Assembly (NCBI GenBank): GCA_030148915.1
Contig: JASBSN010000078.1
Location: forward strand, 1-43,470
Direction of reading: 5' to 3'
DNA: 43,470 nt
From: Thiogranum sp.
GTDB taxonomy: Bacteria; Pseudomonadota; Gammaproteobacteria; DSM-19610
Under the pieces are notes generated by a model, which saw only the letters and a list, made by a program, of their open reading frames with translations, was not told where the DNA came from and made no database searches. A program made the position numbers and the translations under genes. This document shows, piece by piece, positions 1 to 43,470 of this stretch. The stretch's first letter is position 1; every line of letters begins with the position of its first letter.

Positions 1-116
1 CGGTGCATCAGCACCGCGTGGAAACCCGGGTAGGTGGTGACGATTTCGAAACGCGTGCGCGCCGCCGGGTCACGCTCGAATATGCAGTCGAGATCTTCGC
101 GCAGTCGTCCCCACAT
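1..116 (-). CDS. cysE: Serine O-acetyltransferase CysE, N-terminal part (runs off window start)
   Basis: This is the first 38 codons of a minus-strand gene that continues beyond base 1. From the ATG at 116 it reads [20 protein letters not shown] followed by a segment containing [13 protein letters not shown]. This is the typical start of bacterial serine acetyltransferases of the short CysE class (family knowledge), which transfer acetyl from acetyl-CoA to L-serine in the cytoplasm as the first committed step of cysteine synthesis. The catalytic left-handed beta-helix lies outside the window. It sits 113 nt downstream of trmJ on the same strand, an order seen in many gammaproteobacteria where isc genes follow; that is inference, since the following genes are not visible. 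Confidence 0.88.
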
Positions 117-229
117 AATCCCGCCCGCCGAGTCAGAAAACACTACTATACCGCGACCGCGGGGGAAAAATCTCGGGCTGGGCGTGAGGGTACGGCCAAG
201 CGCGGATTACGCTCCGGGCGCAGGCCGCG

Positions 230-940
230 TCAGCGCCCCCGCTGGCGCGCCGCGGTGAGGATGCCGCGCAGGATGTTTACTTCGTTCTGATTAGGTCGTG
301 CCCGGGCGAACAGGCGCCGCAACCGGCGCATCAACTGCCGGGGATTGTCAGCGTCGAGAAAATCGATGGCGATGAGGGTCTCCTGCAGGTGCTGGTAGAA
401 CAACTCCATCTCTTCGGCCGTGGCGAAGCGGTGCCGGCTTTGCACCGCCGGCAGCGCCGCGGCCCTCGCCATGCGCAGTTCATAGGTGATCACCTGCACC
501 GCGGCGGCCAGGTTCAGCGAGGGATATTTCGCGTTGGCGGGAATACGCACCAAATAGTGACAGCGATCCAGCTCCTCGTTGGTGAGGCCGGTACGCTCGC
601 GCCCGAACACCACCGCCACGCCAGTTTCAGCCGGTTGCTGCATCACCAACTCGGCACAGGCACGGGGATCGAGCATCGGTACCGGCAGGCTGCGGTTACG
701 CGCACTGGCGCCGATGACCAGAGCGCAGCCGCTCAGCGCGGCTTCCAGCGTATCGGTGCAGCGCGCCCGGGCCAGCAGATCGTCCGCACCGGAGGCGCGC
801 GCCGTGGCCTCGGCACTGGGGAACGACTGGGGATCGACCAGGTACAGGTGCTCCAGACCCATGTTCTTCATAGCGCGCGCCGCGGCGCCGATATTGCCCG
901 GATGGCTGGGGTTGACGAGCACGATGCGCAGCGGCGGCAT
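230..940 (-). CDS. trmJ: tRNA (cytidine/uridine-2'-O-)-methyltransferase TrmJ
   Basis: A SPOUT-class methyltransferase that 2'-O-methylates position 32 of several tRNAs using S-adenosylmethionine (family knowledge). The protein opens with MPPLRIVLVNPSHPGNIGAA and a following RAMKNMGL stretch, and carries the SAM-binding knot motifs GRERTGLTNEEL and SLNLAAAVQVITYE. The frame stays open upstream to 997, but that part overlaps epmA and adds 19 residues foreign to the family. The ATG at 940 gives a 236-residue protein of normal length starting 7 nt after the epmA stop, so I use that start. It is probably cotranscribed with efp and epmA, placing a tRNA modification enzyme with a translation-factor modification set. 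Confidence 0.93.
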   Translation of the reverse strand: MPPLRIVLVNPSHPGNIGAAARAMKNMGLEHLYLVDPQSFPSAEATARASGADDLLARARCTDTLEAALSGCALVIGASARNRSLPVPMLDPRACAELVMQQPAETGVAVVFGRERTGLTNEELDRCHYLVRIPANAKYPSLNLAAAVQVITYELRMARAAALPAVQSRHRFATAEEMELFYQHLQETLIAIDFLDADNPRQLMRRLRRLFARARPNQNEVNILRGILTAARQRGR

Positions 941-947
941 GGCCGAG

Positions 948-1952
948 TCAGCTGCGGGCCAGGCTGAAGCTGACAGCGGCGTCGATATGATCGACACCGG
1001 CGGCCAGCATCACCAGGCGGTCAAAGCCGATGGCCACCCCGGAGCTGTCGGGCAGGCCGTGTTCGAGTGCCGCGAGGAATCGTTCGTCGATCGGCAGTAA
1101 TGGCTGCCCGGCGTCTTGCCGGCGCCGGTTGTCGTGACGGAAACGCGCCGCCTGTTCTTCCGCCGCCGTGAGTTCATGATAGCCATTGGCCAGTTCGACG
1201 CCGTGCACATAGAGCTCGAAGCGCTCCGCCACCGGCAGTGGCTGCCTGCGCACACAGGCCAGGGAAGCCTGGCTGACCGGATAGTCGTGGACAAACACCG
1301 CGCCCGGCGCCAGTCGGGGTTCCAGCCAGTGGGTCAGCAGCAGGTACAACCAGGGATCGAGCTCGTCGCGCGGCAGGCTCTCAGGTACCGAGGGCAAATG
1401 CTCGAGAGCGAAGGCACGGAACGCCGCGACACTATCGCACCACGGGTCAAGGCCGGTTTCATCGACGAACCACTGGCGATAGGTGAGGCGTCGGGCGGGT
1501 TGATAGTCGATCAGGCCGTTCAGCACTTCGGCCAGCAGGGCATCGATTTCGTCCATCAGCGCCGCCGGATCGAACCCCGGGCGATACCATTCCAGCAACA
1601 TGAATTCGGGGTTGTGGCGACGCCCGGCTTCGCCGTTACGAAATACATGCGCCAACTGGTAAATCGGTCCGCTGCCGGCGGCCAGCAGGCGTTTCATAAA
1701 AAATTCCGGGGAGGTGTGCAGAAACAGCGCCCGCGATCCGCCGACGCCCGGTCCCTGGTAGGCGGTGGCAAAGGACTCGAGGGCCGGATCGGTGGTGGCG
1801 CCGCTCGCCAGTACCGGTGTATCGACTTCCAGCACGCCGCGGGCGGCGAAAAACGCCCGCACGCGCGCCAGCATACTGGCGCGCAGTTGCAGAATCTCGA
1901 CGCCGGCGCCGGGACGCCAGTCGGGTCGTGCGCGGCTTTCAGTCGCGGGCAC
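948..1952 (-). CDS. epmA: EF-P--(R)-beta-lysine ligase EpmA
   Basis: EpmA (YjeA/PoxA/GenX) is a lysyl-tRNA synthetase paralogue without an anticodon-binding domain that attaches (R)-beta-lysine to Lys34 of elongation factor P (family knowledge). The 334-residue length fits. Visible class II synthetase signatures are the N-terminal [19 protein letters not shown] block, [14 protein letters not shown], the motif 2 region [20 protein letters not shown] and the C-terminal motif 3 region [13 protein letters not shown]. The start is a GTG at 1952, overlapping the end of efp by 14 nt, which suggests translational coupling. The substrate gene efp lies directly upstream and the beta-lysine producer epmB is divergent. 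Confidence 0.95.
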
Positions 1953-2508
1953 GGCCTACGTATTCGCCGGTACGGGTGTCGACTTTGATCACTTCCTCAA
2001 CGTCGATAAACAACGGCACGCGCACCACGGCACCGGTTTCCAGGGTCGCCGGTTTGCCGCCACCGCCCGAGGTGTCACCGCGCACGCCGGGGTCGGTTTC
2101 GCTCACGCTGAGAAAAACAAAGTTGGGGGGCGTGACGCTGATCGGGGTACCGTTCCACAACGTGACCAGGCAGGTGTCCTGTTCCTTGAGCCACTTCGCC
2201 GCTTCGGTGACGGCCTGCGGATCGGCGGCCACCTGCTCGTAGGTGTCGGGGTGCATGAAATGCCAGAATTCCCCGTCGTTATAGAGATACTGCATATCGG
2301 TTTCCATAACGTCGGCGGCTTCCACCGACTCACCGGATTTGAAGGTACGCTCGATTACCCGGCCGGTCTTGAGGTTACGGATCCGGACGCGATTGAACGC
2401 CTGGCCCTTGCCCGGTTTGACAAACTCGTTTTCAATGATGGAACAGGGGTCGCCGTCGAGCATGATTTTCAGACCGCCCTTGAACTCATTTGTGGTATAG
2501 GTCGCCAT
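1939..2508 (-). CDS. efp: Elongation factor P, lysine-34 (beta-lysylated) type
   Basis: EF-P binds between the ribosomal P and E sites and relieves stalling at polyproline stretches (family knowledge). The 189-residue protein has three beta-barrel domains in the usual order. The tip of domain I reads [15 protein letters not shown] with lysine exactly at position 34, the residue modified by EpmA, so this is the beta-lysine type and not the EarP/arginine type; the presence of epmA and epmB agrees. The ATG at 2508 follows an AAGGA ribosome-binding site. The gene leads a minus-strand unit efp-epmA-trmJ and faces epmB across a 64-bp divergent region. Confidence 0.97.
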
Positions 2509-2540
2509 TGAGCATCCTTAAGCTAACTGACTGGAACCGA

Positions 2541-2555
2541 GGGGCGGACCGCCCC
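2541..2555. promoter_or_regulatory. GC-rich palindrome in the efp/epmB divergent region
   Basis: GGGGCGG-A-CCGCCCC is a perfect 7-bp inverted repeat with a one-base centre. It lies in the 64-bp space between the divergent efp and epmB starts, 32 nt from the efp ATG and 17 nt from the epmB ATG. It could be an operator for both genes or a leader hairpin. No regulator is identified. Confidence 0.35.
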
Positions 2556-2572
2556 CGCAGGCCGAGATAAAA

Positions 2573-3580
2573 ATGCCCATCATACCGATAACCGCAGGCC
2601 CGCAACAGACGCGCGGATGGCAAAACCTGTTAGCACAGGCGATTACCGACCCCCGTGAGTTGCTGCATGAACTCGGGCTCTCGCCCCAACTGTTGCCCGC
2701 GGCGCGCAGCGCCGGCCAGGACTTCCGCCTGCGGGTGCCGCGCGGTTTCGTTGCGCGCATGCGCCACGGCGATGCGCACGACCCGTTGCTGCGCCAGGTA
2801 CTGCCGCTGGGTGATGAACTCGTGCGGCGCGAGGGTTACAGCAGCGATCCGCTGCGGGAGCTCGGCGTCATGCCGGTGCCCGGCCTGCTGCACAAATACC
2901 AGGGCCGGGTGCTTTTGACCACTACCGGCGCCTGCGCCGTACACTGCCGATACTGTTTTCGCCGCCACTACCCCTATGCCGAGGCCAATCCGAACCGCCA
3001 ACAGGGGCTAACGCTGGATTACCTGCGCGACCACCCCGGGGTGGAGGAGGTCATCCTCAGTGGTGGCGATCCGCTGTCGCTCAGCGACAACCGGCTCAGC
3101 CGGCTGGTCATGGAACTGCAGAGCCTTGGCCACCTGAAGCGCCTGCGCATTCACACCCGGGTGCCGGTGGTGTTGCCCGAGCGGGTCGACAGCGCCCTGC
3201 TCGACTGGCTGCGCGCGACCCGCCTGCAGGTAATAATGGTCATCCACTGTAATCATGCCAATGAAATCGACGCCAGCGTCGCTGCGGCCATGCAAAGCCT
3301 GCGTGAGGCCGGCGTGTGTCTGCTCAACCAGTCGGTGTTGCTGCGCGGCGTGAACGACCGGGCGGATATCCTGGCCAACCTCAGCGAGCGGCTGTTCAGC
3401 GCCGGCGTTCTGCCCTACTACCTGCACCAGCTCGACCCGGTTCAGGGCGCGGCTCATTTCGCCGTGCCTGACAAGGAGGCAAAAAATATAGTAAATCAAT
3501 TAGTTAAAATTGTTTCGGGCTATCTCGTGCCGCGCCTGGTACGGGAGGAACCCGAGCAGGGGGCCAAAACCGCCCTCTGA
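2573..3580 (+). CDS. epmB: EF-P beta-lysylation protein EpmB (L-lysine 2,3-aminomutase)
   Basis: A radical-SAM, PLP-dependent enzyme that converts (S)-alpha-lysine to (R)-beta-lysine, the donor for EF-P modification (family knowledge). The radical-SAM cluster motif is visible as CAVHCRYC (Cys121, Cys125, Cys128), followed by a FRRHYPY stretch; EEVILSGGDPLSL is the glycine-rich SAM-binding strand. The 335-residue length is typical of EpmB and shorter than catabolic lysine aminomutases, which carry an extra C-terminal region. The ATG at 2573 is the first good start and matches the family N-terminus. It is divergent from efp-epmA, so all three modification genes lie together. Confidence 0.95.
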   Translation: MPIIPITAGPQQTRGWQNLLAQAITDPRELLHELGLSPQLLPAARSAGQDFRLRVPRGFVARMRHGDAHDPLLRQVLPLGDELVRREGYSSDPLRELGVMPVPGLLHKYQGRVLLTTTGACAVHCRYCFRRHYPYAEANPNRQQGLTLDYLRDHPGVEEVILSGGDPLSLSDNRLSRLVMELQSLGHLKRLRIHTRVPVVLPERVDSALLDWLRATRLQVIMVIHCNHANEIDASVAAAMQSLREAGVCLLNQSVLLRGVNDRADILANLSERLFSAGVLPYYLHQLDPVQGAAHFAVPDKEAKNIVNQLVKIVSGYLVPRLVREEPEQGAKTAL

Positions 3581-3801
3581 TTCGATATTTGCCTGGCGCT
3601 TTTTTGTGCTATTGTCTACCTCACAGGCCCATTTTAATAACAATAGCCAGGCAGGCCTGGGCACCCGAATCGGTAACCCGCCAGCGCATTCCCGACATTC
3701 AGTATTCGGCGGGCGGGACGATAGCGTCATCGGGCGCAGGGAAGATGGGATCGCGGACAGGAACCGCCCTGCCGAAGCCATAACCTGCGGAAGAGACACC
3801 C

Positions 3802-5604
3802 ATGCAACTTTCTGTACCCACCCGGACCACCCCCGAGAACGACTCCTTTGACAGCCGGCCGGCCAGCGTCAAAAGCTGGATAGAAGCACTGCCGATGGCC
3901 AATATCGGTGAAACCACCCGCCAGATCTACGCCGCGGTCAATGACCTGAATCACCAGGACATCGCGCCCCAGCAGCGCTGTAAAAGCATGGCGCTGCTGC
4001 TCAAACCGATCCGCTTCATCAGCGATCACATGAAAAAGCACTTCGTCGGACAGCCGCTGCCGCTCCCGGCGAGGAACCTGAAAATTGCCCATCTGTCACG
4101 CGACCTGAGCCTGGCTATGGCGACCGGCTACAAAATCCTGGTGACGGAACAACTCGCCCCCTCCGCACGCAAGGACAAAAAACTGTTGCTGGTATCGATT
4201 CACCACGCGCTCAGACACCTCAGCCAGGCGCTGCTCAAGACCTATCAGGCCTATGAACCCTGCCCGGCCTCCCTCTGGCTGGAACTGCACTGGCTGTACC
4301 GCTACGCGGAAACCAACAATCTCCACCGCAGTGCTATCGAGGATACCGCCTATCCTGAGCAGCCGGCCAGCAGCATCAGCGACAGTTATAAACAGATCTT
4401 ACTGCTGGCACTGGCCTGCCCCTACCGTCTGCGTCACGCCGAGGCGCAAAGCGTTTACCATAAACTGCACGATTGCGCCGCACTGGCCGACTTGCGGCCC
4501 GCCGATGCCGCCAGCGACGCACTTTTTGTGGTGGATCTGGATGCCGATGCCCCTCCTGGGTATCGCCTTCTGCGTGATCGCCGCGCCCGGCCTGAGAGCG
4601 TACGCGCGCTCGATACCAAACGCCTGGCGGCAAGCCTGCGCAAGGCCCTGACCGACAGGCCCCGGAGTTCCGCTAAAGCTGCGGCGGACGATCTGCGCGA
4701 AAACACGCTGCGACGCTTAATGCTCGCCTGGGGAATCACCCCCAAACGACGCTTCTCACGGGTCAAAGATCACTCTCAAGTGATCGTCTCGATGGGGCTC
4801 AGCTCGATTCACTATTTTGTCAGCGGTGAAGTCGCGTTCAACGATGCGTCGGTGGCCCATGAATGCTTCCGCGAACTCGGCGCGGTGCCACCGCTGCAGT
4901 ACCGTGAACCGGCACATTTTGGTGCGCGCCGCAGCCGTGAGACGGGCGACGGCGCGCCCGAGACCTGGGACATGGATTACCGCATTGAAGGCACTCCCGC
5001 CCCGTCCAACACCGAACTGGCGGTGGCGCGCGCGGCCTCCGGCATGCACATTGATACCTCTCACTGCACCCAGAGCTGGAAGATGGTCAATGTCAGCGCC
5101 GACGGCTACTGCATGCTGTGGGATAACCCTGAGACCACCCGCGCCCAGGTCGGCGAGTTGCTGGGTATCCGCGAAGAAAGCGATCCGGACACCTTCCACT
5201 GGCGGCTCGGCGTCATCCGCTGGATGAAATTCGAGGATAAACGCGGCCTGGAATTAGGCGTGCAGATGCTCTCCCCAGGTGCGGTGGCCATTGCCGCCCG
5301 CCCGGACACCGCCACGGGCAGCGACGAAGACTTTACCCGCGGCCTGCTGCTGCCCGAGATCGCCTCCATCCAACAGCGCGCCACCTTGCTGTTGCCCAGT
5401 CCGCCATTCAACGTCGACACCCCGACGGTAGCCAATTGCCACGGCAAGGATGTGCGCGTGAACCTTACCGAACTGGTCGAAAATACCGGCTCGTTCGCCC
5501 AGTTCCAGTACGAATCGCTCGGAGAAATCGAGGCGCGAAAAAATCCGCGTGCAACCGACAACACGGCAGCCCAGGATTACGACGACGTCTGGGGATTGCT
5601 CTAG
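3802..5604 (+). CDS. FimW-like PilZ-domain protein, predicted c-di-GMP receptor
   Basis: A 600-residue cytoplasmic protein with a mostly helical N-terminal region (about 25-240; LPMANIGETTRQIYAA is characteristic) and a C-terminal PilZ-like region. Both halves of the c-di-GMP signature can be seen: RxxxR at Arg316-Arg320 (KRRFSR) and N/DxSxxG at 430-435 (NVSADG). They are about 110 residues apart, much wider than in a simple PilZ domain, so the domain carries a large insertion. I recognise the family as the one annotated in pseudomonads as FimW/cyclic-di-GMP-binding protein. FimW is tied to type IV pilus surface attachment in Pseudomonas aeruginosa (family knowledge); the function here is inferred. 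The ATG at 3802 follows GGAAGAG. A fimX-like gene lies 750 bp further on. Confidence 0.72.
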   Translation: MQLSVPTRTTPENDSFDSRPASVKSWIEALPMANIGETTRQIYAAVNDLNHQDIAPQQRCKSMALLLKPIRFISDHMKKHFVGQPLPLPARNLKIAHLSRDLSLAMATGYKILVTEQLAPSARKDKKLLLVSIHHALRHLSQALLKTYQAYEPCPASLWLELHWLYRYAETNNLHRSAIEDTAYPEQPASSISDSYKQILLLALACPYRLRHAEAQSVYHKLHDCAALADLRPADAASDALFVVDLDADAPPGYRLLRDRRARPESVRALDTKRLAASLRKALTDRPRSSAKAAADDLRENTLRRLMLAWGITPKRRFSRVKDHSQVIVSMGLSSIHYFVSGEVAFNDASVAHECFRELGAVPPLQYREPAHFGARRSRETGDGAPETWDMDYRIEGTPAPSNTELAVARAASGMHIDTSHCTQSWKMVNVSADGYCMLWDNPETTRAQVGELLGIREESDPDTFHWRLGVIRWMKFEDKRGLELGVQMLSPGAVAIAARPDTATGSDEDFTRGLLLPEIASIQQRATLLLPSPPFNVDTPTVANCHGKDVRVNLTELVENTGSFAQFQYESLGEIEARKNPRATDNTAAQDYDDVWGLL

Positions 5605-5638
5605 CCGGCGCGGTGCAGGCGGGTTTCGGGCGGTGCCA

Positions 5639-6160
5639 CTAAAACAAGGCGCGGAAAATATCCGGATACTCGACTTCGCCGCCGCCAGCCAACGCCCCGT
5701 CGACCAATTCCATCGCCAGCAAGGCGTCCTCGGGCAGCTCCAGGTTGCAGCTCACACCCCAGTCCGCCGCCGGTTTGAAGCCGAAGCGCCGGTAATAGTC
5801 CGGGTGTCCGGCCACGGCAATGGCCTCGTAGCATAGCGGCTTGGCGCGCGCCACGGCGGCGTCGATCAGCTCCGTGCCTATGCCCCGGTGTGACTGGGAA
5901 GGCACCACCGACATCGGCCCGAGCGCCAGAATCTCCCGGCTCTTGCCCCCGCTATTGAGCGGCACGCGTGAGAGCACGACGTGGCCGACAATGCGGCCGT
6001 TAAGTTCGGCCACCAGGGACAGATCGGGGATAAAGCCCGCCGATTTGCGTAAGTCGCTGACCAACTGGGCCTCGGATTCGCCCTGAAAAGCGCTCAGATT
6101 GACGACATCGATGGCGTTGAAATCGCTGGCCGCCTCAGCGCGTACTTTAATCGCTTGCAT
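5639..6160 (-). CDS. GNAT-family N-acetyltransferase (YhbS-like)
   Basis: A 173-residue single-domain acetyltransferase. The acetyl-CoA-binding loop is seen in LGPMSVVPSQSHRGIGTELI (Q/RxxGxG/A form: SHRGIG), with GRIVGHVVLSRV in the central strands and the YRRFGFKPA segment near the C-terminus that is typical of the YhbS-like subgroup. The substrate is unknown; members act on small molecules or proteins. The gene is convergent with the FimW-like gene (34 nt apart) and divergent from the fimX-like gene, so it interrupts the c-di-GMP pair on the opposite strand. The ATG at 6160 gives the full domain. Confidence 0.82.
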   Translation of the reverse strand: MQAIKVRAEAASDFNAIDVVNLSAFQGESEAQLVSDLRKSAGFIPDLSLVAELNGRIVGHVVLSRVPLNSGGKSREILALGPMSVVPSQSHRGIGTELIDAAVARAKPLCYEAIAVAGHPDYYRRFGFKPAADWGVSCNLELPEDALLAMELVDGALAGGGEVEYPDIFRALF

Positions 6161-6357
6161 CCCCGGGCTCCCGGCTGTTGGAAAGATCCTGCAGATAGCC
6201 GAATCCTAACAAGAAATTTGTGGAGGTAAAAGCACTTAGCGAATTGTGCCGGGGCTGTGATAAGGGTAAAGATCCAGGCGGCGGCGGCCGACATAGTAAC
6301 AGCGCGCTGCCGGACCAGGTTTCGGCGAATGGAAATCACGCTGGAGATACGCCCTAG

Positions 6358-8445
6358 ATGGAACAGGAACACACGCTGCGCCTGCTCGTAGTCGAAGAAT
6401 CACGCAATGATGCGGAAGCACTGGCCAACGTGTTACGCAACGCCGGCCAGGCGTCCCGGCTGAGTTACGCCGAAGACCGCGAGGATCTGCTCGCGGCGCT
6501 GGACAAACAGACCCCCGATCTGCTGCTGTGCGCTATGGGTCTGGAAACACTCTCGCTCGGCGAACTGGTGCAAGTGCTCGGTGAACGCGAGCTGAGCCTG
6601 CCGGTGATCGCCATTGGCGAGGCGGGCGGCGAGGCGGAGATTATAGAGGCGATGCGCCAGGGCGCCCACGACCTGTGCTCCTACGATCAGCCGGAACACC
6701 TGCAACTGGTGGTCAGACGGGAGCTCTCGCAGCTCAAAAGCTGCGTCGAGGCGCAACACTTCGAGCTTAAATTTCATGAAAGCGAGAAGCGCGCCCGTAT
6801 GCTCATGGAAAGCTCACGCGATGCCATCGCCTACGTCCACGAAGGCATGCATATCTTTGCCAACACCTCCTATCTGGAAATGTTCGGCTTCGACGATCTC
6901 GAAGAGATCGAAGGCACGCCGATACTCGACATGGTGGCGCCCGACTATCACAGCGAGTTCAAGGATTTTTTACGCCGCTACGGCAAGGGCGATGACTGCG
7001 AGGGTAAGCTGAAAACCCGCGGCATGCTGCCCGACGGCACGGCGTTTGACGCCATGATGGAGCTCACCGCGGCGAGCATCGACGGTGAGCCGTGCACGCA
7101 GATCATCATCCGCAATCAAGTAGCCAACAATCGTGAACTGGAACAAAAGCTCAAATTCCTGACCAAACAGGACGTGCTCACGGGTCTCTACAACCGCCAG
7201 TACTTTATCGAAGAACTGGAACTGGCCGTAACCAGCGTCGTCAGCGGCACGGAAAGCGCCGCCGTCATGTACCTGATGATGGATAATTTCAAGGACATCA
7301 AAGACAGCGTCGGGCTCGGCGTCGCCGATAGGGTCATCAATGACATCGCCGATTTGCTGAAAGAACACAGCGATGCAACCGACATTGTCGCGCGCTTCGG
7401 CGATCATTCGTTCACCTTGTTGCGCCGCGATTGCGACGCGCAGGCGATCGAAGCGCTCGGCGAAAAACTGCGCCAGGTCGTTGAGGAGCACATCGCCACG
7501 GTTGAAGACCAGAGTGTCACCACCACCTGCAGTGTCGGTATGAGCATCGTCACGGAAACCGCCGCGTCGGCGCAGGAAGTGCTGTCGCGCGCCGACCTGG
7601 CCTGCGAGGTGGCGCGATCCTCGGGCGGCAACCGCTGTCATCTGCACAACCCGGTAGTGGATGAAAAAATCGGCCAGGAACGCAATCAACAGGTACACGC
7701 GCTGATCAAGGAGGCACTGGAGAAGGACCATATGCAGCTGCTGTTCCAGCCCATTGTCAGTCTCCAGGGCGACAGTTCCGAGAAATATGAAGTCCTGCTG
7801 CGCATGCTCAACGAGGAGAACGAATACATTCTGCCCAACCAGTTCCTGCCGGTGGCCGAGCAGACCGGCCAGCTGCCGCAAATCGACCGCTGGATCATCC
7901 GTCGCGCGATCGCCCGCCTGGCCGAGCACCGCGCTCTCGGCAGCGATACTCATTTTTTCATCAAGCTCTCGGCGGCCACCCTGATCGACGAAGACCTGGC
8001 CGGGTTCATTGGCGAGTGCCTCAAGGAGATGCGCCTGCCCGGTGATGCGCTGACGTTCGAGATCGCCGAAAAAGCCGCCTCGCACCATCTCAAGCACGCC
8101 AAGGCGCTGGTAAAAACTCTTCAGGAGCTGCACTGCAAAACGGCGCTGGAACACTTCGGCGCCGGGCCCAACTCATTTCAGCTACTCAAACATTTGCCGG
8201 TGGACTTTCTCAAAATCGACGGCTCATTCATCCACAACCTGGCCAGCGACAATGACAACCAGGCGATGGTGAAATCGATGCTCGATACCGCCAACTCGAT
8301 GAACCGCAAATGCATCGCCGAGTACGTCGAGGACGCCCATAGCCTGGCGGTCCTGTGGCAGAGCGGCATTCACTTTATCCAGGGCAACTTCCTGCAAGAA
8401 CCGAGCGAAGCGCTGGAGTACGACTTTACCGGCGAAATCGCCTGA
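6358..8445 (+). CDS. fimX: FimX-like REC-PAS-GGDEF-EAL protein with degenerate catalytic motifs
   Basis: The 695-residue protein has the FimX domain order and length: receiver-like (about 6-125), PAS (about 140-255), GGDEF (about 265-430) and EAL (about 450-690). The receiver lacks the phospho-acceptor Asp (PDLLLCAMG). GGDEF is replaced by GDHSF at 348-352, so cyclase activity is not expected. EAL is replaced by EVL at 478-480, and the loop-6 DDFGTG is EHFGAG, so phosphodiesterase activity is not expected either. P. aeruginosa FimX shows the same EVL replacement and acts as a c-di-GMP receptor that controls PilB-driven pilus extension at the cell pole (family knowledge). No pilus genes are in the window. 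The start is the ATG at 6358, with GGAG 11 nt upstream. Confidence 0.85.
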   Translation: MEQEHTLRLLVVEESRNDAEALANVLRNAGQASRLSYAEDREDLLAALDKQTPDLLLCAMGLETLSLGELVQVLGERELSLPVIAIGEAGGEAEIIEAMRQGAHDLCSYDQPEHLQLVVRRELSQLKSCVEAQHFELKFHESEKRARMLMESSRDAIAYVHEGMHIFANTSYLEMFGFDDLEEIEGTPILDMVAPDYHSEFKDFLRRYGKGDDCEGKLKTRGMLPDGTAFDAMMELTAASIDGEPCTQIIIRNQVANNRELEQKLKFLTKQDVLTGLYNRQYFIEELELAVTSVVSGTESAAVMYLMMDNFKDIKDSVGLGVADRVINDIADLLKEHSDATDIVARFGDHSFTLLRRDCDAQAIEALGEKLRQVVEEHIATVEDQSVTTTCSVGMSIVTETAASAQEVLSRADLACEVARSSGGNRCHLHNPVVDEKIGQERNQQVHALIKEALEKDHMQLLFQPIVSLQGDSSEKYEVLLRMLNEENEYILPNQFLPVAEQTGQLPQIDRWIIRRAIARLAEHRALGSDTHFFIKLSAATLIDEDLAGFIGECLKEMRLPGDALTFEIAEKAASHHLKHAKALVKTLQELHCKTALEHFGAGPNSFQLLKHLPVDFLKIDGSFIHNLASDNDNQAMVKSMLDTANSMNRKCIAEYVEDAHSLAVLWQSGIHFIQGNFLQEPSEALEYDFTGEIA

Positions 8446-8453
8446 AACGGATG

Positions 8454-9677
8454 TCAGTCAAGCACGTGTGAAATCAGGCCATCGGCCAGTTTGGGCTCGA
8501 ACCAGGTCGACTTCGGCGGCATGACTTCGCCGGCGTCGGCGACCGCCATCAGATCTTCCATCCGGGTGGGAAAGAGGGAAAACGCCACCGCCATTTCACC
8601 GCTGTCGACACGTTTTTCCAACTCTTCCAGGCCGCGGATACCGCCGACAAAATCGATGCGCGGATCGCTGCGCGGGTCGCCGATGCCGAGCAGCGGTTCC
8701 AGCAGCTGGGTGGCCAGCAGACTGACATCCAGGCGCCCCACCGGATCGCTCGGAATGCGCTGAGGATCGAGCCTGAGATGGTACCACTGACCTTCCAGGT
8801 ACATACCGAACTGGCCGGCCGCAGTGGGCGACACCGGCCCTGCCTGCGGCGTGATCTCGAACGCCGCGGCGATATGTTCCAACAGCGCCTGAGCACTCAG
8901 ACCGTTCAGGTCCTTGACCACGCGGTTGTAGTCCAGGATGTGCATCTGCTGATGCGGGAACAGCACGGAGAGAAAATAGCTGCTCATCGCCTCCGGCCCG
9001 CGGTTGAGCGCCGCGGCGACGCGCGAACCGGCCGCCGAACGGTGGTGGCCGTCGGCGATATACACCGCCGGCATGGCCTCGAAGGCCTGGGTGAGCCGCT
9101 CGATGGTGTCCGCCTCGCTGACCACCCAAAAGGTGTGCACGATGCCGTCGTCCGCCTGGAGATCGTATTCCGGCGGCAGTTCCGTCAGCCCGGCGATCAG
9201 GGCGTCAACGTCCGGCTGCGAGCGGTAGGCCAGCAACACCGGCCCGGTCTGGGCGTTGAGCGCTTCGATCTGCCGCACCCGGTCGTCTTCTTTGGCCGGG
9301 CGGGTATGTTCGTGTTTACGGATGCGGTTGCTGTCGTAGGCCGCCGCCGAGGCCACCGCGACCAGCCCGGTTTGGACGTGATCGCCCATGGTCAGGCGAT
9401 AGACATAATAACAGGGGGCGCTGTCACGCATCAGCACGCCGCCTTCGAGCATGCCGCGCAGATTCTCGGCCGCCTTGGCATAGACGGCCTCGGCGTACGG
9501 GTCGGTGCCGCGGGGCAGATCGATCTCGGCTTTGGAAATGTGCAGGAAGCTCCAGGGCCGACCGGTGGCGCGGTGGCGCGCCTCGTCGCTGTTGAGGACA
9601 TCGTAAGGGGGTGCCACGACGTCATCGGCGCGTCCGGGAACCGGGCGCAGACCGGCAAAGGGGCGTATCAGGGGCAT
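8454..9677 (-). CDS. DUF1015 family protein
   Basis: A 407-residue soluble protein of the DUF1015 family. It opens with MPLIRPFAGLRPVPGRADDV and continues into the family motif APPYDVL. The second hallmark, YIADGHHRSAAG, lies near the middle, and KHEHTRPAKEDDR is also recognisable. The biochemical role is not established to my knowledge. The conserved GHH/ADGHHR segment suggests an active or ligand-binding site, which is inference. The gene is convergent with fimX (8 nt apart) and lies 149 nt downstream of htpX on the same strand. The interval 9678-9826 holds no gene. Confidence 0.85.
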   Translation of the reverse strand: MPLIRPFAGLRPVPGRADDVVAPPYDVLNSDEARHRATGRPWSFLHISKAEIDLPRGTDPYAEAVYAKAAENLRGMLEGGVLMRDSAPCYYVYRLTMGDHVQTGLVAVASAAAYDSNRIRKHEHTRPAKEDDRVRQIEALNAQTGPVLLAYRSQPDVDALIAGLTELPPEYDLQADDGIVHTFWVVSEADTIERLTQAFEAMPAVYIADGHHRSAAGSRVAAALNRGPEAMSSYFLSVLFPHQQMHILDYNRVVKDLNGLSAQALLEHIAAAFEITPQAGPVSPTAAGQFGMYLEGQWYHLRLDPQRIPSDPVGRLDVSLLATQLLEPLLGIGDPRSDPRIDFVGGIRGLEELEKRVDSGEMAVAFSLFPTRMEDLMAVADAGEVMPPKSTWFEPKLADGLISHVLD

Positions 9678-9826
9678 AGGGTCGATTCCTGGCCAAAGCT
9701 AAAGAAGGCGGTATTCTAACCGCCGGCGGGGCACGGTGCACTGGGGGCGTCGCGTCGGCCCCGCCGGCCGGCGCGCGTAGTGAGCGCCTGCGGGAGCCGA
9801 ACGGCTCAGCGACCGGATGGGTGGCG

Positions 9827-10717
9827 CTAAACCTGCGCCTGCTGTAGCGCTGCGATACGTTCGGCCAGCGGCGGATGGGACATGAACAGGCGTTTGATGC
9901 CCGCCATACGGGCGCCGCCAGCAATCCCAAACGCCGCGAGCTGGTCGGGCAACGGCGCCTGGCCGCTGGCGGCCTGCAAGCGCTGCAGGGCGGCAATCAT
10001 CTTCGGCCGGCCGGCCAGACGCGCGCCCCCGGCGTCGGCGCGGAACTCGCGATAGCGCGAAAACCACATGACAATCATGCTGGCGAGGATACCCAGCACC
10101 ACCTGAGCAATGATGCTGGTAATCCAGAACGCGGGGCCGTGACCGCGCTCCACTTTGAATACCAGTCTGTCGACCAGATGACCGATGACGCGCGAAAAGA
10201 AAATGACAAAGGTATTGACCACCCCCTGGATCAGCGCCAGGGTGACCATGTCGCCGTTGGCCACATGGGAGATTTCATGCCCCACCACCGCCTCGGCTTC
10301 GTCGCGACTCATACTGCGCAGCAGACCGCTGCTGACCGCCACCAGCGCTTTGTTACGACTCATGCCGGTAGCAAACGCATTGACGTCGGCTGAATCGTAG
10401 ATGGCCACCTCCGGGGTGCCGATACCGGCGGCCTGCGCCTGCGCGGCCACCAGCTTGACCAGCCAGGCCTCGGACTCGTTGCGCGGCTGCTCGATAACCT
10501 TGGCCCCGGTCATGCGTTTGGCCAACCACTTGGAAATCGCCAGCGAGATAAACGAACCGCCCATGCCAAACACGGCCGAGAAAATGAGCAGGTTGCGCAG
10601 ATCCAGATTGACGCCCTGCTGATCCAGAACCCGGTCCACACCCAGCAAACTGAGGGTAATACTCAGCACCACCAGGATAGCGATATTGGTGGCCAGAAAT
10701 AACAACACCCGTTTCAT
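9827..10717 (-). CDS. htpX: Membrane zinc metalloprotease HtpX
   Basis: HtpX is an inner-membrane M48 protease that helps FtsH degrade misfolded membrane proteins (family knowledge). The zinc motif is HEISH at 147-151 in [13 protein letters not shown], preceded by [16 protein letters not shown]. Hydrophobic segments lie at about 4-28, 42-62, and in pairs after the active site ([39 protein letters not shown]). I choose the ATG at 10717 ([17 protein letters not shown]) instead of the GTG three codons upstream because it matches the family N-terminus; GGGGAG lies about 10 nt upstream. A sigma32-type promoter sits just ahead, in agreement with heat-shock control known for htpX in E. coli. Confidence 0.95.
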
Positions 10718-10747
10718 GCGCGACACACTCCCCTTGAACTACCGTTA

Positions 10748-10775
10748 ATATGGTGGCTAAGCAGCGGAATTCAAG
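10748..10775 (-). promoter_or_regulatory. Predicted sigma32 promoter of htpX
   Basis: Read on the minus strand, CTTGAAT (10775-10769), 14 nt, then ACCATAT (10754-10748). The sigma32 consensus is CTTGAAA, 11-16 nt, CCCATnT, so each box has one mismatch. Transcription would begin about 24 nt before the htpX ATG. The -35 box overlaps the parC stop codon region (10771-10773). Confidence 0.65.
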
Positions 10776-13020
10776 ACTCTTCCGTACTCAGGCGATCCAC
10801 CCGCTGCAAGCCGCGCGGTAGCTTGATGCCTTTACGACCGCGCTCCCCCAGGTAGGTTTCCAGATCCGCCGATTTCAACGTCAGGTGACGTTTGCCGGCG
10901 TGGATCACCAGAGCACCGTCGGCGGGCACACTGGCGATAGCCACTACGTATTCTTCCCGACTGGCGAGTTTTTTGCTGCTCACGTTCTGTATTTTGATGC
11001 CTTTACCGCGATTGAGGCGCGGCACTTCACCGGCCGGTATCACCAGCATCTGTCCCTGCAGGTTGACCGCGGCAATCCGATCGGACTGCGGGTCGCCGAC
11101 CGCCACCGGGGCCAGCACCCGAGCATGTTTGGGCAACGACAGCACCGCCTTGCCGCTGCGAGTGCGTGCCATCATGTCGCCCAAACGGGTGATAAACCCA
11201 TAGCCGGCATCACTGGCCAGCAGAAACAGGCTGTCAGGCTCGCCGGCCATCACACCGACAAAGGTGGCGCCATCGGGCGGGTTGAAACGCCCGGTCAGCG
11301 GCTCACCCTGGCCGCGCGCCGAGGGTAGACTGTGGGCGGCGAGCGTGTAGGCGCGCCCGGTGGAATCCAGGAACACCAGTTGCTGGTTGCTGCGACCGCA
11401 GGCCGCGGCAAGAAAACCGTCGCCGGCTTTGTAACTGAGGCCGAGCGGGTCGATATCGTGGCCGCGAGCGCTCCGCACCCAGCCTTTTTCCGACAACACC
11501 ACGGTGACCGGCTCGCTCGGCACCAGCGCGGCTTCATCCAGCGCCTGGGCGGCGGTGCGCGCGACCAGCAACGAGCGGCGGGGATCGGCGTATTTTTCCG
11601 TATCCGTTTTGATCTCCTGTTTCACCAGGGTGCGCAAACGCGCCTTGGAAGACAGGGTTTTCTGCAACCGGTCGCGCTCACCGGCCAAGGCGTCCTGTTC
11701 ACCGCGGATTTTCATCTCCTCGAGCCGGGCCAGATGACGTAGTTTCAGGTCCAGAATGGCTTCCGCTTGCCGGTCGCTGAGCGCGAAACGGGACATCAAC
11801 ACCGGCTTGGGCTGGTCTTCATGGCGAATGATAGCGATCACCTCGTCAATATTCAGGTAGGCGATCATCAGACCTTCGAGCAAATGCAGGCGCTCCAACA
11901 CCTTCTCCAGCCGGTGCTGCAAGCGCCGGGTCACCGTGGCGAGGCGGAACTCCAGCCATTCTCCGAGCAGGGTGCGCAGATCCTTCACCGCCGGCCGGCC
12001 GTCCAGGCCGATCATGTTCATATTGACGCGATAGCTGCGCTCAAGATCCGTGGTCGCGAACAGGTGAGACATCAGCGCCTCGGTGTCGATACGGTTGGAG
12101 CGCGGCACGATCACCAGCCGGGTCGGGTTCTCGTGGTCCGATTCATCCCGCAGATCGGCCACCATCGGCAGTTTTTTCGCCGCCATCTGGCCGGCAATCT
12201 GCTCCAGCACCTTGTTACCGGATACCTGGTAGGGCAATTCGGTGACAATGATATCGCCCTGGTCGGCTTCGAACCGCGCGCGGATGCGCAGACTGCCGCC
12301 ACCACTGCGGTAGATGGCCTGCAGATCGTCGCGCGGCGTGATGATTTCGCCGCCGGTGGGATAATCCGGCCCCTGAATGTGTTCGCACAGCTGCTCCAAC
12401 CCGGCCTTGGGGTTATCCAGCAAGTGGATGGCGGCGGCCGAAACCTCGGCCAGGTTATGCGGTGGGATATCGGTTGCCATGCCCACGGCGATGCCGGTGG
12501 CGCCGTTTAACAATACCGCCGGCAGGCGCGCCGGCAACAGCAGCGGCTCTTGCAGGGTGCCGTCAAAGTTGGCCGTCCAGTTGACCGTGCCCTCGCCGAG
12601 CTCCGCCAACAGCACCTCGGAAAAAGGCGTCAGCCGCGCTTCGGTATAACGCATGGCGGCAAACGACTTGGGATCGTCCGTCGAACCCCAGTTGCCCTGT
12701 CCGTCCACCAGCGGATAACGGAAGGAAAACCCCTGCGCCATATGCACCATCGCTTCGTAACAGGCGCTGTCTCCGTGCGGGTGAAATTTACCCAGCACGT
12801 CGCCCACCGTACGCGCCGACTTTTTAAACTTGGCGCGCGCCGACAGACCCAGCTCCGACATCGCATAGACGATGCGCCGCTGCACCGGCTTCAGGCCATC
12901 GCCGATATGCGGCAGGGCTCTGTCGAGAATCACGTACATGGAATAATCCAGGTAGGCCTTCTCGGTAAAAGCGTGTAGCGGAAGGGTTTCTATGTTTTCC
13001 AGAGTCGTATCAGTGGTCAT
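10771..13020 (-). CDS. parC: DNA topoisomerase IV subunit A
   Basis: ParC is the DNA breakage-reunion subunit of topoisomerase IV and decatenates daughter chromosomes (family knowledge). The protein opens with [20 protein letters not shown] and contains the catalytic tyrosine region [13 protein letters not shown]. The quinolone-resistance region reads [20 protein letters not shown], with Ser and Glu at the classic positions (80 and 84 in E. coli), a sensitive genotype. A beta-pinwheel C-terminal domain follows. The frame extends to 13056, but the ATG at 13020 ([16 protein letters not shown]) matches the family and gives 749 residues. ParE lies upstream on the same strand with a PilZ gene between them. 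Confidence 0.97.
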
Positions 13021-13114
13021 GCCGGGTCCGTATCCAGGAAGTGGGGCGCGGACCATTCTAACGGCAAACGCCGGCTAGGGAAGCCAGGCGGTGATTTTCC
13101 CGCCGCGCGGCAGC

Positions 13115-15637
13115 TTAGCTGCCGCCGGCGCTTCTCAGCGCCAGCCATTCCTGAGTGATATCGACCAACTCGCCGTAGCCGACCTGTGAATGGACCAGGT
13201 CAGAGAGCTTCACCGCCCGGTGACGGGACTGGCCGCGTATCGGCTCGATCATTTTGTCCAGCGCCTTCTCGTCGATCTGACGGCTAAAGGTCGCCGTCAA
13301 TTTGAGGCAGCGCCAATCCTCGTAGCGGCACAGGCGGGCGAGAAACTGCTCGCGTTGCGCCTGGTCGTTAAAATCGAGTTCGCTGGCCGCGTGAATAAAG
13401 GTTTCGCCGCTGAGCGAATCTTCGTCACGGTAGACGTACAACTCGAGCTCGAACGGCGCCGGCGCTTCCCCGTTACTGCGGGTTTGTCGCAGCAGAAATT
13501 GAATGGCGTCATACAGTGTAGCCACCATCCGCGGTTCGTTCAGACAACGGAAATCGAAGCGTCCACCGACGTCAAACCAGTTCAACAGCGGTCCCGGCGA
13601 CTCGGGCACACCGACAAACTGCAGGTGGGCTCCTCCCTCCTGGTTGCGGCCGATGAAAAAGGGTATCCCGGGCGTGTTGGAGGCCACCAGTGTTTCATAG
13701 ACCCGTGAGGCGGTCGCACCCCAAATATCGCCGATGTCGACACCCAGTTTGTGCTGGTTTTTGGTGATCAGTTCGACGAAAAAGGCTTTCAGCCCCTCAT
13801 TTTTATTGCCGAGAACACGCTCCAACCGCACTACCGTGCCGGACTCCTCGTGGTGGCTGCCGACCACGCGATAAGGAATATCCAGAAGGTTGGTGGAAGA
13901 TTTTTTCTGCTGCAACGACACCAGCCCTACCCGTACCGTGGCGCCCTTTTTCACCGTCAACGGGCCATCCAGCTGGATGCGCATGCCGCGCGTGGAAATA
14001 TCCCGGGACATGCCTTGCACGGATTTATCTCCGACCCGCACATCCACCCGCGTCTCGGCCAGATAGCGATCCTCGCGGCGGCGCTCGACGTACCCGAAGC
14101 GGATCAACTCGGGCTGCATGTACTGTGCCGGGAGCGCCAATTTGCGCTCTACGCCGTCGTCGCTCAGGCGTCGCTGTTCGCCGCCTACCCAAACCGCAGC
14201 CCCCTCGGTGGCCGCCTGCACGCCGCGCAAAGCTTTGCGGCACTCCTGGGTCATATCCATGACAAAGCCGACTTGCCGCAGACGCTGCAGACGGGCCCGC
14301 AGCTCGGCCATCCGGGCCTCGGATTTGTACTGCAGCCGCTGAGAGACCTCATCGAGCTTGCTCTCCGGCACCGAGAGCGCCGGCAGCGCCCCGGCGTGCA
14401 CTTTGACGATGCAGTACTCGGACTGCTGCAGCACCCAGGCCAGCAGACGGATAAAAGTCTGCGGCGAAGCGGCTTCGAAATCGGCCGCTGAATGAATGCG
14501 CAGGCACTGGTCGTGTTGGCCGCGCTGGCGATACATCGCCAATACAAAAGCCCGGCCCTCGGCGAGCTCCTGCAGGCGCTGCGGCAGACACAGCGGGGTA
14601 AAATTGTAATTATCCGCGTCGGTGCAGAAAAACCGCGCCAGGCCGGCGTTGCCCTCGCTCATCGCCAGGCCCTGCACACACAGATCGTCGGCCTCGTTAC
14701 GCTCGATAAAAAACGGGATCTGCGTTGCGCTCTGCGCGTAGCTGCGCTCGTAGAGCCAGCTGAGCACCGACTGGTACTCGTCTTCCATATCCAGTTTGTA
14801 TTTGCGCTGGCGCTGCTCTACCAGTTGCTCCAGCAAGGCGGAGAGTCCGGGCGGCTTTTCCAGATCGAGACGCTTCAGCGCCAGGACGGTTTCCGCTTCC
14901 CGTGACTCGACCGTCACGACACGGTAGAGTGCGCATTCACTCAAGGTCTCACCCGCTTCGTTCAACAGGCCGCGAAAACTGACTTGCAGACTTTGGGCGC
15001 GCTTAAAAGTGCTCAGACCGCGAATGTGCACCCGCATACCGCCGACGGAAATATCTCGGGTGGTGCCGGTGGCGCTGATATTGCCGCGCTCCAAGGTCAC
15101 CGAACAGGCATATTGCAAACGTGGATGACTGCGCTTGCGGAAATAGCCGAGCGGTAATTGTTCGGGGTTACTGACCAGGCTGCTGGCGTTGTGAGAGGCG
15201 CCGTCGTGCGCGCCAAGCAGATCGCCGGCGGTTTCGCGCGCCCGTTCCCGGCGACGCTGTTCCAGCTCGCGCACACGCTGCTCGGCCTGTTCGCGCGCCT
15301 CGGCCTGGGCCTGCAACGTGTGCGCGCCGCCGACAATGGCCTCAAATGTGCCGACGGTATACACGCCGTTGTTCTCCAGCAACCCGCGCTCGAACAGCTC
15401 AAAGGAAACGTCATCGAGATAATGGACACGGTCGTTGAAAGCGTAGCGCCGACACTCACCGGCCACCCGTGCGCGCATATCGATGGTCTGGAAACAGGGT
15501 CGCGTCAGCCGCGTCTCTTCCATGCGATGCAGAAAGCGCCCGGTATCGGAGCCTTCCACGACGATTTCAGTGACCAGTTCCTTGGCGCGCGCGCCGACAC
15601 TCGCCCGCTTGAAATGCTTGACAACAAATTCGCCCAT
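13115..15637 (-). CDS. Tandem-duplicated PilZ-domain protein, predicted c-di-GMP receptor
   Basis: An 840-residue cytoplasmic protein. An N-terminal region of about 100 residues and a charged coiled-coil (about 105-140) precede two PilZ domains. PilZ-1 (about 165-265) has RKRSHPR at 167-173 and DISVGG at 195-200; PilZ-2 (about 515-612) has RRREDR at 519-524 and DISTRG at 546-551, so both signatures are intact. Each is followed by a similar segment containing IPFFIERN or IPFFIGRN, so the body is an internal duplication of about 300 residues. The first ATG (15700) has no good ribosome-binding site; the ATG at 15637 has GAGGGA 3 nt upstream and is preferred. It lies between parE and parC, behind the parE terminator. 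The output function is unknown. Confidence 0.8.
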   Translation of the reverse strand: MGEFVVKHFKRASVGARAKELVTEIVVEGSDTGRFLHRMEETRLTRPCFQTIDMRARVAGECRRYAFNDRVHYLDDVSFELFERGLLENNGVYTVGTFEAIVGGAHTLQAQAEAREQAEQRVRELEQRRRERARETAGDLLGAHDGASHNASSLVSNPEQLPLGYFRKRSHPRLQYACSVTLERGNISATGTTRDISVGGMRVHIRGLSTFKRAQSLQVSFRGLLNEAGETLSECALYRVVTVESREAETVLALKRLDLEKPPGLSALLEQLVEQRQRKYKLDMEDEYQSVLSWLYERSYAQSATQIPFFIERNEADDLCVQGLAMSEGNAGLARFFCTDADNYNFTPLCLPQRLQELAEGRAFVLAMYRQRGQHDQCLRIHSAADFEAASPQTFIRLLAWVLQQSEYCIVKVHAGALPALSVPESKLDEVSQRLQYKSEARMAELRARLQRLRQVGFVMDMTQECRKALRGVQAATEGAAVWVGGEQRRLSDDGVERKLALPAQYMQPELIRFGYVERRREDRYLAETRVDVRVGDKSVQGMSRDISTRGMRIQLDGPLTVKKGATVRVGLVSLQQKKSSTNLLDIPYRVVGSHHEESGTVVRLERVLGNKNEGLKAFFVELITKNQHKLGVDIGDIWGATASRVYETLVASNTPGIPFFIGRNQEGGAHLQFVGVPESPGPLLNWFDVGGRFDFRCLNEPRMVATLYDAIQFLLRQTRSNGEAPAPFELELYVYRDEDSLSGETFIHAASELDFNDQAQREQFLARLCRYEDWRCLKLTATFSRQIDEKALDKMIEPIRGQSRHRAVKLSDLVHSQVGYGELVDITQEWLALRSAGGS

Positions 15638-15707
15638 GTTCCCTCGGGTCTGACGCCCCCAGACAATCTCTGCCTGAAAATAAAACCATTTACTATTCAA
15701 TGGCTTG

Positions 15708-15732
15708 AAAAACTCCGGTGCAAATACCGGAG
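15708..15732 (-). terminator. Rho-independent terminator after parE
   Basis: On the minus strand CTCCGGT-ATTTGC-ACCGGAG is followed by TTTTTC. The 7-bp stem begins 7 nt after the parE stop. It separates parE from the PilZ gene that follows, which therefore probably has its own promoter in the next 70 nt. Confidence 0.7.
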
Positions 15733-15739
15733 GGCCAGC

Positions 15740-17626
15740 CTAAATATCGGCCAGATTACCGTTTTTCTCCAGCCAGGAGCGTCGGTCGGCAGAACGATTC
15801 TTCGCCAACAGCAGATCGAGGGTGTGGTGACTCTCACCGCCGGGCGTCAGCGTGAGGCGCACCAGGCGGCGGGTGTCGGGATCGATACTGGTTTCGCGCA
15901 ATTGCAGCGGGTTCATTTCGCCCAGCCCCTTGAAGCGCTGCACATTAACTTTGCCTTTGATATTTTCCGCGGCAATGCGATCGAGGATACCTTGGCGCTC
16001 GGCGTCGTCGAGCGCATAAAACACCTGTTTGCCGACATCGATGCGGTACAGCGGCGGCATCGCGACATAGATGTGACCGGCGGCCACCAATGGGCGGAAG
16101 TGGCGCAGGAACAGAGCACACAGCAGCGTGGCGATATGGGCGCCGTCGGAATCGGCGTCGGCGAGAATACAAATTTTGCCGTAGCGCAGATTTTTCAGCT
16201 CGTCCACACCCGGCTCGGCGCCGATCGCCAGGGCGATGTCATGGACCGTCTGCGAGGCCAGCACCTGCGCCGAATCGACCTCCCAGGTGTTGAGAATTTT
16301 GCCCCGCAGCGGCATCACCGCCTGATATTCCCGGTCGCGGGCCTGCTTGGCCGAACCGCCCGCCGAGTCGCCTTCCACCAGAAAGAGCTCGGAGCGCTGC
16401 AGATCATTGTTACTGCAATCGGCGAGTTTTCCGGGTAGCGCCGGCCCGCTGGTGACTTTCTTGCGCACCACTTTCTTGCCGGCGCGCTGGCGCGCCTGAG
16501 CGCTCTGTATGGCCAGCTGCGCTATCTGTTCGCCGGCTTCGGTATGCTGGTTCAGCCACAGACTGAAGGCGTCTTTGGCGACACCGGAAACAAACGCGGT
16601 GCATTCGCGTGAGGACAGGCGCTCCTTGGTCTGCCCGGAAAACTGCGGATCGAGCAGCTTCACCGAAAGAATATAGGTACAGCGGTCCCAGACGTCATCG
16701 GGGCTGATCCTGACGCCGCGCGGCAACAGGTTACGGAACTCGCAGAACTCGCGCACCGCCTCGGTGAGGCCGGTGCGCAAACCGTTGACGTGGGTGCCCC
16801 CCTGGGCCGTCGGTATCAGGTTGACATAACTTTCGCTGAGCGGTTCGCCACCGTCGGGCAACCAGACCAGCGCCCATTCGGCCGCCTCCTGGTTACCCTC
16901 CATTTTGCCCACGAAGGGGTCTTCGGGCAGTCGGGCAACATCGCCGAGCGCATCCACCAGATAGTCGCGCAGACCGTCCTGGTAGCACCAGCTTTCCTGG
17001 TCGCCGCTTTTCTCATCGGTCAGCGTCACCGCCAGGCCCGGGCACAGGACCGCCTTGGCGCGCAGCACATGCTTGAGGCGCGGCAAGGAGAACCGCGGAG
17101 AGTCGAAAAACTTCGGCTCCGGCCAGAAGCGCACCGTCGTGCCGGTGTTCTGTTTGCCGACTTTGCCCACTGTCTCCAGGCCGGCGACTTTCTCGCCGTT
17201 TTTGAACGCCAGATGGTATTCGTGACCGGCGCGCTTCACCCACACCTGCAGGTGACGCGAAAGGGCATTGACCACCGAGACGCCCACACCGTGCAAACCG
17301 CCGGAAAAGCGGTAGTTACTATCGGAAAACTTACCCCCCGCGTGGAGCCGGGTAAGGATGACCTCGGCGCCGGACACACCCTCTTCCGGGTGAATGTCCA
17401 CCGGCATGCCACGCCCGTTATCGCTGACCGCGAGCGACCCGTCCTTATAAAGCGTGATGTCGATCCTGTCGGCAAACCCCGCAAGCGCTTCATCGACGCT
17501 GTTATCGATGACTTCCTGGGCGAGATGGTTGGGGCGTGTGGTGTCGGTGTACATGCCCGGGCGCTTGCGCACCGGGTCAAGCCCGCTTAACACTTCAATG
17601 GAGGCGGCGTCGTATTTGGCTGTCAT
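15740..17626 (-). CDS. parE: DNA topoisomerase IV subunit B
   Basis: ParE is the ATPase subunit of topoisomerase IV (family knowledge). At 628 residues it has ParE rather than GyrB length. Visible motifs are RKRPGMYTDTTRPNHLAQEV, the ATP-binding EVIDNSVDEAL (catalytic Glu), VSDNGRGMPVDIHPEEG, and SGGLHGVGVSVVNALS of the GHKL fold. The TOPRIM domain shows LVEGDSAGGSAKQARDR, ILADADSDGAHI for metal binding and QRFKGLGEMNP. The ATG at 17626 matches the family start. CNP1-like lies 45 nt upstream; the gene ends at a rho-independent terminator. Confidence 0.97.
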   Translation of the reverse strand: MTAKYDAASIEVLSGLDPVRKRPGMYTDTTRPNHLAQEVIDNSVDEALAGFADRIDITLYKDGSLAVSDNGRGMPVDIHPEEGVSGAEVILTRLHAGGKFSDSNYRFSGGLHGVGVSVVNALSRHLQVWVKRAGHEYHLAFKNGEKVAGLETVGKVGKQNTGTTVRFWPEPKFFDSPRFSLPRLKHVLRAKAVLCPGLAVTLTDEKSGDQESWCYQDGLRDYLVDALGDVARLPEDPFVGKMEGNQEAAEWALVWLPDGGEPLSESYVNLIPTAQGGTHVNGLRTGLTEAVREFCEFRNLLPRGVRISPDDVWDRCTYILSVKLLDPQFSGQTKERLSSRECTAFVSGVAKDAFSLWLNQHTEAGEQIAQLAIQSAQARQRAGKKVVRKKVTSGPALPGKLADCSNNDLQRSELFLVEGDSAGGSAKQARDREYQAVMPLRGKILNTWEVDSAQVLASQTVHDIALAIGAEPGVDELKNLRYGKICILADADSDGAHIATLLCALFLRHFRPLVAAGHIYVAMPPLYRIDVGKQVFYALDDAERQGILDRIAAENIKGKVNVQRFKGLGEMNPLQLRETSIDPDTRRLVRLTLTPGGESHHTLDLLLAKNRSADRRSWLEKNGNLADI

Positions 17627-17671
17627 CGGCTTTAAAGGTGGCTACGGCTAGTGAAAACGGGCACGGCGCGG

Positions 17672-18238
17672 TTATTCCATATCTCCGGGGACGGCGTAGT
17701 CAACGCTGTGTTTGAGTCGTTTCACCAGTTCTGCGGCCTGGTCGCCGACCGGCAGCGGGCAGAAGTAGTCATCGGCCAGCAGCTTGCGAAAAATATCCTG
17801 TCGCGTCTGGCGGATGTACTGCCAGTCGTTATTAGCCAGCGGATAGAACTGTCCCACGCTACCGTAAGCGTAGCGTTTAAACTGCCGGCGAACACAGCGG
17901 ATACCCTCGAAACTGACGTTATCCACGCCGCTGTCGGAACGCAACACGGCGGTGTAGCGCACCACCCGGTCCTCGCCCACCGACAACGAGGCGCTATCGA
18001 CGAACAAGCGATACGGGAAGCCGTAACGCGCGCTGTCGACCTCGATCAGGTTTTCCTCATGCGGATAGCGCGGCAGCACCAGCGGCTGCTCCTTTTCCTC
18101 GTCGCCCGCCTCGGGCAATGTCTCGAGAAACGGTTTGATCGCGTCTTCTTGATAGACATCGTCGTCATTGTCGGCCGCCCGCAGGGGGCTGACCGACAGC
18201 AGCGACAGGCACAGCAGGAGCACACTGATGAAATTCAT
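17672..18238 (-). CDS. CNP1-like family exported protein
   Basis: A 188-residue protein with a Sec signal peptide (MNFISVLLLCLSLLSVSPLR, likely cleaved after RAA) followed by an acidic segment DNDDDVYQED. The body contains ALPRYP-like LPRYPHEENLIEVD, VRYTAVLRSDSGVDNVSFEG and IRCVRRQFKRYA, which I recognise as the CNP1-like family of betaproteobacterial and gammaproteobacterial proteins of unknown role. It is probably periplasmic. The frame is open to 18274, but the ATG at 18238 begins the signal peptide. It is on the same strand as cbpA upstream and parE downstream. No function can be assigned from the sequence. Confidence 0.72.
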   Translation of the reverse strand: MNFISVLLLCLSLLSVSPLRAADNDDDVYQEDAIKPFLETLPEAGDEEKEQPLVLPRYPHEENLIEVDSARYGFPYRLFVDSASLSVGEDRVVRYTAVLRSDSGVDNVSFEGIRCVRRQFKRYAYGSVGQFYPLANNDWQYIRQTRQDIFRKLLADDYFCPLPVGDQAAELVKRLKHSVDYAVPGDME

Positions 18239-18310
18239 TCGCGCAGCATAAAAGGGTACGGTGGCAAATCGCAAACATTATCGCCCGCCGCCCGGACCCG
18301 CAGCGGACCT

Positions 18311-19270
18311 TCAAGCGGCGGTTTCACGCCGCGGATCGTAGGCGAAGTGCGCCGCCATCTGCCGATAGATCTCGCGGCCAGGCTCATCGGTTGCCGGCGG
18401 TGTGACGATCCGCAACTCCACATACAAATCCCCGGCGGGCTTACCGGGCATACCGCGCCCCTTGAGGCGCAACTTCTGCCCCGATTGCGCCCCGGGGGGT
18501 ACGCTCAGCTCCACCTGACCGGCCGGTGTGGCCGCCGGCACTTTGGCCCCGAGGGCCGCTTCCCAGGGGGTGATTTTCAGCTGACTGTAGATGTCCTTAC
18601 CCTCCACGCGGTAGTGCGCGTGGGGCTCGAACTCCACTTCCAGGTAAAGATCCCCGGGCTTGGCGCCGCCCACGCCCGGGCCACCCTGCCCGCTCAGACG
18701 GATCTGCTGACCGGCGAGAATACCGGTGGGGATATTCACATTCAGCTGACGGCGCTTGAGCACCACGTTGCCGGCACCGTCCAATTGGGGCGACTGTAGC
18801 TGGATGCTGCGTCGGGCGCCACGCACGGCGTCTTCGACCGAAATCAATATCTTGGCGTGATGATCCTCGCCACCGGCGCGAAAACCGCCGGCTGCGGCGC
18901 CTGGTGTGCGCCCGCCCGAAAAAGGGCTGGCGCCGCCAAACAGCGTTTCAAAGAAGTCACTGAATCCCGACGCGCCGCCACCACCGGCGCCGGCACCGCG
19001 AAACTCAAAACCGGCATCCCAATCGGGTGGCGGCCGAAACTCCTGGCCGGCTTTCCAATTGTCGCCGAACTGGTCGTAGGCGGCACGCTTTTCGGTGTCT
19101 TTGAGAACCTCGTAGGCTTCGCCGAGCTCTTTGAAACGGGCCTCGGCGTCCGCTTCTTTACTGACATCCGGGTGAAACTTGCGCGCCAGCTTTCGGTAGG
19201 CGCGCTTAATTTCCTCCGGCGTCGCCTCGCGCGACACACCGAGCACCTGATAATAATCCTTGAACTCCAT
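18311..19270 (-). CDS. cbpA: DnaJ-class co-chaperone CbpA (DnaJ without zinc finger)
   Basis: A class B J-protein of 319 residues. The J domain is at 1-70 ([20 protein letters not shown] motif in [11 protein letters not shown]), then a Gly/Phe-rich linker (about 85-130, [22 protein letters not shown] split by charged residues) and the two beta-barrel client-binding domains. There are no CxxCxGxG zinc motifs, which distinguishes it from DnaJ. It stimulates DnaK ATP hydrolysis and delivers unfolded clients (family knowledge). The ATG at 19270 has GGGGAG 4 nt upstream. It follows hsp20 on the same strand with a hairpin between, so both probably share the sigma32 promoter. Confidence 0.92.
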
Positions 19271-19293
19271 GAGACTCCCCGTTAACCATCGAT

Positions 19294-19322
19294 CCGGTCT
19301 GCGTCCCAAGGACGCAGACCGG
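19294..19322. promoter_or_regulatory. 13-bp stem-loop between hsp20 and cbpA
   Basis: CCGGTCTGCGTCC-CAA-GGACGCAGACCGG is a perfect 13-bp stem with a three-base loop in the 75-nt hsp20-cbpA gap. No T-tract follows on either strand, so it is not a standard terminator. It may be a processing or stabilising hairpin that sets hsp20 above cbpA expression, which is inference. Confidence 0.55.
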
Positions 19323-19345
19323 TCGCTGTCAGGCGGACGTTAGTT

Positions 19346-19792
19346 TCAGCTTTCGACCTTGATCCGTCGCGGCATGACCTTGGCCTGTTTGGGGATGGCG
19401 ATCTCCAGCACACCCTCTTTGCACTTGGCACTGATGGCCTCGCCGTCGGCCGTGTCCGGCAGACTGAAGCGGCGCGAAAAACTGCCGCGGACGCGCTCGA
19501 CGCGCTTGTAACCTTCGCGCTCCTCACTGGTCTCGCTATGGCGCTGCCCCTTGATGGACAACACACCGTTCTCCATATTGACTTCGATATCTTCCGGCTT
19601 GACCCCCGGCACATCGGCATGGATCAAAAAGCGTTCATCTTCCTCGCGGATATCCACCGCGGGGACCCAATCGCTGGCGGCCAGCTCGTCGCGATCGTCG
19701 CCGTAGCTCGGCACGCGACCGTCGAACAGTCGGTTCATTTCGCCGTGCAGTTGGTTGAGCAGGCCCCAGGGTTCGTAACGTACAAGAGACAT
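19346..19792 (-). CDS. Hsp20/alpha-crystallin small heat-shock protein
   Basis: A 148-residue small heat-shock protein. The alpha-crystallin domain runs from about residue 45 to 138: WVPAVDIREEDERFLIHADV, PGVKPEDIEVNMENGVLSI and the strand with GSFSRRFSLP. It ends with a short tail KVMPRRIKVES; the usual IxI/V tail motif is represented by RIKVES. These proteins form oligomers that hold unfolding proteins for DnaK/ClpB (family knowledge). The ATG at 19792 follows a strong AGGAGGTGG ribosome-binding site. A sigma32-type promoter starts 60 nt upstream, and cbpA follows downstream, a two-gene heat-shock unit. Confidence 0.94.
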   Translation of the reverse strand: MSLVRYEPWGLLNQLHGEMNRLFDGRVPSYGDDRDELAASDWVPAVDIREEDERFLIHADVPGVKPEDIEVNMENGVLSIKGQRHSETSEEREGYKRVERVRGSFSRRFSLPDTADGEAISAKCKEGVLEIAIPKQAKVMPRRIKVES

Positions 19793-19852
19793 GGTTCCAC
19801 CTCCTAATATTTCAGTTACCGGGACACCGGACGGCGCCCCCGGATGACTGTG

Positions 19853-19881
19853 ATATAGGATCGGCAGCGGTGCTTTTCAAG
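19853..19881 (-). promoter_or_regulatory. Predicted sigma32 promoter of hsp20-cbpA
   Basis: On the minus strand CTTGAAA (19881-19875) is a perfect -35 box, then 15 nt, then CCTATAT (19859-19853), one mismatch from CCCATnT. Spacing is inside the known 11-16 nt range. It lies 60 nt from the hsp20 ATG, giving a leader of about 53 nt. Confidence 0.75.
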
Positions 19882-19955
19882 GCCCCGGCTTAAAATTTTC
19901 CGCCCGCCCGGCAGCCGGCAACCCGCGCATCCACTCGGCGTTAGGGCGCACGCGC

Positions 19956-20705
19956 TCAGCGTGCTGCCGATCGCCGTTGCAGTTCGGCCCAGAGCTCGCG
20001 GTAGGCGCCGGCCGCCGGACTGGCGTGGGCATAGGTCTCCAAGGGCGCACGATGCACGCCCATTTGCTCAACTTCGCTGGCATAAGGTATGCAAGTTGCC
20101 AGCGCCTGTTCCAGAGCTCCCGAACGCTGCGCGATCATTTCGCGGTGCAGACTCTTGCGTCGATCAACCATGGAAAAGAAAGGCACCACGCGTAAATGCC
20201 GATAATCCTCGCCGGCGCAAAACGCCAGCACCTGCTCCAGGGTGCGCAACGACAAGGTGGTGGGTATGACAGGCACCAGCAGCACATCGGCGGCGGCGAA
20301 AATATTTTCCGACAGCAGTGAAATACCGGGTGGACAATCCAGAAACAGATACTGGTATTGACCGCGCACCGACTTGAGCAGCTTGCGAATACGGGTTCCC
20401 GGTTTGCGCTGACGCTCCAGCAGCAGATCCATATTGCGGTAGGAGAAATCCGCCGGGACCAGATCGAGCCGGGGAAAATCCGTGGCCTTGATGGCCGCCG
20501 CCAATTTCCGCTTGCGCCGGAACAGGCCCGGTGAGCCGCCTTTGACGCGCGGCTTAATGCGGTAATAAAAGCTGGCTGCACCCTGAGGATCGAGATCCCA
20601 CACCAATGTGCCGGCCCCGCCCAGAGCGGCCAGGTAAGATAGGTTGACGGCCGTGGCGGTCTTGCCGACGCCCCCCTTGAGGTTGTAGCAGGCGACGGTG
20701 ATCAT
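19956..20705 (-). CDS. Orphan ParA/MinD-family ATPase
   Basis: A 249-residue P-loop ATPase. The deviant Walker A is KGGVGKTA (signature lysine in KGGVGK) at 10-17, Walker A' is WDLDPQGAAS, and Walker B is LFLDCPPGIS. There is no N-terminal DNA-binding extension, so it is the short, McdA/Soj-like class. Such ATPases form nucleoid gradients that place plasmids, origins, carboxysomes, chemoreceptors or storage granules (family knowledge). No ParB gene or parS-like repeats are seen. Its start overlaps the stop of the CHAD gene by 4 nt (ATGA), so the two proteins are translationally coupled and the CHAD protein is the likely cargo adaptor (inference). Confidence 0.88.
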   Translation of the reverse strand: MITVACYNLKGGVGKTATAVNLSYLAALGGAGTLVWDLDPQGAASFYYRIKPRVKGGSPGLFRRKRKLAAAIKATDFPRLDLVPADFSYRNMDLLLERQRKPGTRIRKLLKSVRGQYQYLFLDCPPGISLLSENIFAAADVLLVPVIPTTLSLRTLEQVLAFCAGEDYRHLRVVPFFSMVDRRKSLHREMIAQRSGALEQALATCIPYASEVEQMGVHRAPLETYAHASPAAGAYRELWAELQRRSAAR

Positions 20706-22282
20706 GAGGTCTTTGCACCGCCGGCGGGACGAAACAGCCGTTTGAACGCCGCCTGATTCTGCGCACGGGCAAAGCGCTTGAAGCGCGCCGCGAATCTGTC
20801 GCGCGCCTGGTGTCGGCGCGTTTCCAGCGTCTCCAACAGGACCGCCATGGCCTCACCGGTCGCGGCGCTGTATTCACCGCGCCGGCGCATTTCCATGGCA
20901 AAGCGGCGCAGCGACACAACCTGCACTTCCAGATCCTGGAAGTCACCCAGGTTGTCCTGCAGCTGTTTCAGCGCCTTGATCGCGACCTGAATCTGCTCGG
21001 GAGGATAGAGTGATTGAAAAAATTCCATCAGATATCGCAGCTTCTTGCAGGCTTTGCGCAGCGCGTGGAGCTCGCCCGGCGGCGAATCGGCGTTAATCGC
21101 CTGACCCGCCGCGAGGATACGTTTGTAGGTACGCCACGTGCGTCGGTGAGCGACCCGATCGATGCGCTTGAGCGCATCGCGCGCCACCGGTCGCTTGGCC
21201 AGGGGCGCATCCAGATAGCGCTGCCACCGTTGCTTGAGCTTATGGTAGCGCTTGCCCTGCAACGCCACCGTCAGCCGCTCGACCCGCTCCTGTTGTTGTT
21301 TGTAGAGCAGGAAAGTCCGCAAGGGCTCCAGCGCCGGACGCAGTTCGCTCGGTAATACGGCGCGATAAGAGGCGAATTTCAGCAGGTAGACATCCAGGTC
21401 GCGCAGCGTACCGGTGAGATTGCCCAGCCAGGCGAACTCCGCCGTGAAACGCTGGCGCAACGAGGCTGGAAACACGTGCTTCAACTCATCGAGCAATGAG
21501 CGCGTACGCCGCACGGCAACCCGAAAATCGTGCAGAAATTCGCTGTCCAGACCGTCCAGCGCGCCGGCTTCGTTGGCTTGCAGGGTGGCGAACAGCCGGG
21601 CCGCTATGTGACGTGCCGCGGCGTCGGCGCGCATGTCTCCCTGCAGTTGGATATCGAGCTTCCCGCTATCCTCACCAGGTCGCTTACCCGTCGCAGCGAG
21701 GGCCAGCGCATAAAGATCGTCTGTCGCTGTCTCCAGCGCGAAATCCCGCGCCAGGCCAGCGGCGAGTCGCCGCGCGCTCTTAGCGTAGCCGCGCAGCGGC
21801 TGCAGCAAGAGCCGCTTCTGCAACATGCGGGGTTTGCCGCCGCCATCGAGCAGACCGACGGACTCCACCTGCAGGCGGACCCGGGTCTTGCCCTCGTCGT
21901 CCACGCCGCGCAACGGGTAGCGGCGCACCTGCAAGGTGGCCACCGGTAGCAGCGCTCTCATATCCAAAAGCTTTTCCAGCCGCCGGCGCAGTTCACCGGG
22001 CGGCAGGTCGGCGGGAAATCCCGACACCGGCAGCGCCGCGGCCAGCGCTGCTTGGAGCTGACGCCCGCTATCGCGCAGCAGGCGCAACTCGGCGCCGGCG
22101 GCGGTATGGGTCTGTTCCAGGCTGTAGCCGGCGGCGTACAAGCGCCCGTCAAAGCTGTCGTAGTAGGTGATCTGGACCTGCTCGAGCGGATCGGCCGTGA
22201 GGCCGGCTTGAGCGCTCAGGCGGTCACGCCAATGCCTCAGCCTCTGCGCGCCGCCCAGTGGATAGATCGAAGCTTTCTGCAT
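20702..22282 (-). CDS. CYTH-like/CHAD-domain protein
   Basis: A 526-residue protein. The C-terminal two thirds (about 217-500) is a CHAD domain, a helical basic fold that binds inorganic polyphosphate; the conserved blocks are FLHDFRVAVRRTRSLL (249-264) and ELHALRKACKKLRYLMEFF. The N-terminal part (about 1-195) resembles a CYTH triphosphatase barrel (ITYYDSFDGRLYAAGYSLEQ; strands with RVRLQVESVG), but the N-terminal ExExK motif is not visible, so it is probably degenerate. CHAD proteins localise to polyphosphate granules (family knowledge). The ATG at 22282 avoids 39 non-family residues upstream. The gene is coupled to a ParA ATPase downstream. Confidence 0.82.
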   Translation of the reverse strand: MQKASIYPLGGAQRLRHWRDRLSAQAGLTADPLEQVQITYYDSFDGRLYAAGYSLEQTHTAAGAELRLLRDSGRQLQAALAAALPVSGFPADLPPGELRRRLEKLLDMRALLPVATLQVRRYPLRGVDDEGKTRVRLQVESVGLLDGGGKPRMLQKRLLLQPLRGYAKSARRLAAGLARDFALETATDDLYALALAATGKRPGEDSGKLDIQLQGDMRADAAARHIAARLFATLQANEAGALDGLDSEFLHDFRVAVRRTRSLLDELKHVFPASLRQRFTAEFAWLGNLTGTLRDLDVYLLKFASYRAVLPSELRPALEPLRTFLLYKQQQERVERLTVALQGKRYHKLKQRWQRYLDAPLAKRPVARDALKRIDRVAHRRTWRTYKRILAAGQAINADSPPGELHALRKACKKLRYLMEFFQSLYPPEQIQVAIKALKQLQDNLGDFQDLEVQVVSLRRFAMEMRRRGEYSAATGEAMAVLLETLETRRHQARDRFAARFKRFARAQNQAAFKRLFRPAGGAKTS

Positions 22283-22395
22283 GCAGCTCAAAGCCCCCGG
22301 TACACGACCAACCGGGGCAGACTTGGGGATCGGTATGGCTCTTTCATTCAGGGCGAGCCTAGCGGAAATTTGTCTTTGTTGACACCTCGTTGCCG

Positions 22396-22413
22396 CCACC
22401 CCGGCTGGGGTGG
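22396..22413. promoter_or_regulatory. GC-rich stem-loop after DUF3501
   Basis: CCACCCC-GGCT-GGGGTGG, a perfect 7-bp stem, lies 7 nt past the DUF3501 stop on the minus strand. No T-tract follows in that direction. It probably marks the end of the rubrerythrin unit, either as a processing site or as part of a factor-dependent terminator. Confidence 0.45.
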
Positions 22414-22419
22414 CCGGTT

Positions 22420-23016
22420 TTAGGTGAAGTCCTGTACCAGGGCGGCGCGGATATTCTCCGGCAACGGTTCGAGTTGCTGCGTATAGGCCTGGTGGGAGAT
22501 ACCGGCGCCCAGCGAGGCGCCTTCGCGGGCCGCGGCGACCATCTGGGCGCTGAACTCGAAGCGCATGAAGTGTACCGAGGAAGTCTTTTCGTCATTTTCC
22601 CGCGCCAGGTCCTCATCGGCCGTGGCGAACACCGGGTCAAAGCCGTAGACGCGCAACCACACTTCGTCCTCGATACCCTTGAGGTCCGCCAGCACTTTGC
22701 GCCGCTCCTGCTCGTCGGCGACTTCGATCATGAACGTCGCTTTGAGGTTGCCGCCATCGGGAATCAGCGGATTGTAGGCATCCAATTCTTCCTGGATCCC
22801 GGCGGCTTCGAAAATCCGCTCGACGCGCAGCATTTCCTGAATCTGGTACTGCATGGTCAGGCGATCCTCGAAATACAGCGCAGCGATAGGACCCAGCGGC
22901 ACACGGCGATTCTTTTTGTGAGCGATCACCCGGGCGCGGAACTCAGCGCGCGCCTCGGCGTACTGTTCCAGCGAATACAGGTCACTTCGGGTCAACTTTT
23001 CCATGGTCGTTTCCAT
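22420..23016 (-). CDS. DUF3501 family protein
   Basis: A 198-residue soluble protein of the DUF3501 family (LTRSDLYSLEQYAEARAEFR; RVPLGPIAALYFEDRLTMQY; IQEMLRVERIF). Its function is unknown. The family is regularly found downstream of a rubrerythrin and a CCG-domain Fe-S protein, as here (family knowledge), which points to a shared role in peroxide or iron-sulfur redox chemistry (inference). I choose the ATG at 23016: GAGGA lies 8 nt upstream and overlaps the stop of the Fe-S gene, whereas the earlier in-frame start at 23031 is a TTG without its own site. Coupled translation with the upstream gene is likely. Confidence 0.85.
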   Translation of the reverse strand: METTMEKLTRSDLYSLEQYAEARAEFRARVIAHKKNRRVPLGPIAALYFEDRLTMQYQIQEMLRVERIFEAAGIQEELDAYNPLIPDGGNLKATFMIEVADEQERRKVLADLKGIEDEVWLRVYGFDPVFATADEDLARENDEKTSSVHFMRFEFSAQMVAAAREGASLGAGISHQAYTQQLEPLPENIRAALVQDFT

Positions 23017-23027
23017 TGTCTGTGTCC

Positions 23028-24362
23028 TCAAATACCGTAGGCCTGACGCAGCAGTTTCAGCGGATGCTGCGGCGCGCGCGGCGCGCTCAGTCCGTTCTCG
23101 ATCTGATGCCCGGCCATGGGGCAGTCACTACTGTAGTAATCGGCCGCCGCTTTTTCCACACGCGTGATCACCGGCTTGCAGATTTTCATCGAAATCTCGT
23201 GAAACTCTTTCTTCACCGCGTAGGTACCATCGTGCCCGGAACAGCGTTCAATCGCTTCGACCTGCGTTTGCGGAATCAGTTGCAGCAGTTCGCGGGTTTT
23301 CAGCCCGAGGTTCTGCACGCGCAGATGGCAGGCGACGTGATAGGCGATTTTACCCAGGCTGTTGCTGAAATCGGTTTTCAACTGGCCGTGCTTGTGGCGC
23401 AGCATCAGATACTCAAACGGGTCGTAAATATTATCGCGCACTTTGGCCACATCCGCGTCCCCGGGAAACATCAGCGGCAGTTCCTGCTTGAACATCAACA
23501 CGCACGAGGGCACCGGGGCGACCACATCCCAGCCCTGATCGATGAGCTTGACCAGTTGCGGCACATTGACCTCTTTTGCCTGGCGCACCGCCTGCAGATC
23601 GCCCAGTTCCAGTTTCGGCATACCGCAGCAGCGCTCGGTTTCGGTCAGCCGCACCGGGATAGCGTTGTGCTCGAAAATAGCGATCAGGTCCTCGCCCAGC
23701 TCCGGCTCGTTGTAGTTGGCGTAGCAGGTGGCGAACAGCACCACCTTGCCGCGTGTCGGGCCGGCCGCGGGGGCCGCCTCGGCGGCGCTGTTACGCTCCG
23801 TGGACAAACGTTTGCGCAGCGTTTTGGAGTGATAATCGGGGAGCACCGCATCCGGGTGCACCTCGAGCAGTTCTTCGACCACGCGCCGCCCGGCGCGGTT
23901 GTGGTTGACGGCGTTGACGATCGTCGAGACCACCGGAATACCGGCCAGGGTGCCAACCCGGTCGGTGGCGGTGAGGATTTTGTCGCGCACGCGGGTTTTG
24001 CCCTGACTGTGTCTGACGGCCTTGGCCCGCAGCATCAAGTGCGGGAAATCGACATTCCATTCGTGCGGCGGCACGTAAGGGCATTTAGTCATGTAGCACA
24101 TGTCACACAGATAACAGTGATCGACCACCTCCCAATAGACGCGCTTGTCGACGCCGTCGAGCTCGGTGGTCGGTGACTCATCGATGGCATCGAACAGGGT
24201 CGGAAAGGCGTGGCACAGGCTGAAGCAACGGCGACAGCCATGGCAGATATCGAACACCCGCTCCAGTTCCTGGAACAGGGACGCTTCGTTGTAGTACTGC
24301 GGATTCTGCCAGTCGATAGGGTGACGGGTGGGTGCTTCCAGGCTACCTTCGCGGACGGCCAT
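23028..24362 (-). CDS. CCG-domain (heterodisulfide reductase/GlpC-like) iron-sulfur protein
   Basis: A 444-residue protein of the (Fe-S)-binding GlpC/HdrD group. Two 4Fe-4S ferredoxin-type motifs are near the N-terminus: CHGCRRCFSLCHAFP and CYLCDMCYMTKCPYVPP. Two CCG-type modules follow, with CYANYNEPELGEDL...CCGMPKLELG and a second with VACHLRVQNLGLKT and RCSGHDG. Such proteins pass electrons between quinone or flavin partners and an oxidant or disulfide (family knowledge). The ATG at 24362 (MAVREGSLEAPTRHPIDWQN) is chosen over an upstream start at 24419, which adds non-family residues. It lies between rubrerythrin and DUF3501 and may reduce the former (inference). Confidence 0.88.
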   Translation of the reverse strand: MAVREGSLEAPTRHPIDWQNPQYYNEASLFQELERVFDICHGCRRCFSLCHAFPTLFDAIDESPTTELDGVDKRVYWEVVDHCYLCDMCYMTKCPYVPPHEWNVDFPHLMLRAKAVRHSQGKTRVRDKILTATDRVGTLAGIPVVSTIVNAVNHNRAGRRVVEELLEVHPDAVLPDYHSKTLRKRLSTERNSAAEAAPAAGPTRGKVVLFATCYANYNEPELGEDLIAIFEHNAIPVRLTETERCCGMPKLELGDLQAVRQAKEVNVPQLVKLIDQGWDVVAPVPSCVLMFKQELPLMFPGDADVAKVRDNIYDPFEYLMLRHKHGQLKTDFSNSLGKIAYHVACHLRVQNLGLKTRELLQLIPQTQVEAIERCSGHDGTYAVKKEFHEISMKICKPVITRVEKAAADYYSSDCPMAGHQIENGLSAPRAPQHPLKLLRQAYGI

Positions 24363-24502
24363 CGGGTATCTCCGTGCAACTGAATGAATGGGCGAGAGTG
24401 TAACCCCGTCCCGGCACAATTCACGCCGCTACGGGGCTGGAGCGAAATACCGGCACACGCCGGGACCTCGGCCCCGGCGTGAGAATCCGGCGCGCCCGCC
24501 TA

Positions 24503-24922
24503 TCAGGCGTCCAGCGTATCCAGAGCTTTCTGGAACCGGTTGGCATGAGAACGCTCGGCTTTGGCCAGGGTTTCGAACCAGTCGGCGATTTCGTCGAAAC
24601 TCTCGTCGCGCGCGGTCTTGGCCATACCTGGATACATATCGGTGTATTCGTGGGTTTCACCGGCGATCGCCGCCTTGAGGTTGTCGGAAGTTCCCCCGAT
24701 CGGTAGGCCGGTGGCCGGATCCCCGACCGCCTCGAGGTATTCGAGGTGGCCGTGAGCGTGCCCGGTTTCGCCTTCGGCGGTAGAGCGGAACACCGCGGCG
24801 ACATCGTTGTAACCCTCGACATCGGCTTTGGATGCGAAATACAGATAGCGGCGATTGGCCTGGGATTCGCCGGCGAAGGCGGCTTTCAGATTGTCTTCGG
24901 TTTTCGAGCCTTTCAGGTCCAT
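24503..24922 (-). CDS. Rubrerythrin (di-iron domain only)
   Basis: A 139-residue ferritin-like protein with a four-helix di-iron site. Iron ligands are seen in [14 protein letters not shown], the ExxH of [20 protein letters not shown] and the second ExxH in [10 protein letters not shown]. The C-terminal rubredoxin domain of classical rubrerythrins is absent, so electrons must come from another protein; the Fe-S protein in the same unit is a candidate. Rubrerythrins reduce hydrogen peroxide (family knowledge). The ATG at 24922 has GGAGG 8 nt upstream. A perfect palindrome lies 50 nt before the start. Confidence 0.93.
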
Positions 24923-24971
24923 GGTAGTAACCTCCAAAACAAAATAAGTGAAAACGGGCGATCGCCCAACT

Positions 24972-24988
24972 TTTAGACTCAGTCTAAA
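24972..24988. promoter_or_regulatory. Perfect 17-bp palindrome ahead of rubrerythrin (candidate operator)
   Basis: TTTAGACTCAGTCTAAA has 8-bp arms around a central C. It lies 50 nt upstream of the rubrerythrin ATG, where a core promoter is expected. Two more repeats flank it: GGGCGATCGCCC at 24956-24967 and CTAGA/TCTAG at 24989-25006. The palindrome resembles a homodimer operator; it does not match the E. coli Fur, PerR or IscR consensus. Confidence 0.6.
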
Positions 24989-25109
24989 CTAGAACCCAGA
25001 ATCTAGCTCAGGCCATGACGGCTGTCAATCGCCGGTTTACCGGCAGGCGCGCCCGGCCACTGCGGTCACACGCTGTGCGTTGACCCTCCAAGGGCGGGCG
25101 GGTAACGTA

Positions 25110-25388
25110 ATGCCCCCAAAACACAATCGAGATACTGCAACCTTGGCCAAACGCAGCGTTAAAACACCGGATTTCGAAACCGCGCTGGCGGAACTCGAGG
25201 CATTGGTGGAAAAAATGGAACAGGGCGACCTGAGTCTGGATGAATCGCTGCAGCAGTTCGAGCGCGGCGTGCAATTGACGCGTTCGTGCCAGCAAGCCCT
25301 GAAGGACGCCGAACAAAAAGTGCAGGTGCTGCTGGAAAAAGACGGGCAGGCCAGCCTGGAACCGTTTGACGACGATGCAACCACCTGA
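25110..25388 (+). CDS. xseB: Exodeoxyribonuclease VII small subunit
   Basis: XseB packs in several copies around XseA to form exonuclease VII, which degrades single-stranded DNA (family knowledge). The 92-residue protein is two long helices: [20 protein letters not shown], then [20 protein letters not shown] and [15 protein letters not shown]. The ATG at 25110 ([16 protein letters not shown]) is chosen over the frame start at 25080, since family members have a short basic N-terminus. The stop overlaps the ispA start by 14 nt, the classic xseB-ispA-dxs coupling. XseA is not in the window. Confidence 0.93.
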
Positions 25389-26274
25389 ACTGGCGGCCTT
25401 CGCCGCCGAGTGCAAACAACGCGTCGAAAGCGCCCTGACAGCTTTCCTGCCCTCGCCCGGCACACTGCCCGCGGACTTGCACGAAGCCATGCGTTATGCC
25501 GCGTTGCAGGGTGGCAAGCGGGTACGACCGCTGCTGGTATACGCCGCCGGCGGTGCCCTCAATGCCGACCCCCAGGCGCTCGATGTGGCCGCCAGCGCGG
25601 TGGAGTGCATCCACGCCTACTCGCTGGTGCACGACGACTTGCCGGCCATGGACAACGACGACCTGCGCCGCGGTCAACCCACCTGTCACCGCGCTTTCGG
25701 CGAGGCGCTCGCGGTGCTGGCCGGCGACGCCCTGCAAAGCAAGGCGTTCCATCTGTTGGCGCACGCGCCGATGGGACCGCTCAAGCCAGCCACCCGCTTG
25801 CACATGATCGAACTGCTGGCGCTGGCCGCCGGTTCACGCGGTATGGCCGGCGGCCAGGCCATCGATCTTGCCGCGGTCGGCCGCGAGCTGGATATCGCCG
25901 AACTGGAAGATATGCACATTCACAAAACCGGCGCGCTGATCCGCGCCTCTGTGCTGCTGGGCGCCTTGTGCGCCGATAGCCTGGACGACGCGCAGCGTCG
26001 CGCCCTGGATCACTACGGCAAGTGTATCGGGCTGGCCTTCCAGGTGCAGGACGACATTCTCGATGTGACCGGCAGCACCGAGGAGTTGGGCAAGCAGGCC
26101 GGCGCCGATCGGGCCTTGCGCAAACCTACTTACCCCGACCTGCTGGGCCTGGCCGGGGCCCGCGAACGCGCCGGCGAGCTACATCAGCGGGCAATCGAGA
26201 GCCTCGCGGGGTTCGGCGCCGAGGCCGACCCACTGCGCTGGCTGTCGGCCTATATTGTCGCGCGCACCCACTGA
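25375..26274 (+). CDS. ispA: (2E,6E)-Farnesyl diphosphate synthase
   Basis: IspA joins dimethylallyl/geranyl diphosphate and isopentenyl diphosphate to farnesyl diphosphate (family knowledge). The first aspartate-rich motif is [14 protein letters not shown] (from residue 87), and the second is [26 protein letters not shown] is the diphosphate-binding block. The 299-residue length fits IspA. The ATG at 25375 lies inside the end of xseB; a TTG at 25366 is a weaker alternative. It supplies C15 diphosphate to quinone tail, undecaprenyl and haem-O synthesis. Confidence 0.95.
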
Positions 26275-26369
26275 GCGCGGCACCCCACGAGCAGCGCCTA
26301 TCCGTCGCGCAACTTGCCAGCGCCGCGGCCAGCAAGGATAATCCACACCTGCCCGCTGCCGTGTTTCCC

Positions 26370-28259
26370 ATGACCACTGACCCTGACCTGCCCCTGTTGA
26401 GCCGTATCGATTCGCCGCAAGACCTGCGGGGACTGTCGATCGCCGATCTGGCGCCGCTCGCCGACCAGGCACGGCGCTTTCTGATCGACACCGTGGCGAC
26501 CACCGGCGGTCACCTGGCCGCCAATCTGGGCAGCGTGGAGCTGACCCTGGCGCTGCACTACATTTACCAGACCCCCGAGGACCGGCTGGTCTGGGACGTG
26601 GGCCATCAGAGCTATCTGCATAAAATTCTCACCGGCCGACGCGACCAAATGGGCAGCCTGCGCCAGAAAGACGGCCTGGCCGGATTCCCCAAACGTGACG
26701 AAAGCCCCTACGACAGCTTTGGCGTCGGCCACGCCAGCACCTCGATCAGCGCGGCGCTGGGCATGGCCATCGCCGCGGCCCACGACGGCAGTCAGCGCCG
26801 CGTGGTGGCCGTAATCGGCGACGGCGCCATGACCGCCGGACAGGCCTTCGAGGCGCTCAATCATGCCGGCAGTCTGGACGCCAACCTGCTGGTGGTGCTG
26901 AACGACAACGACATGTCGATTTCACCGAATGTCGGCGGCCTGTCGAATTACCTGGCGCGGATCCTCTCGGGGCGCACCTACTCGACCGTGCGCGAAGGCA
27001 GCAAGAAAGTGCTGCAGGGTATGCCGAGCGTCTGGGAACTGGCGCGTCGGGCCGAAGAACACATGAAGGGCATGGTCATCCCCGGCACGCTGTTCGAGGA
27101 GTTGGGCTTCAACTACATCGGCCCCATCGACGGCCACGATACCGCCGCTCTGGTGAAAACACTGCGCAACCTGCGTGCGCTCAACGGCCCCCAACTGCTG
27201 CACGTGGTCACCCGTAAGGGCAAAGGCTATGCGCCGGCCGAGGCCAACCCCTGCGCCTTTCACGGCGTCGGCAAGTTCGACCCCGCCACCGGCCGGAGCG
27301 TGCCGGCCGCTGCGGCGGCCAAAACCTATACCCAGGTCTTCAGCGACTGGGTCTGTGACATGGCGGCAGCCGACGAGCGCCTGGTCGCCATCACCCCGGC
27401 GATGCGCGAGGGCTCGGGGTTGGTGAGTTTTTCCCAACGTTTTCCGCAGCGTTATTTCGACGTCGGCATCGCCGAACAGCATAGCGTGACGCTGGCCGCC
27501 GGCATGGCCTGCGAGGGGCTCAAGCCGGTGGTGGCCATTTATTCGACGTTTCTGCAGCGCGCCTACGACCAACTGATCCACGACGTCGCCCTGCAGAATC
27601 TGCCCGTCCTGTTCGCCATTGACCGCGGCGGGCTGGTCGGCAATGACGGCCCGACGCACTCCGGCAATTACGATCTCAGCTATCTGCGCTGCATCCCCAA
27701 CCTGACGCTGATGACACCGGCCGACGAAAACGAATGCCGGCGCATGCTCAGCACCGGCCACCGATTGCCCGGGCCGGCGGCCGTGCGCTATCCGCGGGGC
27801 GCCGGTCCGGGAGCGCGGATCGACTCAGGCCTGGAACCGCTGGCGGTGGGCCAAGCGAAGGTAATGCGCGAAGGTCGCGAGGTGGCGCTGCTGGTGTTCG
27901 GCAGTCTGCTGCCCGCGGCGCTGGCCGCAGCCGAGCGGCTGGACGCCAGCGTGGTCAACATGCGTTTTGTCAAACCGCTGGACGAATCCTGCCTGCTGGA
28001 GATGGCCGGTCGCCACCGCCTGCTGGTCAGCATCGAGGACAACGCCGTGGCCGGCGGCGCGGGCAGTGCCGTGGCCGAGGCTCTGGCCGGGCACGGCATG
28101 ACCACCCCCCTGCTCATGCTCGGTATCGCCGATCGCTTCATCGAACACGCCAGCCGCGAGCAGCAACTGGCTGAATGTGGCCTGGATACGGAAGGCATTT
28201 ACCAGCGTGTTCAAAGGGAAATGGCCTCTGGAATTGCAACCCTGCGGGCTGTCGATTAA
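26370..28259 (+). CDS. dxs: 1-Deoxy-D-xylulose-5-phosphate synthase
   Basis: Dxs condenses pyruvate and glyceraldehyde 3-phosphate using thiamine diphosphate, the entry step of the MEP isoprenoid pathway (family knowledge). The thiamine-diphosphate motif is [20 protein letters not shown] ending in [29 protein letters not shown] is the N-terminal substrate region; [18 protein letters not shown] belongs to the pyrimidine domain. The frame is open far upstream into ispA, but the ATG at 26370 gives 629 residues and a family-like N-terminus ([20 protein letters not shown]). No strong ribosome-binding site is seen. It is 95 nt after ispA. Confidence 0.96.
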
Positions 28260-28283
28260 TATTTGACTGTTTTAGTCAGGAAT
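28259..28283. promoter_or_regulatory. IscR type 1-like inverted repeat over the queD ribosome-binding site
   Basis: The centre reads GACTGTTTTAGTC, which fits the IscR type 1 core GACTRwwwYAGTC exactly. With flanks it matches about 23 of the 25 consensus positions (remembered consensus of E. coli IscR). It ends 4 nt before the queD GTG and covers the AGGA ribosome-binding site (28278-28281), so bound protein or an RNA hairpin (TGACT/AGTCA) could block queD-folE2 expression. Confidence 0.45.
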
Positions 28284-28287
28284 TATT

Positions 28288-28674
28288 GTGGCCGCACGCT
28301 ATAACTTGAAGATTCTGGCGGATTTCGCCTCGGCGCACACCTTGCGGGACTACCCGGGTGCCTGTGCGCGCATGCACGGACATAACTGGAAGGTGGAGAC
28401 CGAGGTGATCGCCACACAACTGGACGCCGCGGGCATGGGGGTGGATTTCAAGGTCATCAAGCAGGCCACGCGGGCGATCGCCGAGCGGCTCGATCACCGT
28501 TATCTGAATGACCTGGAACCCTTTACCGAGATCAACCCGACGGCGGAGAACATCGCCGCCTATTTTTATCGCGAACTCTCGGCGCAGCTGAACAACGAAC
28601 ACATCAGCGTGCACGCGGTCACACTCTGGGAGACTGAACGCGCCTGTGTGCGTTATGTTGAGGACGAGTTATGA
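28288..28674 (+). CDS. queD: 6-Carboxy-5,6,7,8-tetrahydropterin synthase
   Basis: QueD converts dihydroneopterin triphosphate to 6-carboxytetrahydropterin, the second step from GTP to preQ0 and queuosine (family knowledge). The 128-residue length fits. The catalytic Cys and zinc His are in [12 protein letters not shown]; other family landmarks are FASAHTL (first zinc His), [15 protein letters not shown] and [11 protein letters not shown]. The start is a GTG at 28288 with AGGA 6 nt upstream. It overlaps folE2 by 4 nt (ATGA). Grouping with folE2 puts the first two queuosine steps in one unit. Confidence 0.94.
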
Positions 28675-29510
28675 GCAAGCAGAGCGCCACCACCGCCAGC
28701 GCGGTAAGCCCCGGCATCGCCGATGTACAGGGCAGTGCCGACACCCGTCGCATCGCTATCGACAAAGTCGGGATCAAGGACATCCGTCATCCGGTGCGCG
28801 TCAAAGACCGCGCCGAAGGCGAACAGCACACCATCGCCACCTTCAATATGTACGTGAACCTGCCGCATAATTTCAAAGGCACGCACATGTCGCGGTTTGT
28901 CGAGATCCTCAACCTGCACGAACGCGAAATCAGCGTCGAATCGTTCAAGGAAATGCTGGGCGAGATGACCGAGCGCCTGGAGGCCGAAGCCGGCCACATC
29001 GAAATGAGCTTTCCCTATTTCGTCAACAAAACCGCGCCGGTATCCGGCGTACAGAGCCTGTTGGACTATGAAGTTTCGTTCATCGGCGAAGTGCGCGAGG
29101 GTAAGCCGCAGATGCAGATCAAGATCATTGTCCCGGTCACCAGTCTGTGCCCCTGCTCGAAAAAAATCTCCGCGCGCGGCGCGCACAATCAGCGCTCGCA
29201 CGTGACCTTGACCGCCACCACCTGCGGCTTCATCTGGATCGAGGAGTTGATTGAACTGGTCGAGTCGCAGGCCTCCAGTGAGCTCTACGGTCTGCTCAAG
29301 CGCCCGGATGAGAAATACGTTACCGAAAGAGCTTACGACAATCCCAAATTCGTCGAGGACATGGTGCGCGACATTGCCGCCTCGCTGAACGCCGACGAGC
29401 GTATCAGCGCCTATGTGGTGGAGTCGGAAAACTTTGAATCCATCCACAATCATTCGGCCTATGCGCTGATCCAGCGCGATAAGCGAACTGATCCGGTAGT
29501 GACGGGTTAG
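28671..29510 (+). CDS. folE2: GTP cyclohydrolase FolE2 (type IB)
   Basis: FolE2 (GCYH-IB) converts GTP to dihydroneopterin triphosphate for folate and queuosine synthesis and does not depend strictly on zinc, unlike FolE (family knowledge). The 279-residue protein shows [12 protein letters not shown], the [10 protein letters not shown] block, and the metal/catalytic cysteine segment [20 protein letters not shown]. The ATG at 28671 overlaps the queD stop, so they are translationally coupled. FolE2 is often under Zur control, but I see no Zur-like site here; the unit seems to run on from dxs or start at the inverted repeat at 28259. A hairpin pair follows in the convergent gap. Confidence 0.95.
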
Positions 29511-29556
29511 TAGGCTGAGTGGTTATTCGATAGAGTCTGCCTCCCGCTGCCACCAG

Positions 29557-29649
29557 GCTCCGGGCTCCGGCCGGGCAGTCCCTCGAGGGTGCATGTGCCG
29601 CTCGCGGCGCCCTAAGCCCGCGAGGGACTGCCCGGCCGGAGCCCGGAGC
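29557..29649. repeat. Long hairpin 1 with conserved central element
   Basis: Two perfectly complementary 29-nt arms (29557-29585 and 29621-29649) enclose a 35-nt centre. Each arm contains a doubled GCTCCGG unit (as read on the left arm). The centre contains the 31-nt element at 29588-29618, which begins GGTGCATGTGCCG and ends CCCTAAGCC and can itself fold (GCCG-CTCG-CGGC). The same element occurs in hairpin 2. It starts 47 nt after folE2 and could also end transcription from both sides of this convergent gap, although there is no T-tract. Confidence 0.9.
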
Positions 29650-29698
29650 TGAACACCCGGAAGTATAAGAGATCGGATAAAATCTGCATCCGCGGTGC

Positions 29699-29787
29699 AA
29701 GCGGGTTTCGCCCGGTGCAAGGTTTTTGGTGCATGTGCCGCTCGCGGCACCCTAAGCCAAAAACCTTGCGCCGGGCGAAACCCGCTT
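29699..29787. repeat. Long hairpin 2: same centre, different stem
   Basis: Arms of 31 nt (29699-29729 and 29757-29787) pair with one mismatch, which would be a G-U pair in RNA. The 31-nt element at 29728-29758 differs from that of hairpin 1 by one base (A for G), yet the arms (starting AAGCGGGTTTCGCCCGG) are unrelated to the hairpin 1 arms. The rest of the gap (29511-29556, 29650-29698, 29788-29899) holds no gene that I can support. Confidence 0.9.
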
Positions 29788-29899
29788 TGAGTGATGGGCG
29801 CCTACGAGTTTGGTCATTCCGTCCCGGACTCATCGTCCAGCGCGGACAGCTGCGGAGCCGGACCGAAGCTGACGTGTCCTTGGGCAGCCCGCGCCTTTG

Positions 29900-30802
29900 T
29901 CAGCAACACTGGCTTCTGTCCAGCCGGCAGTCGCACGCTTCATCCTGGTTTTCCAACTGTACTGTCGCGTGCTCAATGTCGAAACGCTCGTGCAGTTGGT
30001 GCTGCAAATCGCTCAGAAACACGTTGTCCAACGCCCTGTCGCTGACGACCAGATGCACGGTAAGCGCGCTCTCCGTGGTGCTCAGTGCCCAGATATGCAA
30101 ATCGTGAATGCGGCTGACATTGTCCAGGCCGAGCAGATAGTCGCGCACCGCGCCGATATCGATGTCTTCCGGCACCGCATCCATAGCGAGGTTGACCGAA
30201 TCGCGCAACAGGCTCCAGGTACCGAAAAGAATCACCACAACGATCGCCAGACTGATCACCGGATCAATCCACAACCAGCCCTTGAACAGGATGAGAACAC
30301 CGGCGATCACCACCCCGAGCGACACGCCGGCGTCCGCCGCCATGTGCAAAAAGGCGCTGCGCAGGTTCAGGTCGTGCTTCTGACCGGAGACAAAGAGCAG
30401 CGCCGTGGCGGTGTTGATGACCACACCGATGGCCGCCACCACGATCACCGTCATGCCCTCTACCGGGCGCGGATCGAGGAAGCGCCCCAGCGCTTCCCAG
30501 GCGATGCCGCCAAGGGCCACCAGCAACAGCACGGCGCCGATGAGCGAGGCCATGATGGTGGCCTTGCGGAAACCATAGGTGCGTTTTTCGGTCGCCGCCC
30601 GGGTGGCCAAAATGCTCGCGCCCCAGGCGAGCAGCAGACTGACGACGTCGCTGAGGTTGTGCCCGGCGTCGGCGATCAGCGCCAGGGATTGGGCGACGAG
30701 GCCGTAACCGGCCTCGATCAGCACGAAAACGATATTCAGCGCCACGCCGATGGCAAAGGCCCGATTGTAATTACCGGCGCTGTGGCTGTGGTCGTGTGCC
30801 AT
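29900..30802 (-). CDS. Cation diffusion facilitator (ZitB/CzcD-like zinc exporter)
   Basis: A 300-residue inner-membrane exporter of the CDF family that swaps Zn2+ (or a related ion) for protons. It has a His-containing N-terminus (MAHDHSHSAGNYNRAF), six membrane segments, and the transport-site motifs in ALIADAGHNLSD (segment II, HxxxD) and HMAADAGVSLG (segment V, HxxxD type), which match the zinc HD-HD arrangement of ZitB/CzcD (family knowledge). The C-terminal cytoplasmic domain contains VSRIHDLHIWAL. It ends in an unusual Cys-rich tail (CDCRLDRSQCC) that could bind metal. It follows bcp by 9 nt on the same strand, so peroxide defence and metal export look cotranscribed. Confidence 0.92.
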   Translation of the reverse strand: MAHDHSHSAGNYNRAFAIGVALNIVFVLIEAGYGLVAQSLALIADAGHNLSDVVSLLLAWGASILATRAATEKRTYGFRKATIMASLIGAVLLLVALGGIAWEALGRFLDPRPVEGMTVIVVAAIGVVINTATALLFVSGQKHDLNLRSAFLHMAADAGVSLGVVIAGVLILFKGWLWIDPVISLAIVVVILFGTWSLLRDSVNLAMDAVPEDIDIGAVRDYLLGLDNVSRIHDLHIWALSTTESALTVHLVVSDRALDNVFLSDLQHQLHERFDIEHATVQLENQDEACDCRLDRSQCC

Positions 30803-30811
30803 ATCCGCGAC

Positions 30812-31276
30812 TTAGGACCCAGCCACCCGATCGAGCATGGCTTGGGCATGGCCTTCGGCACTCACGCCGTAATGCGCCTCCTTCACCAAACCGTCTTCGT
30901 CGATGAGAAAGGTGGAGCGCACAATGCCCATTTTTTTCTCCCCGTTTTTTTCTTTTTCCTGCCAGACCCCGTAAGCCTCGCACAGCTCACCGCCGGTATC
31001 GGCGAGCAAATCGACCTTGAGCCCGTATTTATCGACAAAGGCGCGGTGACTGGCGCAGGAATCCTTGCTCACACCGAGCACCACGGTGTCGTGGCGCGCA
31101 AATTCGCTCGCCAGGGCGGTGAACTCATTGGCTTCAATGGTGCAGCCGGGCGTATCGTCCTTGGGATAAAAATACACGATCACTTTTTTCGCACCGCGGT
31201 AATCGGTGAGGCTGACGCTGACCCCATCCTGGTTCGGCGCGCTGAAATCCGGCGCCGGTTGATTTTTTTCTAGCAT
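30812..31276 (-). CDS. bcp: Thioredoxin-dependent peroxiredoxin Bcp (PrxQ)
   Basis: A 154-residue peroxiredoxin of the Bcp/PrxQ group that reduces hydrogen and organic peroxides in the cytoplasm (family knowledge). The peroxidatic Cys45 is in YPKDDTPGCTIEANEF. The resolving Cys found five residues later in E. coli Bcp (position 50) is Asn here; another Cys lies at 74 (SKDSCASHRAF). It may therefore be a one-Cys form or use an alternative partner (inference). The ATG at 31276 fits the family. It heads a two-gene unit with the CDF exporter. Confidence 0.93.
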   Translation of the reverse strand: MLEKNQPAPDFSAPNQDGVSVSLTDYRGAKKVIVYFYPKDDTPGCTIEANEFTALASEFARHDTVVLGVSKDSCASHRAFVDKYGLKVDLLADTGGELCEAYGVWQEKEKNGEKKMGIVRSTFLIDEDGLVKEAHYGVSAEGHAQAMLDRVAGS

Positions 31277-31384
31277 CTGCGGATCCTATTGCGAGCGGTT
31301 AAGGCTCTTATTGTATGCGTGCCCTGGCGCCGGACAAGCTATTCCCTGCTATCGCTCCGGTCTTCCCGCCGGGACGGGGCGCCA

Positions 31385-31405
31385 TGTCATTCCGTTTTCA
31401 TGACA
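31385..31405. promoter_or_regulatory. Inverted repeat in the bcp/gpmI divergent region
   Basis: TGTCAT-TCCGTTTTC-ATGACA has perfect 6-bp arms spaced by 9 nt, in the 215-nt region between the divergent bcp and gpmI genes. A direct repeat GGTAACC-CC-GGTAACC follows at 31415-31430. No regulator is assigned. Confidence 0.3.
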
Positions 31406-31491
31406 GTATGCTATGGTAACCCCGGTAACCGCTGTGTAGACCGGTCACTCGACGAACCGGCCGCAGCGAGCGTTGCTCCCGGGGAAATCAA

Positions 31492-33009
31492 TTGAAACCA
31501 AAATCCGTACTGCTGGCGATTTTCGACGGCTTTGGCCTCAACCCGAGCCGCGCCCATAACGCCTGGGCGCTGGCGCGCACGCCGCACCTGGACCACTATT
31601 TCGCGTCCTATCCACATAGCGTTCTGCAGGCCTCGGGGCGCGCCGTCGGCCTGCCCGACGGGCAATTCGGCAATTCCGAAGTCGGTCACCTGACGCTCGG
31701 TTCGGGCCGCGTGCTGGAACAGGAACTGGTGCGTATAGCCAATGAGATTTACGGCGGCACCTTCGAACAACTTCCCGCCTGGCGGGAGTTGCTCACCGAG
31801 GCCCATACCCTGCACCTGGTCGGCCTGATCTCCGACGGCGGCGTTCACGCCCACATTGAACACCTGCTTGGGGTGCTGAAGCTGCTGCGCCACACCGACA
31901 TCGAACCGGTCATACACATGATCACCGACGGGCGCGATACCGCGCCGCGGGCCGCGCTGGGCTACCTTGAAGAGGTCGAGGCCGCGCTTACCAGCCTGGG
32001 GCGCGGACGTATTGCCACGGTCTGCGGGCGCTACAGCGCCATGGATCGGGCCCGACACTGGGACCGCACCGAGCGGGCCTGGCGGGCCATGGTGCTGGGA
32101 CAGGGTTTTAGCGCGGCGAGCGCGCGCGAAGCTATCGAAGCGGCTTATGCGCGCGGCGAAGGCGACGAGTTCATTCAGCCCACGGTGATTGTCGGTCACG
32201 AAGGTATCCCGGCGCAACAGCCGGTGCTGTTTTTTAACTTTCGCAGCGACCGTGTGCGGCAACTGTGCGCCGCTTTCGGGCTGCCTGATTTCGATGCCTT
32301 CGGGCGCGACGGTAACGTGGTGCAGAAGCTGATCTGTATGACCGAATACGACGCCACCTATCCTTTCCCGGTGCTCTACCCGGCCGACCAGCCGCGCCAG
32401 GTGCTGGCCGAAGTCATCAGCGACGCCGGTCTGACCCAGTTGCACTGCAGCGAGACGGAGAAATTCGCCCACGTTACTTATTTTTTTAACGGCGGTCGTG
32501 AACCGCCCTTCCCCGGCGAGCAACGGATTATCGTCCCGTCGCCCGAAGTGGCCACCTACGATATGCAGCCGGAGATGAGTGCGTCGGGGATCGCCGATAC
32601 GCTGATCGGGGCGATCGAGGCCGGCGAACATGATTTCATTGTCACCAACTTCGCCAATGCCGATATGGTCGGGCACACCGCCAGGCGCGAAGCAATGATC
32701 CGCGCGGTGGAAACGCTGGATCTGGAAAGTCACCGTGTATTCCGCGTAGCCCTGGAGCGCGGCTGGCGCATCCTGCTCACCGCCGACCACGGCAACTGCG
32801 ACGAAATGATCAACCCCAACACCGGCGAGCCGCACACCCAGCACACCGAGTATCCGGTGCCCTTTCTGATCATGAACGAAGGACCGGTGCGGCTCAGCAC
32901 CGGCCGCGGGCTTGCCGATATCGCCCCCACCGTGCTGGAGTTGCTCGGCATTCCGCAACCGCCGGTGATGACCGGGCGCAGCCTGATTCTGAAAAAAGGC
33001 CTACGATGA
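31492..33009 (+). CDS. gpmI: 2,3-Bisphosphoglycerate-independent phosphoglycerate mutase
   Basis: GpmI interconverts 3- and 2-phosphoglycerate in glycolysis with two Mn2+ ions and a phosphoserine intermediate (family knowledge). The first metal site is LLAIFDGFGL, and the catalytic Ser is in GNSEVGHLTLGSGR. DGRDTAPR and FNFRSDRVRQL bind substrate, and TADHGNCDEM and HTQHTEYPVPF hold the C-terminal metal ligands. The 505-residue length fits. The start is a TTG at 31492 with GGGGAAA 5 nt upstream; no ATG in the right place exists. It leads a unit with the PfkB-family kinase 13 nt downstream. Confidence 0.95.
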   Translation: MKPKSVLLAIFDGFGLNPSRAHNAWALARTPHLDHYFASYPHSVLQASGRAVGLPDGQFGNSEVGHLTLGSGRVLEQELVRIANEIYGGTFEQLPAWRELLTEAHTLHLVGLISDGGVHAHIEHLLGVLKLLRHTDIEPVIHMITDGRDTAPRAALGYLEEVEAALTSLGRGRIATVCGRYSAMDRARHWDRTERAWRAMVLGQGFSAASAREAIEAAYARGEGDEFIQPTVIVGHEGIPAQQPVLFFNFRSDRVRQLCAAFGLPDFDAFGRDGNVVQKLICMTEYDATYPFPVLYPADQPRQVLAEVISDAGLTQLHCSETEKFAHVTYFFNGGREPPFPGEQRIIVPSPEVATYDMQPEMSASGIADTLIGAIEAGEHDFIVTNFANADMVGHTARREAMIRAVETLDLESHRVFRVALERGWRILLTADHGNCDEMINPNTGEPHTQHTEYPVPFLIMNEGPVRLSTGRGLADIAPTVLELLGIPQPPVMTGRSLILKKGLR

Positions 33010-33022
33010 CACGGAGACTCTT

Positions 33023-33976
33023 ATGACAGAACGCCCCGTCGACGTATCGGTATTGGCGCTGAACCCCTCGGTGGATATCAGCTACGAAATCCCGCAGCTG
33101 CTGGAATATCAGAAAGTACCGGCCAGACAGACCTGGTATCACCCGGGCGGCAACGGTATCAATGTCGCCCGTGCGCTCACTGAGCTGAGCGTACCTGTGC
33201 ACTGCTGTAGTGTCATCGGTGGTGAAAGCGGCGACCTGCTGCTACGGCTGCTGGGCGATACGCTGCGCGATCGCCATACCTGGTTCCGTGTCAGCGGTGA
33301 AACGAGGCTGAACACCACCATTTTGCAGAACAGTCCGCCGGGGCAGTACGAAATTACCAGCGTCGGCCCGCACGTTGCCGCCGAGGTGCTCGATGAGGCT
33401 ACCCAGTGCTTTCTGCGCACAGTAGGCGACGGCCTCGGCGTGCTGAGCGGCCGGCTACCTCCCGGCGTGCCGGACGGCACTTACGGCGAGTTGGCGGCAC
33501 GGATCAGGTCGCAGGGCGGCAAAGCGGTCATTGATGCTCACGGCGAAGCCCTTGAGCAGGCTCTGCAGGCCCAGCCGTATCTGGTGCGGTTGAACCGCTA
33601 CGTCCTCGAGCTGACCCTCAACCGGTTATTGGAAAGCAACGAACAGGTTGCTGAGGCCGGGCGCGCACTGCGCCAACGCGGCATCGACTACCTGTGCATT
33701 TCGCTGGGCCAGGACGGCGCTATTCTTATCGATGGCGACAACAGTTATCACTGCGAAGCGCCGAAGGTGCACAAGCAATCGACCGTCGGCTGTGGCGACG
33801 CCCTGGTAGCCGGGCTGCTGGCCGCCGCGCAGAGAGGTGAGAGTGCCGAAGCCATGCTGCGCTTTGGGGTGATCTGCGGCAGCGCCACCGCCTCGCACCC
33901 GGGCACAGAATTATTCGCCCGTGGCGAACTGGACATGGAACCCGGCGAATCCGAAGTCTCGCGGCTGGATATTTGA
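33023..33976 (+). CDS. PfkB-family hexose-phosphate kinase (1-phosphofructokinase type)
   Basis: A 317-residue ribokinase-fold sugar kinase of the 1-phosphofructokinase/PfkB/LacC branch. VLALNPSVDISYEI is the N-terminal strand of that branch (LNPxxD), YHPGGNGINVARAL is signature 1, and STVGCGDALVAGL is signature 2 with the catalytic Asp (GCGD; the usual GAGD has Ala). It phosphorylates fructose 1-phosphate, fructose 6-phosphate or tagatose 6-phosphate; the exact substrate cannot be read by eye. The ATG at 33023 is 13 nt after gpmI. With the GH100 invertase 0.8 kb away, a role in sucrose-derived fructose use is plausible (inference). Confidence 0.85.
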   Translation: MTERPVDVSVLALNPSVDISYEIPQLLEYQKVPARQTWYHPGGNGINVARALTELSVPVHCCSVIGGESGDLLLRLLGDTLRDRHTWFRVSGETRLNTTILQNSPPGQYEITSVGPHVAAEVLDEATQCFLRTVGDGLGVLSGRLPPGVPDGTYGELAARIRSQGGKAVIDAHGEALEQALQAQPYLVRLNRYVLELTLNRLLESNEQVAEAGRALRQRGIDYLCISLGQDGAILIDGDNSYHCEAPKVHKQSTVGCGDALVAGLLAAAQRGESAEAMLRFGVICGSATASHPGTELFARGELDMEPGESEVSRLDI

Positions 33977-33980
33977 AGCG

Positions 33981-34646
33981 CTAGGCGCGCTTGAGCGCCA
34001 GCGTCACTCCGTCAGCCACCGGCAGCAGGCTTAGGTGCACGCGATCATCGGTGTGCAGCGCGCGGTTGAACGCCCTGATGGCGCGCGTCTCGGCATCCTG
34101 GCAGGAGGGGTCGATAACGCTGCCCGACCACAAGGTGTTGTCGATGGCGATCAATCCACCGGGGCGCAGCAGCGCCAGCGCCCGCTCGTAGTAAACTAAA
34201 TAGTTTTCCTTGTCGGCATCAATGAAGGCGAAGTCAAAACGGCCGGCTTCATCGCTCTGCAGCAGACTGTCGAGTGTTTCCAGTGCCGGCGCGATACGCA
34301 GATCAATACGCTCGGCAACCCCCGCCTGGCGCCAGTAGCGCTGCGCCACCGCCGTCCAGCTCTCGCTGATGTCGCACGCCACCAGCCGCCCGTCGCCCGG
34401 CAGCGCGCGCGCCACGCACAGTGAACTGTAACCGGTGTATACGCCGACCTCCAGGGCGCGGCGCGCGCCCATCAGTTGCGCCAGCAGGGCCAGCAACTGG
34501 CCTTGCTCCGGGGCGACCTGCATGCGGGACATGGCATCGGTGGCCGTCTCGCGGCGCAATTGCCGCAACAGCTCATCTTCGCGCAACGACACCGAGAGGA
34601 GATAGTCGTACAGGTCATCGGGCAGGGTGAATGTTTTATTGGACAT
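33981..34646 (-). CDS. Class I SAM-dependent O-methyltransferase (caffeoyl-CoA OMT-like)
   Basis: A 221-residue Rossmann-fold methyltransferase of the COG4122/caffeoyl-CoA O-methyltransferase group. The SAM loop is ALEVGVYTGYSSLCVARAL; FDFAFIDADKENY has the metal-binding Asp; LLRPGGLIAIDNTLWSG follows. The substrate in bacteria is usually a catechol-type compound but is unknown here. The ATG at 34646 (MSNKTFTLPDDLYDYL) is preferred; another ATG at 34679 adds 11 residues. A TATACT -10 box at 34658-34653 is only 7 nt from the ATG, which would give a nearly leaderless transcript if used. Confidence 0.88.
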   Translation of the reverse strand: MSNKTFTLPDDLYDYLLSVSLREDELLRQLRRETATDAMSRMQVAPEQGQLLALLAQLMGARRALEVGVYTGYSSLCVARALPGDGRLVACDISESWTAVAQRYWRQAGVAERIDLRIAPALETLDSLLQSDEAGRFDFAFIDADKENYLVYYERALALLRPGGLIAIDNTLWSGSVIDPSCQDAETRAIRAFNRALHTDDRVHLSLLPVADGVTLALKRA

Positions 34647-34768
34647 TGCGTTAGTATAGACCCCCTCGATTGGTAACATTCAGTGACTTGACTGCGGGAA
34701 CCCCGGCCGATCCGCCACGGTCTAATGAGGGCCGCGCGCGGCAGCTCGCAGATAACACAACAAATAAC

Positions 34769-36190
34769 ATGCCACTATCCGACGACGAAGAGCAAGCCCT
34801 TGTAAACAGCGCCTATGATGTGCTGCGGCGCGCGACGCTGTCTTTCGAGGGACAGACCGTCGGCTATGCGGCAGCCGTGGGCGATGGCTGGCTGTCGGCC
34901 GACAATTACCGCCACTGTTTCGTGCGCGATTTTGTGCCCGCAGCGCTGGTGTGTTTAGCCGACGGGGATCTCTCCACGACAAAGGGTTTTCTTCGCACCG
35001 TGCTGTCGGTTATCAGTTCGGATTGCAGCATGGCCAGTCACCGCATACACAAAGGCATCGTTCCGGCCAGCTTTCATGTCGAGCAGCACGAGGACGGCGA
35101 GCGGCTGGCATCGGATTTTGGTGACCGCTCCATCGGGCGGGTGGCGCCGGTCGACGCGCTGTTGTGGTTTGTGATTCTGCTCGGCATTTATACCCGGGTC
35201 AGCGGCGACCGTACGATAGTGGAAGACGCGCGCTGCCGCGGACAGCTGGAGGCCATGCTACGGCTCTGCCTGGAGGGCTCTTTCGAAATCTTCCCGACCT
35301 TGCTGGTACCCGACGGCGCGTTCATGGTCGACCGTCGCATGGGCGTCTACGGCCACCCTCTGGAAGTCCAGGTACTGCTACTGCGCATGCTGCGCACGGT
35401 CACCGTACTGCTCGGCGACGATGCCGACGCCGGCGCCGACGCCGACGCCGACGAGGCGCTGATCGCCACCGCGCGTCATCGCATCGATGCGCTGCAGACC
35501 TACCTGGGCGCCGAATACTGGCTCGATGCCGAACGACTGAGTGAAATCTACCGCTCGGACACCGAGCAACTCGGGCGTGATGTATTCAATGCGCTGAATA
35601 TTCACCCCGACGGTATCCCGCCCTGGCTGATCGACTGGCTGCCAGGAGAGGGTGGCTATTTTGTCGGCAACCTCGGCCCGCAACGCATCGACTTTCGCTT
35701 TTTCAGCTATGGCAATCTGCTCGCGGTGCTGTTCGGTGCCGCTTCCGAGTCCCAGGCCTCGGCGCTCATGCAGCTGGTCGATCGGCGATGGGAGGATCTC
35801 ATGGGAGTTATGCCGATGAAGCTCTGCTTCCCCGCGCTGAAACACGGCGAGTGGCAACTTATCACCGGTGGCGATCCCAAGAACCGGCCTTGGTGTTACC
35901 ACAACGGCGGGCATTGGCCGATGCTGCTGTGGGCCTTCGTCGCCGCCGCACTGATCGGCGGACGGCGCGATCTGGCCGAGCGTGCGCTCGAGAGCGCGCA
36001 ACCCTCACTGGCGCACGCGCTCTGGCCGGAGTATTACGATGGGCGACGCGGACAGCTGATCGGCCGCTATGCCAACCTGGAGCAAACGTGGAGCGCAGCC
36101 GGTTATTTGTGGGCGAATAAACTCATGCGCGAACCCCGGCTGCTCGACATGTTCGACCTGCAAGCGCTTGAGAATGCCATGCAGCGGTAA
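34769..36190 (+). CDS. GH100 alkaline/neutral invertase
   Basis: A 473-residue cytoplasmic glycoside hydrolase of family GH100, the cyanobacterial/plant type of neutral invertase that splits sucrose into glucose and fructose (family knowledge). Recognisable blocks are YRHCFVRDFVPAALVCLADG (with the catalytic Asp region), FGDRSIGRVAPVDALLWFVI, RRMGVYGHPLEVQVL and KNRPWCYHNGGHWPMLLW. The frame is open to 34670, but the ATG at 34769 (MPLSDDEEQAL) starts at the family N-terminus. Residues coded by 35423-35452 are an Asp/Ala repeat absent from most homologues. There is no signal peptide, so internally made sucrose, for example as osmolyte, may be the substrate (inference). Confidence 0.88.
   Translation: MPLSDDEEQALVNSAYDVLRRATLSFEGQTVGYAAAVGDGWLSADNYRHCFVRDFVPAALVCLADGDLSTTKGFLRTVLSVISSDCSMASHRIHKGIVPASFHVEQHEDGERLASDFGDRSIGRVAPVDALLWFVILLGIYTRVSGDRTIVEDARCRGQLEAMLRLCLEGSFEIFPTLLVPDGAFMVDRRMGVYGHPLEVQVLLLRMLRTVTVLLGDDADAGADADADEALIATARHRIDALQTYLGAEYWLDAERLSEIYRSDTEQLGRDVFNALNIHPDGIPPWLIDWLPGEGGYFVGNLGPQRIDFRFFSYGNLLAVLFGAASESQASALMQLVDRRWEDLMGVMPMKLCFPALKHGEWQLITGGDPKNRPWCYHNGGHWPMLLWAFVAAALIGGRRDLAERALESAQPSLAHALWPEYYDGRRGQLIGRYANLEQTWSAAGYLWANKLMREPRLLDMFDLQALENAMQR
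35423..35452 (+). repeat. GCCGAC hexamer repeat inside the invertase gene
   Basis: Five hexamers (GCCGAC, with one GCCGGC) in frame encode an Ala-Asp run (ADAGADADAD). They lie between ordered segments (RTVTVLLGDD and EALIATARHRI), so they probably code for a surface loop of variable length. Slippage could change the length by two residues at a time. Confidence 0.8.
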
Positions 36191-36196
36191 CCTCTG

Positions 36197-36234
36197 AAAA
36201 AAAAAGACCCAGGACCTGGTGAAGGTCATGGGTC
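36197..36234 (-). terminator. Rho-independent terminator after the YVTN gene
   Basis: On the minus strand a 12-bp stem with one mismatch (GACCCATGACCT / AGGTCCTGGGTC, loop TCACC) is followed by nine T. It lies 119 nt past the YVTN stop and just beyond the invertase stop, so it may stop both convergent transcripts. Confidence 0.8.
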
Positions 36235-36352
36235 CTACGCTACTAAAAACACCTGGCGCTAGGCGCCAAGTGGGCCACACCGGCTCATGCGCGCGGGACG
36301 ACAACAGAGACCCCGCGGCATGCGCTGGTGTTTCACGCGCCGGTGTCAGCGA

Positions 36353-37456
36353 TTAGCGCTTACCCCGGGTAGAGGCCGCCGGTGAGAGCGTATCGAGCAT
36401 GCCGGCGTCCTGACTGCCGACATAGGCGTTACCCGTCATAGGGTCATAGGAAACGCCCGCGGGGCCTGCCGGCACATCGACTCGCTGGAACAAACGACCG
36501 TTACGCGGGTTGACAAAAACCACCTGACTGGCACCGGCCACCGCGGCGAATACGACGCGACGCGATTCATCGGCATGGATACCCAGCGGCTTCGGACCGA
36601 TGTCTGTACGCCAGGCGACAGCACCGTTGCGTACCGCCACCATCTGACCGGCATCGCCGATAGTCGCATAGATGGTACCGCTGGCGCCGATGGATGGGTT
36701 CCAGGGCCCGGCGCCCACTTCGACCACATCGATAGTCTGCAGTGAATCAGCGTCGATCAGGTGCAAGGTGCTGCCGCCGGTGTCGGTGGTGACGACCAGG
36801 TTGCGACGGGCATCCACGCCGTAGGGGCCGGGGCCGACAGCTACGGTAGCGAGTTGGTCGTGCGGCGCCGCCAGCGAATAGACTTCGAGCTGGTTAGCAT
36901 CGATGCTGGTTACATAAATGCGACCACGCTGGGTGTCAAGCTTCAGCCCGTGCGGATTGGGCCCCACCGGAAAGGTGGCGATCGTCTCGCCGGTCTTCAG
37001 ATCCATCTCCGAAACAGAGGCTGAGCCCTTATTAACCACATAGGCGCGTCGTGCGGCGGTGTCGACTTGCACGGTGTGGGGCATTACGCCAACGGCGAAA
37101 GTGCGCACCACCCCTTTACCGGGATCGACTTCGCTGACGGTGCCCTCTGACACATTACTGATCAGCACATTTCCGCTGACGGCATCGAAGGCGGGAAAGT
37201 GGGACTTCGGTCCCGCCGGCGTTACGTCAGACAATATATAGTGACGTGAGATCGGCGGCGTACGCTCCTGTTGCGGTTGAGCCTGAACAACTGCGCTGGC
37301 CGCCAGCGAGGCCAGTAAGAGGCCGGTGAGCCCGACCGAGGCGCGCTTCATGCGCCCGAGCACAGAAGTCTGTGCCAGCGGCAAACCCGTGGAGGCCTGT
37401 TGAGCACGCTGATGTTGACGATGTCTTGGCGAAAAAATTGATTGACTGCTTAGCAT
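36353..37456 (-). CDS. Exported YVTN-type beta-propeller protein
   Basis: A 367-residue protein with a hydrophobic export segment (MKRASVGLTGLLLASLAASA at 36-55, likely cleavage after VQA) and about six beta-propeller blades of YVTN/YncE type: GVMPHTVQVDTAARRAYVVN, GPNPHGLKLDTQRGRIYVTS, GPGPYGVDARRNLVVTTDTG and similar repeats. Such proteins are scaffolds or metal-cofactor-binding proteins in the periplasm (family knowledge). The ATG at 37456 has a strong GGAGAG 5 nt upstream; the ATG at 37351 directly at the signal peptide has none, so the long 35-residue n-region seems real. It is followed by a terminator and preceded by the di-haem protein gene on the same strand. The function is unknown. 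Confidence 0.82.
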   Translation of the reverse strand: MLSSQSIFSPRHRQHQRAQQASTGLPLAQTSVLGRMKRASVGLTGLLLASLAASAVVQAQPQQERTPPISRHYILSDVTPAGPKSHFPAFDAVSGNVLISNVSEGTVSEVDPGKGVVRTFAVGVMPHTVQVDTAARRAYVVNKGSASVSEMDLKTGETIATFPVGPNPHGLKLDTQRGRIYVTSIDANQLEVYSLAAPHDQLATVAVGPGPYGVDARRNLVVTTDTGGSTLHLIDADSLQTIDVVEVGAGPWNPSIGASGTIYATIGDAGQMVAVRNGAVAWRTDIGPKPLGIHADESRRVVFAAVAGASQVVFVNPRNGRLFQRVDVPAGPAGVSYDPMTGNAYVGSQDAGMLDTLSPAASTRGKR

Positions 37457-37784
37457 AGTATCTCTCCTTCATTAACAACTTGTCCTGCACTTGTTACGCA
37501 TCCGAACTTCGTACAAGACCCCTAAAGAGGAATGCATTCCACACACAGTAGAACAAGCGCAAAGGAGCACTTCAACCTACCAAACAGCGGGTTTCTGCAA
37601 ACCCACAACACTTACAGATACCTCCTACAGAGGAGCGCGTACACCACCGATTGCGCCACACATTCGGTCATGTTATGCGAAATAGTTTGGTCACATCGGC
37701 GCTCGCGCCGGCGTTCCAATGACCTCCGCCGCAGGTCCCTGTGCTAAGGCGCTAGAGCGAGCGATGAGCTCGCCATGGAAAAAC
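37457..37784. other. Gene-free region upstream of the YVTN gene
   Basis: 328 nt without a gene I can support. It holds a 12-bp palindrome GGAATGCATTCC (37529-37540), two direct ACTTGT repeats 11 bp apart (37478-37483, 37489-37494) within 40 nt of the YVTN ATG, and a small GGGTTT-CTGC-AAACCC hairpin (37589-37604). These are candidate control sites for the YVTN gene. The base composition is less GC-rich than the flanking genes. Confidence 0.5.
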
Positions 37785-39383
37785 TTACTCCAGGTCAGTC
37801 GGATCGTTAAACAGGACCGGCAAGCGGATACTGCCGTGGCCGTACTGCGGAAAGCCCACCGTCGACGCATCGCCGGGGTTGAGATTGGAGGCGGTATCGT
37901 CGGGCGGAAACAGCACCAGTGAGCGCAAGAAGGACCGAATCGCCTGCTGAGATCCGGGACGCAGCCGCAGATAGGCACGTTTCGCCGCTTGCGCTTCGCC
38001 ACCGTGACGGACAATGACCTCGTGCAGATTGATACTGCGGCCGTCGTGACCGTAAGGGGCGGTGGAACCCACCCCCCATAAAGGCTCGGTCATAAACTGT
38101 TTTTGCACGGTACCGTCGAAGTTGCGTTCCCAGAACGCCTTACCCAAATCATGGCGTTTGAAATCCGCGTAGATGCCCCGGACCAGGAACGGCTTGCCGC
38201 CGGCGCTCTTCAGGCTCGGGTATCCGAGTCCGTCGTCGGTCTCCTGAAAGAGCGGCGTCGCGGTGGCGAACAAGCTGTTGAAAATACCCCGTGCCGGATC
38301 ATAACTGGTCTCTACATTCGCCACCCGCCGATCGCGCTCAATCTGCAAGTCGGGGATATGACAACCGGTGCAGCCGATACGGTCCATCAGACGCTTGCCC
38401 CGCGACTCCTGCAGACCCTGCTTATACGTGGCGGGCGGAAAGTAGTTGAGCAGGTAAAACTCCATATGATCGACAAGGCTGACCGGAACCTCGTTATAGA
38501 CGCCGTCACCATCGCTGTCTTGTGCTGCGTCGTGCACCGGCGGCGCCTCGATACGATCGACGCTGCCACTAAGCAGCATACCGGCCGGTGTGAGAACATC
38601 CGCGCCTTGTGACGCCGAGGCAAGATCCGGGTCCGGAGATTCAAGCCCCATTTCAGCGTTGAACGCGCCGACGACAAACTCGCGTATAGACAGCGTGCTG
38701 CCCTCGGCGAAGAAAGGTCGCACCCGCAGGTCCGCATCGACGCCCCGTAACCCGGCCGTATCGATTCGCCCGTCGGCGTGCGCAATCAGCTCGCCGAACT
38801 TCACCCCCTTGCTCTCAAGTGAACGGCGCACACTACCGCCCTCCTTGAGAGCTCGTTGTTTAGCGCTGTCGCGCTGCTGTCGCAAATCGCGCGTAATTTC
38901 ATCGGCAAGCATCTCTACCAGCCCGAGTCCGAACAGATGTGGCGCGTCCCGACCGTCGGGGCGGGTAAACACATCGCCGCCAAAGCCCGCCGCGCCGCGT
39001 GGCCGACCGTGACAGGCGGCACAACTGTCGGTGAGGCCGGCACCGAGTGAAGCCTCTGTATTCAAATCGCCCACACCATCGTTGGTGCGCGGCCCCAGGC
39101 CTTCGGCGAAACGGAATTTACGCTGGAACAGCTGTCGTCCACGGCGTATGGAACGGAACGGATCGCGGTTGATCACATACAGGGACGAATGGCGTGTATA
39201 GATATCGCCCCGATTCATTCCGATTTGCTCCAGAAGAGATTTCTGAATGCCCGCGCTTTCATTATTGGGCGCCTGGGTGATGTCGTTAAGACCGGCCTGA
39301 AGTAGCGCCGGCGCCGCCATGAAGAACGACCAGCTTACTGTGAGTAGTCTGCGGCCGAAGTGGCCGCCGTTCGGTAGAATCAT
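37785..39383 (-). CDS. Exported di-haem DHOR/MauG-like cytochrome c oxidoreductase
   Basis: A 532-residue periplasmic protein of the DHOR (di-haem oxidoreductase, putative peroxidase) family. A Sec signal (RRLLTVSWSFFMAAPALLQA) precedes two haem c sites, CAACH at 121-125 and CTGCH at 338-342. The MauG/CcpA-like C-terminal segment TAPYGHDGRSINLHEV and the DHOR signature APHLFGLGLVEM (148-159) are clear. DSDGDGVYNEV (289-299) looks like a calcium loop. Members are electron-transfer or peroxidase-type enzymes whose substrates are mostly unknown (family knowledge). The ATG at 39383 has GGAGGG 4 nt upstream and is chosen over 39425. It is divergent from a LuxR-type regulator. Confidence 0.87.
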   Translation of the reverse strand: MILPNGGHFGRRLLTVSWSFFMAAPALLQAGLNDITQAPNNESAGIQKSLLEQIGMNRGDIYTRHSSLYVINRDPFRSIRRGRQLFQRKFRFAEGLGPRTNDGVGDLNTEASLGAGLTDSCAACHGRPRGAAGFGGDVFTRPDGRDAPHLFGLGLVEMLADEITRDLRQQRDSAKQRALKEGGSVRRSLESKGVKFGELIAHADGRIDTAGLRGVDADLRVRPFFAEGSTLSIREFVVGAFNAEMGLESPDPDLASASQGADVLTPAGMLLSGSVDRIEAPPVHDAAQDSDGDGVYNEVPVSLVDHMEFYLLNYFPPATYKQGLQESRGKRLMDRIGCTGCHIPDLQIERDRRVANVETSYDPARGIFNSLFATATPLFQETDDGLGYPSLKSAGGKPFLVRGIYADFKRHDLGKAFWERNFDGTVQKQFMTEPLWGVGSTAPYGHDGRSINLHEVIVRHGGEAQAAKRAYLRLRPGSQQAIRSFLRSLVLFPPDDTASNLNPGDASTVGFPQYGHGSIRLPVLFNDPTDLE

Positions 39384-39720
39384 ATTTCCCTCCGGCTGAT
39401 ATTGGCGCGCGGCCCGCTCTGGCAATCAGAGCAAACGCACCCTTTGTACGGTTACACCATAACGTTGGCGCGCCCTTTGCACAGCTGGGCGGAGGTTTAG
39501 TTTTTATGCCCACGATCAGCAACCTATCGCATCTTTCGACCACCGGCGCAGACCTTGCCGGGGCCGGATATTAGACGTCCGTTTAATCAGCGAGCGCTTG
39601 GGCAGGGAGATTGTTGATCGATAGTTCAGTGCGCTGAGCTAACAAAATTGCTAGATTCGGTCTATAAACAATTAATACAAGAGAACTATCTGCAAGCCTG
39701 ACTGACGATGGAGGGGCGGT
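39384..39720. promoter_or_regulatory. Divergent control region, di-haem gene / LuxR-type gene
   Basis: 337 nt with no gene. Seen are an inverted repeat GATAGTTC (39620-39627) / GAACTATC (39683-39690) on the regulator side, a TATAAA at 39663-39668 between the arms with no good -35 box, and CCCTTTG repeated directly 33 bp apart (39440-39446, 39473-39479) on the di-haem side. The layout suits a regulator acting on both genes; the sites are unproven. Confidence 0.45.
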
Positions 39721-40497
39721 GTGTCAAAAAATACAATACAAAAGCTGTTCATTCTTTCCAAACAGGACATCACCATCGAGGGAATTCGCCATGTGCTCGA
39801 AAGCGAGTGCGACTACACCGTAGTGGCCTGTGTCGAACCGGGCGACTCCTGCCTGGAGCGCTTCCGCAAAGCCAAACCCGATCTCCTGTTTCTCCACCAC
39901 GAAGCATTGAATTTCTATCCTTTCGATATCACCAGCCGGCTGCGCGAGCACCAGCCGCATCTGCCGATCCTGTTGTTCGGGCGCGAACTGGCCCAAGAAC
40001 GTCTGCTAGGGTACTTACGGGGCGGTCAGGTCCAGGGCTATCTGTGCGAGCATATGCAGTCGGAAGACTGGCTGCAGGCGGTAAAAGAAGTGACAGCCGG
40101 CCGTCTATGGTTGGATCGTGGCCTGATGGACCGGCTGGTGCGCGACGCCCTGGCCCTGGAGGGCATGATCAGTTCGGCTATCGAGGAGCGCCTGGATAGT
40201 TTAAAAACCACGCTCACCGGCCGCGAACTGGAGATTTTGCAATTAGTGCTTGAAGGGCTACCGACGCGCGAAATCGCGCAGCGGATTTGTCTCTCCGAAC
40301 AAAGTGTCAAGTTACACCTCAGTCGGTTATTTAGAAAGCTCGATGTCAACAACCGCTCACAGATGATCGTGGCGGTGTTTCAGCGCGTGTGTCCGGTATC
40401 GAATGTGATTCGATTGATACACAGTTACCTCGACAAGCGCCGCCTCGCACAAGGCCGCACACCCCTGATCAAGGATCCATTGACCGGCCGGGCCTAG
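39721..40497 (+). CDS. LuxR-type regulator with degenerate receiver domain
   Basis: A 258-residue regulator. The C-terminal LuxR/NarL HTH is intact (about 164-222: LTGRELEILQLVLEGLPTRE, then IAQRICLSEQSVKLHLSRLF). The N-terminal receiver-like domain (about 8-125) has lost its phosphorylation residues: the acidic pair is Ser13-Lys14 (FILSKQD), the acceptor Asp is His (PDLLFLHHE), and the conserved Lys is Glu (GYLCEH). It is therefore probably controlled by a ligand or protein partner, as in CsgD/VpsT-type pseudo-receivers (family knowledge; the ligand here is unknown). The start is a GTG at 39721 behind GGAGGGG. It is divergent from the di-haem gene and convergent with the metallophosphatase. 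Confidence 0.85.
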   Translation: MSKNTIQKLFILSKQDITIEGIRHVLESECDYTVVACVEPGDSCLERFRKAKPDLLFLHHEALNFYPFDITSRLREHQPHLPILLFGRELAQERLLGYLRGGQVQGYLCEHMQSEDWLQAVKEVTAGRLWLDRGLMDRLVRDALALEGMISSAIEERLDSLKTTLTGRELEILQLVLEGLPTREIAQRICLSEQSVKLHLSRLFRKLDVNNRSQMIVAVFQRVCPVSNVIRLIHSYLDKRRLAQGRTPLIKDPLTGRA

Positions 40498-40512
40498 GGA
40501 TCTATCGCGCAC

Positions 40513-40546
40513 AAAAAAAAACCCACGACCCCTATCGGTCGTGGGT
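40513..40546 (-). terminator. Rho-independent terminator after the metallophosphatase gene
   Basis: On the minus strand a perfect 10-bp stem (ACCCACGACC / GGTCGTGGGT, loop GATAGG) is followed by nine T. It is 32 nt past the metallophosphatase stop. It lies 16 nt after the LuxR-type gene, so the stem could also help end that transcript. Confidence 0.85.
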
Positions 40547-40577
40547 ATTGTGCAGGGCACAAATGTCAGGCGGGTTA

Positions 40578-42326
40578 TTAGTCGAGCTGCACCGTACGGT
40601 CGTCCAGAACCGGTGAGACCGTCTGCCTGTTTTCGATATAGTGCACAATTTCGTCGACCGCCGTGGTATTGGGCACCGGAGTCCCCGACTGCGGAACCGG
40701 TGGCGGCGGCGTAGTGGCGGCGAAGGTGTACATTTTATCGAGATTCTCCGGCACCTGTACGCCGTTCTGCACCAGGTAGTCATTGCCTATTTTAAGATCG
40801 ACGATGTGGTGATTATCGGGCGCATCGACCTTATAGGTATAATGCACATTCTTATTCCAGCGCATTACGTCGCCGCCCGGCCACTGATACGGATCGTCGC
40901 CGAATTGCTGGGTGGTCAGGTGGTTGAGAATGTTGAAAACGACCTGACCTTTGACGGCACCGGTATAGACTTTATTATCTCCCCAGTTCGGCGAGACCAT
41001 ATTCCACACGTCACCCACCGTGAGCGGCCCCGGGGGCAGAGTTTCGCCATAGCGGATACCGCGAAAATGCGACAGATCGGCGCCGAAAATCTCGGCATAG
41101 GCATCCAGCAACAGATTGGCCATATTGGACTGAGTATCGCCGCGCCGCCAGATAGTGGTTGTGGTATAGCCGATCTGGCGATCCAGGTATTTCTTGAACG
41201 GCGCGTAGGTCCTGCGGGCGATCTTGAGGATCTTGCGATCAGGCTTGACGTCCTTGCTGATGATGCGCTTGACATCATAGTTGGCGACGGTGATTTCTCG
41301 GTTGTACTCCACCTTGACGTCCAGCATGCCCAAATACACACCGTGAGAGCCGGCCTGAACGACAATGACATTGCGTCCGTCTTTGCCCTGCAACACGGCG
41401 GGATCCTCAAACACATCATGTGAGTGCCCGCCCAGGATCACGTCGATACCCGACTGCAGGGTGGCGAACTTCAGATCCTGGAGTTTACCGAAATGCGACA
41501 TGGCCACCACCAGATCGGGGTGCTCCTTGGCGCGTAACTTGGCAATCAGCTCGCTGACCTCATCGGCCACCTCGAAACCTTGCGGTGAACCGTTAGGCGC
41601 CAACTGTTCGCCGAGCGCGAAGCCCTCGGTGACCAGAGGATGAACCAAACCCACCAGCAGCACTTTTTTGGTCGGCAGCTGAATAATCCGGTAGGGTGGG
41701 AAAACCAGCTCGCCGGTATCCGCGTCGCGCAGGGTGGTAGCTACGGTGGGGATCTTGATCATGTCCATGACCCGTAGAAAATCCTCTTTGCCATAAGCAA
41801 AATCGCGGTTGCCAGGCACCCAGGCATCGTAACCCATAGCGTTGAGTATGGGCACGATGGCCTCCCCGCGGGTCATTTGCGCCACCGGCGAGCCATCGAA
41901 GGTGTCTCCGGAATCGGTGAATAGGGCGTTGACGCGCTGTGGCTTGTATTTCTTTACCAACGTAACAATCTGGGCATAGCCGCCGAGAGGTCCCTCGGTC
42001 GCGGCAATACCGGCGTATTGATCGATATTATCCGGTTCGGCGTGAAACACCGGTAGGAAAAAGCCGTGGGTATCATTGGTCCATAACAGTCTCACTTCGT
42101 TAGGACGCCCTCCTTTGCTCTTCTTCCCAGCCTTTCGGTCGTCCTTTGACTCCGATTCATCCGAATTGAAGTCACCGCGGTCGTTCGATTCCGCTTGTGT
42201 CTTATTGTCGTCGGCCGAAACCGGTTTCGCCATCGGCGCAGTGGCCAGAACTGTAACCGCAATCAGCCCAAGCAGGCCTTGCCAGCGCGCGTGTGTGGTT
42301 GAAAAAGGGATTCTGTGTAGCTGCAT
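40578..42326 (-). CDS. Exported metallophosphatase/5'-nucleotidase family protein
   Basis: A 582-residue exported protein with a signal segment (WQGLLGLIAVTVLATAPMAK) and a charged low-complexity stretch (about 39-74, Asp/Ser/Lys-rich), then an N-terminal calcineurin-like domain and a C-terminal 5'-nucleotidase domain. Metal motifs are NDTHG (84-88), SGDTFDGS (139-146), MSHFG and GGHSHD. The third motif is GNRD (172-175) in place of GNHE/GNHD, so the catalytic His is Arg. Family members hydrolyse nucleotides, cyclic nucleotides or, as SoxB, thiosulfonates; the substrate here is open. The ATG at 42326 has GGAG 8 nt upstream and is preferred to 42350. It follows the PQQ-like gene by 142 nt. Confidence 0.85.
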   Translation of the reverse strand: MQLHRIPFSTTHARWQGLLGLIAVTVLATAPMAKPVSADDNKTQAESNDRGDFNSDESESKDDRKAGKKSKGGRPNEVRLLWTNDTHGFFLPVFHAEPDNIDQYAGIAATEGPLGGYAQIVTLVKKYKPQRVNALFTDSGDTFDGSPVAQMTRGEAIVPILNAMGYDAWVPGNRDFAYGKEDFLRVMDMIKIPTVATTLRDADTGELVFPPYRIIQLPTKKVLLVGLVHPLVTEGFALGEQLAPNGSPQGFEVADEVSELIAKLRAKEHPDLVVAMSHFGKLQDLKFATLQSGIDVILGGHSHDVFEDPAVLQGKDGRNVIVVQAGSHGVYLGMLDVKVEYNREITVANYDVKRIISKDVKPDRKILKIARRTYAPFKKYLDRQIGYTTTTIWRRGDTQSNMANLLLDAYAEIFGADLSHFRGIRYGETLPPGPLTVGDVWNMVSPNWGDNKVYTGAVKGQVVFNILNHLTTQQFGDDPYQWPGGDVMRWNKNVHYTYKVDAPDNHHIVDLKIGNDYLVQNGVQVPENLDKMYTFAATTPPPPVPQSGTPVPNTTAVDEIVHYIENRQTVSPVLDDRTVQLD

Positions 42327-42407
42327 TACTTTTACTCCTTCGTCAGACAAGCACAGATAAGTGAAGTGAATTTCTGCAACATGTCTTTCTTGTCATTCAG
42401 GCGGAAA

Positions 42408-42457
42408 GTTCGCCGATCGCTATCCGCCCAGGTAAAGACGGACGGCGATCGACGAAC
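42408..42457. promoter_or_regulatory. Imperfect stem-loop between the PQQ-like and metallophosphatase genes
   Basis: Arms of 13 nt (GTTCGCCGATCGC at 42408-42420; GCGATCGACGAAC at 42445-42457) pair with one mismatch around a 24-nt loop, where TCCG/CGGA adds a short extension. It begins 11 nt past the PQQ-like stop. On the minus strand only three T follow, so it is more likely a partial terminator or processing hairpin than a full stop. Confidence 0.5.
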
Positions 42458-42468
42458 GGGCCTGCTAA

Positions 42469-43470
42469 TCAATCATCGTCTTTCTTGTTGCCTTTGCTCT
42501 TGTCGTCATCGTCTTCCTTGTCCTTGCCACCGGTGACTTCCGCCAGAGGCATGGCCGTGACCCAGCCCCACGAATTACCGATGTAAAGCGTCTTTCCTGC
42601 CACCACCGGGTTGTTATAGGTGGTCGAACCCCCTATCCGCTTCCAGTTGAGGAGCTCGCCGTCCTCGGCATCAAAGGTGTACAGATCCGGCCCTACGGGT
42701 TGAATCAGCTTACCCTTGACCACCACGCCCGGGCCCCAGCTCATGCGACCTGCCTCGGCCGTGACCGGAGTCTGCCACTCGATCGCGCCGTCCTCGACCT
42801 TGAGGGCATTGACGGTGTTGGTCAGCGGATTGGCGATGTAACAGAACTCGTCATCGATCATCGGTGTCGGCGCGACAAAACCCAGCGGGAACTCACCGGT
42901 ACCGAGTTCCTGAGTCCAGACGACTGCTCCGGTGTTACCATCCAGGCCGTAGGCCAGAATCGTGGCGGTATTGGCGACCGGGTCAGCATCGATCAAGACG
43001 GTGCCGATAACCCGGCTGCGCTTGGTATCAACGGCCGGCGAGACCGCGGAGAAACCCGTCGAGGCGAGATTGAAGCCCGCCAGATCCTGGGTCCAGGTGA
43101 TCGCCGCGGTGTTCAGATTGATGGCCGTGATCTGACTGGGACGCGCGGTTCCGACAACCATCAAATCGGCAGTATTACCCTTACGTTTAAGGATATTGGC
43201 CGACGAGATGGCGTTGAAGCCGAGCTTCAGAACCGGCTTGCCGTTGGCGTCCATGAAGGGCGCTGCCGGCTCACCGCTGTCGGCCTTCACCGCGAACACC
43301 CGACCCTGACCATTAACCCAAAGCACATCGCCCTGGTGGTAAAGCGGGGTCATACCGCTGGTGCCCGGACCGGTATAGAAAGTCCAACGCTCGGTACCGG
43401 TACGCGGATCGAGGCCGGTCAGGTGCTGCAGGCTGGCGCCGACGGTGAAGGGGTCGCCCCGTTTGAAATC
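42469..43470 (-). CDS. PQQ-like beta-propeller protein, C-terminal part (runs off window end)
   Basis: At least 334 residues at the C-terminus of a minus-strand gene; the frame stays open to the last base, so the true start is outside. Propeller blades of PQQ/BamB type are seen: LTGLDPRTGTERWTFYTGPG, VNGQGRVFAVKADSGEP, AYGLDGNTGAVVWTQELGTG, ALKVEDGAIEWQTPVTAEAG and LYTFDAEDGELLNWKRIGG. The tryptophan-docking pattern (DxxTGxxxW) is well kept. It ends in a charged tail (KDKEDDDDKSKGNKKDDD). It may be a secreted PQQ dehydrogenase-like or a non-enzymatic propeller protein; without the N-terminus the choice is open. The metallophosphatase gene follows on the same strand. Confidence 0.8.
   Translation of the reverse strand, partial: DFKRGDPFTVGASLQHLTGLDPRTGTERWTFYTGPGTSGMTPLYHQGDVLWVNGQGRVFAVKADSGEPAAPFMDANGKPVLKLGFNAISSANILKRKGNTADLMVVGTARPSQITAINLNTAAITWTQDLAGFNLASTGFSAVSPAVDTKRSRVIGTVLIDADPVANTATILAYGLDGNTGAVVWTQELGTGEFPLGFVAPTPMIDDEFCYIANPLTNTVNALKVEDGAIEWQTPVTAEAGRMSWGPGVVVKGKLIQPVGPDLYTFDAEDGELLNWKRIGGSTTYNNPVVAGKTLYIGNSWGWVTAMPLAEVTGGKDKEDDDDKSKGNKKDDD

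Follow-up and report, generated by a model that had tools for sequence, protein, structure and literature searches.

The gap between folE2 and a convergent cation-efflux gene contains two long hairpins with almost the same centre on stems that look different, and we asked what kind of element would hold its loop constant while its arms change. The initial annotation of the window (the whole 43,470-nucleotide stretch of DNA that was analysed) had called the two stems unrelated and proposed that an element had inserted and its neighbouring sequence had then been copied in inverted orientation, for example by template switching.

Two hairpins between folE2 and a cation-efflux gene

An inverted-repeat search of the window confirmed both hairpins, the first with 33-nt arms at 29557-29589/29617-29649 (97%) and the second with 31-nt arms at 29699-29729/29757-29787 (97%), and it returned no other long arms-plus-loop hairpin in the 43 kb. 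The 31-nt centres at 29588-29618 and 29728-29758 differ at a single base, as annotated; at up to 3 mismatches the chance expectation for this centre in the window is 0.00, and 0/100 shuffles reach two copies. Two details needed adjustment: the perfect 29-nt arms described for the first hairpin are there, with one mismatch just outside them, 2 nt from the centre, and the single G-U-type mismatch of the second proves to be a T.G pair, some 11-12 bp away from the centre. Folded as RNA, the 261-nt region reaches -190 kcal/mol (z = -15). The features of the locus are as follows, where A and B are the two stem families described in the next section.

28671..29510, + strand: folE2 (type IB GTP cyclohydrolase), to the left of the element and convergent with the gene that follows
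29550..29557, + strand: B outer flank CCACCAGG, conserved just beyond the stem (conservation profile); left end of the element
29557..29649, + strand: B-type hairpin, 31-bp stem with one mismatch 2 nt from the centre
29588..29618, + strand: 31-nt conserved tip (core), in the + orientation that is canonical for a B hairpin
29595..29610, + strand: P2, the helix inside the first core (GTGCCG CTCG CGGCGC), which varies and covaries among copies
29650..29698, + strand: variable spacer that retains traces of two conserved motifs, CCACCGGAAGT (29654-29664) and CGGTGCAGGCGG (29693 onwards)
29699..29787, + strand: A-type hairpin with a stem of 29 bp and a closing GG/CC; a single T.G mismatch
29728..29758, + strand: 31-nt core in the reverse of the canonical A orientation; it repeats the first core directly, not in inverted form
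29735..29750, + strand: P2 helix inside the second core (GTGCCG CTCG CGGCAC)
29788..29800, + strand: A outer flank, consensus CGCTTTANG (conservation profile); right end of the element
29900..30802, - strand: CDF cation-efflux transporter gene, right neighbour (function from the initial annotation and sequence inspection)

The host is a gammaproteobacterium, and the nearest named match of its FolE2 is from a Thiohalobacter MAG (85% identical). Genus relatives that we examined have folE2 without the element. In two relatives, G001 and G004 (L179, L180), a second, more distant FolE2-like match is interrupted by a single in-frame stop, TAG in one and TGA in the other. Between the element and the CDF gene lie about 100 extra nt (29830-29880) with GGAGCCGGACCGAAGC, which resembles the B inner flank; this is possibly a decayed second element.

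A dispersed family with a folded tip and two stem types

A genome search for the centre, which the initial annotation had called for, revealed a genome-wide repeat: the draft genome (G000, 3.22 Mb) has 59 copies with no more than 3 mismatches, and the reversed control has none. Across searches we recovered 59-63 cores with no control hits; a covariance model gave 76 hits, representing about 70 distinct hairpins, and a looser pattern also raised the count. With genomic context taken from codon-model gene calls, no predicted gene contained a hairpin (0/67), and all copies are intergenic.

The core is a helix-flanked internal loop, GG[YGCMT]-P2-[CCTnAAG]CC. Because P2 varies in length and sequence with its pairing kept (GTGCCGC..GCGGCAC, GTGCG..CGCAC, GCG..CGC), the invariant part consists of the internal-loop nucleotides, TGCAT and, opposite it, CCTAAG; P2 positions 9/22 and 10/21 covary. 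The conserved sequence is the folded tip of a hairpin, and the stem sequence is nearly free provided that the arms pair.

Nearly every interior copy of the core forms the tip of a 24-37 bp stem and so has the predicted inverted flanks, as long, private repeats. The stems are not unrelated, as had been thought, since they sort into two loose families, about 30% diverged: A, to which the second window hairpin belongs (AAGCGGGTTTC.nCCGGTnCnGGGTTTTT-core-AAAAACC...), and B, to which the first belongs (CCAGAGGTtCaGCCGGG.AG.CCCTCGAT-core-ATCGAGG...). Relative to the B consensus, the first window stem has changed from GAGGTTCAG to GGGCTCCG, both arms together. The full element of about 240 nt reads CCACCAGGCCCAGAGG, B hairpin, CTCGGACCGAAGCCACCGGAAGT, variable spacer, CGGCTTCGGTGCAGGCGG, A hairpin, CGCTTTA, and beyond the stems conservation fades over 10-20 nt. 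As the A and B families recur, the stems did not arise by inverted copying of random neighbouring sequence. Shared stems had been named as the outcome that would make these ordinary repeats, and that outcome applies in part.

Among 18 close pairs, the cores face each other in 11, lie in the same orientation in 6 and stand back to back (divergent) in 1. The copy in the window belongs to the six same-orientation pairs. Its B core lies in the canonical direction, whereas its A core is flipped with respect to its flanks, with the inner motif on the left and the outer motif on the right. Five such core inversions can be read directly from the flanks. Two copies (C7:3516 and C118:10401) are probable hybrids that combine the outer arm of type A with that of type B, one at each side, and look like deletions between two directly oriented cores; core inversion would set up the direct cores for such deletions. 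In a few copies, parts of the outer stem fall outside both families (C51:93648, with 37 bp, and the contig-end pair C106/C53). We saw no autonomous copy with a gene between its two hairpins, and no pair spaced 0.5-5 kb apart.

The draft assembly breaks at many hairpins, and a few contig-end copies (C25, C26, C37, C135) are unreliable. Breaks lie within a few hundred bases of hairpins on C2, C17, C25, C26, C31, C32, C36, C37 and C53, and further hairpin-proximal breaks occur on C55, C56, C75, C87, C97, C106, C130 and C135. Some contig ends carry palindromes of at least 60 bp (C26:112, C37:118) that are probably assembly fold-backs. Two other repeats are distinct from the family. One is a long hairpin with 36-nt arms and a 35-nt loop containing ggtcagagtaaaatttt (L200 15286-15392; G000:C25 near 75 kb); the other is a short REP-like repeat, ATTCCGGC..GCCGGAAT, which is dispersed in the genome (L188 12296-12364, L274 near 1730) and adjoins one core copy.

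The element is present in at least five genomes of the same genus, which vary in completeness: G001, G004 and G014 have the same loop, G005 has one variant copy, and G011 has twelve, while none was found in G008, G002 and G009. One species holds about 70 copies, and most of its sister species hold a few at most. The twelve copies of G011 (on L329, L334, L337, L339, L342, L344, L346, L348, L350 and L352) form a family of their own, a younger parallel expansion in which the core is shifted (CTGCGCCT...CCTGAAGCC) and the stems are nearly uniform. Outside the genus, we found no member with the covariance model in 273 other genomes, a search of limited sensitivity in which few candidates were scored per genome, or with the core pattern in 368 other genomes. 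The long-P2 core had no match in about 85,000 bacterial and archaeal genomes (a set from which its own genome was possibly left out), none in the viral contigs searched, and one short spurious match in the plasmids searched. The literature on conserved-loop, variable-stem repeats yielded nothing matching.

The closest relative lacks the element at the window site. In G004 the folE2-CDF gap measures about 24 nt, and several other G004 sites are also empty, although the relatives' intergenic DNA is too diverged to align, so that neither the ends of the element nor a target-site duplication can be placed there. Occupied gaps are enriched for convergent gene pairs (18/32, against 56/341 gaps genome-wide; odds ratio 6.5, p = 1.7e-6).

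Correlated change of the two arms

Left arms mismatch their own right arms at 2.5% (A) or 3.8% (B) of positions, compared with 30.9% (A) or 34.1% (B) against the right arms of other copies, while cores differ between copies by only 8-11%. Paired positions covary (0.41/0.44, against 0.11/0.14 in shuffles; 0/500). We counted 271 cells with paired Watson-Crick changes, of which 149 are transversion-type and 122 transition-type; set against these are 15 G.T, 6 A.C and 20 other mismatches. Because the 149 transversion-type changes cannot pass through G.U, most of the paired changes had no stepwise G.U route. Syntenic hairpins tell the same story at single sites. Between G004 and G014 there are four stem changes, all compensated, and a core that differs at most within the P2 loop. 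The G000 hairpin at C77:7422 and its G004 counterpart have different stem sequences, replaced with pairing intact. The constancy of the core at these two orthologous sites suggests site-level constraint, which is unexpected for dead repeats.

Template switching between inverted repeats is reported to homogenise arms and to invert spacers (PMC8604942), as well as to create and maintain stems (PMC8794818). The paired arm changes and the inverted cores of this family fit replication template switching, since both of its reported signatures, as in quasipalindrome mutation, are present. The initial annotation had raised such a mechanism, which is still the best explanation for arm identity, and we consider that the arms are probably kept identical by template switching during replication. 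Quasipalindrome template switching has been described for single inverted repeats in genes and RNA genes, whereas here it would act on about 70 dispersed copies of one family.

The main competing view is that the hairpins are structured RNAs of transcript 3' ends, selected in the host as an RNase III substrate, an exonuclease barrier or a factor-binding tip, with pairing maintained by selection alone. P1 and P2 covary around an invariant internal loop, as expected of a structured RNA; the fold is very stable; and the preference for convergent gaps and the unchanged core at two orthologous sites point the same way. On the core strand, G.T exceeds A.C by 15:6 in the stems and 11:3 in P2 (26:9 in total, from copies that are not independent), a mild excess that suggests some selection on the folded core strand beyond DNA-level correction. 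However, G.U or mismatched intermediates are almost absent beside 271 paired and mostly transversion-type changes. Few intermediates would also be expected under strong selection for perfect pairing, but their near-absence fits DNA-level copying better than a structured-RNA reading. The stems lack a following T-tract, some loci have inverted their cores with no apparent loss, and an abundance of about 70 copies in one species beside none to few in most sisters is not what a host-selected RNA would lead one to expect. Rfam returned only spurious miRNA-type matches, far below gathering scores. We regard selection on RNA alone as unlikely, if still worth serious consideration. Intrinsic terminators were considered separately and rejected on inspection, as the stems run into CTGCACC, CTTTA, CGGACC or CTGGG and no T-run.

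Relation to known repeats and alternative origins

REPINs are doublets of inverted palindromes with variable spacers (PMC3116915). The organisation of our element is like that of such a REP doublet (REPIN/BIME): the palindromes are short, intergenic and joined as inverted doublets (11/18 close pairs) around diverged spacers, with compensatory changes, tens of copies, species-specific expansions and decayed singlets, and the two alternating types, A and B, may be compared with Y and Z of E. coli BIMEs. There are also differences. Conservation here sits at the tip of a 27-bp stem, whereas in REPIN/BIME it is a 20-40 nt REP beside a GTAG tag that is conserved; the stems are long, near-perfect and private to each copy; and the core inverts inside its stem.

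A true REPIN/BIME mobilised by the genome's own RAYT (Y1 transposase) was also considered, since the genome does encode one RAYT-type gene (Y1_Tnp; C100:9269-9595, L067; 246-256 aa), of the kind that the initial annotation had suggested looking for. This gene is the only one in the genome, and its 12.6-kb contig has no element hairpin. No Y1 gene was found in the element carriers G011 (12 copies), G004 and G014, whereas many relatives have a Y1 gene and no elements. At the palindrome foot, GTAG occurs in 0/52 and CGTC in 1/52 (any tag in at most 1/52). The Y1 transposase was rejected as mobiliser on linkage and distribution, and because both the tag and RAYT linkage or co-occurrence are lacking we did not file the element as a REPIN; that it is one we consider quite improbable, even though it may spread like one.

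Other known classes offer partial likenesses. Like our element, NEMIS/Correia elements and other small palindromic MITEs are small, dispersed and intergenic, form long hairpins and are possible RNase III substrates; our element differs in that no shared terminal inverted repeat was detected at its bounds and that the centre is what is conserved. It also resembles the palindrome-associated elements derived from IS200/IS605, which are small and carry a folded single-strand tip at each end. In those, however, the stems are short and imperfect and a cleavage motif is linked to the transposase; we found neither feature here.

Three further origins were weighed. The insertion of a 31-nt element followed by inverted copying of the local flank, so that each stem is new local sequence, would account for stems that are private to each copy and for the outer stems that leave both families (C51:93648 and the C106/C53 pair). 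It is largely refuted by the membership of most stems in A or B and by their conserved outer flanks, and at C51 the flanking sequence is likewise absent from relatives and gives no evidence of a local origin; we rate it very unlikely. Orthologous gaps had been expected to reveal the ancestral arm, but because the relatives' sites are empty, which arm was copied is not shown, as for the outer stem of C51:93648. A site-specific recombinase acting on the core, by inversion within a hairpin and deletion between direct cores, could produce the inverted cores and the A/B hybrids; inverted arms of 29 bp, together with direct repeats of 31 bp at a distance of 140 bp, are enough for template switching and slippage to do the same, and a recombinase seems highly improbable. 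That the family is an assembly artefact is scarcely credible: some contig-end copies are indeed perfect palindromes of at least 60 bp, but the majority are in contig interiors and group into coherent families, and species that were assembled separately share the motif.

On balance, then, we think it somewhat more likely than not that this is a lineage-restricted, dispersed, bipartite palindromic element of about 240 nt, with template-switched arms, REPIN-like non-autonomous spread and accumulation in 3' intergenic space. The family with its two stem types, the covariation, the core inversions, the confinement to one genus among the genomes searched and the empty orthologous sites are direct observations. 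Its arms would be kept complementary mainly by inter-arm template switching at replication, and the same process would flip the loop; in the window the A core is inverted, which leaves the two cores as a direct repeat. The doublet would spread non-autonomously, its tip recognised as a folded strand by a putative trans-acting protein, and would accumulate in 3' intergenic space, mostly in convergent gaps, where its cost to the host would be lowest and where the 3' ends of transcripts may be influenced by it. A more tentative proposal, possible rather than probable, is that the folded tip, a YGCMT/CCTnAAG internal loop flanked by two helices free to evolve, is the recognition structure of a previously undescribed, non-RAYT single-strand dispersal or regulatory system, with stems co-evolving by template switching at dozens of loci.

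With about 70 copies whose stems are private yet almost perfectly mirrored, the family is a natural replicate set for the maintenance of palindromes. Selection on RNA and template-switch copying predict different intermediates, and the pattern here favours copying. Covariation alone is normally taken as proof of a functional RNA, for which this family serves as both a caution and a test case, and it appears to represent a REPIN-like expansion that proceeds without the usual RAYT tag and gene.
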